Assembly (NCBI RefSeq): GCF_025420485.1
Contig: NZ_JAOEFD010000015.1
Coordinates: 1-53,992 of the forward strand
DNA from: Nesterenkonia marinintestina
Lineage (GTDB): Bacteria > Actinomycetota > Actinomycetes > Actinomycetales > Micrococcaceae
Direction: 5' to 3'
Length of the DNA: 53,992 nt
Below, one piece after another: positions 1 through 53,992 of this stretch. Below the pieces are notes generated by a model that ran no database searches, was not told the DNA's origin, and was given only the letters and a program-made list of their open reading frames with translations. The stretch's first letter is position 1, and every line of letters begins with the position of its first letter. Position numbers and translations under genes: made by a program.

Positions 1-460
1 GCGACACTACTTCGGTAGCGCGCGAAGGCGAGAGCCAGCTCCGGCGTCGGGACTCCGAAAAATCCCCATTCATTACCCCCACTGACAGGGTGGACATAGC
101 AAGAAGAAACCTCGAGCTCTTCTGAGTAGGTCGGGGCTTCTAGGAATGGGTTCATCGCGAGTACAGGTTTGCAGAGGACAATCCGAGGGACTTAGTTTGC
201 ATCCAGCCCCAGCCCCCTAAATCAACGAGACTGTGCTCAGAGGATCGGTCGATACCTATAGACCGGCCACTGCGGCTCAGCTCCTGCAGCGGTCTTGGGC
301 CGAAGTCTTCACTTGGCACGGTGATGTGATTCAGTAATGTTTAGGCACACGATCAAGTCGTTGATCGCATGCCGGCAACCTTAGCAATACAGTCTGGGTA
401 AGCGTCGTATATCTTAAGTCGCACAGATCCTTAAGGCCGATCCGTCACCCAGGATGCGGG
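1..460. other. gene-free stretch, lower GC
   Basis: No open frame here has actinobacterial codon bias, and the DNA is visibly less GC-rich than the rest of the window. Nothing recognisable as an RNA gene was found before the tRNA at 461. The only structure seen is a short inverted repeat near 350-367. It could be a decayed intergenic region or the edge of a laterally acquired segment continuing to the left. Confidence 0.5.
350..367. repeat. 7-bp inverted repeat
   Basis: CGATCAA and TTGATCG flank the 4-base spacer GTCG as a perfect inverted repeat. It has operator-like size, but no adjacent gene is visible that it could control, so its role is unknown. Confidence 0.3.
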
Positions 461-533
461 TGGAGGCTAGGGGACTCGAACCCCTGACATCCAGCTTGCA
501 AAGCTGGCGCTCTACCAGCTGAGCTAAGCCCCC
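461..533 (-). tRNA. tRNA-Ala (TGC)
   Basis: Read on the minus strand, a 73-nt cloverleaf begins GGGGGCTTAGCTC and ends with discriminator A. The anticodon loop carries TGC within CTTTGCAAG, and the T arm contains GGTTCGAGTCC. The acceptor stem has the G3-U70 pair that specifies alanine. CCA is not encoded. It lies downstream of the gyrA/DUF3566 operon beside tRNA-Ile, the arrangement seen after gyrA in mycobacteria. Confidence 0.97.
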
Positions 534-548
534 GAGGTGGGTATCCAG

Positions 549-677
549 TTAGTCCTTCTCGCCGTCGAGCGAGTCGGTGGCCGAGTCCCAGACCTTGCGG
601 CCCTCCTCGGCATCACGCCAGCGGCGGTACCCGACGATCCCGGCCGCGGTCAGGGCCAGCAGCGCGATTCTCCGCAT
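549..677 (-). CDS. DLW-39-like small protein
   Basis: A 42-residue minus-strand peptide begins MRRIALLALTAAG and ends DSLDGEKD. It has a short hydrophobic N-terminal segment (about residues 4-16), a basic stretch (YRRWRD), then the acidic KVWDSATDSL region. Very small proteins of this plan, called DLW-39 after the D-L-W tripeptide and length, are annotated beside the gyrA-linked tRNAs in many actinobacteria. Here the tripeptide is K-V-W, so it is a diverged member. Position between tRNA-Ile and tRNA-Ala on the same strand supports the call. Function is unknown; probably an N-terminally membrane-anchored peptide. Start ATG at 677 is preceded by GGAGGTGCC on the minus strand, a good ribosome binding site. 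Confidence 0.72.
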   Translation of the reverse strand: MRRIALLALTAAGIVGYRRWRDAEEGRKVWDSATDSLDGEKD

Positions 678-710
678 CGTCGGCACCTCCCGGGTGTGGG
701 ACCTTCAGAG

Positions 711-784
711 TGGGCGTACGAGGACTTGAACCTCGGACCTCATCGTTATCAGCGATGCGCTCTAACCGCCTGAGCTATACGCCC
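711..784 (-). tRNA. tRNA-Ile (GAT)
   Basis: A 74-nt minus-strand cloverleaf starts GGGCGTATAGCTC. The anticodon loop CTGATAA gives anticodon GAT. The T arm is GAGGTTCGAGTCCTC and the acceptor ends TACGCCC plus discriminator A, with no encoded CCA. It lies between DUF3566 and the DLW-39-like gene. Confidence 0.97.
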
Positions 785-887
785 TTGGTGTCGTCGGGGG
801 AGTCTGAGGAACCCCCGTAAGGGACTGCCCTCCGCAGGACGACCACTCCACATTACACCAGCGCCAGAACTGTCACAAAATCACTAC

Positions 888-901
888 GACCTCGCGAGGT
901 C
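888..901. terminator. palindrome downstream of DUF3566 gene
   Basis: GACCTCGCGAGGTC is a perfect 14-base palindrome about 30 bases past the minus-strand DUF3566 stop. On the minus strand it is followed after a few bases by ATTTTG. The loop would be tight and the T run is short, so termination is only a possibility. Confidence 0.25.
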
Positions 902-930
902 ACGACCTCGGACGCCGCCGAAACCCCTGA

Positions 931-1641
931 TCAGTCGTCGGTCAGGGTCACGCCGACGCCGCCGACCAGCGACGCCGAGATGTTGTACAGCACCGCCGCC
1001 AACATGGAGATCACCGTCAGCACGACCACGTTGATCACCGCGATGATCGTGGCGAATGAGGCCACCTGACCCAGAGTCACCATCTCCTGAACGGCGAACC
1101 CGCCGCCCTCGTCGCCGAGGATCTGCGCCAGCAGCTCATTGATGCGGTCGAAGATGCCTGTCAGATCCATCGCCGACCACAGCATCACCGCACACACCAC
1201 CGTCATGATGCCCAGCGCCACCGAGAGCAGGAAGCTCATCTTCAGCACCGACCACGGGTCCACCTTCGAGACCAGCAGCCGCGCCTTGCGGACCTTGGCC
1301 CGCGGAGTGGGACGCACCAGGCCAGGATTGGTCCTCCCACGGCCGGACCCGGCAGGGGCCGGACGAGGTCGCGGCGCCGGACGACGCCCAGCGTTCCCCG
1401 CAGGGGCGGGACCACGCTTCTCCGCCTCATCGGCGGTCGGACGTGCCGGCTGCCTCTCAGCGGCCCGCTTCTCCTCGGTCGCAGTGCCGGCCCTGGAGCT
1501 GGGCACAGACGACGTCTGCGAGGTCTCAGCCTTCGCGCCGCCGGACCGCTCACCGGAGGACGCGCCGTGGGCACGGGGACGCGGTGCCGGGAACCGGCTG
1601 GCCGGGCGGGACTCCCCGCCCTCGCTGCTGTTCGCGCTCAC
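931..1641 (-). CDS. DUF3566 membrane protein
   Basis: 236 residues. The first ~115 residues are disordered and rich in Ala, Pro, Arg and Ser. A C-terminal DUF3566 domain follows with two transmembrane helices (about residues 130-155, from [14 protein letters not shown] to MTVVCAVML, and 195-225, from [14 protein letters not shown] to ASLVGGVGV), ending in the typical TLTDD tail. The family is the conserved neighbour of gyrA in actinobacteria (Rv0007 in M. tuberculosis); its function is not established. The GTG start at 1641 overlaps the gyrA stop by four bases (GTGA), so translation is probably coupled and the gene is the last of the gyrB-gyrA unit. Confidence 0.9.
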
Positions 1642-4283
1642 TGCTGTCCTCCATCGACGTCTTCGCGGTCAGGATCCAACGCTACTGCATCGTCGCCGGT
1701 GCTCGGCAGTGCCTCACCGTCATCCGGGGAAGCCGCACTCACCGCGGAATCCGCACCCTCAGCGGCCCCGTCATCGGCGGCCTCCTCACCCGCCGCGGCC
1801 AGGGCGTCACCCGAGGCGCGGGCCACCTTCAGGATCCTGTCCTTGCCGCGCGGCTTGGCGAAGATCACACCCATGGTGTCGCGGCCCTTCGAGGGCACAC
1901 CCTCCACCGCAGAACGCACCACGTTGCCCGACGCCATGACCACCAGGACCTCGTCGTCGGACTCGACGACCATCGCCCCGACCAGGTCGCCCCGGTCCTC
2001 GACCAGCTTGCCGACCTTGATGCCCAGACCACCACGGCCCTGCACCCGGTACTCCTCCACCGAGGAGCGCTTCGCATACCCGCCCTCGGTCACCACGAAC
2101 ACGTAGGAGTCCTCGGTGATCACATCAGCGGTGAGAAGCTCATCGTCCTCACGGAACTTCATCCCCGTCACACCGGAGGTCGCACGGCCCATCGGACGCA
2201 GCGCGTCGTCGGTGGCGGTAAAGCGCAGCGACTGGCCCTTCCGGGAGACCAGCATCAGGTCATCCTCGTCCGAGACCAGCTTCGCCGAGACCAGCTCGTC
2301 GTCCTCGCGCAGGTTAATCGCGATGACCCCGGCCTGACGCGGCGAATCGTAGTCGGTGAGCTTCGTCTTCTTCACCAGCCCACCCTTGGTGGCCAGCACC
2401 AGGTACGGGGCGTCGTCATAGCTGCGCAGCGGCAGCACACCGGCGATGTGCTCCTCCGGCTGGAACGCCACGATGTTCGCCACGTGCTGGCCCTTGGAAT
2501 CCCGGCCGGCCTCCATGAGGTCATAGCACTTGGACCGGTACACCCGGCCCAGGTTCGTGAAGAACAGGATCCACTGGTGCGTGGTCGTCACGAAGAAGTG
2601 CTCGACGACGTCGTCGGCGCGCAGCTGCGCCCCGCGCACCCCCTTGCCGCCGCGGTTCTGCGCCCGATAGTTGTCGATCCGGGTGCGCTTGACGTACCCG
2701 TCCCGGGTGACGGTGACGACCACGTCCTCCTCCGGGATCAGGTCCTCCATGGACATGTCCCCGTCGTAACCGAGCAGGATGTGGGTGCGCCGCTCGTCGC
2801 CGTGCTTGTCCACGATCCCGTCGAGCTCCTCGGAGATCAGCTCCCGCTGACGGTCCTCGGAGGCCAGGATCGACTTGAAGTCGGCGATGAGCTCCATGAG
2901 CTCGTCGTACTCCTCCTGCAGACGCTGACGCTCCAGGGCCGCGAGCTTGCGCAGCTGCATGTCCAGGATCGCCTGAGCCTGGTCGTCGTCGATGTCCAGC
3001 AGGGCCTTCAGGTTCTCCCGTGCGGCATCCACCGTGGAGGACCCGCGGATCGTGGAGATCACCCGATCCAGATCGTCCAGCGCCTTGAGCAGACCCACCT
3101 TGATGTGTGCTTCCCGCTCCGCCTTGGCCAGACGGAACCGGGTGCGACGGACGATGACCTCCATCTGGTGCATCACCCAGTGGTGGACGAAGGCGTCGAG
3201 GCTCAGCGTGCGCGGCACCCCGTCGACCAGAGCCAGCATGTTCGCCGAGAAGTTCTCCTGCAGCTGGGTGTGCTTGTACAGCTGATTCAGCACGACCTTC
3301 GGCACCGCATCGCGCTTGAGCACGATCACCAGGCGCTGACCGGTGCGCCCGGAGGACTCGTCGCGCAGGTCCGCGATGCCGGAGACCTTGCCGTCGCGCA
3401 GCAGCTGCCCGATCTTCAGCGCCAGATTCTCCGGGTTCGCGTGGTACGGCAGCTCGGTGACCACCAGGCATGTCCGGCCCTGGATCTCCTCGACGTTGAC
3501 CACCGCACGCATCGTGATCGACCCGCGACCGGTGCGGTAGGTCTCCTCGATGCCCCGGGTGCCCAGGATCTGCGCCCCGGTGGGGAAGTCCGGGCCCTTG
3601 ATGTGCTCCAGCAGAGCCTCCAGCAGCTCCTCACGCGAGGCCTCCGGGTTCTCCAGATACCACTTCACCCCGGCGGCCACCTCACGCAGATTGTGCGGCG
3701 GGATGTTGGTGGCCATGCCGACGGCGATGCCGGAGGACCCGTTGACCAACAGGTTCGGGAACCTGGCCGGCAGCACGGTGGGCTCCTGCTGGCGACCGTC
3801 GTAGTTGTCCTGGAAGTCGACGGTGTCCTCGGTGATGTCCCGGACCATCTCCATGGCCAGCGGGGCCATCTTGGTCTCGGTGTACCTCGGGGCGGCCGGG
3901 CCGTCGTTGCCCGGGTTGCCGAAGTTCCCCTGACCCAGCGCCAGCGGGTAGCGCATCACCCAGTCCTGGATCAGGCGGGCCAGGGCGTCGTAGATCGCGG
4001 TGTCGCCGTGGGGGTGGTAGTTGCCCATCACGTCGCCGACCACGCGCGCACACTTGTTGAAGGAGCGGTCCGGACGGAAGCCGCCGTCGTACATCGCGTA
4101 GATGACCCGGCGGTGGACCGGCTTGAGCCCGTCGCGGACGTCCGGCAGCGCACGGCCGACGATGACGGCCATCGCGTAGTCCAGGTAGGACCGCTTCATC
4201 TCGGTCTGCAGGTCCACCTGGCGGACCCGGTCGGTCAGGACCGAGGACTCGCCGGTGCCGGGGTTCTCAGTGTTCTCACTCAC
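1638..4283 (-). CDS. gyrA: DNA gyrase subunit A
   Basis: 881 residues, the breakage-reunion subunit of the A2B2 gyrase that introduces negative supercoils. The catalytic tyrosine is Tyr134 in AAPRYTE. The quinolone-resistance region reads [10 protein letters not shown] with Thr95 at the position of E. coli Ser83 and Asp99 at that of Asp87. The C-terminal pinwheel carries a GyrA box variant, QNRGGKG, which supports true gyrase rather than topo IV. The tail (about residues 835-881) is acidic and low-complexity. The GTG start at 4283 follows a GAGGGAG ribosome binding site on the minus strand. The gene lies 67 bases after gyrB and overlaps the DUF3566 gene, so the three are probably one operon. 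Confidence 0.98.
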
Positions 4284-4350
4284 GTACGGTGCTCTCCCTC
4301 ATCGAGGACGGCTGGGTCGAAGGACGGATGATGCCGGGGACGACGGGGCA

Positions 4351-6447
<2,097 letters not shown>

Positions 6448-6530
6448 TCAGCACCGGGGGCCGGCCACCTGGAAGTGGTGTCGCGGCCGGGACATGGACC
6501 GACCCGAGACTGCTGCTCGGGCCGGGTGTC

Positions 6531-6536
6531 AGTCTA
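6531..6536 (-). promoter_or_regulatory. candidate -10 of gyrB promoter
   Basis: On the minus strand TAGACT matches the actinobacterial -10 consensus TANNNT and lies about 100 bases before the gyrB start in the dciA-gyrB gap. No convincing -35 box was found at the correct distance. Confidence 0.4.
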
Positions 6537-6595
6537 CCGCGAAAACCGCCTGATGCCTCAGTGGGAGGGTCGGTGAGGTGTGGAAGTCACCCTGC

Positions 6596-6613
6596 GCGGC
6601 CTCAGAAGGCCGC
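6596..6613. terminator. hairpin downstream of dciA
   Basis: GCGGCCT and AGGCCGC form a perfect 7-bp stem with loop CAGA, about 85 bases beyond the dciA stop. There is no T tract on either strand, so this may be a weak or factor-dependent terminator. Confidence 0.35.
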
Positions 6614-6697
6614 TCCCAGCGCTCAGCCGGTCCGCATGTGAGGCCGGGGTCGCCCACGGGCCTGGCAGTGCGGCAGGAGCGCGTCCGACGGCGTCGG

Positions 6698-7324
6698 TCA
6701 CCCGTAGGTGTCCCGGGGGCCCCGTCCGCGCACCGAGAGCCGGCCCTTCTTCCACGACGGAGCCTGGGGTCCGCGGATGCGCAGACCGGTGACGATGCCG
6801 CGGCCCAGCTCCCGGGTGAACACGTCCATGAGCTGGGGCTGCATGAGCTTCAGGTTCGTCGCCCAGGCGGTGGTGTCGCAGACGACGTCGACGACCCCGT
6901 CCTCGAACCTCTCCGGCCGGCAGTGCTCGGCGACCTGCGGACCCACCAGCTGATCCCAGCGGGCGACCACCGACCCCACCGCCACCGGGGCGGTCCATCC
7001 GCGGTGGGCGATCAGCCGATCCACCACCGGACCGAGCAGGCTCGGGTCCCGCCCGGACCCGCGCGCCCCGGAGGATCCCGAGAATCCTGCCGACCCTGCC
7101 GATTCGGCGGCGCGGCGGGCCCCGGCACGCGGGTCGCCGGCCAGGGAACCCGACCGGGGCACACCGCGCAGCCGATGTTCGCCGCGGGACTCGGCGGCCC
7201 GACGCATCCGGGCGAGCAGGATCCCCGCGGCATCCTCCACCTGGCTGGCGGCGATGCCGTCCGGACTGGGCTCCGGCTCCGGCGACGGGGTCCCGGCGGG
7301 GCCGACGATGGTCGGGGAGTTCAC
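6698..7324 (-). CDS. dciA: DciA-type helicase loader (DUF721)
   Basis: 208 residues. The DUF721/DciA domain covers about residues 95-190: DRLIAHRGWTAPVAVGSVVARWDQLVGP, then VVDVVCDTTAWATNLKLMQPQL and IVTGLRIRGP. DciA is the ancestral loader or activator of the replicative helicase DnaB in bacteria lacking DnaC/DnaI, and dnaB lies at the far end of this window. The N-terminal ~90 residues are poorly conserved and Gly/Ser/Arg-rich. The GTG start at 7324 overlaps the recF stop (GTGA), so it is translationally coupled to recF, the usual dnaN-recF-dciA order in actinobacteria. Confidence 0.92.
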   Translation of the reverse strand: MNSPTIVGPAGTPSPEPEPSPDGIAASQVEDAAGILLARMRRAAESRGEHRLRGVPRSGSLAGDPRAGARRAAESAGSAGFSGSSGARGSGRDPSLLGPVVDRLIAHRGWTAPVAVGSVVARWDQLVGPQVAEHCRPERFEDGVVDVVCDTTAWATNLKLMQPQLMDVFTRELGRGIVTGLRIRGPQAPSWKKGRLSVRGRGPRDTYG

Positions 7325-8529
7325 TGCTGATCCTCAACGGCAGACATCTGTGTGATCTGTGAGATCTGGTCCGCCGACTCGACCCGGAAGGCGTGATCGA
7401 GCAGAGGCTCCGGGACGTCGTCGTCGACGGCGGCGGTGACCAGCAGCTGCTCGGCCTCCGAGGCCAGATCGGCCAGACGACGACGCCGGCGGGCGTCGAG
7501 CTCAGCGAAGACGTCGTCGAGGATCAGGACCGGACGGCCCCCGTCGGAGGGATCGTCGTCGACCATGACCCGGTATCCGGCCAGGCGCACGGCCAGGGCG
7601 AACGACCAGGTCTCCCCGTGGGAGGCGTAACCCTTGACCGGCACCTCGTCCAGGCTGAGGTGCACATCATCCCGATGGGGACCGACCAGCGTCATCCCCC
7701 GCTCCCGCTCCTGCTTCCGGGCCCCCTGCAGCCCGGTCAGCATCCGTTCGGTGAGCTGCTCCCGGGGCGGGACGGACTGGGCGACGACCTCACCGTCGGG
7801 GGGACCCCCCGCGGAGTCCTCGCCTCGGCCGTCCAGGGAGCTGAGGTAGCCCATGGTCGCAGTGCGCACGCTGCCGGAGAGCTGCTGATAGGCCTCCGCC
7901 GCATGGGGCCGCAGCGCCTCGAGGACCTCCAGCCGGGCGTGCAGCACCCGGGATCCGGCGTCGGCGAGCTGGTGGTCCCAGACGTCGAGAGTGGACTCGT
8001 GGGTGGCGGTGAATCCCTCGTTCCGGATCGACTTGAGCAGGGCGTTGCGCTGCTTCAGCACCTTCTCGTAGTCGAGGCGCACCGACCCCAGAGCCGGACG
8101 CAGCTGCACGGCGAGGTCGTCGAGCAGGCGACGCCGCACCCCCGGGGAGCCCTTGATGAGCTCGAGGTCCTCCGGGGCGAAGAGCACGGTGCGCAGCACC
8201 CCGAGCACCTCGGAGGCCCGCACCGCCGATCCGCGGTTGATCCGGGCCCGGTTCGCCCGACCCGGGTTGATCTCCACTTCGAGCAGCGCCTCCCGGGATC
8301 CGCGATGAGCCTGGGCACGGATGATCGCCTGGTCCGTGCCGTGGCGCACCAGCGGCGCATCCTGGGAGACCCGGTGGGAGGAGAGTGTGGAGAGATAGCC
8401 GACGGCCTCGACGACGTTGGTCTTGCCGACCCCGTTGAAGCCCAGCAGCACGTTCGGCCCCGGCGCGAACTCGATCTGCGCCTCGGCGTAGCTGCGGTAG
8501 TCCTGCAGCGTGAGATGACTCAGCCGCAC
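7321..8529 (-). CDS. recF: DNA replication/repair protein RecF
   Basis: 402 residues, an SMC-like ATPase that helps RecOR load RecA at single-strand gaps. The Walker A motif is GFNGVGKT at residues 30-37, the signature region lies near SHGETWSFALAVRLA, and Walker B is LILDDVFAELD. The length is slightly above the usual 360-390 because of an inserted loop around residues 215-235 (SSLDGRGEDSAGGPPDG). The GTG start at 8529 lies 7 bases after dnaN. Part of the dnaN-recF-dciA operon beside oriC. Confidence 0.97.
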   Translation of the reverse strand: MRLSHLTLQDYRSYAEAQIEFAPGPNVLLGFNGVGKTNVVEAVGYLSTLSSHRVSQDAPLVRHGTDQAIIRAQAHRGSREALLEVEINPGRANRARINRGSAVRASEVLGVLRTVLFAPEDLELIKGSPGVRRRLLDDLAVQLRPALGSVRLDYEKVLKQRNALLKSIRNEGFTATHESTLDVWDHQLADAGSRVLHARLEVLEALRPHAAEAYQQLSGSVRTATMGYLSSLDGRGEDSAGGPPDGEVVAQSVPPREQLTERMLTGLQGARKQERERGMTLVGPHRDDVHLSLDEVPVKGYASHGETWSFALAVRLAGYRVMVDDDPSDGGRPVLILDDVFAELDARRRRRLADLASEAEQLLVTAAVDDDVPEPLLDHAFRVESADQISQITQMSAVEDQQ

Positions 8530-8536
8530 GGACGGC

Positions 8537-9664
8537 TCACTGGTTGAGCAGACGGACCGGCATCAGCAGATACCGGAAGTCGCTGGAATTCTCCCCGTCG
8601 GGGGTGTCCTGGCCGGTGATCATCGCCGGCTTCGGGGCGGAGACGAAGGAGAACCGCAGGTACTCGCTGTCGATGACGTTGAGCCCCTCGTTCAGGTACA
8701 TCGGATTGAACCCGACGGTGATCGGTTCCCCGGTCAGATCCGCCGAGACGACCTCCGAGGCCGCCGCGGCGTCGTCGGCGCCGGCGTCGAGGACCAGCTG
8801 CTGGTCCTCGGTGAACTGCAGCCGCACGTGCGAATTCCGCTCGGCGACCAGCGAGACGCGACGGGCGGCCTCGATGAGCTCCCCGGTCCGGACCACCGCG
8901 TGGATGGGGGTCTGCTCGGGGAAGAGCTGACGGATCTTCGGGTAGTCGCCGTCGACCAGCACCGAGGTCGTCCGGCGGCCGCCGGAGGAGAAGCCGATCA
9001 TCTCCGCCTCATCGCTCATCGCGATGGAGAGCTCACCGCCGCCGGCCAGGGACTTGGCGACGTCGTTGAGGGTCTTGGCCTTGATCAGCGCCGAGGTCGA
9101 GATGTCGGGCCGGGCCGGAGCCCAGGTGATCTCCCGCATGGCCAGCCGATAGCGGTCGGTGGCCAGGAAGGTCATGGTGTCGCCCTCGAACTCCACCTTG
9201 ACCCCGGTGAGGATCGGCAGGGTGTCGTCCTTCGAAGCCGCGGTGATGACCTGGGCCACGGCACGGGCGAAGGCGGCGCCGTCGACGGTGCCGGCGAGCT
9301 CCGGCATGGCCGGAAGCTCGGGATACTCGTCCACCGGCATCGTCGCCAGGGTGAACTTTGAGGACCGGCAGGTGACCAGGACCTTGGAGTCCTGCTGCTC
9401 GACGGTGACCGGTGCGTCCGGCAGCGCTCTGACGATGTCGTTGAGCAGTCGTCCGGAGACCAGCACGGTGCCCTCGGTCTCGACGTCGGCCTCGATGTGC
9501 AGCTGAGCGGAGATCTCGTGGTCGAAGCTGGAGATCGTGACGGTCTGCCCCTCAGCGGTGATCAGCAGACCGGAGAGCACCGGAGCAGGCGGACGGGGGG
9601 AGAGCGCACGGGCCGTCCAGGAGACGGCCTCGGTCAGGACGTCTCGCGCCGCAGTGAACTTCAC
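8537..9664 (-). CDS. dnaN: DNA polymerase III sliding clamp (beta)
   Basis: 375 residues. The N-terminus MKFTAARDVLTEAVSWTARA and the C-terminus YLLMPVRLLNQ are characteristic of the beta clamp, which dimerises around DNA and tethers polymerase III, with binding clefts for DnaE, DnaQ and RecF partners. Three clamp folds fit the length. The GTG start at 9664 is preceded by AAAGG on the minus strand. It is separated from dnaA by 677 bases of oriC DNA and so must have its own promoter there; a TAGGCT -10-like element lies about 80 bases upstream. Confidence 0.98.
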   Translation of the reverse strand: MKFTAARDVLTEAVSWTARALSPRPPAPVLSGLLITAEGQTVTISSFDHEISAQLHIEADVETEGTVLVSGRLLNDIVRALPDAPVTVEQQDSKVLVTCRSSKFTLATMPVDEYPELPAMPELAGTVDGAAFARAVAQVITAASKDDTLPILTGVKVEFEGDTMTFLATDRYRLAMREITWAPARPDISTSALIKAKTLNDVAKSLAGGGELSIAMSDEAEMIGFSSGGRRTTSVLVDGDYPKIRQLFPEQTPIHAVVRTGELIEAARRVSLVAERNSHVRLQFTEDQQLVLDAGADDAAAASEVVSADLTGEPITVGFNPMYLNEGLNVIDSEYLRFSFVSAPKPAMITGQDTPDGENSSDFRYLLMPVRLLNQ

Positions 9665-9784
9665 TGATCATCGCCTTTCGATGCGGGTCAGGAGCGGAGC
9701 CTGCACGGATGTCAAGCATCATCGCCGCTGTGTCGAGAGTTGAGCCTACCTGTCAGGTCGGTCACGATGCCACTGCCGATCCAC

Positions 9785-9798
9785 AGGCATATATGCCT
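9785..9798. repeat. perfect 14-bp palindrome in the dnaN upstream region
   Basis: AGGCATATATGCCT is self-complementary over its whole length. It sits about 120 bases before dnaN and could be an operator for an unknown factor. No family was recognised. Confidence 0.35.
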
Positions 9799-9941
9799 TC
9801 GGGCCCGGACGGTCGGACCACATGTAGTGATGCGATCTGAGTTCGGGCACCGGATCGGAGTGTTCGATGTGCCGTGGAGCCAGTGTGTGCTCTCTGTATC
9901 TCTCTGGAATAGGGAGAAGTGTTAACAAGTCATGTGGAAAG

Positions 9942-9950
9942 TGTGGATAA
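9942..9950 (-). promoter_or_regulatory. perfect DnaA box
   Basis: TGTGGATAA is the exact reverse complement of the consensus TTATCCACA. It is immediately preceded by a related TGTGGAAAG. Confidence 0.85.
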
Positions 9951-10341
9951 CGGGCTCCTCCACGTGTTCTGCGCGGATCCTCCTGTGCACCGGACGGTGG
10001 AATTCCTCCGTTTCGCCTGTGAACGGGCCGTGGACGGAGATCCCCGCCGTGACGGCGATCTCCGCAGGAAGTGCCTCGTCGTCCCCAGGTCTGCGGCAGT
10101 TCTTCGTCCTTCGTCCACGATCTTCTCCACAGGTGTGGGATGCCCGGTGGAGAGAATCCACGTCCGGTTGTGGAAATGTGTGCAGAACTGTGGAGAACTC
10201 GACGGCTCGGACGACGACCAGCCGCAGGATCCTGCCGAACTACATATGTGTGAGATGTGAGGGGCCGTGTTCTCCACAGCTGTAGACCACGGACTTGACT
10301 TCAGAACACCATGTGGTCCCGGATGTGATGAGCCTGTGCGG

Positions 10342-11970
10342 TCAGCGCTGCTGCTTGATCTTGTTCGTCAGCTCGGTGACCTGATTGAACACCGCGCGCC
10401 GCTCGGCCATCAGCTCACGGATCTTCCGCTCGGCGTAGATCACCGTGGTGTGGTCGCGGCCGCCCAGGGCCTGCCCGATCTTCGGCAGCGACATCTCCGT
10501 AAGCTCCCGCAGCAGATACATCGCGATCTGCCGGGCGGTGACCAGGGTCCGGTTCCGCGACTTCGACATCAGCTCCTCGACGGTGAAGCTGTAGTACTCA
10601 GCGGTGGCGTCGATGATCTGCTCGGCGGTGATCTCCTGGACGTTGTCGTCGCTGATCAGATCCCGCATCACCTGCTCGGCCAGTGGGAGGTCCACCGCCT
10701 GCTTGTTCAGCGAGGCATAGGCGGTCACGCGGATCAGCGCACCCTCGAGCTCACGGATGTTCGTGGAGATCTTGTCGGCGATGTACTCCATGACGTCGTC
10801 CGGACAGGAGAAGTTCTCCGCGGTGGCCTTCTTCCGCAGGATCGCGATCCGGGTCTCCAGGTCCGGGGGCTGGATGTCGGTGATCAGCCCCCACTCGAAC
10901 CGGGAGCGCAGCCGCTCCTCGAAGCCGGAGAGCTGCTTGGGCGGCAGGTCCGAGGTGATCACGACCTGCTTGTTGTTGTTGTAGAGCGTGTTGAACGTGT
11001 GGAAGAACTCCTCGACCGTCCGCTCCTTGTCCGCGAGGAACTGGATGTCGTCGAGCAGCAGCACGTCCACGCTGCGGTAGGCGTTCTTGAAGCTCGCGCC
11101 CTCATCGTCACGGATGGAGTTGATGAAGTCGTTCGTGAACTCCTCGGAGTTCACGTACCGGACGCGGATCCCCGAATAGAGACGCTGGGCGTAGTGGCCG
11201 ATCGCGTGCAGCAGGTGGGTCTTGCCCAGTCCGGAGTCCCCATAGATGAACAGCGGGTTGTACGCCTTGGCCGGGGCCTCGGCCACCGCATTGGCCGCCG
11301 CATGGGCGAAGCGGTTCGAGGAACCGATGACGAAGGTGTCGAAAGTGTAGCGCGGGTTCAGCCGGGAGGTCTTGAAGCTGCCGGCCTGATCCTCTGCGGC
11401 CGCGGCCGAGAGCAGGGTCTCGTGCTGGGCCATCCCCGAGGGTCCGGTCGGCTGAGGACCCGTCGGCTGCATCGTGGTCGGCTGAGGACCCGTCGGCTGT
11501 GCGGGAGCCGGTGCGGTGTGCGACAGGGTCGGATAGACGTCGTCGAAGGCGGTGGAGGAGGCTGAGGCCGCCGACCGGGGAGAGGGATCGGCCGTCGGAC
11601 GCGGACCGGCCGCGCCCGGGGGCCCCGTCGGACGCGGAGGTGTGGGCCGGGATGCCGGACCGTCGCCGTCGGAGTCCGCCAGCTGCTGGGCCGCGAGCTG
11701 GGGGTCGATCACATAGGCGCACAGGATGTCCCTGCCGAAGACGGTCCGCAGCGCCTGACTCAGCTGAGTCTGGAGGGTCGACTGCATCAGCCGACGCAGC
11801 CGTTCGTTGGGCACGGCGATGACCAGGGTGTCGCCGATCAGCTGATCCCCCTGGGGCTGGGCCCGGCCGACGTCGGCCAGCTGGACCCCGCCGATCCCGT
11901 GATGGTCGCGCAGCTCGGCGATCAGCTGCTCCCAGCGTTCTGCGACGCCGTGCTCAGAGTCCACGGACAC
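10342..11970 (-). CDS. dnaA: chromosomal replication initiator DnaA
   Basis: 542 residues. Domain I (about 1-90) has the [10 protein letters not shown] start and IVIDPQ-like end. A Pro/Thr/Gln-rich domain II linker with repeated PTGPQPT units covers about 105-185. The AAA+ domain has Walker A GDSGLGKT near residue 243 and Walker [10 protein letters not shown]. Domain IV contains the DnaA signature [15 protein letters not shown] that reads the DnaA box. GTG at 11970 is chosen because AGGAGG lies 7 bases upstream; a second in-frame GTG six bases downstream (11964) is the alternative. DnaA boxes flank the gene on both sides, so autoregulation is likely. Confidence 0.98.
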
Positions 11971-12376
11971 GCTGCTCCCTCCTGCCGAAGACCTCAGATC
12001 CGACGGGTCACGCCGGCTCGTCCCCCGACCATACCCGCAACCTGTGGATGACGCCTCCGTCAGACCACCGTTCAGCTGTGGACAGCGGTCCAGCTGCGAC
12101 AGTCGCCTCCGAGGGATCCCCGCAGGCACACGGATGCGACATATGACGGCGAGTTCTCCACCGATGTGGAGAAGAAGGGGTCCAAACTGTGGATAACGAG
12201 ACCCGCGCGACGTCGTCTTGACGGGTCCTCGAACCCTGCCCTAGTGTTGACAGGTCGCCCTGACAGCGGAACGGAGTACACTCCTGCCCTCGGGCGACAC
12301 CGATCTGCGGATTCGAGACGGCCCCGACGGGCCCCGTTCCGCACCGATGTCGTGAACCATCCATGGGGAGTACACA
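11971..12376. other. oriC: oriC, dnaA-rpmH arm
   Basis: This divergent gap holds a perfect DnaA box TGTGGATAA (12188-12196), one-mismatch boxes TGTGGATGA (12043-12051) and TGTGGAGAA (12165-12173), and weaker TGTGGACAG near 12077. A TTGACA hexamer lies at 12247-12252 and TACACT at 12277-12282, probably parts of rpmH promoters. Together with the dnaN side, the boxes make a bipartite origin with dnaA between the arms. No coding gene is supported here. Confidence 0.7.
12188..12196 (-). promoter_or_regulatory. perfect DnaA box
   Basis: TGTGGATAA matches the consensus exactly. It lies 15 bases after the one-mismatch box TGTGGAGAA and upstream of rpmH. Confidence 0.8.
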
Positions 12377-12514
12377 GTGAGCAAGCGGACCTTCCAGCCG
12401 AGCAACCGCAAGCGCAGCCGTAAGCACGGCTTCCGTTCCCGTATGCGCACCCGTGCCGGCCGTTCGATCATCTCGACCCGCCGCAACCGGGGACGCAAGG
12501 CGCTCTCGGCCTGA
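12377..12514 (+). CDS. rpmH: 50S ribosomal protein L34
   Basis: 45 residues, beginning [19 protein letters not shown] and ending [10 protein letters not shown] after the GTG start. This is the complete L34 signature: a very basic protein of the large subunit. It is the first gene of the rightward rpmH-rnpA-yidD-yidC-jag-rsmG run and lies divergent from dnaA across oriC, the classical bacterial arrangement. Confidence 0.98.
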
Positions 12515-12656
12515 GACACAGCTTCGGCCGCCACGGCGGCCGCACCACGACGTGAGACCACGTCGAGGAGACGACGGCCCGTCGTCCTCCCCCGGGGGAG
12601 GCGCGGGCCGTTCGTGCATCCGGACCCGCCGCCCCGCACCCCGCCCGAGGAGTCCC

Positions 12657-13133
12657 ATGCTGCCGCGTGAGCACCGCATCATCCGTGGCGCCGACTTCCG
12701 TGCGGTCATGCGGCGCGGGGCTCGCGCCGGTGCCGACACCCTCGTCGTGTCCGTCCGCCTGGCGCCGCGTACCGAGCAGGACTCAGCCGCCTGGCGCTGC
12801 GGGTTCATCGTCTCCAAGGCCGTGGGCAACTCGGTGGTCCGCCACCGCACCCAGCGGCGCCTGCGTCACCTGGTGCGCGACCTGCTCGACGACGCCGACG
12901 GTCCGCTGGGCCGGCTCGACGAGCAGGTCGGAGAGCACACGGACGCGGGCCCCGACGAGGATCAGGGAGACGACGGGAGCAGGCTGCTGTGCGCCGACGT
13001 CGTCGTCCGGGCCCTGCCCGAGATCACCGGACTCGACCACCCGCAGCTGCGCGACGAGCTGGCCGCGGCCGTCCACCGCGCGATCGGCAAGGCCGTCCGT
13101 CGCACCGCCCAGACTCCCGGGCGGTCGCGATGA
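12657..13133 (+). CDS. rnpA: ribonuclease P protein component
   Basis: 158 residues starting [21 protein letters not shown]. RnpA binds the RNase P RNA and helps position the pre-tRNA leader. The RNR-type basic helix is present as [18 protein letters not shown]. Between this helix and the C-terminal helix ([17 protein letters not shown]) lies an acidic insertion (about residues 85-115, [18 protein letters not shown]...DEDQGDDGS), which makes the protein longer than the usual ~120 residues. ATG at 12657 is used because upstream sequence in the same frame is not conserved. The stop overlaps yidD by four bases (ATGA). Confidence 0.95.
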
Positions 13134-13600
13134 CTGGTCGCACCGCGGCTGATCGGGAGCAGGCCTGGGTCCGCCACAGGGACTTCTACGTCGAGATCGG
13201 CGAACAGCCGGGCGTCCCCGGCCCCATACCGACGCCCGAGGAGCTGCGCCGCCAGCGCTGGGGCTGGTTCCGCAGCGCTCCCTCGGCGGTGCTCGCCGCA
13301 CTGCTGAAGCTCTACCGTCGGCTCATCTCCCCGCTCTACGGCCAGGTCTGCGGCTTCTACCCGAGCTGCTCCGCCTACGGGCTGGAGGCGGTGACCGTCC
13401 ACGGGGCGATCCGCGGCGGCGGGCTGACCGCATGGCGGGTGCTGCGATGCAACCCGTTCACCGGCGGCGGCGTGGATCACGTCCCGCAGGCCGCACGGAT
13501 TTGGCCTGAGGGGTCGACTCCGTCGATCATAGAGACAAACCATCCGCCGATCCCTCCGGATGACGATTGTGCCGCCGCTGAGGCCGAACCCTCAGACTGA
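13130..13600 (+). CDS. yidD: membrane protein insertion efficiency factor YidD
   Basis: 156 residues. The YidD core is plain: [21 protein letters not shown], then [29 protein letters not shown] and GGGVDHVP. The protein is thought to sit on the inner face of the membrane and assist YidC-dependent insertion. An N-terminal extension (residues 1-50, [20 protein letters not shown]) and an acidic tail make it longer than typical ~80-residue members. The ATG at 13130 overlaps the rnpA stop (ATGA), so expression is coupled. yidC follows after 116 bases. Confidence 0.94.
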
Positions 13601-13716
13601 CCGGTCAGAGACGGTCTGACCTGCGCAGACGAGTTCCGACTCGTCGGCACCGTCGATTCCGGAGTGCCGGGCACGCACGCGCATGGACGCCCGGCGATCA
13701 CGACTCTGAGAGACAC

Positions 13717-14694
13717 ATGGGCTTCTTCGACACACTCCTGCTCCCGTTCACCTGGGCGGTCTCCTGGCTGTTGAGCATGTTCCACAACCTGCTCACACTG
13801 TTCAGCGACGACGGCGACTGGGCCGATTCGGGCTGGAACTGGACGATCTCCATCGTGATGCTGGTGATCGTCATCCGCATCATCCTCATCCCGCTGTTCG
13901 TCCGGCAGATCAAGTCGCAGCGCGGCATGCAGGAGATCCAGCCGGAGGTCCAGAAGCTCCAGGCCAAGTACAAGGGGAAGAAGGACCCGGTCTCCCGCCA
14001 GGCGATGGCGCAGGAGCAGCAGGCGCTGTTCAAGAAGCACAAGGTCAACCCCTTCATGATGTGCTTGCCCATCCTGGCGCAGATGCCCATCTTCTTGGCG
14101 CTGTTCTGGATGCTCAACCGCATGCGGCAGGAGCAGTACCAGCAGGAGGGCTACGGAGCCCTCTCCGCCTCCGAGGTCCAGTCCTTCGACAACTCGGAGA
14201 TCTTCGGCGTCGGCATGTCGGACATCTTCCTGCCGGCCTTCAACTCCAGCCCGACCGAGTGGAACGTCATCATCCTCACCGCGGTGATGATCGTGACCAT
14301 GGTGCTCACCCAGTTCTTCACCCAGAAGCAGCTGATGAGCAAGAACATGTCCGAGGCCGCCATGACCGGCCAGGCCGCGCAGATGCAGAAGGTCATGCTC
14401 TACGCGCTGCCCCTGGTCTTCGTCATCGGTGGTGTGAACTTCCCCGTCGGTGTGCTGATCTACTGGACCGCGACCAACTTCTGGACCATGGGTCAGCAGT
14501 GGTGGGTCATCCGCAACAACCCGACCCCGGGCTCCCAGGCCGAGAAGGAGCTCAACCTGCGTCGGGCCGCCCGCGGACTGCCCCCGATCCACGAGAAGAA
14601 GGGTGAGGCCGAGCAGGCCGAGGAGAAGCCCAAGCCCAGCGGCAAGCACCTGGGACAGAACGCGCAGCCCTCCCGCAAGAAGAGGAAGAAGTGA
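13717..14694 (+). CDS. yidC: membrane protein insertase YidC
   Basis: 325 residues, Oxa1/YidC/Alb3 family, Gram-positive type without the large periplasmic domain. Transmembrane segments are visible near residues 5-25, 40-60 (WTISIVMLVIVIRIILIPLF), 110-130, 180-200 and 225-255. The conserved groove arginine is in the RIILIPLFVRQIKSQR region. It ends in a highly basic tail (SRKKRKK) that probably contacts ribosomes. It works with the SecYEG translocon or alone to insert membrane proteins. Downstream jag is two bases away and probably cotranscribed. Confidence 0.97.
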   Translation: MGFFDTLLLPFTWAVSWLLSMFHNLLTLFSDDGDWADSGWNWTISIVMLVIVIRIILIPLFVRQIKSQRGMQEIQPEVQKLQAKYKGKKDPVSRQAMAQEQQALFKKHKVNPFMMCLPILAQMPIFLALFWMLNRMRQEQYQQEGYGALSASEVQSFDNSEIFGVGMSDIFLPAFNSSPTEWNVIILTAVMIVTMVLTQFFTQKQLMSKNMSEAAMTGQAAQMQKVMLYALPLVFVIGGVNFPVGVLIYWTATNFWTMGQQWWVIRNNPTPGSQAEKELNLRRAARGLPPIHEKKGEAEQAEEKPKPSGKHLGQNAQPSRKKRKK

Positions 14695-14696
14695 CG

Positions 14697-15350
14697 ATGA
14701 GCGACACGCAGACCGAGACGCACGACGCGGAGCAGGCACCGCAGGAGACGACCGAGCAGGAGACGACCGAGCAGGTGCCGCAGGAGACCGGCGACGCCGA
14801 CGAGGCGCCCCAGGAGCCCACCGCCGGTGAGACGCAGGACTCCGCCGAGCAGGACGAAGACCAGCAGGACGGGGACGCGCAGGAGAGCGGTGCCGAGGAC
14901 GAGGGCGACATCGCCGCCGACTACCTCGAAGAGCTGCTGGACATCGTGGACCTCGACGGCGACATCGACATCGAGGTCCGTGGGGACCGCACATTCATCT
15001 CCGTGGTGGCCGAGGGGGACTCCGATGAGCTGGAGGACTTGGTCGGACGCCGCGGAGAGGTGCTCGACGCCCTCCAGGAGCTCACCCGTCTGGCCGTGCT
15101 CACCGCCACCGGCAGCCGCACCCGACTGGTCCTGGACATCGCCGGTCGCCGAGAGGAGCGTCAGCAGGAGCTCAAGGAGCTCGCCGACGACGCCGTCGCC
15201 AAAGTCCGGGACCACGGGGAGAAGGTCCACCTGGAGCCGATGAGCGCCTATGAGCGCAAGATCGTCCATGACTTCATCGCCGACGAGGACCTGGTCAGTG
15301 AGTCCGAGGGCGAGGGCAAGCGACGCCACGTCGTCGTCTCGGCCTCCTGA
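14697..15350 (+). CDS. jag: Jag/KhpB-type RNA-binding protein
   Basis: 217 residues. An acidic Gln/Glu/Asp-rich N-terminal region of about 70 residues precedes the Jag KH domain (AADYLEELLDIVDLDGDIDIEV, then LIGRRGE-like LVGRRGEVLDALQELTRLAV). The C-terminal R3H-type motif is ERKIVHDFI (Arg-x3-His), followed by GKRRHVVVSAS. Family members bind RNA and affect envelope growth in Gram-positive bacteria. ATG at 14697 is preferred over GTG at 14691 because GAGGAAG lies 8 bases upstream of the ATG; the GTG would overlap the yidC stop. Order yidC-jag-rsmG is conserved. Confidence 0.93.
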   Translation: MSDTQTETHDAEQAPQETTEQETTEQVPQETGDADEAPQEPTAGETQDSAEQDEDQQDGDAQESGAEDEGDIAADYLEELLDIVDLDGDIDIEVRGDRTFISVVAEGDSDELEDLVGRRGEVLDALQELTRLAVLTATGSRTRLVLDIAGRREERQQELKELADDAVAKVRDHGEKVHLEPMSAYERKIVHDFIADEDLVSESEGEGKRRHVVVSAS

Positions 15351-15400
15351 CACCGCCGGACCGACAGCCACACCGCCGGCAGGAGGCCGGACCGACTCCC

Positions 15401-16087
15401 ATGAGCACTGAGACACCGCAGCCGGAGGAGGGACTGCCCGAGCAGGGCGGTCCGCCCCCGGAGATGACGGCGGCCGAACGCTCGGCCGCCGAGGCGATCT
15501 TCGGCGACCGGCTTCCGCTGGTCGAACGCTACGTGGAGCATCTGTGCTCCACCGGCCTCGAGCATGGGCTGCTGGGCCCCCGGGAGATTCCCCGCATGTG
15601 GTCCCGCCATGTCCTCAACTGTGCGGTCCTGGGCGCAGAGCTCCCTTCCGGAGGAACCGTCGCCGACGTCGGATCGGGTGCAGGTCTGCCCGGCATCGCA
15701 CTGGCCTTGGTCCGTGACGACGTGGACTTCCAGCTCATCGAGCCCATGGAACGCCGCGTGCAGTGGATGGACACGGTGATCCGGGACCTGGGTCTCAGCA
15801 ATGTGGAGCTCATCCGCGCACGTGCCGAAGAGGTCAGCGACGAGGTGATGGCCGATGTGGTCACCGCACGCGCGGTGTCAGCATTGAAGAAGCTTTTGCC
15901 ACTGACAGTTCCGCTGCTCGACGACGACGGCGAACTGATGCTGATCAAGGGGCGCAGCGCTGCGGACGAGATCGAGGCCGCCGGCAAGGCGCTGTCCCGG
16001 CATCGGATGCGGAGACCGGAGATCATGCTCTTAGGTGAGGACCTGCTCGATGAGCCGACCACGGTCGTGCGGATCCGCCGTCGCTGA
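15401..16087 (+). CDS. rsmG: 16S rRNA (guanine527-N7)-methyltransferase
   Basis: 228 residues, RsmG/GidB family, which methylates N7 of G527 in 16S rRNA; loss in other bacteria gives low-level streptomycin resistance. The SAM-binding loop is VADVGSGAGLPGIALAL, with the conserved MWSRHVLNC before it and NVELIRARAEEV, TARAVSAL and LMLIKGRSA after it. The N-terminal ~25 residues are a poorly conserved acidic extension. The ATG at 15401 has AGGAGG upstream. Last gene before the parAB segregation locus. Confidence 0.96.
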   Translation: MSTETPQPEEGLPEQGGPPPEMTAAERSAAEAIFGDRLPLVERYVEHLCSTGLEHGLLGPREIPRMWSRHVLNCAVLGAELPSGGTVADVGSGAGLPGIALALVRDDVDFQLIEPMERRVQWMDTVIRDLGLSNVELIRARAEEVSDEVMADVVTARAVSALKKLLPLTVPLLDDDGELMLIKGRSAADEIEAAGKALSRHRMRRPEIMLLGEDLLDEPTTVVRIRRR

Positions 16088-16182
16088 GTACACGCAGCAC
16101 GGGGCAGAACAGCGGCAAGATCGGACAGAGTTGCGACGGAGTCGTGATCGTCCCAGGTCAGAGCCATGCCGTAGACGTGCCC

Positions 16183-16188
16183 TAGACT
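16183..16188 (+). promoter_or_regulatory. candidate -10 upstream of parA
   Basis: TAGACT is followed after six bases by ATG at 16195. The start point would be at or near 16195, either giving parA a ~60-base leader or driving a leaderless short frame (16195-16314). Confidence 0.45.
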
Positions 16189-16194
16189 CGATCG

Positions 16195-16314
16195 ATGGAT
16201 GAACCGCCTCGGGCGGAGCAGACCGCAGCACAGCTGAGAGAGGAAGTGCCCCAGTGGCAGGTCAGGATGTTTCACGGGAAACGGTCGCCCAGAGCACCGA
16301 CAGCGGATCAGTGA
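16195..16314 (+). CDS. possible leaderless 39-residue leader ORF overlapping parA
   Basis: ATG at 16195, six bases after a TAGACT box, opens a 39-codon frame (MDEPPRAEQTAAQLREEV...) that ends at TGA 16312-16314 inside the parA coding region in another frame. It resembles no protein I know. If the mRNA begins at the ATG, it would be translated by the leaderless route and could influence parA start use. It may equally be a chance frame in the parA leader. Confidence 0.2.
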   Translation: MDEPPRAEQTAAQLREEVPQWQVRMFHGKRSPRAPTADQ

Positions 16315-17216
16315 TCGACGGCGTCGACGCCTCCTCCCCCCTCGGAGCCGAACTGGCTCAGGAGAACCGGCGTCGCCGGGCCCTGGCTGAGACCACCCTT
16401 CAGCGTCCGAAGCAGCCCCGCGTCCTGACGGTCTCCAACCAGAAGGGCGGAGTCGGCAAGACCACGACCACGGTGAACCTGGCGGCGGCCCTGGCCGATC
16501 AGGGGTTCAACGTGCTCGTCGTCGACATCGACCCGCAGGGCAACTCGTCCACCGCACTGGGCATCCCGCACGGCACGGACCGGGATTCGATCTACGAGGT
16601 CCTCATCGAGGACTTCCCGATCTCGGATGTCATCCAGGACTGCCCCGACGTCAACCGCCTGCAGGTGGTCCCGGCGACCATCGACCTGGCCGGTGCGGAG
16701 ATCGAGCTGGTCTCCCTGGTGGCTCGTGAACAGCGGCTGCAGAGGGCGCTGAAGTCCTACCACGAGTACCGAGAGGCTCAAGGACTGGAGCGCCTGGACT
16801 ACGTCTTCGTCGACTGCCCGCCCTCTCTGGGGCTGCTCACCGTGAACGCACTGGTCGCCGCACGTGAGGTCCTGATCCCCATCCAGTGCGAGTACTACGC
16901 GCTGGAGGGACTGAGCCAGCTGCTCCGGAACATCGAGATGATCCAGAAGCACCTCAACAATGAGTTGGAGATCTCCACGATCCTCCTCACCATGTACGAC
17001 GGTCGCACACGGTTGGCGGCTCAGGTGGCCGAGGAGGTCCGTGAGTACTTCCCCGACAACGTCCTGAACACCCTGATCCCACGCAACGTCCGAATCTCCG
17101 AAGCCCCGTCGTATCAGCAGAGCGTCATCAGCTACGACCCGACGTCGACGGGTGCGTTGGCCTATCTTGAGGCTGCCGCCGAGATCTCGACGCGAGGAGT
17201 CGAGCAGAACCGCTGA
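16254..17216 (+). CDS. parA: chromosome partitioning ATPase ParA
   Basis: 320 residues, a Walker-type ATPase that binds DNA nonspecifically when ATP-bound and moves ParB-parS complexes. The deviant Walker A is KGGVGKTTT, Walker A' is VVDIDPQGNSSTALG and Walker B is DYVFVDCPPSLGLLTVNAL. GTG at 16254 has AGAGGAAG 8-10 bases upstream. The N-terminal codons 4-8 (DVSRET) are themselves a parS-like sequence. A terminator-like hairpin lies between this gene and parB. Confidence 0.96.
   Translation: MAGQDVSRETVAQSTDSGSVIDGVDASSPLGAELAQENRRRRALAETTLQRPKQPRVLTVSNQKGGVGKTTTTVNLAAALADQGFNVLVVDIDPQGNSSTALGIPHGTDRDSIYEVLIEDFPISDVIQDCPDVNRLQVVPATIDLAGAEIELVSLVAREQRLQRALKSYHEYREAQGLERLDYVFVDCPPSLGLLTVNALVAAREVLIPIQCEYYALEGLSQLLRNIEMIQKHLNNELEISTILLTMYDGRTRLAAQVAEEVREYFPDNVLNTLIPRNVRISEAPSYQQSVISYDPTSTGALAYLEAAAEISTRGVEQNR
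16268..16283. other. parS-like site 1
   Basis: TGTTTCACGGGAAACG matches 14 of 16 bases of the consensus TGTTTCACGTGAAACA. It lies in the first codons of parA and encodes V-S-R-E-T. Confidence 0.8.
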
Positions 17217-17260
17217 CCCTCGTGGCGGCAGGATCGTCGACACCTGCCCCGAATCGATGA

Positions 17261-17290
17261 CGCGCCCCCATCTGCACAGATGGAGGCGCG
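17261..17290 (+). terminator. hairpin between parA and parB
   Basis: CGCGCC-C-CCATCTG pairs with CAGATGG-A-GGCGCG, a 14-position stem with one C-A mismatch and a 2-base gap. It begins 44 bases after parA and is followed by TCTGTGTTTC, which overlaps parS site 2. Probably a terminator or an mRNA-stabilising hairpin. Confidence 0.5.
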
Positions 17291-17294
17291 TCTG

Positions 17295-17310
17295 TGTTTC
17301 ACGTGGAACA
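17295..17310. other. parS-like site 2
   Basis: TGTTTCACGTGGAACA matches 15 of 16 consensus bases. It lies in the parA-parB gap, just after the hairpin. Confidence 0.92.
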
Positions 17311-17353
17311 TGCCTGGTTGATCAGGTTGACCGATCAGGGATCAGCGATGTGT

Positions 17354-17369
17354 GGTTCCACGTGAAACG
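17354..17369. other. parS-like site 3 (weaker)
   Basis: GGTTCCACGTGAAACG matches 13 of 16 consensus bases around an intact CACGTG core. In the parA-parB gap. Confidence 0.65.
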
Positions 17370-17411
17370 TGTGCGGCGACGGTCATTCGGCTCGCCAGGG
17401 GACGCGATGGA

Positions 17412-17427
17412 TGTTTCCCGTGAAACA
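17412..17427. other. parS-like site 4
   Basis: TGTTTCCCGTGAAACA matches 15 of 16 consensus bases. In the parA-parB gap, about 110 bases before the parB start. Confidence 0.9.
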
Positions 17428-17535
17428 TGCAGGATGTGTCTGGACTCCGAGGTCCCCTCAGTTCTCGCATCACTCACTAGAATGGGTGGTCGATGCTGCG
17501 GATCCCATGGGGTCACCGAGGAAGGGACGATCTGG

Positions 17536-19017
17536 ATGAGTGAACGGCGACGGCGGGGACTGGGTCGGGGACTCGGTGCCCTCATCAACAGCGATTCGCG
17601 TGAACTGGAGGCGGAACAGGCCGAGGTGGAGGCGGATCAGCCCGCCCAGTCGGGGCAGACCACTGTGGCTCAGGCCGGACAGGACTCTCCTGCAGGTTCG
17701 CCGGGGCCAGAGACTGCACCTGGTGTTTCACGTGGAACAGACGCTGACGATGTGACGAACGCCGAACACGTCTCGGCAGACGACGGCAGTGCCGAGCGGC
17801 GTCGCTCTGAGCCAGAACCGGCACCGTCGCAGCAGAAGCCATCGGAGTCGGCGACTGATACGGCATCGGATGTTCCACGTGAAACGGAGACCACGGATCC
17901 TGCCCGCCCCATCGACGTGTTCTTCTCGGCGAAGTCGCACCTCGGGACACGCCGGATCACACGTGAGGACAGCTCCTCGCTGCCGCGGACCAGTGCTCGT
18001 CGGACTCCCGGCGCGGCGCGGGCTGAGATGCCAGAGATTCGAGGGGCACGTTCCTCAGCCAGTGCACGGTCGGCGGAATCCCCGTCAGCACCGGGAAGAG
18101 CGTCAGAGGCTAATGACTATGAAGACTATGACACGCATGCAGTGAGCAGAGAACGCTCGGCATGGACCGAGGCGGTCGCCGACTCGGGGACGAACACCGT
18201 CGACGGCGCAGAGTTTCGGGCCGTGCCGGTGGCGAGCATCTCGCCCAATCCTCGTCAGCCGCGCACGGAGTTCGACGAGGAGCACATGGATGAGCTCGTC
18301 CACTCGGTGCGGGAGATCGGTGTGCTCCAACCGGTGGTGGTCCGAGTACTGGAGGACGACACCTTCGAACTCGTCATGGGTGAGCGTCGCTGGAGGGCTT
18401 CCAAGCAGGCCGGCCTGGAGACGATCCCGGCGATCATCCGCTCCACCAAGGACGATGAGCTGCTCAGGGACGCGCTGCTGGAGAATATCCATCGTTCACA
18501 GCTGAATCCGCTGGAGGAGGCGGCCGCCTACCGCCAGCTCCTCGACGACTTCTCCTGCACCCAGGACGAGCTGTCCTCCCGCATCGGACGATCCCGACCA
18601 CAGATCAGCAATACGCTCCGTCTGCTCAAGCTGCCGCCGAAGGTGCAGCGTCGTGTGGCGGCCGGGGTGCTGTCCTCGGGACATGCTCGCGCCCTGCTGA
18701 GTCTGGACTCCGAAGAGTCCATGGATGCACTGGCGCAGCGGATCGTGGCCGAGGGTCTGTCCGTACGTGCCACCGAAGAGGCGGTCACGGTGGCCAAGCA
18801 GCAGGACGAGGGTGTTTCACGTGGAACCACCGATCGGCTGCCGTCGACCGCGCGGTACCAGCAGCTGGATGAGTACGCCGATGCGCTCACGGATCGGCTC
18901 GACACCCAGGTGAAGATCACCCTGGGGGCGAAGAAGGGGCGGATCGCCATCGACTTCGGCTCGATCGAGGACCTGCACCGCCTCATGGAGATGATGGGCC
19001 CCGGCGCCCGAGCCTGA
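17536..19017 (+). CDS. parB: chromosome partitioning protein ParB
   Basis: 493 residues, a CTP-dependent DNA clamp that loads at parS. The N-terminal ParA-contacting motif is GLGRGLGALI (8-17). It is followed by an unusually long, low-complexity linker to about residue 227, containing the conserved PIDVFF island near 130. The CTPase domain includes ISPNPRQPRTEF and MGERRWRASKQAG. The helix-turn-helix is SRIGRSRPQISNTLRLLKLP, and the C-terminal dimerisation segment ends the protein. Most ParB proteins are 280-400 residues. Start ATG 17536 has GAGGAAGGGA 8-10 bases before it. Three parS-like sites lie inside the gene. Confidence 0.96.
   Translation: MSERRRRGLGRGLGALINSDSRELEAEQAEVEADQPAQSGQTTVAQAGQDSPAGSPGPETAPGVSRGTDADDVTNAEHVSADDGSAERRRSEPEPAPSQQKPSESATDTASDVPRETETTDPARPIDVFFSAKSHLGTRRITREDSSSLPRTSARRTPGAARAEMPEIRGARSSASARSAESPSAPGRASEANDYEDYDTHAVSRERSAWTEAVADSGTNTVDGAEFRAVPVASISPNPRQPRTEFDEEHMDELVHSVREIGVLQPVVVRVLEDDTFELVMGERRWRASKQAGLETIPAIIRSTKDDELLRDALLENIHRSQLNPLEEAAAYRQLLDDFSCTQDELSSRIGRSRPQISNTLRLLKLPPKVQRRVAAGVLSSGHARALLSLDSEESMDALAQRIVAEGLSVRATEEAVTVAKQQDEGVSRGTTDRLPSTARYQQLDEYADALTDRLDTQVKITLGAKKGRIAIDFGSIEDLHRLMEMMGPGARA
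17724..17739. other. parS-like site 5 (inside parB)
   Basis: TGTTTCACGTGGAACA matches 15 of 16 consensus bases, identical to site 2. In the parB linker it encodes G-V-S-R-G-T. Confidence 0.92.
17871..17886. other. parS-like site 6 (inside parB)
   Basis: TGTTCCACGTGAAACG matches 14 of 16 consensus bases and encodes D-V-P-R-E-T in the parB linker. Confidence 0.85.
18813..18828. other. parS-like site 7 (inside parB)
   Basis: TGTTTCACGTGGAACC matches 14 of 16 consensus bases and encodes G-V-S-R-G-T between the HTH and the C-terminal dimerisation region. Confidence 0.85.
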
Positions 19018-19033
19018 GAAGGTCCCCCGGACG

Positions 19034-19078
19034 ACGGAGGCCCCGCAGCGATTCTCATGATCGCTGCGGGGCCTCCGT
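19034..19078. terminator. bidirectional terminator parB/trxA
   Basis: A perfect 19-bp stem (19034-19052 with 19060-19078, beginning ACGGAGGCCCCG) and 7-base loop TCTCATG lies between the convergent parB and trxA genes. The stem strength and position support termination in both directions. Confidence 0.85.
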
Positions 19079-19101
19079 CTGTGGGGGCGTCGTACCGAGG
19101 C

Positions 19102-19428
19102 TCAGCCGAGGAAGTCGGCGAACTCCTCCTCCATCGCACCCTTGGGCTTGGCACCGATGGAGGTGTGGACGTGCTCGCCGTCCTTGAAGCCGTACACCGC
19201 CGGAATGGAGGTGATGCCGAACTTCGCGGCGATTCCGGGGTTGTCGTCCACGTTGACCTTCACGACCTCGACCTTCTCGGCGTGCTCGTCGGCGATCTGC
19301 TCGAGGATGGGGGTCAGCTGGCGGCAGGGACCGCACCACTCGGCCCAGAAGTCCACGATCACAGGCTTCTCAGCCTGCAGGACGTCCTGGTCGAAGCTGT
19401 CGTCAGTCACATTCTTCAGGTCTGTCAT
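19102..19428 (-). CDS. trxA: thioredoxin
   Basis: 108 residues, full length. The active site is WCGPC at residues 31-35, preceded by VIVDFWAE. The cis-proline loop is GITSIPAVYGFKDG. It reduces protein disulfides and is recycled by the thioredoxin reductase encoded immediately upstream (58-base gap), with which it probably forms an operon. The ATG at 19428 has AAGGATC upstream on the minus strand. Confidence 0.97.
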   Translation of the reverse strand: MTDLKNVTDDSFDQDVLQAEKPVIVDFWAEWCGPCRQLTPILEQIADEHAEKVEVVKVNVDDNPGIAAKFGITSIPAVYGFKDGEHVHTSIGAKPKGAMEEEFADFLG

Positions 19429-19486
19429 GATCAGATCCTTTCAGCGGCAGGGGTACTCAGGTCGGTAGTGCGGTCGGCGCCCGTCC

Positions 19487-20476
19487 TCAGACGGTCTCGC
19501 CGACCCACGGACGTTCGGCGATCTGTGCGGCGTCGTCGTCGGCCAGGTGATGCTCGACGTCGAGCGCGGCCACGCAGCCGGAGCCGGCGGCGGTGATCGC
19601 CTGACGGTAGGTGGGGTCCAGGACGTCGCCGGCGGCGAAGACTCCGGGGAGGGAGGTGCGGGAGCTGCGGCCTTCGACCTTCACCACGCCTTCGGCGGTG
19701 AGCTCCAGCTGATCCTTGAACAGCTCGACCCTCGGGTCATGACCGATCGCCACGAACAGTCCTGTCACATCGAGGGAGGACTCCGTGCCGTCGACGGTGC
19801 TGCGCAGGGCCAGTGAGGAGACCTTGCCCTCGCCCTTCACCTCGGTGACCTCGGTGTTCCAGATGAACTCGATCTTCTCGTTCGCCATGGCACGGTCGAC
19901 CATGATCTGCGAGGCCCGCAGCTGGTCCCGCCGATGGATGACGGTCACCTTGGAGGCGAACTTCGTCAGGAACAGCGCCTCCTCCATGGCGGAGTCGCCG
20001 CCGCCGACCACGGCGATGTGCTGCTCACGGAAGAAGAAGCCGTCGCAGGTGGCGCACCAGCTCACCCCGTGGCCGGAGAGCGCCTTCTCCCCGGGGACGC
20101 CCAGCTCGCGGTAGGCCGAGCCGGTGGCCAGGATGACGCTGCGGGCATGCAGCATGGAGCCGTCGCCCAGGGTGATCTCCTTGATCGGCTGATCCAGCCG
20201 CAGCGCGGCGGCGTCCTCGTGTCGCACGTCGGCGCCGAACCGGGTGGCCTGCTGCTCCATCTCCATCATCAGGTCCGGACCCATGATCCCCTGCGGGAAG
20301 CCGGGGTAGTTCTCCACGTCGGTGGTGTTCATCAGCTCTCCGCCGGCGGTGACGGAGGAGGCCAGGACCACCGGCTTGAGGTTCGCCCGGGCGGTGTAGA
20401 CCGCCGCCGTGTAGCCGGCGGGGCCCGATCCGACGATCACGACGTCATGGACCGTGTCGGGAGTCTGTTCAGTCAC
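19487..20476 (-). CDS. trxB: thioredoxin reductase
   Basis: 329 residues, NADPH-dependent flavoprotein. The FAD motif is VIVGSGPAGYTAA (14-26), the redox pair is C141-A-T-C144 in SWCATCDG, the NADPH motif is VVGGGDSAMEEA, and the second FAD segment is GVFAAGDVLD. GTG at 20476 is chosen because it directly starts the conserved TEQTPDTVHDVVIVG segment and AAGGA lies about 8 bases upstream; the same frame stays open further upstream but is not conserved. trxA follows. Confidence 0.97.
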   Translation of the reverse strand: MTEQTPDTVHDVVIVGSGPAGYTAAVYTARANLKPVVLASSVTAGGELMNTTDVENYPGFPQGIMGPDLMMEMEQQATRFGADVRHEDAAALRLDQPIKEITLGDGSMLHARSVILATGSAYRELGVPGEKALSGHGVSWCATCDGFFFREQHIAVVGGGDSAMEEALFLTKFASKVTVIHRRDQLRASQIMVDRAMANEKIEFIWNTEVTEVKGEGKVSSLALRSTVDGTESSLDVTGLFVAIGHDPRVELFKDQLELTAEGVVKVEGRSSRTSLPGVFAAGDVLDPTYRQAITAAGSGCVAALDVEHHLADDDAAQIAERPWVGETV

Positions 20477-20585
20477 GTGAGGGATGTCCTTCGTTGTCTC
20501 GGCGGGGCGTCGACGCGACCGCCCCTCTCGGAGAACAGGAACCGTCGCGGGGGCGGGAGTATTCCGGCCGCACCTGGGACGGAGG

Positions 20586-22946
20586 TCAGCGGACGTCGAA
20601 CTCCCGGATGTCCAGGCGGTACGGCAGGTCCGGGTTGTCCGGCTCGGAGTTCTCCGGGACCTCCGAGATGCTGAGGATGACGTAGGAGGCCTCGGTCGGT
20701 TCGTCGAGGTCCACCACGGCGGGCTCGTCGCCGAAGCTGCCGCTGCCCACGCTCGTGGCACCCTCCACGGTCGCCTCGTCGTTGACCAGGATCTCGAAGG
20801 AGCCGCCCTGCTGGGCCGGGTCCTGATCCACAGTCACCTGGGTCACCTCACCGGGCTCCTCGAGCTCGGCGACCACGGCCATCTCCGAGGCGTAGCCGCC
20901 GAACGCGGCGCTGCCGTAGTTGAAGGTTCCCCAGCTGGTGGACTCGTCGTCGTCGATGAGGTTGTTCAGATCCTCGTCGAAGTCCTCACCGAGCTCCTCG
21001 TTGTCCGGGACCTCACGGGTCACCGAGGCGATCTCCAGCTCCGGCTCATCGGCCTCGCCGTCATCCTCGCCGTCGGCGACGGCCTCCTCGTCCTGGTCCT
21101 CGTCACCGTCGGCGACGTCGTCCCCGCCGCCGAGCTGGGTGAAGATGACGATGCCCACGATGAGCAGCACGGCGCCGAGCAGCAGCAGGGCCAACCAGCG
21201 TCCGGGGCCCGAGCCGCGGGTCCCACCCGCTGCGGCCGCCGCACCGCCGCCGGAGCCGCCGACCACGGCGGCCTCACGGTCGCCGCGGCGGGCCTCATGC
21301 TCCTCGTCGTCCACGAAGGCCGCACCCGTGCCCGCCGAGGCGGAACCGGGATCGTGCTGCTCCGAGTAGAGCTCTCCGGAGACGTCGGTCCCGGCCACCG
21401 CCGCGGCGGAGGCGCCCGCTGCGGCCCCTCCGGCGGCCGCGGCTCCGGCGCGCGGCCGGTCGTAGTCGGTGATGGGCTCGGCCGGCGGATCGTCGACGAC
21501 GTCCTCGGGATCCGGATCCTCGGCCCACGGGTCGGTCCTGTCCTGCTCGGCCTGCGCCTCCGGGGACGCATCGGCCGACGCGGCCGAGGCGGCCCCCAGC
21601 GGCTGTTCGCCCCGGTGCTCGCCCCGGTGCTCGCCCTGGTGCTCGCCGGCGGCGTCGTCGTGGTCCTCGGGAAGTCCACGGGCGGCATCGGCCTCGGAGA
21701 GTCGGACGTAGCCGCCGTGCTCGTCGGCACGCACGCCGAAGGCCTCCTCGGTGTCCGAGGCGGAGGCGGCCGAGGCCAGGCTCAGATCCGCCAGGGCGGG
21801 GATGCCCGCGGTGATGCCGGAGGTCCGCTCGGGGCGGCGGCCCCGCCGCGGACGGCGCGAGCTCGGCACCTCGGAGACCCCCGCGGCCGAGGCGGAGAAC
21901 TCCTCCGGCTCCTCCGCAGGCTCCTCGCCCGCATGCTGTGCTTCCTGCTGCACCGGCTGCTGTGCCGATTCCTGACCCGGCTCATCGTCATGCGCCTCGG
22001 GGTCCTGGGCCTCGGGCAGACCGGTGAGCTCCTCCGGCTCCTCAGTCTCATCGATGCGCTCGGGCAGATCCGGCTGCGGAATCTCGGGCATCTCGGTCTC
22101 GCGGTAGGCGGCCACCGGGGCCTGCGGAGCATCGGCGATGCCGGTGCCGCGCTGCTCCAGGGCCTCCTGCCCGGCGCTCACGGCGTCCTCCGTCTCGGCC
22201 CGTTCGGTCGCGGCGTCGGTCGCCGAGCCGGTCGCCGAGCCGGTCGTCGCGCCGGTCGTGGCACCGACGGTCGAGGTCGACTCGGCGGACTGCGGATCCG
22301 TCTCGGATGCCCCAGCCTGGTCCGACTCAGCGTCCTCCCGCGCGGCCTCGGTGACCTGGTCCGCGTCCTGCGGCGCCTCCGCTCCGGCCTCGGCGTGCGC
22401 ATCCCGCGTCCCGCGGGACTCCGAGGTCCCCAGCCGCCGGTTCAGGGTGTCCGAGACGCGGTCCAGGAAGCCCGGACGACGTCGCGCCGGCCGCTTCTTC
22501 CCGGTCTCCGCCTCCGGCTCGGTCAGCGCGGCGTAGTACTCCTCATCGTCGTGGTAGGTCTCCGGCTCCATCACCCGCGACTGGCCGAAGATCTCCGAAC
22601 CCAGGGAATCGGTGAAGAACGGCTCCACATACGGGGCGGCATCGGGCACGACCAGATCCAGCAGCCCGTTCGGATCCGTCAGCGAGGCGATCAGGTACGT
22701 GCGGTCCTCCGCCAGCCCCAGATCCAGGACCTGGACGTCCGAGACCCGCTCGCCGGTGGCCAGCTCCTTGGCCGAGGTGGCCACCTGCTTGGCGTTGGAG
22801 CGCGAGGCCAGCAGGATGCTCACCTCACGGTTCAGCACCTGGTCGGTGCCCTCGAACACGATGTCCTGATCGGCGGAGGTCACCACGTGGTGGGTGATGC
22901 GATAACGACCTCCGACCACGTCGCCGACGGCGAAAGGCTGGGGCAC
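20586..22946 (-). CDS. membrane pseudokinase-like protein of the murJ locus
   Basis: 786 residues. Residues 1 to ~110 look like a degenerate Ser/Thr-kinase N-lobe (VGGRYRITHHVVTSADQDIVFEGTD and REVSILLA), without a recognisable HRD or DFG catalytic core. A disordered Glu/Ala/Ser/Asp-rich stretch of over 400 residues follows. One transmembrane helix lies near 585-607 (WLALLLLGAVLLIVGIVIFT). The outside C-terminal domain (~660-786) is beta-rich and ends YRLDIREFDVR, resembling the sugar-binding-like domain of M. tuberculosis MviN (Rv3910). There, pseudokinase and extracellular domain are fused to MurJ; here they form a separate protein encoded 51 bases downstream of murJ. A role in controlling lipid II flipping is inferred. 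GTG at 22946 has AGGAGG upstream. Confidence 0.78.
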   Translation of the reverse strand: MPQPFAVGDVVGGRYRITHHVVTSADQDIVFEGTDQVLNREVSILLASRSNAKQVATSAKELATGERVSDVQVLDLGLAEDRTYLIASLTDPNGLLDLVVPDAAPYVEPFFTDSLGSEIFGQSRVMEPETYHDDEEYYAALTEPEAETGKKRPARRRPGFLDRVSDTLNRRLGTSESRGTRDAHAEAGAEAPQDADQVTEAAREDAESDQAGASETDPQSAESTSTVGATTGATTGSATGSATDAATERAETEDAVSAGQEALEQRGTGIADAPQAPVAAYRETEMPEIPQPDLPERIDETEEPEELTGLPEAQDPEAHDDEPGQESAQQPVQQEAQHAGEEPAEEPEEFSASAAGVSEVPSSRRPRRGRRPERTSGITAGIPALADLSLASAASASDTEEAFGVRADEHGGYVRLSEADAARGLPEDHDDAAGEHQGEHRGEHRGEQPLGAASAASADASPEAQAEQDRTDPWAEDPDPEDVVDDPPAEPITDYDRPRAGAAAAGGAAAGASAAAVAGTDVSGELYSEQHDPGSASAGTGAAFVDDEEHEARRGDREAAVVGGSGGGAAAAAGGTRGSGPGRWLALLLLGAVLLIVGIVIFTQLGGGDDVADGDEDQDEEAVADGEDDGEADEPELEIASVTREVPDNEELGEDFDEDLNNLIDDDESTSWGTFNYGSAAFGGYASEMAVVAELEEPGEVTQVTVDQDPAQQGGSFEILVNDEATVEGATSVGSGSFGDEPAVVDLDEPTEASYVILSISEVPENSEPDNPDLPYRLDIREFDVR

Positions 22947-22997
22947 GGCGGTCCTCCTGCAGGGATGGGTTCGGCGGGCTACTGGCTGCGCCTCAGC

Positions 22998-24743
22998 TTA
23001 CCGGCTCAGGCGGGCCAGGGCCGGGATTCTGCGAGCCAGCTGGGCGACGACGTCGTCGAACTCGCGCACCCCGATGACCCGCAGCATCACCACGAACACC
23101 ACGCCCATGACCGTGCCCACCACCGCACACGACACCAGTGCGGTGGCGATGGACTCCCAGGCGAAGCCCCAGGTGTATCCGCCCAGAAGCCACAGCACCC
23201 CGGCGCCGACGACGCCGGCGGCCACCGCGGCCCACCCGGTGCGGGCGTATGCGCTGATCACCGAACCGAAGTCGAACTCGCCCCAGCGGCGGACCACCCA
23301 CCGGTGGACGATCATGTACTGGACCACGTGGGCGAAGGAGAACAGACCGATCACCAGGTACGGCAGCACGTTGTTCGGCAGGAACGGACTGAGCCCGTAG
23401 GACACCGTCAGGCACATCACCGCGATGATCCCGTGCACCACGAACGGAGTCTTGGCGTCCTCGGCCGAGTAGAACACCCGCATCAGGTAGAAGTTCGCCG
23501 ACCGGAACGGCATGCCCAGGGCCAGCAGGACCAGCAGCTGGCCGATCGCCGCCCCCGAGAGGTGCGCGGTCTCCGCACCGCCTCCGAACAGGCGGCCCAG
23601 CGGTCCGGCCAGCACCAGGATCACGACCATGCAGAACATCACCGGGATCGCGAACATGCGCAGCCCCTCGTTGATGAGCTCCTTCGAACGCTCGAAGCGG
23701 CCGGTGTCCATGGAGCGGGCCAGCTGGTTGAACAGCACGGTGGCGATGGAGAGCACGAACACCGAATGCGGCAGCACCGTGATCAGCTGCGCCGCATTGG
23801 CCGCGTACTCGCCCGGCACCGACGCCGCCGCCTCGCCGAGCTCGTCACGGCTGGCGGTGGCTCCCGAGATCAGGCGCATGTACGCCAGGTTTGCGATGTT
23901 GCCGATGACCATCGTCGCCAGGGTCCACCCGGCGATCCGCCCGGCCGAGCGCAGCCCCATGCCCCTCCACCCGAACTTCGGGCGCACCGGAAACGGCAGC
24001 TGACGCAGCGGCCAGAACAGCAGCAGGGCCTGGGCGATGATGCCCACCGTGTGGCCGGCGCCCAGCCAGACCGTCTGGGCGGTGGTCCACTCCGACAGCT
24101 GGTCGCCGTCGTCCTGGAAGGAGCCGAACATCACGATGTAGGAGACGATCACCGAGATGGCGATGATGTTGTTCAGCACCGGCGCCCACATGTACCAGCC
24201 GAACTTCGCGTTCGCGTTGAGGATCTGACCGACCACGGCGTAGAGCCCGTAGAAGAACACCTGGGGCAGGGTCCACAGGGCGAACGCGGTGCCCAGGGCC
24301 AGCATCTCCGGCGACCAGTCCAGGGTCAGCGCGGAGATCAGCGGATACGCCGCCAGGGTGAGCAGCAGCGTGGCCATGCCCATGATGATCACGCACAGCG
24401 TGAGCAGCCGGGAGGTGTAGTCGGCCCCCTGATCGGGGCGCTTGGCGGTCTTGATCAGCTGAGGGACCAGGACGACGTTGAACATGCCGCCGGCGAGCAG
24501 CATGTAGATGATGTTCGGGACCGTGTTGGCCTTCTCGAAGATGTCCCCGACCATCGCCGTCGACCCGATGGCGATCGCCAGCAGCGCGGTGCGGATGAAG
24601 CCCAGCACGCGGGAGACCAGGGTGCCCGAGGCCATGAGCGCACTGGCGCGGGCCATCCCGCCCTCGGGGATGTGCGAGGCCTTCGCGGACTCATGGCCGG
24701 ATTCGTGGCCGGACTGCTGGGTGGCGGATGCGGTCTGACTCAT
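22998..24743 (-). CDS. murJ: lipid II flippase MurJ (MviN)
   Basis: 581 residues, MOP/MATE superfamily. After a ~30-residue hydrophilic lead, the MurJ start MARASALMASGTLVSRVLGF is plain. About 14 transmembrane helices follow, including PNIIYMLLAGGMFNVVLVPQL and NAKFGWYMWAPVLNNI. It moves undecaprenyl-PP-linked peptidoglycan precursor across the membrane. The ATG at 24743 has no ribosome binding site but sits 8 bases after TATAGT, suggesting a leaderless mRNA. The pseudokinase-like gene follows, and trxBA lies beyond, as in many actinobacteria. Confidence 0.95.
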   Translation of the reverse strand: MSQTASATQQSGHESGHESAKASHIPEGGMARASALMASGTLVSRVLGFIRTALLAIAIGSTAMVGDIFEKANTVPNIIYMLLAGGMFNVVLVPQLIKTAKRPDQGADYTSRLLTLCVIIMGMATLLLTLAAYPLISALTLDWSPEMLALGTAFALWTLPQVFFYGLYAVVGQILNANAKFGWYMWAPVLNNIIAISVIVSYIVMFGSFQDDGDQLSEWTTAQTVWLGAGHTVGIIAQALLLFWPLRQLPFPVRPKFGWRGMGLRSAGRIAGWTLATMVIGNIANLAYMRLISGATASRDELGEAAASVPGEYAANAAQLITVLPHSVFVLSIATVLFNQLARSMDTGRFERSKELINEGLRMFAIPVMFCMVVILVLAGPLGRLFGGGAETAHLSGAAIGQLLVLLALGMPFRSANFYLMRVFYSAEDAKTPFVVHGIIAVMCLTVSYGLSPFLPNNVLPYLVIGLFSFAHVVQYMIVHRWVVRRWGEFDFGSVISAYARTGWAAVAAGVVGAGVLWLLGGYTWGFAWESIATALVSCAVVGTVMGVVFVVMLRVIGVREFDDVVAQLARRIPALARLSR

Positions 24744-24751
24744 CGGCGATG

Positions 24752-24757
24752 ACTATA
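24752..24757 (-). promoter_or_regulatory. -10 box immediately upstream of murJ
   Basis: TATAGT on the minus strand ends 8 bases before the murJ ATG, consistent with transcription starting at or next to the start codon. Confidence 0.55.
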
Positions 24758-24780
24758 ACCTGCGGCCGCGTGCATCGGAC

Positions 24781-25338
24781 CTACAGCGTGTCCGCGATCA
24801 CCTGGCGCGCCGCACCGACGATGCGCCGCTCGTTCGGGAACGACAGGGTCCGGTCCAGGTCCTCCAGCGCCACCCAGGCGACGTCGACGGCCTCGTGGTC
24901 CGGGTCGTTCTCGATGGTCAGCACCCCGCCGACCGCCTCGAGCAGGAAGTGGTGGACCGTCTTGTGCACCCGGTGGGTGGGCACGGTGAACCAGTACTCG
25001 ATGCTGCCCAGGGTGGTCAGGATGCTGCCGGTGATCCCGGTCTCCTCCTCGACCTCGCGCACGGCGGCGCAGGCATAGTCCTCCTCGCCCTCCGGGTGGC
25101 CCTTCGGCAGGCACCACTCCAGGCGTCCGCCGCGGTTGTAGCGTGCGATGATCGCCGCTTCGAAGCCGCGGGCACCGGGCCGGATGACCACGCCGCCGGC
25201 GCTGACCTCCTCCACCGTGGGCAGGCCGCCCTCGGGGCGCGGGGGCTGGGGGACGGGCGCGCGGCGGGGGCCCCTCTGCATGGTCTGCTGCATGGTCAGA
25301 GGGGTGAGCGGTTCACCTCCGGCACCCTGTGCGTTCAT
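24781..25338 (-). CDS. Nudix hydrolase
   Basis: 185 residues. The Nudix box is complete: G-x5-E-x7-REVEEETGI within GHPEGEEDYACAAVREVEEE. The fold also shows VSAGGVVIRPG at its start and WCLPKGH before the box. Substrate cannot be told; actinobacterial homologues beside murJ and the CCA-adding enzyme are annotated only as Nudix hydrolases. The frame is open far upstream, antisense to the CCA gene, but the conserved protein starts at ATG 25338, which lies 7 bases after TAGAGT and lacks a ribosome binding site; a leaderless start is likely. It is divergent from the CCA-adding enzyme. Confidence 0.92.
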   Translation of the reverse strand: MNAQGAGGEPLTPLTMQQTMQRGPRRAPVPQPPRPEGGLPTVEEVSAGGVVIRPGARGFEAAIIARYNRGGRLEWCLPKGHPEGEEDYACAAVREVEEETGITGSILTTLGSIEYWFTVPTHRVHKTVHHFLLEAVGGVLTIENDPDHEAVDVAWVALEDLDRTLSFPNERRIVGAARQVIADTL

Positions 25339-25345
25339 ACTCTCC

Positions 25346-25351
25346 ACTCTA
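25346..25351 (-). promoter_or_regulatory. -10 box immediately upstream of Nudix gene
   Basis: TAGAGT on the minus strand, spaced 7 bases from the ATG at 25338. Leaderless arrangement. Confidence 0.55.
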
Positions 25352-25464
25352 GCGGTGCGGCCGAGGCCATGTTCGCGGCACCGGGGCGACCCTGCCTCCT
25401 TGCGGACCTCCTTGCGGGCCTCCTCGCGGGTGCGCGCCCGCGCTGTGGGAGACTGTGAGGCGCT

Positions 25465-26892
25465 ATGCCCTACCTCCCTGCTGGATTCCCCGACGGCGCC
25501 TGGCTGCCCGACGTCGTCGTCGAGCTCGGCGAGCAGTTCGCCGCCCACGGACACGAGCTCTCGCTGGTCGGGGGACCCGTCCGGGACCTGTTCCTGGGGC
25601 GGACCTCCCCGGACCTGGACTTCACCACCGACGCGACCCCCGACGAGATCGTCGCCGCCGTCGCCGGCTGGGCCGATGCGCACTGGGACATCGGACGGGA
25701 CTTCGGCACCATCGGCGTCCGCCGCGGCGACACCCTCATCGAGGTCACGACCTACCGTGCTGAAGCCTATGATCCGACGTCCCGGAAGCCGCAGGTGCGC
25801 TTCGGCACCGATCTGGGCGAGGATCTGGTCCGGCGGGACTTCACCGTCAACGCCATGGCGCTGCGCCTTCCGAGCTTCGAGCTGGTCGACCCCCACGGCG
25901 GAGTGCGCGACCTCGTGGCGAAGGTCCTGAGGACCCCGGCCACCCCCGAGGAGTCCTTCTCCGACGACCCGCTGCGCATGATGCGCGCCGCCCGGTTCGC
26001 CGCCCAGCTGGGCCTCGAGGTGGCCGAGGAGGTGCGCGGGGCGATGACCGCGATGGCGGCCCGGCTGGAGATCGTCTCCGCCGAACGGGTGCGCGAGGAG
26101 CTGGTGAAGCTCATCTGCGGAGACCACCCGCGGATGGGGGTGGACCTGCTGGTGGAGACCGGACTCGCCGACGTCGTGCTGCCCGAGGTGCCGGCCCTGC
26201 GGCTCACCGACGACGAGCACCACCGGCACAAGGACGTCTACCAGCACTCCCTGCAGGTCCTGGAACAGGCCGCCGAGTCGGAGACCGACGGTGAGGGGCC
26301 GGTCCCCGGTCCGGACTTCGTCCTGCGGTTCGCGGCCCTGATGCACGACGTCGGCAAGCCCAAGACCCGCCGCTTCTCCTCCGGCGGCGGGGTGAGCTTC
26401 CGCCACCACGACGTCGTCGGGGCCAAGCTGACCCGGAAGCGGATGCAGGCGCTGCGCTTCGACAAGGAGTCCGTGCGCGCGGTATCGAAGCTGGTCGAGC
26501 TGCACATGCGGTTCTACGGGTACGGAGAGGCCGGGTGGACCGACTCCGCGGTGCGCCGCTACGTCACCGACGCGGGCGATCAGCTCGAGCGGCTGCACCG
26601 GCTGACCCGCTCCGACGTGACCACCCGGAACCGCCGCAAGGCCGCCCGCCTGGACCACGCCTACGACGACCTCGAAGAGCGGATCGCCGCGCTCGCCGCC
26701 CAGGAGGAGCTGGACAGGATCCGCCCGCACCTCGACGGCCAGCAGATCATGGAGATCCTCGACATCCCGCCCGGCCCCACGGTCGGAGAGGCCTACCGGT
26801 TCCTGCTGGACCACCGGATGGAGCACGGGCCGATTCCGGAGGGGGACGCCGTGGATCTGCTGCGGAGCTGGTGGACTGACCAGCAGGGATGA
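25465..26892 (+). CDS. CCA tRNA nucleotidyltransferase
   Basis: 475 residues. The class II polymerase-beta head has LSLVGGPVRDLFLGRTSPDLDF with the catalytic DxD (Asp-Leu-Asp), then RRDFTVNAMAL and EDPLRMMRAARFA-like SDDPLRMMRAARFA. An HD domain follows (DVYQHSLQVLE and LMHDVGKPKT). It adds or repairs the 3' CCA of tRNAs, needed here because the tRNA genes in this window lack encoded CCA. Actinobacterial genes of this type are often called pcnA although the product is CCA-adding. ATG at 25465; divergent from the Nudix gene. Confidence 0.95.
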   Translation: MPYLPAGFPDGAWLPDVVVELGEQFAAHGHELSLVGGPVRDLFLGRTSPDLDFTTDATPDEIVAAVAGWADAHWDIGRDFGTIGVRRGDTLIEVTTYRAEAYDPTSRKPQVRFGTDLGEDLVRRDFTVNAMALRLPSFELVDPHGGVRDLVAKVLRTPATPEESFSDDPLRMMRAARFAAQLGLEVAEEVRGAMTAMAARLEIVSAERVREELVKLICGDHPRMGVDLLVETGLADVVLPEVPALRLTDDEHHRHKDVYQHSLQVLEQAAESETDGEGPVPGPDFVLRFAALMHDVGKPKTRRFSSGGGVSFRHHDVVGAKLTRKRMQALRFDKESVRAVSKLVELHMRFYGYGEAGWTDSAVRRYVTDAGDQLERLHRLTRSDVTTRNRRKAARLDHAYDDLEERIAALAAQEELDRIRPHLDGQQIMEILDIPPGPTVGEAYRFLLDHRMEHGPIPEGDAVDLLRSWWTDQQG

Positions 26893-26965
26893 TCTGGTTC
26901 GCCTGATGAATCACTGATAGTGTGTCCGGTCACACGATCGGAGTGCTAGAGGCGGGTGAATCGGG

Positions 26966-27715
26966 ATGCTGGAGACCAGTGAGTTCTCACGGGCCAAGGT
27001 CCGTGACGAGATCGTCTATGACGACTACGCCGAGGAACCCCAGCTTCCGCGCCGTGCGGCCCGTCTCCTGCTGCTGATCGTCGCCGTGGAGGCCGCCGTG
27101 GTCGCCGCAGCGGCTCTGGGGCTCTCCGTCGCCGTCGCCGACGGGCTGCTCGCCGCCCCCGAGATCCTCGCCTGGGCCGTCGTCCTCGGCTCGGTGCTGG
27201 TGCTGGGCACCATCGTCGGATTCCTCCGGGCCCGAGGTGCCGCCTGGACGCTGCTGGGCTTCGAAGGCGCCTCACGCTCGCTGTGGCACCTGCTCTGGCA
27301 GATTCCGGCGATCTGGGTGTGCATGGGCATCGTGCAGGCCCTCGTGTTCATGGCCACCGCCGATCCCCGCGGGCCCTGGGCGATCGCCTGGTTCACCGAG
27401 GTCCTCAGCCCGGTGACGCTGGCCGCGCTGATGGTGACGTTCGTGCTGATCATCCCCCTGTGGGAGGAGATGATCCACCGCGGAATCATCTTCCGCGGAC
27501 TCAGGGGCCGGCATCCGCTGCTGCGCGCGGCCCTGGTCAGCGGTCTGATCTTCGCCGTCGTGCACGCCAGCCTGCTGATGCTCATCTTCTACGCGGTCCT
27601 CGGCATGGTGCTCGCCGTCGTGCGCGACGTCCACCACAACACCTGGGCCTCCGTGCTCGCCTACTCCGGTCTGAACGCCATCATCGTGGCCGACCTGCTG
27701 CTGCGCGCCGTCTGA
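26966..27715 (+). CDS. CPBP-family intramembrane metalloprotease
   Basis: 249 residues with about seven transmembrane segments starting near residue 32. The CPBP (Abi/CAAX) motifs are present: EEMIHRG (EExxxR), FAVVHAS (FxxxH) and HHNTWASVLAYSGLNA (HxxxN-like). Such proteins are Rce1-type membrane endopeptidases; bacterial substrates are mostly unknown, with roles in bacteriocin self-immunity in some cases. The gene stands alone after the CCA-adding enzyme and ends at a hairpin terminator. Confidence 0.88.
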   Translation: MLETSEFSRAKVRDEIVYDDYAEEPQLPRRAARLLLLIVAVEAAVVAAAALGLSVAVADGLLAAPEILAWAVVLGSVLVLGTIVGFLRARGAAWTLLGFEGASRSLWHLLWQIPAIWVCMGIVQALVFMATADPRGPWAIAWFTEVLSPVTLAALMVTFVLIIPLWEEMIHRGIIFRGLRGRHPLLRAALVSGLIFAVVHASLLMLIFYAVLGMVLAVVRDVHHNTWASVLAYSGLNAIIVADLLLRAV

Positions 27716-27756
27716 CTCCCCGCCGCGCCGCCCACCGATCGAGGATCCCCGGGCTT

Positions 27757-27794
27757 GTGAGGAATCCCGCGGAACATCGGGCGGGATTCCTCAC
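27757..27794. terminator. bidirectional terminator
   Basis: GTGAGGAATCCCGC pairs perfectly with GCGGGATTCCTCAC across a 10-base loop, between the convergent CPBP protease and GT87 genes. Confidence 0.8.
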
Positions 27795-27812
27795 GATCCC
27801 AGGGACCGCCGG

Positions 27813-29246
27813 TCAGACCGGCCGGGGGTGCAGGTCCCGCTCCGGACGCAGGACGTCGCGGACCACCACCCCCATCAGATACACGGTGACCAGCATGTGC
27901 GCGACGACGGCCAGGACGAACACCCCCTCGCCCATCACATGCTGGGACTCGTAGTCCCCGATCTGGGCGGCCAGGTGCATCCAGATCGCCCAGAAGTGCA
28001 GCACCTCCACCACCGTCCAGATCAGCAGGTCCCGCCAGCGCGGAGCCGCCAGGGCCAGGAGGGGCAGCAGCCAGATCACGAACTGCGGCGAGTACACCTT
28101 GTTGACCAGGATGAACGCCGCCACGATCAGGAACAGCAGCTGCACCATCCGCGGCCGGGTGCGCACCGTCACGCCCAGGGCCAGCACCGCCAGGCAGCAG
28201 AACAGGAACAGCAGGAAGCTCCACGTCGAGATGAAGCCCGCATCCGGAGCAGGCCAGCCCCGATCGTCGGCCAGGAGCGTCCAGACGTGCCACAGCGACG
28301 AGTTGCCGGCCCCCCGCTCGTCGGAGAACTCATAGAACTGCCCCCACGCCTGGAAGCTGATCAGCATCGCCGGCACGTTGACCGCCGACCACGCGACGAC
28401 GGCGCCCAGCAGGGTGCGCAGGAACTCCGCCGGACCGCAGTCGGCCTCCCGATCCCGGCCCAGCAGGCTCCGCAGCGCCAGCACGAACACCGCGCCCAGC
28501 ATGAACAGCGGATAGATCTTGAACGCCGTGCCGATCCCGATCAGCACCCCGGCGGTCAGATGGCGCCCGCGCAGATGCGCCAGCACCGCCAGCGCCAGCA
28601 CCGCGGCCGGCCACATGTCCCAGTTGATCCCCGCGGTGAGGATGATCGGCGGAGCGATCGCCACCATCGCCGCATCCCACGGACGACGACCTGCCGCCCG
28701 CATCACCGCCAGCACCAGCACCACCCAGGCGGCCGCGGTCATCACGAAGGTCACGTCCCAGAACAGCAGGGACTCCCGCTCGCCCCAGTAGTTCAGCAGC
28801 GCGGTCTGCTCCGGCGTCTCCCCGGTGGGGAACAGCGCTGCCACACCCTGGGTGACCACGGCGGCGACCGAAGCCAGCAGCCCCGTCAGCACCGGGTACT
28901 CGAACCACATGTCTCCGCGGAACGGGGCCCACGGCGTCGAATCCAGCTCCCGGCCCGCATACAGGGCGGCCACATCGGAGTAGCAGCCGTGATGGTGCAC
29001 GGCCACCCCGCCCCAGCCCTCAGCCCGGCAGTGCCCCATGTGCAGCAGGGTCAGCAGGACGCCCAGCAGGGTCAGGGCCACCAGGACCCAACCGACCGCG
29101 GTGAGCCCCCAGCGCGACCTCCGCGCCGGGAGCACGCGTGCCCCGGCCGGTCCGCCGAAGCGGTCCGAGAGGCTCCGCAGCAGCGGATCGGACCGGGTCG
29201 GGGCGTCGACGTCGCCGTCCGGCGTGTGGGGAGGGGTGGCGCTCAT
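27813..29246 (-). CDS. GT87/DUF2029-type membrane glycosyltransferase
   Basis: 477 residues with about ten transmembrane helices. The layout (first helix near residue 45, extracytoplasmic loop with SDVAALYAGRELDSTPWAPF and MWFEYPVLTGLL, then multiple helices and NKVYSPQFVIWLLPLLAL) matches polyprenyl-phosphate-mannose-dependent alpha-mannosyltransferases of the GT87 family. The conserved acidic residue after the first helix is probably D in YSDVAALY. It may build lipoarabinomannan- or mannan-like envelope glycans. ATG at 29246 is used; the longer frame upstream overlaps the ino1 promoter. Divergent from ino1. Confidence 0.82.
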   Translation of the reverse strand: MSATPPHTPDGDVDAPTRSDPLLRSLSDRFGGPAGARVLPARRSRWGLTAVGWVLVALTLLGVLLTLLHMGHCRAEGWGGVAVHHHGCYSDVAALYAGRELDSTPWAPFRGDMWFEYPVLTGLLASVAAVVTQGVAALFPTGETPEQTALLNYWGERESLLFWDVTFVMTAAAWVVLVLAVMRAAGRRPWDAAMVAIAPPIILTAGINWDMWPAAVLALAVLAHLRGRHLTAGVLIGIGTAFKIYPLFMLGAVFVLALRSLLGRDREADCGPAEFLRTLLGAVVAWSAVNVPAMLISFQAWGQFYEFSDERGAGNSSLWHVWTLLADDRGWPAPDAGFISTWSFLLFLFCCLAVLALGVTVRTRPRMVQLLFLIVAAFILVNKVYSPQFVIWLLPLLALAAPRWRDLLIWTVVEVLHFWAIWMHLAAQIGDYESQHVMGEGVFVLAVVAHMLVTVYLMGVVVRDVLRPERDLHPRPV

Positions 29247-29382
29247 CGCTCCCAGCCTACGGCGATCCGACGACGGGACGCGGGCGACTCGGACGCGGCG
29301 ACGTGCTCCGGTGATGGAATAATGGGCCAGTCCCCGCTGAGTGAGACCGGCGCATCCGAGCGCCGGACGAAGGAGTCGAGAC

Positions 29383-30468
29383 GTGGCAGGCAATCCGATC
29401 CGAGTGGCCGTCGTCGGAGTGGGCAACTGTGCCGCCTCCCTGATCCAGGGAGTGCAGTACTACCGCGGCGCGCCCGACGACCAGGACGTCCCGGGTCTGA
29501 TGCACGTGCGCTTCGGCGACTACCACGTCGACGACGTCGAGTTCGTCGCCGCCTTCGACGTCGACGCCGCCAAGGTCGGCCAGGACCTCTCCAAGGCGAT
29601 CCTCTCCTCCGAGAACAACACCGTCCACCTGGCCGACGTCCCCGCCACCGACGTCATGGTCCAGCGCGGCCCCACCCTCGACGGGCTGGGCCGGTACTAC
29701 CGGGAGACCATCGAGGAGTCCCCGGCCGACCCGGTGGACGTGGCCGAGGCGCTGCGGGCCGCCGACGTCGACGTCGTCGTCTGCTACCTCCCGGTGGGCT
29801 CCGAGCAGGCCGCCACCTTCTACGCGCAGGCCGCCATCGACGCCGGCGCGGCCTTCGTCAACGCGCTGCCGGTGTTCATCGCCGGCACCGAGGAGTGGGC
29901 GCAGCGGTTCGCCGAGGCCGGGCTGCCCATCGTCGGCGACGACATCAAGTCCCAGATCGGGGCCACCATCACCCACCGTGAGCTGGTGGCGCTCTTCGAG
30001 TCCCGGGGGGTCCACCTGGACCGGACCTACCAGCTCAACGTCGGCGGGAACATGGACTTCAAGAACATGCTCGAGCGCGACCGCCTCGAGTCCAAGAAGA
30101 CCTCCAAGACTCAGGCGGTCACCTCCAACACCTCGGCGGACCTGGGGGACCGGGACGTGCACATCGGGCCCTCCGACTACGTCCAGTGGCTCGACGACCG
30201 CAAATGGGCCTACGTCCGGCTGGAGGGGCGCACCTTCGGCGATGCACCGGTCTCGCTGGAGTACAAGCTCGAGGTGTGGGACTCCCCGAACTCCGCGGGC
30301 GTCATCATCGACGCGGTGCGCGCGGCGAAGATCGGGCTCGACCGGGACGTGGGCGGCCCGCTGACCTCGGCCTCGAGCTACTTCATGAAGTCCCCGCCCG
30401 AGCAGCTGCACGACACCGAGGCACGCGAGCGGGTCGAGGCGTTCATCCGGGGAGAGGTCGAGCGCTGA
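29383..30468 (+). CDS. ino1: inositol-1-phosphate synthase
   Basis: 361 residues, actinobacterial-type myo-inositol-3-phosphate synthase, converting glucose-6-phosphate with NAD. The NAD loop is [16 protein letters not shown] (residues 7-22). Conserved segments include [50 protein letters not shown] and SKTQAVTS. Its product feeds phosphatidylinositol, mycothiol and PI mannosides. GTG at 29383 has AAGGAG seven bases upstream. The stop overlaps the next gene's probable CTG start. Confidence 0.96.
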
Positions 30469-31733
30469 CCCTCGGCGGGACTCCGCGCCTGGCGGCGGTC
30501 GATGCGCTGCGCACCTGCGCGCTGCTGGGCATCCTCGCCGTCAACATCTGGTACTTCGCCCACCCGGAGACCCTGGCCGGGGTCCCCCGGACCGAGGCCG
30601 CGGAGACTGCGTCGGCGGGGTCGGCATCGGCGGCAGTGTCGGCGGACCGGCTGGTCGGCGTCGCCACCACCGTGCTCTTCGAGGCCAAGGCCTACGTCGT
30701 CTTCTCCTTCCTCTTCGGCCTCTCCTTCGTCCACCAGATGCGTGCCGCCGCGCGCGACGGCGACGACGTCGCCGCTCGGACGACCCGACGCGGCGTCGCC
30801 CTGATCGTGGTCGGGGTGCTGCACGGGGTGCTGCTCTTCGTCGGGGACATCCTGCTGGCCTACGCGATCCTCGGCTTCGTGCTGCTCGGTCTGCGGAACA
30901 TGGGGACCCGCCGTGCGCTGGTGATCGCCGGACTGCTGTACGGGGCGGTGTCCCTCGTCGTCCTGGGGGTCGGGGGACTGGCCGCGCTGCTGGAGTCCGC
31001 GGACCCGGCGGCGGCCGACGCCGTGGCCGATCAGGCCGCCGCGGCCCGCTACGCCGATCCGGAGGAGGCCCGGGCGGCCTACACCGGGGGACTCGGCCCG
31101 TACCTGGCCTTCCAGGTGCACTCCTACGCTGCGGTGGGTCCCTCGCTGCTGATGATCCAGGCGCCGCTGGCCTTCGCGGCGTTCCTCATCGGACTGGTGG
31201 TCGGGCGGCACCGGCTGCTGGAACGGATCGTCCACCGGGAGATCCCGACCGGACGCCTCGTGGCGGTGATGACGGCCGGCCTGGTGCTCGGCGGCGGGCT
31301 GAGCGTGTGGTCGGCGGCGCTGCGGTGGGACGCGGTCGGCTCCGGCTCCGCGGGGGCCGAGGCGGTGGGACAGGGTCTGGTGCTGCTCGGAGGGCCCGTC
31401 CAGGCGCTCGGATACGTGCTCGCGCTGCTGCTGATCCTGCGGGCCCGAGCCGCCGCACGACTCACCCGACTCCTCGGCCACGCCGGACGGATGTCGCTGT
31501 CGAACTACCTGGGCCAGTCGGTGGTGCTCGCGGTCGTGTTCTCTGCATGGGGAGCCTGGGCGGGGCTCGGCCTGGCCGGGCGGCTGACCCCGATGCAGGT
31601 GGGCCTCGTCGTCGTCGGACTCTGGTCCGCCCAGGTGCTGCTGAGCACCCTGTGGATGCGGGCCTTCCGCACCGGACCCGTCGAAGGTCTGCTGCGCGCG
31701 TCGACCTACCGTCGGCGACCCACCTGGCGCTGA
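30465..31733 (+). CDS. DUF418 family membrane protein
   Basis: 422 residues, about ten transmembrane helices. The start [21 protein letters not shown] and the C-terminal block [20 protein letters not shown] are typical DUF418 features. Function is unknown; a transport or envelope role is usual speculation. No ATG, GTG or TTG occurs in frame before the first helix. The only workable start is CTG at 30465, which overlaps the ino1 stop as CTGA and lies about 7 bases after GGGGAGAGG. This mirrors the ATGA/GTGA couplings elsewhere in the window. Cotranscribed with ino1. Confidence 0.85.
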
Positions 31734-32008
31734 CCCGACCCCACCCCGCCCCCAGCCCGCCCCAGCTCCACCCCCACCCTCGTCGAGGGAGCAGACCTTG
31801 CGGGCCTCACCGGCGAGTCGGTGCAGGATTCACTCCCCCGATGCGGGTGGGGCTCGAAGCCCGGGTAGTCCTCTCGGATGACCCCGCCCTGTCCCGACGA
31901 TGACCGGATATCCGTCCGAAGCCTGATGTGACCGACCCCCGCTCCTCCGTAGCGTGGAGGCAGGACGGCAGCACTCGTCCGCAGAGTCCATCAGGAGGGG
32001 AGATCGAG

Positions 32009-32947
32009 ATGATCACCGCCGAATCGCTGACCAAGAACTACGGTGCCAAGACCGCCGTCGACGACATCAGCTTCACCGCGGCCCCCGGTCGGGTGACCGG
32101 GTTCCTGGGGCCCAACGGCGCCGGGAAGTCGACCACCATGCGCATGGCCGTCGGGCTGGACACGCCCACCCGCGGCGGCATCACCGTCAACGGCCGACGC
32201 TTCGCGGAGCACACCGCGCCGCTGCGGGAGGTCGGGGCGGTGCTCGACGCCGGGGCCACCCACCCCGGACGCACCGCCCGGGGCCACCTGAGGATCCTGG
32301 CCGCCACCCACGGCATCCCGAAGGCCCGCGTCGACGAGGTCATCGGCATGACCGGGCTCGACCAGGTAGCCGCCAAGCGCATCAAGGGCTTCTCGCTGGG
32401 TATGAACCAGCGCCTCGGCATCGCCGCCGCGCTGCTCGGGGACCCCGCCACGCTCATCTTCGACGAACCGGTCAACGGCCTCGACCCGGAAGGCGTGCGA
32501 TGGGTCCGCCGACTGACCCGCCGCCTCGCCGACGAAGGCCGCACCGTGTTCCTCTCCTCCCACCTGATGGCCGAGATGGCGCAGACCGCCGACCACGTCA
32601 TCGTCCTGGGACGGGGCCGGATCATCGCCGACCTGCCCATCCAGGAGCTCATCGACGGCGACGGAGAGGCCCGGACCCTGGTCCGCTCCGAGGAGGCCGC
32701 CGAGCTGGCCCGGGCACTCTCCGCCGACGGGGTCACCCTCACCAGCCGCGACGCCGAGAGCTTCGAGGTCACCGGCATGGACCCCCGGGCCATCGGCCGC
32801 GCCGCCCTGCGGGCGGGGCTCCCCCTCCATGAGCTCACCCCGCTGCACAGCTCCCTGGAGGACTCCTACATGCAGCTCACCGAGGACTCGGTGGAATACC
32901 GCAGCGGCGGCGTCGACGCCGTCACACAGGAAGGAGCACGTCGATGA
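32009..32947 (+). CDS. ABC transporter ATP-binding protein
   Basis: 312 residues. Walker A is GPNGAGKST (34-42), the signature is FSLGMNQRL (a bacitracin/lantibiotic-exporter type variant of LSGGQ), and Walker B is TLIFDEPVNGLD. The C-terminal ~90 residues match DrrA/BcrA-type exporters. ATG at 32009 is chosen because AGGAGGGG lies 8 bases upstream. It overlaps the permease gene by four bases (ATGA), and the two-component genes follow, suggesting an envelope-stress or antimicrobial-peptide efflux module. Confidence 0.93.
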   Translation: MITAESLTKNYGAKTAVDDISFTAAPGRVTGFLGPNGAGKSTTMRMAVGLDTPTRGGITVNGRRFAEHTAPLREVGAVLDAGATHPGRTARGHLRILAATHGIPKARVDEVIGMTGLDQVAAKRIKGFSLGMNQRLGIAAALLGDPATLIFDEPVNGLDPEGVRWVRRLTRRLADEGRTVFLSSHLMAEMAQTADHVIVLGRGRIIADLPIQELIDGDGEARTLVRSEEAAELARALSADGVTLTSRDAESFEVTGMDPRAIGRAALRAGLPLHELTPLHSSLEDSYMQLTEDSVEYRSGGVDAVTQEGARR

Positions 32948-33888
32948 GCACCGCGACCCAGAACCAGAACATGCAGCACACCGAGGACCCCTCCGGTCGG
33001 CTCAGCACCGCCAGCTGCGACGACGGGGGGGAGGTCCGCCCCTTCACCTCCGACCCGTCGCTGCCGGGACTGAGCTTCGGCCGCGTCCTGGTCTCCGAGT
33101 TCGCCAAACTCCGCGCCATGCGCTCCACCCTGTGGCTGAGCATCACCACCGTCGTGCTCACGGGGCTGATGGTCACCATGATGCTCTACAGCTTCGCCTG
33201 GATGCTCTCCGAGCAGTCGGACTTCATCGACACGATGGGACGCGACGCCGCGGCGACGGAGCTGCTCAACCAGAACCTCCTCTCAGGGATGTTCTTCGCC
33301 TTCATCCTCATCGGATGCATCGGCGTCCTCTCGGTGACCTCCGAGTTCGGCAGCGGCTCCATCCGCTCCACGATGGCGGCGGTGCCCCGACGGCTCACCC
33401 TCGTCGCGGCCAAGGCCGCCGCGCTGAGCCTGTTCGCCGCCGCACTCGGACTGGTCCTCATCCTCGGCATCACGCTGGCCGCATCGCTGTTCGCCGCCCG
33501 TCACGACCTGTCGGTGGACTTCGGCGACGTCCAGGTCTGGCAGATGCTCGGCGCCAATCTGCTCATGATCGTCGCCGTCGCCCTGATGGGCCTCGGGCTG
33601 GGTCTGATCCTGCGCAGCTCCGCCGGCGCGATCGTGGTCCTCGCGGTCCTGCTGTTCGTCGCCCCGATGGCGATGGACATCATCACCACGTTCGTCGAGG
33701 ACAACCCTGCGATCGACCTGATCCGCAATTGGCAGTTCGGTTCGCTGCTCGACGCGGCCCGCGACTTCGGAGAGATGTCGATGATGGGGGACTCCGTCGG
33801 ACGCCTCGAGGCCGGAGTCGGTGTGGCCGGATGGCTGGTCGTCTCCCTGGGGCTCGGCGGCCTGCTCTTCCGCCGCCGCGACGTCTGA
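32944..33888 (+). CDS. ABC transporter permease
   Basis: 314 residues. A ~50-residue disordered N-terminus precedes SFGRVLVSEFAKLRAMRSTLW, the usual start of ABC-2 type permeases. Six transmembrane segments follow (near residues 70-90, 115-135, 150-175, 195-215, 225-245, 285-305), ending GLLFRRRDV. It forms the membrane part of the exporter with the upstream ATPase, to which it is translationally coupled. Substrate unknown. Confidence 0.92.
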   Translation: MSTATQNQNMQHTEDPSGRLSTASCDDGGEVRPFTSDPSLPGLSFGRVLVSEFAKLRAMRSTLWLSITTVVLTGLMVTMMLYSFAWMLSEQSDFIDTMGRDAAATELLNQNLLSGMFFAFILIGCIGVLSVTSEFGSGSIRSTMAAVPRRLTLVAAKAAALSLFAAALGLVLILGITLAASLFAARHDLSVDFGDVQVWQMLGANLLMIVAVALMGLGLGLILRSSAGAIVVLAVLLFVAPMAMDIITTFVEDNPAIDLIRNWQFGSLLDAARDFGEMSMMGDSVGRLEAGVGVAGWLVVSLGLGGLLFRRRDV

Positions 33889-33940
33889 CCGGTCATGGAC
33901 GCCGTCCCCGCCGAGCCCTCGGCCCCCACGGCCGCGGCGG

Positions 33941-33946
33941 TAGTCT
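33941..33946 (+). promoter_or_regulatory. -10 box immediately upstream of histidine kinase
   Basis: TAGTCT is 7 bases from the ATG at 33954. There is no ribosome binding site, so a leaderless transcript is likely, independent of the upstream ABC genes. Confidence 0.5.
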
Positions 33947-33953
33947 CGGCGGT

Positions 33954-35348
33954 ATGACCACAGCGACGACGCCGGACGGCGCGGACACCCTCCCTGCGGG
34001 GCAGGTGCCGGCGCCGATCCGGCGTCGTGGCGTGCGCGGATGGTTCCGGGAGCACCCGCGGGTCATGAACGGACTCATCTGTGGGATCTACCTGGTCTCG
34101 GTCGCCCTCGGGACCGAATCGACCCTCGCTGACCTCGGACACCGGTCCTGGTGGATGCTGCCGTGCGTGGTGGTTATCGCCGGGGCCCTGCTGCTCCGGC
34201 TGCGCGCCCCGCTGATCGTCACCGCAGTGATCACCGTCTGCGAGACCGCGATCCTGCTGCTCTACCCATGGTTCACCCCGACCCAGATCGGTCTGTGGTT
34301 CGCCCTCTACGCGGTCGGCCGCACCCGCGGCCTGGCGTGGGGGCTCGGGGTCGCGGCGCTGACCTCCACGCTCGCCCAGGTGCCGCTGCTGCGTGTGGGC
34401 AGCTGGTCCACCGTCCACGGCGGTCCGGCGCGCAACGAGCTGGTCCTGACCGAGGACGGGTCCTCGGCCGGCGAAGTCACCCAGCTGCTGATCCAGAGCG
34501 CGATCGCCCTGGTCCTCGCCGCCTGCGTCGCTGCGGCCATCGGCGCGGCGGTGCGGCGCGGTCGGCAGCACGAGCAGGAGATCCTCCGATGGGCGGAGCA
34601 CTCCCAGGAGCTGGCGCAGATCGGTGAGCGCAACCGGATCGCCCGGGAGATGCATGACGTCGTCGCCCACTCGCTCTCGGTGATGATCTCCCTGGCCGAC
34701 GGGGCGAAGGTCGTGGCACCGCGCGACCCCCAGCGTGCCAGCCGGGTGATGGGGGAGGTCTCGAGCACCGGACGGACGGCGCTGGCGGATATGCGTCGGG
34801 TGATCGGGGTGCTGCGGGCCGGCGACGACGTCGACCAGGCGCGGCGACCCGTCCAGGGTTCCCTGGAGGAGCTCTACGCGGGGTTCCGGCAGGCCGGGAT
34901 GCCGCTGGAGGTGACCACCGTGGGACCGCCGCTGCCCGACGACCACGCCTTCGTGCTCACCGTGCACCGGATCCTGCAGGAGGCGCTGACCAACGTGCTG
35001 CGCTACGGTCGGCAGGTCGGTGAGGTCCATGTGACGATCGAGCACGTCCCGGGACCTTCGGCGCAGGAGCAGGAACGGTTGGAGGAGGACGGGCTCTCGG
35101 CCGGCGACCAGCGGGCGCTGGGCATGGCCCCCGCCGGACAGGTGTCGCTGACCGTCGCCGACGACGGGGTGCTCGGGGAGGCTCCGGCGGCCTCGGTCGG
35201 CTCGGGGCAGGGCATCCGCGGGATGGGTGAGCGGGCGGCGTTCTACAACGGCTCGGTGTATGCGGGCCCCGGACGGCGGCGCGGGTGGCTGGTCCACGCC
35301 GTGCTGGAGCCGCCCGAGACGACGACGAGGAGAGGCGGCGATGACTGA
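33954..35348 (+). CDS. sensor histidine kinase (HisKA_3, NarL/DesK type)
   Basis: 464 residues. An N-terminal membrane sensor has about five or six helices (residues 40-190). The dimerisation helix reads RIAREMHDVVAHSLSVMI with phosphoacceptor His234. The ATPase domain has an N-box variant ILQEALTNVLRYG and a G-box GQGIRGMGERA. A Glu/Gln-rich insertion (about residues 365-395, PSAQEQERLEEDG) interrupts the ATPase domain between beta strands. The gene overlaps its response regulator by eight bases. Confidence 0.94.
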   Translation: MTTATTPDGADTLPAGQVPAPIRRRGVRGWFREHPRVMNGLICGIYLVSVALGTESTLADLGHRSWWMLPCVVVIAGALLLRLRAPLIVTAVITVCETAILLLYPWFTPTQIGLWFALYAVGRTRGLAWGLGVAALTSTLAQVPLLRVGSWSTVHGGPARNELVLTEDGSSAGEVTQLLIQSAIALVLAACVAAAIGAAVRRGRQHEQEILRWAEHSQELAQIGERNRIAREMHDVVAHSLSVMISLADGAKVVAPRDPQRASRVMGEVSSTGRTALADMRRVIGVLRAGDDVDQARRPVQGSLEELYAGFRQAGMPLEVTTVGPPLPDDHAFVLTVHRILQEALTNVLRYGRQVGEVHVTIEHVPGPSAQEQERLEEDGLSAGDQRALGMAPAGQVSLTVADDGVLGEAPAASVGSGQGIRGMGERAAFYNGSVYAGPGRRRGWLVHAVLEPPETTTRRGGDD

Positions 35349-36150
35349 GCAGAATGCAGGGACCGGGGAGGACGCCGAGGTCCGGCGGGACCCGCTGCGG
35401 GTGATGCTGGTCGACGACCAGCACCTGCTGCGCATGGGATTCCGCCTGATCCTCGAAGGCGAGGAGGACGTCGAGGTCGTCGCCGAGGCCGGCGACGGGG
35501 CCGAGGCGCTGCGCGTGATCGCCGGGCTGCCGGAGGCGCGACGCCCGGACGTGGTGCTGATGGACGTGCGGATGCCGCGGATGGACGGCATCGAGGCGAC
35601 CCGGCGCGTGGTGACCGAGTTCCCGTGTGCGCGGGTGATCATCCTGACCACGTTCGACCTCGACGAATACGCCTTCTCTGGACTCCGAGCCGGGGCCAGC
35701 GCGTTCCTGCTCAAGGACGTCACCCCGGAGGACCTGGTCAGCGCCGTGCGGGTGGTGGCCGAGGGCGACGCCGTCGTCGCACCCCGCATCACCCAGCGGC
35801 TGCTGGACACCTACGTGCGCGGCGGCGAGGGTGCGCCGAGCCCGGTCGGGGGGCCGGCGGGCCGGGGGTCCGCGGGCGACGAGGCCGAGGCGGTCCCGCC
35901 GACCGGCGCGCAGATCGCCGCCGCACTGGACGACGGAGTGCACCGGGAGCCGCTGACCCAGCGGGAGGCCGAGGTGCTGTTCTGCGTGGCCGAGGGCCTG
36001 TCCAACGCGGAGATCGCGGCCAAGCTGTTCCTCTCCGAAGCGACGGTCAAGACCCACGTGCGGCGGATCCTGACCAAGCTGCAGCTGCGCGACCGGGTGC
36101 AGGCCGTGGTGTTCGCCTACGAGTCCGGGCTGGTCCGCCGCTCCGGCTGA
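35341..36150 (+). CDS. LuxR/NarL-family response regulator
   Basis: 269 residues. The receiver domain has DDQ at 25-27 and phosphoacceptor Asp75 in VVLMDVRMPRMDG, followed by ILTTFDLDEYAF and LLKDVTPEDL. A Gly/Pro-rich linker (165-185) leads to a GerE/LuxR helix-turn-helix, PLTQREAEVLFCVAEGLSNAEIA and SEATVKTHVRRILTKL. The ATG at 35341 overlaps the kinase stop (ATGACTGA). It presumably controls the ABC exporter upstream, the usual logic for such pairs. Confidence 0.95.
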   Translation: MTEQNAGTGEDAEVRRDPLRVMLVDDQHLLRMGFRLILEGEEDVEVVAEAGDGAEALRVIAGLPEARRPDVVLMDVRMPRMDGIEATRRVVTEFPCARVIILTTFDLDEYAFSGLRAGASAFLLKDVTPEDLVSAVRVVAEGDAVVAPRITQRLLDTYVRGGEGAPSPVGGPAGRGSAGDEAEAVPPTGAQIAAALDDGVHREPLTQREAEVLFCVAEGLSNAEIAAKLFLSEATVKTHVRRILTKLQLRDRVQAVVFAYESGLVRRSG

Positions 36151-36213
36151 TCCCCCGTCGGTGCCCGCGCACCACGAGCCCGTCCGATCCGTCCCCGGCG
36201 GGGCAGACCTCCG

Positions 36214-36219
36214 TACGAT
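36214..36219 (+). promoter_or_regulatory. -10 box immediately upstream of M18 aminopeptidase
   Basis: TACGAT is followed by 7 bases and the ATG at 36227, in the same leaderless spacing seen for other genes here. It favours this ATG over the one at 36218, which would lie inside the box. Confidence 0.5.
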
Positions 36220-36226
36220 GGACGAT

Positions 36227-37546
36227 ATGGCCGAGAACACCGCACCTCTGACCGCAGACCAGCTCATCGACGACCTCGGCGAGTACGTGACCGCCTCCCC
36301 GTCGTCGTACCACGCCGCCGACGTCGCCGCCCGACGCCTCGTCACCGCCGGATTCACCCAGCTCGGCGAGCATCAGGACTGGCCGACCGCACCCGGGCGC
36401 TACGTGGTGGTCCGCGACGGTGCGGTGCTCGCCTGGATCGTCCCGGAGGGCGCGACGGCGACGACCCCGCTGCGCATCCTCGGCGCCCACACCGACTCGC
36501 CCGGATTCAAGCTCAAGCCGAAGTCCACCAGCCTGAGCCACGGATGGGTCCGGGCCGGCACGGAGATCTACGGCGGCCCGCTGCTGAACTCCTGGCTCGA
36601 CCGGGAGCTGCGTCTGGCCGGCCGTCTGGTCACCCGCGACGGCGCGACCCACCTGACCGCCACCGGACCGGTCGCCCGGATCCCGCAGCTGGCCATCCAC
36701 CTGGACCGGCAGGTCAACGACGGACTCACCCTCGGCAAGCAGGCCCACACCGCCCCCATCCTCGGACTCGCCGGCACCGCCGAACAGGCTGCGGAGGCCG
36801 ACGTGCTCGCCGTGGTCGCCCGCGCCGCAGGGGTCGACGCCGAGGAGGTGGACGGGTACGACGTCGTCGTCGCAGACTCCCAGACGCCCTCCCGCTTCGG
36901 CGCCGACCTCGAGTTCTTCGCCTCCGGCCGGCTGGACAACCTCTCCTCCGTCCACGCCGGGATCACCGCCCTGGAGCAGATCGCCGACGACGCCGACGGC
37001 GGAGCCGTCATCCCCTTGCTCGCGGCCTTCGACCACGAGGAGCTCGGCTCGGCCTCCCGCTCCGGCGCCGCCGGCCCGTTCCTCGAAGAGGTGCTCGACC
37101 GCCTGTACGAAGGCCTCGGAGCCACCGCTTCCCAGAGGGCGCGGGCGCTCGCCGGCTCCTGGCACCTCTCCTCCGACGCCGGCCACGCCGTCCACCCCAA
37201 CTACGCCGAGCGACACGACCCGGCCAACCGGCCGCTGCCCAACCGGGGACCGCTGCTGAAGATCAACGCCAACCAGCGCTACACCACCGACGCCCCCGGG
37301 GCGGCCATGTGGGCGCAGGTCTGCCGCGCCGCCGACGTCCCGAGCCAGGAGTTCGTCTCCCACAACGACATCCCCTGCGGCTCCACCATCGGACCGATCA
37401 CCGCCGCCCGGCTCGGCATCCGGACCGTCGACGTCGGCATCCCGCTGCTGTCCATGCACTCGGCGCGGGAGATGTGCGGGGTCGACGACGTCGCCCACCT
37501 GCGCGACGCCGTCGCCGCGTTCTTCACCGCCGAACTGACCGTCTGA
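36227..37546 (+). CDS. M18 family aminopeptidase
   Basis: 439 residues, zinc/cobalt aminopeptidase of the aspartyl aminopeptidase family (ApeB-type). Metal-binding segments are GAHTDSPGFKL, ASGRLDNL, AFDHEELGS and the C-terminal HNDIPCGSTIGP with MHSAREM. The segment SDAGHAVHPNYAERHDP is diagnostic. It removes N-terminal acidic or neutral residues from peptides in the cytoplasm. No ribosome binding site is apparent; a -10 box at 36214 suggests a leaderless start at 36227. It stands alone before the rpsF operon. Confidence 0.93.
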   Translation: MAENTAPLTADQLIDDLGEYVTASPSSYHAADVAARRLVTAGFTQLGEHQDWPTAPGRYVVVRDGAVLAWIVPEGATATTPLRILGAHTDSPGFKLKPKSTSLSHGWVRAGTEIYGGPLLNSWLDRELRLAGRLVTRDGATHLTATGPVARIPQLAIHLDRQVNDGLTLGKQAHTAPILGLAGTAEQAAEADVLAVVARAAGVDAEEVDGYDVVVADSQTPSRFGADLEFFASGRLDNLSSVHAGITALEQIADDADGGAVIPLLAAFDHEELGSASRSGAAGPFLEEVLDRLYEGLGATASQRARALAGSWHLSSDAGHAVHPNYAERHDPANRPLPNRGPLLKINANQRYTTDAPGAAMWAQVCRAADVPSQEFVSHNDIPCGSTIGPITAARLGIRTVDVGIPLLSMHSAREMCGVDDVAHLRDAVAAFFTAELTV

Positions 37547-37607
37547 CCGGCGCCGAACCCCCCGGGTAGTGCCCACACCCGATTGCCGGTACCATTGTGC
37601 AGGTTGT

Positions 37608-37662
37608 CTTCCGGGGCTTCAGCGCGCCCGCATGCGGACCGCCCTGGAGCCGCCCCCGGAAG
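37608..37662 (+). promoter_or_regulatory. rpsF leader hairpin, candidate S6:S18 site
   Basis: CTTCCGGGG pairs perfectly with CCCCGGAAG around a ~37-base interior, 70 bases before rpsF. A structured rpsF 5' UTR bound by the S6:S18 complex is known in several bacterial groups and represses the operon. The hairpin position fits, but I cannot confirm the conserved loop elements. Confidence 0.4.
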
Positions 37663-37732
37663 CACGAACGCATCAGAACCTCCTGTTACGGAAAGCCCGT
37701 GACCGCCAGACCGAAGGAGGTGGGTTCAACAC

Positions 37733-38032
37733 ATGCGTCACTACGAACTGATGGTGCTCGTCGACCCCGAGGTGGATGAGCGCACTGTGGAGCCGACTCT
37801 CGGCAAGTACATGGAGATCGTCAAGAAGGAGGGCGGCTCCGTCGACGAGATCGACATCTGGGGCCGTCGTCGTCTGGCCTACGAGATCCGGAAGAAGCAC
37901 GAGGCCATCTACGCCGTCGTCGACTTCCACTCGACCCCCGAGGCCTCGCACGAGCTCGAGCGCCTGCTCCGCCTCAACGAGACGATCATGCGCACCAAGA
38001 TCATCCGTCCCGAGGACCAGCACATCGCCTGA
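37733..38032 (+). CDS. rpsF: 30S ribosomal protein S6
   Basis: 99 residues: [19 protein letters not shown] start, [21 protein letters not shown] in the middle and [10 protein letters not shown] at the end. S6 pairs with S18 on the small-subunit platform. AAGGAGGT at 37714-37721 is a strong ribosome binding site. First gene of rpsF-ssb-rpsR-rplI, the standard operon joining ribosome and replication functions. Confidence 0.98.
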
Positions 38033-38093
38033 TCCTCGAGGTGGACGGGCCGGATCGGCCCGACCCCGTCAGGTACACACCTAGGAGCTGAAC

Positions 38094-38663
38094 ATGGCCG
38101 GCGAGACCATCATCACCGTTGTCGGAAACCTCACCGCTGACCCTGAGCTGCGCTTCACCCCCTCGGGTGCCGCGGTCTCCAACTTCACCATCGCGTCGAC
38201 CCCGCGGTTCTTCGACCGCCAGGCGAACGAGTGGAAGGACGGAGAGACCCTGTTCGTGCGCTGCTCGCTGTGGCGTGAGGCCGCCGAGAACGCGGCCGAG
38301 TCGCTCACCAAGGGCACCCGCGTGGTCGCCCAGGGCCGCCTGAAGGCCCGCTCCTTCGAGACGAAGGAGGGTGAGCGTCGCACCAACTGGGAGCTCGACG
38401 TCGACGAGATCGGCCCGTCCCTGCGCTTCGCCACCGCGAACGTGCAGCGCCAGGGCCGCGGCGGCGGAGGCGGCGGAGGGTTCCAGTCCTCCGGCGGGTT
38501 CGGGGGCGGACAGTCCTCGGGCGGCTTCGGCGGTGCCGGCGGTGCGGGCGGCGGACAGTCGTCCGGCGGCTGGGACAGCTCCGGCTCCTCCAACGACCCG
38601 TGGGGCGGACAGCCCTCGGGCGGCGGATGGGGCACCCCTGACAGCAACGAGCCCCCCTTCTGA
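38094..38663 (+). CDS. ssb: single-stranded DNA-binding protein
   Basis: 189 residues. The OB fold covers about residues 1-110 ([39 protein letters not shown]). A Gly/Ser/Gln-rich flexible linker with repeated SSGGFGG units follows. The partner-binding tip is acidic and hydrophobic (DSNEPPF), a slight variant of DDDIPF. It coats single-stranded DNA at forks and recruits repair proteins. RBS AGGAGC 5-6 bases upstream of the ATG. Confidence 0.98.
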
Positions 38664-38681
38664 TCCGACGATCCTGAGGGC

Positions 38682-38703
38682 CCGACGCCCGCGCCGGCGT
38701 CGG
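38682..38703 (+). terminator. hairpin in ssb-rpsR gap
   Basis: CCGACGCC pairs with GGCGTCGG around CGCGCC, 18 bases past the ssb stop. No T tract, so it may act as an attenuator or mRNA stabiliser rather than a full terminator. Confidence 0.35.
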
Positions 38704-38733
38704 ACGAGCTCATACGACACATCTGTACACCAT

Positions 38734-38753
38734 CCCGCAGTGAAGGCTGCGGG
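38734..38753 (+). promoter_or_regulatory. second hairpin before rpsR
   Basis: CCCGCAG pairs with CTGCGGG around a 6-base loop, 26 bases before the rpsR ATG. It lies close to the ribosome binding site and could affect rpsR translation. Confidence 0.3.
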
Positions 38754-38779
38754 CTCCGATCAAGCGAAGGAGCACCACG

Positions 38780-39019
38780 ATGGCAAAGGCTGACATCAAG
38801 AAGCCGAAGCCCAAGGCGAACCCGCTGAAGGCTGCTGACATCAAGGTCATCGACTACAAGGACACCGCCCTGCTGCGGAAGTTCATCTCCGACCGAGGCA
38901 AGATCCGTGCGCGCCGCGTCACCGGCGTCTCCGTGCAGGAGCAGCGCAAGATCGCCCAGGCCATCAAGAACGCCCGCGAGATGGCCCTGCTGCCGTACTC
39001 CGGCGCGGGTCGCGGCTGA
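38780..39019 (+). CDS. rpsR: 30S ribosomal protein S18, zinc-free form
   Basis: 79 residues. The S18 core [26 protein letters not shown] is present, as is [12 protein letters not shown]. The N-terminus ([19 protein letters not shown]) lacks the cysteines of the zinc-binding form, and there is no Cys anywhere, so this is the C-minus type used under or independent of zinc limitation. It binds S6. RBS AAGGAG upstream. Confidence 0.97.
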
Positions 39020-39054
39020 TCCGGGACTGACTGGGAAGGAAAGGAACCACTGAT

Positions 39055-39507
39055 ATGGCAAAGCTCATCCTGACTCAGGAGGTCACCGACCTGGGCGCCG
39101 CGGGCGACGTCGTCGAGGTCAAGGACGGCTACGCGCGCAACTACCTGCTGCCGCGCGGCTACGCGATGACCTGGACCAAGGGCGGGGAGAAGGACGTGGA
39201 GCGCCTGCGCGCCGCACGTGCCGCCCGCGAGATCGCCACGGTCGAGGAGGCCCAGCAGGTCGCCGAGAAGCTGCAGTCGACTCCGGTGCAGGTCGCCGTG
39301 AAGACCGGCGAGTCCGGCCGACTGTTCGGCACCGTCGGCCCGGCGCAGGTCGCCGAGGCCGTCGAGGCCGCGGGTCTGGGGTCGATCGACAAGCGCACCG
39401 TCGAGATCCCCAACCGGATCAAGTCGGTCGGCAGCTACTCGGCCAGCGTCCGGCTGCACACCGACGTCTCGGCCACCCTCGACCTGCAGGTCGTCGCCGA
39501 GAAGTGA
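39055..39507 (+). CDS. rplI: 50S ribosomal protein L9
   Basis: 150 residues. The N-terminal domain shows [20 protein letters not shown] and [14 protein letters not shown], the L9 signature, followed by the long connecting helix and the C-terminal rRNA-binding domain. RBS AAGGAAAGGA precedes it. Last gene of its operon: a 17-bp hairpin terminator begins 34 bases downstream. In many bacteria dnaB follows; here it is about 13 kb away. Confidence 0.98.
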
Positions 39508-39540
39508 CCCCGCATCGCTGAGACCCGGTCTCAGTGCTGG

Positions 39541-39577
39541 GAAGGGCCCCGGATCCGCCACGGATCCGGGGCCCTTC
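39541..39577 (+). terminator. strong terminator after rplI
   Basis: GAAGGGCCCCGGATCCG pairs perfectly over 17 bp with CGGATCCGGGGCCCTTC around the loop CCA, followed by TGTGTG. An intrinsic terminator closing the rpsF operon. Confidence 0.9.
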
Positions 39578-39623
39578 TGTGTGCGGGGGTGCTCCGGTCG
39601 TGGTGATCAGGTCTGGACGGCCG

Positions 39624-39680
39624 TCATCTATGTGGGTGGTTCGGGCTTCGATATATGGGAAGCCCGAACCACATGGGTAT
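39624..39680. repeat. dispersed hairpin repeat, copy A
   Basis: The segment begins TCATCTATGTGGGTG and contains a perfect 14-bp inverted repeat (GTGGTTCGGGCTTC at 39636-39649, its complement at 39659-39672) around loop GATATATGG. 45 bases from 39624 match a second copy at 53948-53992 with five differences. It sits between the rplI terminator and the leftward membrane gene. See findings. Confidence 0.75.
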
Positions 39681-39746
39681 AGGAAGCGTCAGCACCGGCA
39701 CCTGAGACTCGGATGACGCGGTCCTCCGAAGCCTGAGGCTCGCCGC

Positions 39747-40259
39747 CTAGTGGTTGATCACTGACATCAGGGCGAACAGGAGCAGACTGACGACGAGGAC
39801 CGCTCCGGTCGTAGGTATCACCGTCCACAGGCCGTGCAGCACACCCCTCCGGAATCGGCGGGTGACGGCCCAGGCCGCGGCGGTGCCGGGAAGCATCAGC
39901 ACGAGGAACGCCGCGCCGAAGAGTACGACCGCGGTGACGTAGTAGAAGGCGCCGACGGACTGCTCGTCGGCGTGGGCGAACACTCCGAGCAGCCCGGTGA
40001 GGCCGCTGAAGAGGACGAGCATGACGCTCACGAAGGCGACGGGCAGGAAGAGGACGCAGTAGAGCGTGATCGCCAGACCCCACGAGGGCCGCCCCCGTGT
40101 GGGCGGCGGCCACGGCTGATGCGCCGGAGCGGCGTGGTGCCCGTAGGGGTGCTCCGGCGGCACGTGGCCGGCCGGACCGTACCCCTGCGGAGCTCCCGGG
40201 GCTCCGACCCTCGGAGGGTGTGGTGGAGGCTGGGGCGGGACGGTCACCGCCCGACCCAT
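39747..40259 (-). CDS. small Pro-rich membrane protein, unknown function
   Basis: 170 residues. The first ~60 are Pro/Gly/His-rich and disordered (PPQPPPHPPRVGAPGAPQGYG). Then come three transmembrane segments, near residues 63-90 (LAITLYCVLFLPVAFVSVML), 105-130 and 145-168 (TTGAVLVVSLLLFALM). No family was recognised; the plan resembles proteins annotated DUF4190 or hypothetical. ATG at 40259 lies 16 bases inside the end of the M20 gene, so it is probably the last gene of that leftward operon. Confidence 0.65.
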   Translation of the reverse strand: MGRAVTVPPQPPPHPPRVGAPGAPQGYGPAGHVPPEHPYGHHAAPAHQPWPPPTRGRPSWGLAITLYCVLFLPVAFVSVMLVLFSGLTGLLGVFAHADEQSVGAFYYVTAVVLFGAAFLVLMLPGTAAAWAVTRRFRRGVLHGLWTVIPTTGAVLVVSLLLFALMSVINH

Positions 40260-41476
40260 TCGAGGATCCCCGTCAGGGCGGCGCGGGTTCCGGTGGTCAG
40301 CGTCGGCTCGATGACCGGGCCGAAGAACGGGGAATGGTTGACCGGCAGATCGTCACCGGCGCGGTCGAATCCGCCGAAGAACCAGAACACCGAGGGCACA
40401 TCGATGGCGGTGGCCAGCCGGCCGAAGTCCTCCGACCCCATGCGCGGGGGCCCGAGGGTCGCGTTCGCCTCGCCGAGGGTGCCCTGCAGAGCGTCCAGGA
40501 CCCGGTGGGCGGCGTCCTCATCGTTGTGGTTGACCGGGAAGTCGTACATCTTCTCGATGGTGGGCTCCGGCGCTCCCGAGGCCTCGGCCTCAGCCCGGAC
40601 GATCCGCTCCACGGCGGCCAGGACCTGTTCGCGGACGTCGTCCTCCAGGGATCGGATGTTGACCGTGAACTCGGCGCGGTCGGGGATGATGTTCTCCTTC
40701 AGCCCGGCGTGGAAGGTGCCCACGGTGACCACGGCGGACTTCAGCGGGCTGATCTCCCGCGCCACGATGCCCTGCAGGCGCATCACCACGGAGGCGCCCA
40801 GCACGATGGGGTCCACTCCGCTCTGGGGCTGCGAACCGTGGCTCTGTTCGCCGAAGACCGTGACCCGCAGCGAGTCGGCGGCCGCCATGGCGGGTCCGAG
40901 GGTCAGCTGCACGGTGCCGGCGCGGTCCGGCCACACGTGCTGGCCGAGCACCGCCTCGGGCCGGGGAGCCCGGTCCCACAGTCCGTCGTCGACCATCGCC
41001 TGAGCCCCGGCGCTGGTCTCCTCCCCGGGCTGGAAGATCAGGACCACGGTGCCGGACCAGGCGTCCCTCTCCCGCACCAGCAGACGGGCGGCGGTGACCA
41101 GTGAGGTGACGTGGGTGTCGTGACCGCAGCCGTGCATCACCGGCACATCGGTGCCGTCTGGGAGGGTCCCCCGGGCCTGCGAGGCGTACGGCAGTCCCGT
41201 GTCCTCGGCGATCGGCAGACCGTCGGTGTCCGCCCGGAATGCGATCGTGGGTCCGTCTCCGTTCCGAAGGATCCCGACGACGCCGGTGCCGCCGCAGCGG
41301 AAGTGCTCGACCCCGAGCTCCTCCAGCAGCTCCTCCAGCCGTTCGGCGGTGCGATGCTCCTGCATGGAGAGCTCCGGGTGGGCGTGCAGCTCCTTGTAGA
41401 GCTCCTCCATCTGCTGCTGCTCCTGGGCGTCCAGGGCGAAGCGGTCCATCGCGGACGGTGCGGCGGTCTCAGTCAT
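40244..41476 (-). CDS. M20 amidohydrolase (IAA-amino acid/hippurate hydrolase type)
   Basis: 410 residues, M20D subfamily, binuclear metal enzyme that splits N-acyl amino acids. The metal/catalytic segments are MHGCGHDTH (C117, H119, D120), QPGEET (E152, E153) and LGQHVWP; the last His ligand is in the C-terminal VNHSPFFGP. The lid domain shows TVFGEQSHGSQP and GLKENIIPD. SD GAGGAGGAG precedes ATG 41476. It lies directly downstream of two membrane protein genes of the same operon, suggesting intracellular hydrolysis of an imported N-acyl compound. Confidence 0.92.
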   Translation of the reverse strand: MTETAAPSAMDRFALDAQEQQQMEELYKELHAHPELSMQEHRTAERLEELLEELGVEHFRCGGTGVVGILRNGDGPTIAFRADTDGLPIAEDTGLPYASQARGTLPDGTDVPVMHGCGHDTHVTSLVTAARLLVRERDAWSGTVVLIFQPGEETSAGAQAMVDDGLWDRAPRPEAVLGQHVWPDRAGTVQLTLGPAMAAADSLRVTVFGEQSHGSQPQSGVDPIVLGASVVMRLQGIVAREISPLKSAVVTVGTFHAGLKENIIPDRAEFTVNIRSLEDDVREQVLAAVERIVRAEAEASGAPEPTIEKMYDFPVNHNDEDAAHRVLDALQGTLGEANATLGPPRMGSEDFGRLATAIDVPSVFWFFGGFDRAGDDLPVNHSPFFGPVIEPTLTTGTRAALTGILEWVGR

Positions 41477-41524
41477 GTCTCCTCCTCGGTGGGACGACGG
41501 CCCGTATCGGCCGCTGCTGTCGAT

Positions 41525-42262
41525 TCAATCCTGCCCGGCTTCCGGGGTCTCGGGGCGGTTCAGACGATCATCATGGGCCTTGTTGCGCAGGAACCATGAG
41601 GCGAGGATCGTCAGCAGGACCACGATGGCGACGCCGAAGGCGCCGACCGCCGGCACGAGCGGCACCAGTGCGAAGACGACGAAGAGGCTCGCCGCGGCCG
41701 CGAACAGGGCGCTGCGCGCCTGCTTCACCGTGATCAGCGCCTGCACGACGACGGCGCCCAGGATGCTCGGCAGGATGTAGAGCTGAGCCACCTCGATGAC
41801 GGGCTCGGGCACGACGGACAACAGCCACGTCCCGAAGATCCCGACGAAGAGCAGCAGGGAGACCACGTGCACCACTGCCGCACCACAGATGGCCATCACC
41901 GCCACCAGGTCGCCCTGCCGGCTGCCCGGCCGTACGGCCACCCGGTTCTGGGCGACGATCGCCGCCGGCAGCAGCTTGTTCGCGATGTTGCCGATCATGA
42001 ACGCCTGGTACATGGCCGCTTGGCCCAGTATGGGGAAGTAGGTGATGGGTTCCACGATGGCCAGCACCAGGTACACCGCGGCTACGGCCAGGTAGGCGGT
42101 GAGCAGCTGGTTGAAGGTGACGCCGAAGTCTCCGAGGATCAGCAGGAGGATCGGCGCGGCCAGTGAGGTGATGAGGACGGCGCTCATGGTGAGCCGACCC
42201 CATCGTGAGGTGGTGTGTTCGAACTGCTGCATCGCCTGGTCGGCGGTGGGTGCTGTGGTCAT
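41525..42262 (-). CDS. membrane protein, partner of DUF5058 gene
   Basis: 245 residues. Six or more transmembrane helices: near residues 25-45 (MSAVLITSLAAPILLLILG), 50-70, 120-145 (AVMAICGAAVVHVVSLLLFVG), 155-175, 190-225. Conserved-looking motifs are YFPILGQAAMYQAFMIGNIANKL, with polar residues in membrane regions. I do not recognise a named domain. It directly follows the DUF5058 gene (44-base gap, RBS AGAGGAG) and precedes an amidohydrolase, so a transport function with DUF5058 is inferred. ATG 42262 is chosen by the RBS; the frame remains open upstream. Confidence 0.7.
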   Translation of the reverse strand: MTTAPTADQAMQQFEHTTSRWGRLTMSAVLITSLAAPILLLILGDFGVTFNQLLTAYLAVAAVYLVLAIVEPITYFPILGQAAMYQAFMIGNIANKLLPAAIVAQNRVAVRPGSRQGDLVAVMAICGAAVVHVVSLLLFVGIFGTWLLSVVPEPVIEVAQLYILPSILGAVVVQALITVKQARSALFAAAASLFVVFALVPLVPAVGAFGVAIVVLLTILASWFLRNKAHDDRLNRPETPEAGQD

Positions 42263-42306
42263 CTCCGCTCCTCTGAGTGCGGGCCCGTGGTGGTCAGCGT
42301 CGGCGG

Positions 42307-43029
42307 TCAGCCGTGGTGGACGAAGTACGTGACGAACAGCCCCACGATGATGGCCAGTCCCAGCGCCCATTCCTTGAGCCATCCGATGTTCAGCTTCGTG
42401 GCGATGGCCATCAGCACGGCCATCACAGCTCCGGAGACCAGCACAGCGATGACGTGGATCCACGACTTGGGCAGCTCCATCGCGGTCAGGGCCATGAAGG
42501 CCGCCAGCAGTGCGGCCCCGGGGATGATGGTCATCGCGGCGGGGTTCACCCGCGACAGCTTGTTGCCGCCGCGCTTGAGCAGCGGGGTGAACAGCAGGGT
42601 GATCACCATCCATGCCGCACCGGAGAGGCACATGGCGAAGAACGCGACGACGAAGACCTGCTGGGTCCACTCCGGTCCGCCCAGGCTGGCCCCCATGGTG
42701 TCCGCGGCGATGGTCGCCGAGGCGGTCTCGGTGGCGGCCGATCCCACCAGACCGATGCGCATCAGCACTGCCGGCGTGCCGAAGAGGGTCAGCAGTGCGA
42801 TCGCGACGAGGACCACGGCCAGGGACGGCCCGACGGAGGCGACGGCGCCCGAACGGAAGGCGCGGTTGAGATCACCTCTGCTGATCCCGACGCCCTCTCC
42901 GGCGCGCTTCGCCGCGCGGACGTAGATCCAGGACTGGAGACAGATGATGCCGAACACGGCCAGGGCACAGATCCACAGAAGCGGAGACTGCGCGACCGAC
43001 CAGATGTCCGTCGATGTCGCAGGGTCCAT
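42307..43029 (-). CDS. DUF5058 family membrane protein
   Basis: 240 residues, about six or seven helices. The N-terminal part (SPLLWICALAVFGIICLQSWIYVRAAKRAG) and SVGPSLAVVLVAIALLTLFG match my knowledge of DUF5058, a family of uncharacterised membrane proteins usually encoded near peptidases. The ATG at 43029 is preferred because GGAAGG lies about 10 bases upstream; an ATG at 43047 is possible. First gene of a leftward operon, divergent from the carbamoylase by about 100 bases. Likely half of a two-part transporter. Confidence 0.72.
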   Translation of the reverse strand: MDPATSTDIWSVAQSPLLWICALAVFGIICLQSWIYVRAAKRAGEGVGISRGDLNRAFRSGAVASVGPSLAVVLVAIALLTLFGTPAVLMRIGLVGSAATETASATIAADTMGASLGGPEWTQQVFVVAFFAMCLSGAAWMVITLLFTPLLKRGGNKLSRVNPAAMTIIPGAALLAAFMALTAMELPKSWIHVIAVLVSGAVMAVLMAIATKLNIGWLKEWALGLAIIVGLFVTYFVHHG

Positions 43030-43133
43030 GAGAGTCGAACCTTCCATGATCGAGCCGGAGAAGTGGGTGGTGCCGATAAGTATTCTGAGTCACACCTGGC
43101 GGGAGCAAGGGATGGTGGAATACGACATGAAGA

Positions 43134-44426
43134 ATGGAGAAATCCACCAGGAGTTCCCAAGGAGGGGGCCGCTCTGCTTCTGTGGACGGTGTGATCGCAC
43201 CTTCAGCCGACCGTGTCCGTGAGGATCTCGCCGCCCTCGCACGGCTCACCGACTCGGCACAGCCCGGATGGACCCGCACCGCCCTGTCGGAGCCCGACGT
43301 CGCAGGGCGGGAGTCGGTCCTGGCTCGTATGCGTGAGGTCGGCTTGGACGCCCGCATCGACCCCGCGGGAAACGTCATCGGGGTCCGACGAGGCGCCCGG
43401 GGCGGGCGGATGCTGATGACCGGCTCGCACACCGACACCGTTCCCAGCGGAGGACGGTTCGACGGGATGGTGGGAGTCGTCGGTGCGCTCGAAGTCGTCA
43501 GAGCCTTCGACGAGGCGGGCATCCGGCTGGACCACGACCTGGTCGTCGTCGACTTCTTCGGTGAGGAGCCCAACCGCTTCGGGCTGAGCTGCGTCGGCTC
43601 CCGAGCGCTGACCGGCGTCTTCGACACCGCGATGCTCGACGTCCTGGACGAGGAGGGGCGGAGCTTCGGAGACGCGCTCGCCGCCGTCGGCATCGATCCC
43701 GCGACGATGATGGCGAGCACCTGGCCCTGGGACAGGGTCGACGCCTTCATCGAGCTGCACATCGAGCAGGGCCCGATGCTCGAGCACGCCGGGACGTCGA
43801 TAGGTCTGGTCAGCTCCATCACCGGGATCTCGCGCTTTCGGGCGCTCTTCGGCGGACGCCGGGACCACGCGGGGACGACCGGCATGGATCGCCGCGCCGA
43901 CGCGGGCTGTGCGGCCGCGGGGACGGTGCTCGCGGTGGAGCGGATCGCACGGTCGGGACCCGACGGGGCGAAGGGGACGACCGGCGGTGTCACGTTCACG
44001 CCCGCCGCGGTCAACGTGGTGACCGAGGCGGCCGAGATGCGCGGCGAGTTCCGCAGCATCGACGACGAGTGGCTGCGCACGGCTGAGGAGACCTTGGCCT
44101 CCTGCGCCGCGGAGGAGTCCGCCGGACGGGGCGTGACCGTCGAGATGGAATGGCTGCCTCAGGCGCCGCGGCGCCTGGACGGCTCCGTGACCGAGATGTG
44201 TCGCAGAGCCGTCGACGACCTCGGCCTGAGTCGCGCCGAACTCTTCAGCGGCGCCGAGCACGATGCCGCGTTCATCGCCGCACGCAGCCCGACCGCCATG
44301 CTCTTCGTCCCCTCCGTCGGGGGCCGGAGCCACTGCCCGGAGGAATGGACGGAGCTCGACGACGTGATCGACGGGATACGGGCCCTGGCCGAATCGCTGC
44401 GCCGCGCGGACGCGGTGCGGAGATGA
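43134..44426 (+). CDS. M20-type N-carbamoyl-amino acid hydrolase/allantoate amidohydrolase
   Basis: 430 residues from this ATG. M20 HyuC/AllC family: GSHTDTVPSGGRFDGMVG with His99, Asp101 and Asp110; FFGEEPNRFG with Glu144-Glu145; ELHIEQGPMLE; and GRRDHAGTTGMDRR. It removes carbamoyl or ureido groups from amino acids or allantoate. The start is uncertain: no good RBS precedes ATG 43134, and AAGGAGG lies 16 bases before an in-frame GTG at 43182. Divergent from the DUF5058 operon and followed by the amidase. Confidence 0.88.
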   Translation: MEKSTRSSQGGGRSASVDGVIAPSADRVREDLAALARLTDSAQPGWTRTALSEPDVAGRESVLARMREVGLDARIDPAGNVIGVRRGARGGRMLMTGSHTDTVPSGGRFDGMVGVVGALEVVRAFDEAGIRLDHDLVVVDFFGEEPNRFGLSCVGSRALTGVFDTAMLDVLDEEGRSFGDALAAVGIDPATMMASTWPWDRVDAFIELHIEQGPMLEHAGTSIGLVSSITGISRFRALFGGRRDHAGTTGMDRRADAGCAAAGTVLAVERIARSGPDGAKGTTGGVTFTPAAVNVVTEAAEMRGEFRSIDDEWLRTAEETLASCAAEESAGRGVTVEMEWLPQAPRRLDGSVTEMCRRAVDDLGLSRAELFSGAEHDAAFIAARSPTAMLFVPSVGGRSHCPEEWTELDDVIDGIRALAESLRRADAVRR

Positions 44427-44460
44427 GCGTGAGGAGATGAGCGTGAGGAGATGAGCGTGA
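44419..44460 (+). repeat. three tandem copies of a 14-bp unit
   Basis: GGAGATGAGCGTGA occurs three times without interruption, covering the carbamoylase stop and ending just before the amidase ribosome binding site; a partial fourth unit (GGAGGA) follows. Each unit contains an SD-like GGAG and an ATG. See findings. Confidence 0.95.
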
Positions 44461-44473
44461 GGAGGACACACCG

Positions 44474-45916
44474 ATGACACCCGGAGCGGCTTCCGACGGG
44501 CACGACCTCCTGGAACTCTCGGCAGTGAGGCTCGTGGACATGATGCGATCCGGCGACCTCTCCTCGCGGGAGCTCACCCAGGCCCACCTCGACCGCATCG
44601 CAGCCGTCGACGGGCCCCTCAACGCGGTGGTGACCCTGGATCCCGAGCGCGCACTGACCGAGGCCGCCGCGGCCGACGAGCGCCGGGCCTCGGGACACTC
44701 CCTCGGGCTCCTCCACGGTCTGCCGATGACGCACAAGGACACCCACGCGGTCGCCGGGATGCGGTCGACCTTCGGTTCTCCGCTGTTCGCCGACCACGTC
44801 CCCGAGACCGACGACCGGATCATCGCGCGCCTGAGACGCGCCGGTGCGGTCTCCACCGGCAAGACGAACGTTCCCGAGTTCGGAGCCGGCTCCCACACGT
44901 TCAACGAGGTCTTCGGGGTGACCCGGAACCCGTACGACACGGCAGTCAGCGCGGGAGGATCGTCCGGAGGCCTCGCCGCCGCACTCGCCGCGCGGATCCA
45001 GCCGCTCGGGGAGGGGAGCGACATGGGGGGATCGCTGCGGATCCCCGCCTCGTTCTGCAACGTCTACGGCTTCCGCCCCTCGCTCGGCGTCATCCCCTCG
45101 CACGGGGAGGCCCACCGGTCGGCATGGCTGGGCCGGCAGGGACCGATGGCGCGGAACGTGCGCGACATCCGGCTGTTCATGGCCGCATGCAGCGGCCCGG
45201 CCGACGGCCTTCCCGGTCTGCGGTCGATGTCCGGTGAAGAGTTCGCCGAGTCCGGGCCGGCGTCGCTGCGCGGGGTGCGGGTCGGAGTGACTCGGACCTT
45301 CGGCACCGAGATGCCTCTGCAGCCTGAGATGTCCGAGGCCGTGGATCGTGCGGCCGCGGTGCTCACCGAGCTGGGGGCCGAGGTCCAGGAGGTCGTCGTC
45401 GACCTCTCGGCGGCACAGGAGGTCTTCCATGTGGCGCGCGCCTTCGACTTCGCCGCGGCGTACGGGGAGTTCGTCCGCGCCTCGCCGGAGCAGGTGAAGG
45501 AGGAGGTTGTCTGGAACGTCGAGGAGGGGTTCGCACTGGACGTCCCCCGGATCATTCGGGCGAACGCGCTCTCAGCACAGCTGCAGGACGAGTGTGATCG
45601 TCTGTTCGACTCCTGCGACCTGCTCCTGAGCCCCGGGTGTCAGGTCGTCCCCTTCCCCGTGGAGCATCGGTACCCCGCGGAGGTCGCCGGCGTGCCGATG
45701 TCCACGTATCTGGGGTGGATGTCCTCGGCGACGATCCTGTCGGCGACGGGCCTGCCGACGCTGGCCGTCCCCGCCGGGTTCACAGCGACCGGGCTGCCCA
45801 CCGGGGTGCAGCTGTCCGCGCCGCACTACGGGGACGCGCTGCTGCTGCGCCGGGCGCAGGCCTATGACGAGGCCACGGAATGGCCGACCGTGGCTCCCGG
45901 GGCCTCGAAGAGCTGA
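44474..45916 (+). CDS. amidase (amidase signature family)
   Basis: 480 residues. The amidase-signature triad is visible: Lys88 in MTHKD, cis-Ser163 in GGSSGG, and nucleophile Ser187 in GSDMGGSLRIPASFC. It hydrolyses carboxamides to acid and ammonia; family substrates range from indoleacetamide to short aliphatic or aryl amides, so the substrate here is not predictable. AGGAGG lies ~8 bases before ATG 44474. It is cotranscribed with the upstream carbamoylase. Its last 55 bases overlap the convergent Lrp-type regulator gene. Confidence 0.92.
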   Translation: MTPGAASDGHDLLELSAVRLVDMMRSGDLSSRELTQAHLDRIAAVDGPLNAVVTLDPERALTEAAAADERRASGHSLGLLHGLPMTHKDTHAVAGMRSTFGSPLFADHVPETDDRIIARLRRAGAVSTGKTNVPEFGAGSHTFNEVFGVTRNPYDTAVSAGGSSGGLAAALAARIQPLGEGSDMGGSLRIPASFCNVYGFRPSLGVIPSHGEAHRSAWLGRQGPMARNVRDIRLFMAACSGPADGLPGLRSMSGEEFAESGPASLRGVRVGVTRTFGTEMPLQPEMSEAVDRAAAVLTELGAEVQEVVVDLSAAQEVFHVARAFDFAAAYGEFVRASPEQVKEEVVWNVEEGFALDVPRIIRANALSAQLQDECDRLFDSCDLLLSPGCQVVPFPVEHRYPAEVAGVPMSTYLGWMSSATILSATGLPTLAVPAGFTATGLPTGVQLSAPHYGDALLLRRAQAYDEATEWPTVAPGASKS

Positions 45917-46836
45917 CCGCCGCGTTTGCGGGCGCCCGCGACGACGGAGACCTCGACGGAATCGATGTCCTGCGCCCACTCCGACTCTGCGAGGTAGGTG
46001 TAGAGCGCCTGGGGGCCGCTGACGGTGATGTCGGCGACGAGCTGTGAGGAGCCCGCGATGGCGGCCACATAGCGGGCCTTGGGGTCCGCGGCGATGGCCG
46101 TGCCGACCTGGGGGACCCGATGCGGGGCGACCCGCAGCCACAGGAGCGCTTCGGTCCGCAGACCGGCGCGCTCGGGTTCGACCAGAGCGCGGAGATGCAG
46201 GCGATCCTCCGCGATCAGCGCATCGAGATGACGACGTGCCGTGGACTGTGAGGTTCCTGCCCGGCGGGCGAGCTCGTCGATGCTCGTCCGGCCGTCGTCC
46301 ACGAGGGAGCCGATGATCGCCTCATCGATCTCCGAGCCGCCCTCCGGGTGATGGGTCACGGGCATGGTGTCCTCATCTCCGAGCGAGAGGGCGCCGCGCT
46401 CGGAGTCGGAGAGCACGCCGAGCCGCCATCCCCGGATGGTCCGGAAGTAGTGCAGGATCGGAAGCGTCTCGGCGTGGGCGAAGCCGGGGGTGATGGAGGC
46501 GTCGAGCGAGTAGGGCCTCTCGGTCGCGGGGCTGAAGACCTCAGCGACGACGTCGTAGGCCCCGGCGAGCATGTAGCTGAACGTGACCTCGGGGCGCGTG
46601 GCCAGGGACTCGGCCGCTGTGGCGCGTGCGCCGGGATGGCACGTCCCCCTCAGCAGCATCGACGTCCCGGTGGTGCGCACCCCGGCGACCACGACGCTGC
46701 GGCGGGCCAGCAGCGTGCCGCCCCGTCTGGCGATCATCCGCTCGTTCTCCCCGAGGGCGGCGGCCACCCGACGCCAGCTGGCTCGGGGATCGCACTGGAG
46801 GGCCTCCGCGATCCGGAGTTCCAGGGGGTCCATCAT
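45862..46836 (-). CDS. double-length Lrp/AsnC family regulator
   Basis: 324 residues, twice the usual Lrp size: two tandem HTH-plus-ligand-domain units. The first HTH is near residues 3-48 (LELRIAEALQCDPRASWRRVAAALGENERMI), with its partner domain to ~140. The second HTH is near 168-215 (EIDEAIIGSLVDDGRTSIDELARRAGTSQSTARRHL), with a second AsnC-type domain ending near 305. Lrp proteins sense amino acids and control transport and catabolism. ATG at 46836 overlaps the upstream hydrolase stop (ATGA). It converges on the amidase and probably regulates the DUF5058/carbamoylase genes. Confidence 0.88.
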   Translation of the reverse strand: MMDPLELRIAEALQCDPRASWRRVAAALGENERMIARRGGTLLARRSVVVAGVRTTGTSMLLRGTCHPGARATAAESLATRPEVTFSYMLAGAYDVVAEVFSPATERPYSLDASITPGFAHAETLPILHYFRTIRGWRLGVLSDSERGALSLGDEDTMPVTHHPEGGSEIDEAIIGSLVDDGRTSIDELARRAGTSQSTARRHLDALIAEDRLHLRALVEPERAGLRTEALLWLRVAPHRVPQVGTAIAADPKARYVAAIAGSSQLVADITVSGPQALYTYLAESEWAQDIDSVEVSVVAGARKRGGQLFEAPGATVGHSVASS

Positions 46837-47675
46837 GATCGCCGCCCCGTCGGGCCGGTACGGTCGCCTGCGCCGCGCCGCGCCATGAACTCGGCGGTGC
46901 GCCGGGGCCAGGACCGCAGCTGCTCGGGGGTCTCGGCGACGTCCAGGGTGGAGTCGGGCAGCAGGCGGTGCAGCTCCTCCGCGGTGGAGAGCGGGTGGGC
47001 GGCGTCCTCGGTCCAGGCCAGCAGCTGACAGGGGACGTCGAGTCGGCGCAGACGCTCCGGGTCGGGCAGGTCGGTCAGGGCGGCCCCGCGGAAGACCGAG
47101 GGCAGCAGCTCGCGGGACACCGAGGGCATGGTCTCCTTGGTGCGATCGGCCTGGGCCGGCGGAGGCGGCATCAGCCGTCCCAGCCGGGCGAAGGCCGCGA
47201 CCCCCAGTGCCTCCACCATCCGCGCCGCCCGCCGATAGTCCTTCGCCTGTGCGGCCCGGGTCTCCCAGGCGGTCGGCGGGACCAGCAGCGTCAGCGAGGT
47301 GAACCGGTCCGGGTCCTCGAGTGCCGCGTACAGCAGAGTGGCCGCTCCCATGGACGGTCCGGCGGCGGCGACACGCTCGCCCGGGGCGACGACGTCGAGC
47401 AGCCCCAGCAGATCGGCCGCCAGCTGAGGCCACACGTAGTCCTCGGGGACCGGTCGGCCGGTGGAGCTCCCGTGCGCCCGTGCGTCGATGTGCAGGGTGC
47501 GCACCCCGTGGAGCTCCTGGGTCATGTCGAGTCCCGCGGCGCGCTCGCGCAGGGCGTGGGACGTCAGCCCGTGCAGCTGCACCACCGCGGGGCCCTCCCC
47601 GGCGCTCCGGCAGTGCAGCTGGGCACCGTCCGCCTGGTACATCCCCACAGGGGTGCTCCTCTCCGAGCCGCACAT
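46833..47675 (-). CDS. alpha/beta hydrolase
   Basis: 280 residues. The fold is clear: VVQLHGLTSHALRER (oxyanion loop), HIDARAHGSSTGRP, AAGPSMGAATLLYAAL with nucleophile Ser in GPSMG, then a mobile lid with MPPPPAQADRTK, LLAWTEDAAHPLSTAEEL (acid near ED) and the C-terminal region. The catalytic His should follow; none is obvious near the end of the sequence (VAETPEQLRSWPRR), so activity may be altered. Start ATG 47675 lacks a good RBS; ATG 47642, after GAGAGGAG, is an alternative. Translationally coupled to the Lrp gene and divergent from the condensation-domain gene. Confidence 0.83.
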   Translation of the reverse strand: MCGSERSTPVGMYQADGAQLHCRSAGEGPAVVQLHGLTSHALRERAAGLDMTQELHGVRTLHIDARAHGSSTGRPVPEDYVWPQLAADLLGLLDVVAPGERVAAAGPSMGAATLLYAALEDPDRFTSLTLLVPPTAWETRAAQAKDYRRAARMVEALGVAAFARLGRLMPPPPAQADRTKETMPSVSRELLPSVFRGAALTDLPDPERLRRLDVPCQLLAWTEDAAHPLSTAEELHRLLPDSTLDVAETPEQLRSWPRRTAEFMARRGAGDRTGPTGRRS

Positions 47676-47686
47676 GAGACGGCAGG

Positions 47687-47715
47687 TGTGACGTCGTCGT
47701 CCTCGCCCCTAGACT
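47687..47715 (+). promoter_or_regulatory. promoter of condensation-domain gene
   Basis: TGTGAC (47687-47692), a 17-base spacer and TAGACT (47710-47715) form a good sigma-70-type promoter. The -10 ends six bases before ATG 47722, so the transcript would be leaderless or nearly so. Confidence 0.65.
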
Positions 47716-47721
47716 ACGCGT

Positions 47722-49047
47722 ATGCGGCTGACCTCCGTGGCGAGGATGGGGACCCGGGCCGGACGGGTCACGAGCCTCCCGTTCATCGCTCTCCCACTGG
47801 ACGGTCCTGTCGCGTCCGAGGAGCGGCTGACGATCTCCTTCGACCAGGCACGCCACGTCGGACTCGGTCCGCGCCCCGGGTCATGGATGGCGGTGGCGCT
47901 GAGCCTGCCCGAGTCCGCGACCCGGCAGCAGATCGCCGAGGCCTGGTGCGCCGTCGTCGCCCGTCACCAGACCCTCCGGACCGTGTTCCTCCGGGACGGG
48001 CCGGACGCCGAGCTCATCCTCACCGAAGTCGACGTCGTCCCCGGCGACTGGCTCCCGCTCACCGACGGGGAGGTCGGGGCGGACGAGGTGCGTGAGGTCC
48101 TGCGGCGACACTTCGACGAGGTGTGCGAACCCTTCGCCCGCCCGTCGCACCGGCTCTGCCTGGTCGAGGCCCCGGATCGGCCCCCGCAGATCGTGGTCGG
48201 GGCCGACCACTCCCACGTCGACGCCTGGTCCCTGCTGCTGGCCCGCGACCTCACCGCCTGCCTGGCCGACGTCGTCGCCGGTCGGAGTTCCATCGGTGGC
48301 GACCTCCCCGCCGCCGAACCGTTCTCCGCACACACGGCGATGCTCGAAGCGCGCACAGATCCTCCGTCCGAGGTGGTGAGCCGCTGGGGCGAGATCCTCC
48401 GTGCCGGCGGGGACGCGATGCCCACCTTTCCGCTGCCCCTGGGCGACCTGAGCAGCCCGCGGGATCAGGTGATGCAGGTCTGCGACGTCGTCGACGCCGA
48501 GGAGCTCGGTCTGTTGGAGGCCTACGCCTCCGACCACGGGGTGCGGCTGCTCAGCGTCGCGATCTCCGCGCTCACCCGGCTGAGCCTCGACGGTGCGGGG
48601 CAGCCGCTGCGTGCAGTCTTCCCCGTGCACAACAGGGAGGACCGGCGCTGGTTCGACTCGGTGGGGTGGTTCATCACCAACGCCGTCCTGGAGAACGGCG
48701 ACCCGTCGTTGGAGTCGGCGCATCGTGCGGTCAGGGAGTCGATCCGGCTGGGCTCGACGCCGCTGACGCCGATCATGCGACCCTATGGCGGGATGCCGGC
48801 GGCGCCGGGGATGTTCGCGATGTCGTGGCTCGATCAGCGGCGCCTGCCCGTCGCTGTGGACGAGAGGCTGGACACCCAGCACGTCTCCGCCGTGATCCGC
48901 ACCGACGGCGTGATGATCTGGTTCGTGGTCAACGGTCGGGGCCTCCACCTGCGCTGCCGCTACCCGGACACCGAGGAGGCGCGGTCGACCGTCCCGACGT
49001 GGCTGGCAGATGTGGTGACCGAGATGCGGTCTCCCATGAAGGGCTGA
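47722..49047 (+). CDS. stand-alone condensation-domain (NRPS/PapA-like) protein
   Basis: 441 residues. The chloramphenicol-acetyltransferase-like fold of NRPS condensation domains and PapA acyltransferases is indicated by AVVARHQTLRTVFLRDG (residues 78-93), the active-site region VGADHSHVDAWS (160-170) and DSVGWFITNAVLEN in the second half. The HHxxxDG motif is changed to D162-H163-S-H-V-D167-A: the catalytic second His and the Asp remain, the first His does not. No adenylation or carrier domain lies nearby, so it probably transfers acyl or aminoacyl groups in trans or forms amides or esters. Leaderless start likely. Confidence 0.82.
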   Translation: MRLTSVARMGTRAGRVTSLPFIALPLDGPVASEERLTISFDQARHVGLGPRPGSWMAVALSLPESATRQQIAEAWCAVVARHQTLRTVFLRDGPDAELILTEVDVVPGDWLPLTDGEVGADEVREVLRRHFDEVCEPFARPSHRLCLVEAPDRPPQIVVGADHSHVDAWSLLLARDLTACLADVVAGRSSIGGDLPAAEPFSAHTAMLEARTDPPSEVVSRWGEILRAGGDAMPTFPLPLGDLSSPRDQVMQVCDVVDAEELGLLEAYASDHGVRLLSVAISALTRLSLDGAGQPLRAVFPVHNREDRRWFDSVGWFITNAVLENGDPSLESAHRAVRESIRLGSTPLTPIMRPYGGMPAAPGMFAMSWLDQRRLPVAVDERLDTQHVSAVIRTDGVMIWFVVNGRGLHLRCRYPDTEEARSTVPTWLADVVTEMRSPMKG

Positions 49048-49412
49048 GGCGGGGCGGACGCGGCGCAGAGTCGGCAGACGTGACCGGATCGCCGGGGTGT
49101 TCAGCAGAATCACGAACCGTCCCGTGCGGGGCGGGCGTGATTCCCTTCCCTTCGCCGAACACCCGGCGATCCGATGCAGGTTCCGCCCGATGCGTCCCTG
49201 GACGCCTCCGGCGGGCCCGCGAGGTCGGCGGATGACCGGGAGCGGGCGCCTGCGCCGCTGTCCGCATGACGACATGTCAGCTGCCGTCACCGTCAGCCCC
49301 AGGGGCGGATGCACGCCGGAGAGAGTACCGGCCAATACCCGCCCTGCGAACAGGGCCAGGACTTACGATATGACCCCTCGGCCCGTGGGGCAATCAGTCG
49401 CGTCCCCAAGGT

Positions 49413-49421
49413 TGTGGATAA
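49413..49421 (-). promoter_or_regulatory. perfect DnaA box outside oriC
   Basis: TGTGGATAA, flanked as GTTGTGGATAACGTG, matches the DnaA consensus exactly. TGTGGGAAA (49445-49453) is a weaker match nearby. Confidence 0.7.
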
Positions 49422-49551
49422 CGTGTGAAGTTCACGGCGTGTCCTGTGGGAAACGTGGGGACAAGCTGTGGGGGCACTCACTTATTCTCTTCGGGGACCG
49501 CGTTGACCTGCGGCGATGCAGCGACACACCTGTGAGTTCAATTTTTTTCAA

Positions 49552-49568
49552 ACGGACTGACGGTCCGT
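49552..49568. promoter_or_regulatory. TetR-type operator-like inverted repeat
   Basis: ACGGAC-TGACG-GTCCGT is a 6-bp inverted repeat with 5-base spacer, following a T-rich run. The form and ACTGACGGTC core resemble TetR/AcrR operators; no TetR gene is adjacent. Confidence 0.45.
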
Positions 49569-49576
49569 CGTCCTGC

Positions 49577-49606
49577 TTGCCGTCCACCTCATGTTGGGTG
49601 TATAGC
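49577..49606 (+). promoter_or_regulatory. candidate promoter for the flavin monooxygenase
   Basis: TTGCCG and TATAGC are 18 bases apart, immediately after the inverted repeat. The resulting leader would be about 180 bases. Confidence 0.4.
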
Positions 49607-49622
49607 AACCTCTCGCCTGTCA

Positions 49623-49642
49623 TTCTCCACAGGTGTTCCACA
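49623..49642 (+). promoter_or_regulatory. paired DnaA-box-like motifs
   Basis: TTCTCCACA (one mismatch) and TGTTCCACA (two mismatches) are 2 bases apart and followed by GGTTGTGG. The first 14 bases, TTCTCCACAGGTGT, occur identically in oriC at 10123-10136. Confidence 0.55.
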
Positions 49643-49720
49643 GGTTGTGGCCCATCGTGGCGCGCCCAGCGACGACTGTCGGGAATAGCATGGGCGCGAC
49701 GGACGTTACGACCTACAACA

Positions 49721-49733
49721 TTCAAAATTTGAA
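49721..49733. promoter_or_regulatory. MarR-operator-like palindrome
   Basis: TTCAAA-A-TTTGAA is a perfect 6+6 palindrome 57 bases before the monooxygenase ATG. AT-rich palindromes of this kind are bound by MarR-family repressors; none is encoded nearby. Confidence 0.4.
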
Positions 49734-49790
49734 GGATCAGTGGCAGGTCGGACATCCGGCGGACTGATCCGTGGACATCAGGAGAAGAAC

Positions 49791-50888
49791 ATGCAGTTCG
49801 GGATCTTCAGCATCGGGGACGTCACCACCGACCCGACCACCGGGCGCACTCCCACCGAGCACGAGCGCATCCGCGCCGCCGTCGCCATAGCCAAGAAGGC
49901 CGAGGAGGTGGGCCTCGACGTCTTCGCCGTCGGCCAGCACCACAATCCGCCGTTCGTGGCTCCCGCGAACCCGCCCATCCTCATGGCGCACATCGCCGCA
50001 CAGACCGAACGGCTCCTGCTCTCCACCGCGACCACGCTGATCACCACCACCGACCCGGTGCGGATCGCCGAGGACTACGCCTACGTCCAGCACCTGGCCG
50101 AGGGGCGGGTCGACCTCACGCTGGGCCGCGGGAACACCGGTCCCGTCTATCCGTGGTTCGGCAAGGACATCCGCGCCGGGATCCCCCTTGCTGTGGAGAA
50201 CTACGCCCTGCTGCACCGGCTGTGGCGTGAGACCGACGTCGACTGGCAGGGCCGCTTCAGGACGCCGTTGCAGAGCTTCACCGCGACACCCCGACCGCTC
50301 GACGACGTGCCGCCCTTCGTCTGGCACGGCTCCATCCGGTCCCCGGAGATCGCCGAGCAGGCCGCCTACTACGGCGACGGGTTCTTCCACAACAACATCT
50401 TCTGGAACAGGGAGCACACCGGGCGGATGGTGGACCTGTACCGGCAGCGCTTCGCCGAGCACGGGCACGGCACGCCCGAGCAGGCCATCGTCGGGCTGGG
50501 AGGTCAGGTGTTCATGCGCCCGAACTCGCAGGACGCCGTGCGGGAGTTCCGCCCGTACTTCGACCGCGCCCCGGTCTACGGCGGCGGTCCGTCGCTGGAG
50601 GAGTTCACCGAGATGACGCCGCTGACCGTCGGCTCCCCCGAACAGGTGATCGAGAAGACGCTGAGCTTCCGGGACTACGCCGGGGACTACCAGCGTCAGC
50701 TCTTCCTCATCGACCACGCCGGACTGCCGCTGGACACCGTGCTCGAGCAGATCGAGATCCTGGGCGAGCAGGTGGTGCCGGTGCTGCGGAAGGAGGTCGC
50801 CGCCCGGGCGCCGGAGGGCACCCCGGAGGCGCCCACCCACCGGTCGCTGGTGCGCCGTCGGGCCGAGCTGGAGCAGTCCCCGGCCTGA
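49791..50888 (+). CDS. LLM-class flavin-dependent monooxygenase
   Basis: 365 residues, luciferase-like monooxygenase family (FMNH2-dependent TIM barrel). Typical segments are MQFGIFSIGDVT, EEVGLDVFAVGQHHNPPF, LLLSTATTLITTTDPVRIAEDYA and LGRGNTGPVYPWFGKDI. The segment HGSIRSPEIAEQAAYYGDGFFHNNIFW is seen in alkanal-monooxygenase-like LLM proteins. The substrate cannot be predicted. ATG 49791 has AGGAGAAG upstream; an ATG at 49740 would add 17 unconserved residues. Its promoter region carries operator-like palindromes. Confidence 0.92.
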   Translation: MQFGIFSIGDVTTDPTTGRTPTEHERIRAAVAIAKKAEEVGLDVFAVGQHHNPPFVAPANPPILMAHIAAQTERLLLSTATTLITTTDPVRIAEDYAYVQHLAEGRVDLTLGRGNTGPVYPWFGKDIRAGIPLAVENYALLHRLWRETDVDWQGRFRTPLQSFTATPRPLDDVPPFVWHGSIRSPEIAEQAAYYGDGFFHNNIFWNREHTGRMVDLYRQRFAEHGHGTPEQAIVGLGGQVFMRPNSQDAVREFRPYFDRAPVYGGGPSLEEFTEMTPLTVGSPEQVIEKTLSFRDYAGDYQRQLFLIDHAGLPLDTVLEQIEILGEQVVPVLRKEVAARAPEGTPEAPTHRSLVRRRAELEQSPA

Positions 50889-50924
50889 GGCTGGGCCGTG
50901 ATCCCCGCGCGCCTCTGAGGCGGC

Positions 50925-52274
50925 TCAGTCGGTGAGGAGCCGGTCCGGGTCGACGACGACGACCTGCCGGTCGTCCCGCTCCAGGCGCCGGACCAGCTCG
51001 CGGATCATCCGCACGCCGGCCCCGGAGATGGAGTCGACCCGGGCGAGGTTCAGCTCGATCTGCTCCAGCAGCTCGGCCGACTCCCAGGCGTCGACCACCG
51101 CGCGCAGCGTGCGCTCGGCGCCGGAGAACCGCAGGGTTCCCTGCAGCACGACCTTCGTCCGCAGTCCCATGGGCGGAGCGCCGTCGTCGGGCAGGACCGC
51201 ATCCCCGGGGTCGCCTCCGTCGCCGACGGTGCCGTCGTCGGTGGCCGGCATCGTGGTGTCGTCCACCGTGCCGATCCATCGCACGGCCGTGTTCGACGGC
51301 TGCTCGTTGCTCATCAGGTGCAGGCCCATGTCGGCGGAGAGGCGCTGGAACATCTGCACGCCCTGCACCGAGTTGCCGACCTCGTCGAGCCGCGGGGAGA
51401 AGCTCGCCAGGCCCACCTGTCCCGGCAGGACCCCGATGATCCCCCCGGAGACGCCCGACTTCGCCGGGATGCCGATCTGGGCCAGCCAGCGGCCGGATCC
51501 GTCGTACATCCCGCAGGTCGCCATCACCGACAGCGTCTGTCGGGCGGCGGTGGGAGAGACGACCCGTGCGCCGGTGATCGGGTTGGTCCCCGAATTGGCC
51601 AGGGTGGCGGCCATCAGGGCGATGTCGCCGACCGTGACCAGTGCGGAGCACACGTCGATGTAGCCCCGGACGGCTTCGGCCGGGGGATTGGTGATGATGT
51701 CGTGGTTGCGCAGCATGTGTGCGATAGCCATGTTGCGGTGCGCGGAGGCGAACTCGTCGTCGGCGGTGTCATAGTCGATGTCCAGGTCCCGTGCGGCGAA
51801 GGCGGAGAGGCCGCCGAGGACCCGGGCGACACGGCGTCGGACCCCTTCGGTCCTGTGCTCCTCAGAAGGGGAGGCCGGGTCCGGCTCCCAGACGTCGGTG
51901 CGCACCAGCTGGTGGGAGGCGATGGCGCCGGCGTTGATCATCGGATTGTAGGGACGGCCCGTACCGCCCTCCAGTGACATCTCGTTGAAGGCCTCGCCGG
52001 AGGGCTCGACGCCGACGGCCTCCAGCACCCGGTCCAGACCGATGTCGTCGATGGCCAGGGCGTAGACGAAGGGCTTGCAGATCGACTGGATGGTGAACTG
52101 ATGGTCCCGCCCTCCGACGTCATAGACCGAGCCGTCGACGGTGCTGATGGCCAGGGCGTGGACGTCCGGGTCCGCCGAGGCCAGCTCGGGGATGTAGTCT
52201 GCGACGTGCCCGGAGCGGTCCGAGGAGCAGGCGTCGAGGACCTCGTCCAGGTAGTCGGGGATCGGTGAGCGCAA
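50925..52274 (-). CDS. glsA: glutaminase with C-terminal STAS domain
   Basis: 449 residues. The N-terminal ~300 residues are a serine-dependent beta-lactamase-like glutaminase: FTIQSICKPF with Ser64-x-x-Lys67, EPSGEAFN, GRPYNPMINAGAI, NMAIAHMLRN and GIPAKSGVSGG. An acidic Asp/Gly linker (345-370) leads to a STAS domain (370-449, TLRFSGAERTLRAVVDAWE to EQIELNLARVDSISGAGVRMI). It hydrolyses glutamine to glutamate and ammonia; the STAS part may be regulatory. Glutaminase-STAS fusions exist in other actinobacteria. Divergent from dnaB. Confidence 0.93.
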   Translation of the reverse strand: MRSPIPDYLDEVLDACSSDRSGHVADYIPELASADPDVHALAISTVDGSVYDVGGRDHQFTIQSICKPFVYALAIDDIGLDRVLEAVGVEPSGEAFNEMSLEGGTGRPYNPMINAGAIASHQLVRTDVWEPDPASPSEEHRTEGVRRRVARVLGGLSAFAARDLDIDYDTADDEFASAHRNMAIAHMLRNHDIITNPPAEAVRGYIDVCSALVTVGDIALMAATLANSGTNPITGARVVSPTAARQTLSVMATCGMYDGSGRWLAQIGIPAKSGVSGGIIGVLPGQVGLASFSPRLDEVGNSVQGVQMFQRLSADMGLHLMSNEQPSNTAVRWIGTVDDTTMPATDDGTVGDGGDPGDAVLPDDGAPPMGLRTKVVLQGTLRFSGAERTLRAVVDAWESAELLEQIELNLARVDSISGAGVRMIRELVRRLERDDRQVVVVDPDRLLTD

Positions 52275-52356
52275 GGTTCCTCCTCGGGCCGGCGGTGGTG
52301 GGACGGTGGGGCGGCCGGAGCCTCAGGCGGCGGGCCGGGACGTCACCGACAAGGCG

Positions 52357-52362
52357 TAGTCT
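52357..52362 (+). promoter_or_regulatory. candidate -10 of dnaB promoter
   Basis: TAGTCT is 35 bases from the dnaB start codon, in the gap to the divergent glutaminase. GAGGGGAGAG follows as the ribosome binding site, so dnaB has its own promoter away from rplI. Confidence 0.5.
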
Positions 52363-52397
52363 AGGGGCAGAGTCGAGCCGACCTGAGGGGAGAGCAG

Positions 52398-53753
52398 GTG
52401 AGTCTGGAGGCGTACGACGCCGGGCCGGGCGGCGAGTCCCGCATGCCGCCGCAGGACATCGTCGCCGAGCAGTCCGTGCTCGGCGGCATGATGCTGTCCA
52501 AGGACGCCATCGCCGATGTGGTGGAGGTGCTGCGCGGATCCGACTTCTACCGGCCGGCGCATGAGCTCATCTACGACGCAGTCGTGGACCTCTACGGCCG
52601 CGGGGAGCCGGCCGACGTGGTCACGATCTCCGACCACCTGACGAAGAAGCAGGAGCTGCAGCGGGTGGGCGGGCCCGCCTACCTGCACAACCTGGCGCAG
52701 TCGGTGCCCACGGCGGCGAACGCGTCGTTCTACGCCGACATCGTGCGCGAACGGGCCATCCTGCGGCGTCTGGTGGAGGCCGGGACGAAGATCGTCCAGC
52801 TGGGCCACACCGCCGACGGTGAGGTCGACGGGATCGTCAACGAGGCGCAGTCGGAGATCTACAACGTCGCGGAGAACCGACAGTCCGAGGACTACGTGTC
52901 CCTGGCCGACATCCTGCCGGCGACGATCGACGAGATCGAGACCAACGCCAGCCACGACGGCGGCCTGACCGGGATCCCCACCGGTTTCCGTGAGCTGGAC
53001 GACCTGACCCACGGGTTCAGCGGCGGGCAGATGATCATCGTCGCGGCGCGTCCGGCCATGGGCAAGTCCACCCTCGCCCTGGACTTCGCGCGTTCGGCGG
53101 CGATCCAGCACGGGATGACCGCCGCGTTCTTCTCCCTGGAGATGGGGCGGCATGAGATTGCGATGAGGCTGCTCGCCGCGGAGTCGCGGATCCCGTTCCA
53201 GAACTTCCGCAACGGGAACTTCGAGGACGAGGAGTGGCAGAAGGTCGCGGTGACCTGGGACAAGCTCAACGACGTGCCGCTGTTCATCGACGACTCTCCG
53301 AACATGTCGCTGATGGAGATCCGCGCGAAGTGCCGACGGCTCAAGCAGCGCCACAATCTGAAGATGGTGGTCCTGGACTACCTGCAGCTGCTCAGCTCGG
53401 GCAAACGTGTGGAGTCCCGACAGCAGGAGGTCTCGGAGTTCTCCCGGACCCTGAAGCTGCTGGCCAAGGAGCTCGACGTGCCGATCATCGCGCTCTCCCA
53501 GCTGAACCGCGGGTCTGAGCAGCGCACCGACAAGCGTCCGCAGGTCTCCGATCTGCGTGAGTCCGGCTCCATCGAGCAGGACGCGGACATGGTGCTGCTG
53601 CTCCACCGCGAGGAGGTCTACGACAAGGAGACGCCTCGGGCGGGTGAGGCCGACATCATCGTCGCCAAGAACCGAAACGGTCCGACGAAGGACATCACCG
53701 TCGCCTTCCAGGGACACTACGCCCGCTTCCAGGACATGGCGCGGGACTACTGA
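52398..53753 (+). CDS. dnaB: replicative DNA helicase DnaB
   Basis: 451 residues, no intein. The N-terminal domain shows PQDIVAEQSVLGGMMLSKDAI; the RecA-like C-terminal domain has Walker A ARPAMGKST (217-225), FSLEMGRHEIAMRLL, Walker B MVVLDYLQLL and SQLNRGSEQRTDKRPQVSDLRESGSIEQDADM. The hexamer unwinds the fork, loaded by DciA encoded beside recF in this window. GTG 52398 follows GAGGGGAGAGCAG. In the same orientation as the rplI operon but detached from it. Confidence 0.98.
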   Translation: MSLEAYDAGPGGESRMPPQDIVAEQSVLGGMMLSKDAIADVVEVLRGSDFYRPAHELIYDAVVDLYGRGEPADVVTISDHLTKKQELQRVGGPAYLHNLAQSVPTAANASFYADIVRERAILRRLVEAGTKIVQLGHTADGEVDGIVNEAQSEIYNVAENRQSEDYVSLADILPATIDEIETNASHDGGLTGIPTGFRELDDLTHGFSGGQMIIVAARPAMGKSTLALDFARSAAIQHGMTAAFFSLEMGRHEIAMRLLAAESRIPFQNFRNGNFEDEEWQKVAVTWDKLNDVPLFIDDSPNMSLMEIRAKCRRLKQRHNLKMVVLDYLQLLSSGKRVESRQQEVSEFSRTLKLLAKELDVPIIALSQLNRGSEQRTDKRPQVSDLRESGSIEQDADMVLLLHREEVYDKETPRAGEADIIVAKNRNGPTKDITVAFQGHYARFQDMARDY

Positions 53754-53947
53754 CGCATCAGAAGGTGGACCTCACCGAGACGCCCCTCGACGTCTCACGC
53801 GGATCGAGCCCCGTCTGCTCAGGCACTTCGACCGTTCGGCCCACAGAGACCGCGAGCGATCCGCAGCCTTGTGTGACTTCGACGGCAGGCTCCGGACCGT
53901 CGATCGATCTGCACCCGGGGAGTGAGACGTCCCGGATTCGCAGAGCT

Positions 53948-53992
53948 TCATCTATGTGGGTGCGTCGGGCTTCCGTATATGGGAAGCCCGCA
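53948..53992. repeat. dispersed hairpin repeat, copy B (cut by window end)
   Basis: TCATCTATGTGGGTG begins a 45-base segment that matches 39624-39668 with five differences, and contains the inner stem CGGGCTTC/GAAGCCCG around CGTATATGG. The window ends inside the element. It lies about 195 bases after dnaB. Confidence 0.75.

Follow-up and report, generated by a model that had tools for sequence, protein, structure and literature searches.

What do two hydrophobic proteins without a known function do in the midst of amidohydrolases? The question is raised by a locus at positions 39747-47675 of a 53,992-nucleotide stretch of the Nesterenkonia marinintestina genome (the window). The DUF5058 membrane protein and its unnamed partner are proposed here to act together as the two subunits of a secondary importer, whose substrates, amino acids that are N-acylated or otherwise N-blocked, the M20D enzyme and its neighbours would hydrolyse inside the cell; the probability assigned to this reading is about 0.68.

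Gene content of the locus

All eight genes are open frames, with a third-position G+C of 0.86-0.91. On the minus strand lie the DUF5058 protein (42307-43047; PF16481, 3.4e-64), its partner (41525-42262; 245 aa, no Pfam or NCBIfam family), the M20D amidohydrolase (40244-41476; PF01546, 7e-31), which belongs to the same operon as the pair, and a small membrane protein (39747-40259; 170 aa, proline-rich then hydrophobic, without a Pfam or NCBIfam match) whose gene overlaps the M20D gene end. Divergent from the pair, on the plus strand, are a hydantoinase/carbamoylase-type M20 enzyme (43134-44426) and, downstream of it, an amidase-signature hydrolase (44474-45916; Amidase PF01425, 5.1e-105). The amidase gene overlaps tail-to-tail (45862-45916) with that of a double Lrp/AsnC regulator (45862-46836, minus strand), in which AsnC-type HTH and ligand-binding models each match in two stretches; the start of the regulator gene is overlapped by an alpha/beta hydrolase gene (46833-47675, minus strand) with weak abhydrolase family matches. 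Open frames and family profile matches place every named gene where the original prediction had put it. The DUF5058 protein probably starts at the ATG at 43029, which has GAAGG ahead of it and is where the relative in locus L009 starts.

Two membrane proteins that occur together

The DUF5058 protein scores 216.9 bits against PF16481 (cut-off 28.2), spans profile positions 2-222 of 222 and is thus a member of that family, of which no mention was found in the literature searched. Hydropathy gives it about six hydrophobic segments. Like its partner, it is a hydrophobic protein with conserved charged or polar residues: Q38, P74, P92, R97, E107 and W223 in DUF5058 (47 aligned sequences), and E71, Y75, P77, Y85, N92, N95, P99 and P165 in the partner (46 aligned sequences). 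Kinship between the two proteins was sought and none was found.

Their pairing is near-obligate. The partner gene lies just downstream of DUF5058 on the same strand in 47 of the 48 fetched loci, and the 48th stops at a contig edge; the gap between the matched stretches is 10-156 nt (45 loci measured), and in one locus (L027) the partner is split into two frames. Among 299 Bacillota genomes, the 23 with DUF5058 over the cut-off all fall within the 24 that carry the partner, the extra one being cut by a contig end. The same holds for 58 relatives (six have DUF5058 and seven the partner, with a contig end again truncating the additional one), and among 72,556 plasmid records both proteins occur in the same 12. 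An exception that leaves the genome counts unchanged is L125 (genome G351, contig C110), where one of three partner copies has no DUF5058 upstream; the contig edge truncates it downstream. Compared across 46 loci, the tree distances of the two proteins are correlated (r 0.947, a value reached in 0 of 1000 permutations), which plain shared descent can also bring about. Loci with neither protein by profile were dropped (L097 and L098, weak DUF5058 matches in G103 and G470; L020, 46 residues at a contig end), G509 was left out for a weak DUF5058 match with internal stops, and L010, the same place as L088, was counted once.

Comparison with known families and systems

No transporter or enzyme family is common to the pair members among the matches listed (Pfam, 46 and 47 members; PDB profile searches); membership of a known, unrelated family, which would have counted against the original prediction, was thus not seen there. 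Profile searches of PDB sequences gave no match for the partner and a single match at E 0.7 for DUF5058. AlphaFold models of the two proteins (12 sequences each) are of low confidence, with mean pLDDT of 59.9 and 55.0, and Foldseek searches of the PDB with both low-confidence models returned nothing at E <= 0.001. Pfam and NCBIfam find no ATPase or binding protein among the window genes at 39747-47675, so the locus lacks the make-up of an ABC-type system.

Conserved E, R, N and Y in hydrophobic proteins could also belong to a membrane-embedded amidase or peptidase acting in series with the soluble enzymes. Against such an enzyme, no His, Asp or Ser is conserved at >=80% in the alignments of the pair and no Cys at >=90%, and no Pfam peptidase is common to members among the matches listed, a weak M50 match (0.12) appearing in 1 of 47 members. 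This explanation is highly improbable.

Two Escherichia coli systems invite comparison with the proposed import by the pair. AbgABT, which serves p-aminobenzoyl-glutamate uptake and hydrolysis, likewise co-encodes M20 hydrolases with a dedicated transporter. AbgT, however, is a single large permease, unlike the two-protein pair, and no AbgT model is among the Pfam matches listed for pair members. YjiH and YjiG are two small proteins co-encoded with the isoaspartyl dipeptidase IadA, and YjiG is annotated as Gate family; the pair nevertheless shows no significant similarity to them by profile comparison. Kinship with YjiG/YjiH was rejected at an hhalign probability of <=1.6%, obtained with single E. 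coli sequences, and no Gate match is among the Pfam matches listed for the 46 and 47 pair members.

Linkage of the pair to hydrolases

Of 57 loci, 47 have an M20 hydrolase close to the pair; in clusters at 80% identity, this is 32 of 41. Linkage to amidohydrolases is seen in Actinomycetota, Bacillota, a Cetobacterium MAG, Paracoccus and haloarchaea, and because the pair and its M20 linkage recur in other phyla, the arrangement is more than chance. The original prediction, of two co-encoded membrane proteins that have neither ATPase nor binding protein and are linked to amidohydrolases, had proposed a search for co-occurrence of DUF5058, the 41525-42262 homologue and M20 genes; that search found the linkage conserved. 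The count leaves out L069 (DUF5058 broken), L117 (broken), the Paracoccus records H5 and H7, and two loci at contig ends with the partner only (L112, with an M20, and L111, with none).

In one of the two locus lists behind the 57 (47 loci, 668 kb), no M20 profile match lies more than 1.3 kb from the pair, although the profile was trained on the same loci and may therefore miss other M20 types farther off; across its 2.58 Mb, the genome of the window holds 12 M20 matches. The M20 class changes by clade between M20D, carbamoylase, PepT-like and glutamate-carboxypeptidase-like enzymes. Of the ten loci that have no M20 nearby, two stop at the edge of a contig, the partner of one is fragmented, and two carry another enzyme instead, a Xaa-Pro-dipeptidase-like amidohydrolase (L084) or an M42 aminopeptidase (L086). 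Near the pair in the other five (L011, L088, L074, L081 and L087), no M20, peptidase or amidohydrolase was recognised. The pair together with an M20 enzyme is the more constant part of the system.

In haloarchaea, the one M20 tested beside the pair is closest in the PDB to the aminobenzoyl-glutamate utilisation protein 3io1 (6.6e-88). Since E. coli AbgA and AbgB are described as hydrolysing what AbgT imports (PMC5082436), the position of the pair is the one in which a dedicated importer could be anticipated.

The linkage data fit an exporter, a sensor or a membrane enzyme as well. The pair might export or exchange a hydrolase product (carboxylic acid or amino acid) while another permease imports the substrate, and other transporters do lie near some loci: MFS and BenE genes at L025, glutamine ABC genes at Paracoccus L116 and Gly_transporter at L115 and L119. 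No single other permease recurs beside the pair among the part of the neighbours scanned, however, and this role is considered unlikely. Alternatively, the pair might transport nothing and serve in the membrane as a sensor or scaffold for the hydrolase, anchoring or controlling it; this would equally explain the pairing and the M20 linkage. Such a role could also draw on six loci in which the N-terminus of the M20 has a hydrophobic stretch and then Arg/Lys, the pattern of a cytoplasmic enzyme tethered to the membrane; the same six loci count in favour of import as well. Yet no signalling domain is among the Pfam matches listed for pair members, and separate regulators (double Lrp, PucR-type, LysR) adjoin several loci, which makes this role somewhat less likely still than export.

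The M20D aminoacylase

Over the TIGR01891 cut-off (272.7 bits, cut-off 153.75) and with a two-zinc site, the operon's hydrolase is an M20D enzyme. Its best PDB match is 6slf (2.1e-94, 44% identity), the N-acyl-glutamine aminoacylase AgaA, with which it shares all five zinc ligands (Cys, three His, Glu) and both carboxylate-binding residues. AgaA contacts the glutamine side chain through E140, D340, D301 and N191 (PMC7209930). The window enzyme keeps E140 and D340 but changes D301 to Y and N191 to S, and so does not reproduce the full set of glutamine contacts; in the acyl pocket, leaving H168 aside, five of six residues are different too. None of the 30 M20 rows compared with AgaA (those scoring 1e-60 or better, the window's among them) carries the D301/N191 combination. 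Judged by its sequence, the enzyme is an aminoacylase of the AgaA clade.

Carbamoylase, amidase and flanking genes

The divergent M20 enzyme scores 300.4 bits against TIGR01879 (cut-off 204), which places it in the hydantoinase/carbamoylase family, and it has PDB relatives. Its closest NCBIfam model, the ErtE N-carbamoyl-L-glutamate amidohydrolase NF058540, scores 449.3 bits, below the equivalog cut-off of 520. The carbamoylase recalls the enzymes of hydantoin and carbamoyl-amino-acid utilisation, but no D-hydantoinase in the genome of the window exceeds the cut-off (the best reaches 194.2 of 393.25 bits), and a hydantoin pathway is unsupported.

The amidase belongs to the amidase-signature family (PF01425, 352.5 bits, cut-off 27). 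Enzymes of this family use a Lys-Ser-Ser triad, and alignment to GatA shows the Lys, Ser and Ser motifs kept at positions 87, 161 and 183. Amidase relatives occur in L009, L023 (as two frames) and L024, which also have relatives of the double Lrp (62-65% identical). In the stretches examined, these three loci have the amidase without a carbamoylase and L026 has the reverse; a single substrate for all three hydrolases, as first suggested, is therefore unlikely.

Two further proteins, the small membrane protein at 39747-40259 and the alpha/beta hydrolase, were included in the original prediction. Neither has a blastp match in the relatives searched, and both probably lie outside the conserved system.

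Proposed function

As two subunits, DUF5058 and its partner would make up one secondary importer that uses an ion gradient to take in amino acids that are N-acylated or otherwise N-blocked. Once in the cytoplasm, the compound would be split by the M20D aminoacylase, yielding an acid and an amino acid. Through the divergent carbamoylase and the amidase, the range might widen to N-carbamoyl and amide compounds. The double Lrp may control the locus and sense the amino acid released; a search for a common operator in an alignment of five loci upstream of DUF5058 brought out little apart from the ribosome-binding region and the start of the coding sequence.

The odds are about even that the pair represents a new transporter family, secondary and two-subunit, that occurs in bacteria as well as haloarchaea and has no detectable kinship to known ones. 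In that case every clade would have its own matching hydrolase, and the substrate could be read from the enzyme encoded alongside: for the window's relatives an aminoacylase like AgaA, for haloarchaea an AbgA-like enzyme near glycine cleavage genes, and for some Bacillota a membrane-tethered M20. Substrate hypotheses for the pair are now possible clade by clade.

Passages of two reviews call the bacterial transport protein for the N-acyl-glutamine substrates of the aminoacylase closest to the window's M20D unknown (PMC7209930, PMC12609316), and the former says the same of the uptake step for odour precursors of axillary corynebacteria. A new family would be a first candidate for this uptake of N-acyl amino acids, with the caveat that among 296 Actinomycetota genomes no DUF5058 over the cut-off was found outside the window's own order.

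A DUF, a near-obligate unannotated partner and clade-consistent hydrolases turn two hypothetical proteins into a testable importer, and the partner, which matches no Pfam or NCBIfam model, merits its own family model.

Architecture of the locus

The original prediction placed an uptake-and-hydrolysis system of eight genes at 39747–47675 of the window, and every gene it named is present where it was said to lie. The leftward operon encodes the DUF5058 membrane protein (PF16481; 42307–43047), its partner, a 245-aa membrane protein without a name (41525–42262), an M20D hydrolase (40244–41476) and a 170-aa protein (39747–40259). Oriented away from this operon are a carbamoylase-type M20 enzyme (43134–44426) and an amidase (44474–45916). 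A double Lrp gene (45862–46836) overlaps the end of the amidase gene, and its own start is overlapped by an alpha/beta hydrolase gene (46833–47675). Third-position G+C is 0.86–0.91 across all eight genes, compared with 0.90–0.95 in three adjoining genes. The genome comprises 2.58 Mb in 37 contigs. Adjoining the alpha/beta hydrolase is a 441-aa protein (47722–49047, plus strand), whose sole match, to a stand-alone Condensation domain, is weak (2e-4, below the cut-off).

Pairing and distribution of DUF5058 and its partner

Pairing of DUF5058 with its partner is near-obligate. Of fifty loci examined, two were set aside: their DUF5058 matches were weak, and the profiles detected neither protein there. 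In 47 of the remaining 48 the partner directly follows DUF5058; in the 48th the contig stops 116 bases on. Both genes share a strand in all 45 pairs measured, with 10–156 nt between the matched stretches. Among 299 Bacillota genomes, 23 carry DUF5058 over the cut-off and 24 the partner; all 23 lie within the 24, and in the 24th a contig end is reached where DUF5058 would be. The same 12 of 72,556 plasmid records contain each protein.

DUF5058 is uncommon, occurring in 6 of 58 relatives (the partner in 7, the surplus copy likewise at a contig end) and, over the cut-off, in 3 of 296 Actinomycetota, the window's own genome counted. Its range also takes in Bacillota, a Cetobacterium MAG, Paracoccus, six haloarchaeal plasmids and, as a broken copy, Vibrio. 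Among the named relatives found, Sediminivirga luteola (Brevibacteriaceae) is the closest; its two membrane proteins, M20D, amidase and double Lrp are 64–75% identical to those of the window. The genus of the window may lie near Brevibacterium.

The one clear gene-level exception is genome G351, with three partner copies versus two DUF5058 genes. Its third partner (locus L125, contig C110, 2–691, minus strand) lacks an upstream DUF5058 gene and, on the downstream side, is truncated by the contig edge. One frame upstream of this copy resembles, in our reading, the tail of a PucR-type regulator. In genome G540 (locus L126, contig C17, 2867–3610, plus strand), a 248-aa frame without a DUF5058 match shows a weak two-stretch likeness to the partner (7e-5) and is perhaps a distant relative of it. 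Broken copies also occur: the partner gene is divided between two frames at L027 and fragmented at L114; DUF5058 is split in two frames at L069 and interrupted by a stop or fragmentation at L117, which is surrounded by transposases.

Tree distances of the two membrane proteins correlate at 0.947 (46 loci), a value reached in none of 1000 permutations; shared descent alone can also produce this.

Linkage to M20 and other C–N hydrolases

The expected linkage of the pair to amidohydrolases holds across genomes. With a profile built from the M20 enzymes of the studied loci themselves, 38 of 47 loci proved to have an M20 gene close to the pair, as did 47 of 57 once the window and nine plasmid loci were added and 32 of 41 after clustering at 80% identity. 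This search gave no M20 match more than 1.3 kb from the pair in the 47 loci (668 kb); the window's whole genome has 12 matches. Ten loci have no M20. Two of these reach contig edges (L091, L094), one has the fragmented partner (L114), one carries a Xaa-Pro-dipeptidase-like amidohydrolase (L084) and one an M42 aminopeptidase (L086); no hydrolase was recognised among the neighbours scanned at L011, L088, L074, L081 and L087.

M20 class, as we assigned it from several comparisons, tracks the tree of the pair. Actinobacterial loci, L095 excepted, carry M20D of the clade of AgaA, an N-alpha-acyl-glutamine aminoacylase; elsewhere the enzymes are other M20D, long M20D, anchored M20, carbamoylase, PepT-like or glutamate-carboxypeptidase-like.

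The outer genes of the proposed system are less constant. The small protein (39747–40259) and the alpha/beta hydrolase had been counted as members, but neither has a blastp match in the relatives searched, and both are probably not part of the conserved system. Carbamoylase and amidase alternate: L009, L023 and L024 have the amidase, L026 the carbamoylase, and the window both. Regulation by the Lrp protein is plausible, because, of the 11 non-plasmid actinobacterial loci examined that have both membrane proteins, 7 have a double-length or distantly similar Lrp gene nearby (the window, L009, L023, L024, L025, L027 and L096; L027 by blastp only).

Substrate hints from the enzymes

The window M20D and AgaA share 168 of 380 aligned residues (44% identity). 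The window enzyme retains all the zinc ligands (C105, H107, E141, H168, H370), the carboxylate binders N251 and R264 and, among the glutamine contacts, E140 and D340; D301 is replaced by Tyr and N191 by Ser (residue roles from PMC7209930). The AgaA combination is absent from all 30 M20 rows that were set against AgaA, the window's among them, and we therefore propose an aminoacylase without claiming glutamine specificity. For the carbamoylase the closest model is ErtE (N-carbamoyl-L-glutamate amidohydrolase), with a score below that model's cut-off. A few genes from the aminoacylase operon lies a glutaminase with a C-terminal STAS domain (50925–52274, minus strand).

A second pair in the same genome (L021, contig C35) also has an AgaA-like M20D. 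It is adjoined by LamB/YcsF, CT_C_D, CT_A_B and biotin carboxylase genes, which we take to be 5-oxoprolinase parts; a Gate-family protein lies on the other side. In the same genus, the pair and M20D at L025 have an MFS gene, a BenE-type benzoate transporter and a distant double Lrp as neighbours, surroundings that hint at aromatic acyl groups.

Proposed mechanism and known systems

By simple hydropathy, DUF5058 has about six hydrophobic stretches and the partner has five or six. Conserved residues are P74, P92, R97 and E107 in the former and E71, Y75, P77, Y85, N92, N95 and P99 in the latter. The window operon has no ATPase or binding-protein gene. These features are compatible with a model in which the two proteins would form a two-subunit, ion-coupled importer.

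At six loci (L067, L076, L077, L078, L079, L083; starts as predicted) the M20 begins with a hydrophobic stretch followed by Arg/Lys; at L078, basic residues also precede the stretch when the longest start is taken. Under the positive-inside rule, this order would leave the enzyme on the cytoplasmic side of the membrane, suggesting a tethered hydrolase behind the pair.

AbgABT, the E. coli p-aminobenzoyl-glutamate uptake and hydrolysis system, works in a like manner, as described in PMC5082436, and YjiGH-IadA has a similar gene arrangement; the membership tests made rejected the pair locus as a member of either. No paper naming DUF5058 or PF16481 was found in the literature searched, and profile searches placed the partner in no Pfam or NCBIfam family. 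We rate the scheme of dedicated importer plus hydrolase as an already known kind and the putative two-protein importer as undescribed.

Haloarchaeal loci

Glycine cleavage, dihydrolipoyl dehydrogenase, lipoyl synthase or serine hydroxymethyltransferase (SHMT) annotations lie near five of the six haloarchaeal loci; the sixth, in Halalkalicoccus, has no such gene within 20 kb. On the L115/L124, L118, L119, L120 and L122 plasmids, DUF5058, partner and M20 lie near glycine cleavage, lipoyl-protein, SHMT or RidA genes. Genes annotated as TRIC channels occur near four of the six loci, and both of those scanned match Gly_transporter (PF03458), a family also known as UPF0126. Mutant fitness links UPF0126 to glycine use, according to PMC12173739. 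For the single haloarchaeal M20 tested, the closest PDB match is an aminobenzoyl-glutamate utilisation protein. A glycine-releasing compound and folate-fragment salvage both fit as the haloarchaeal substrate.
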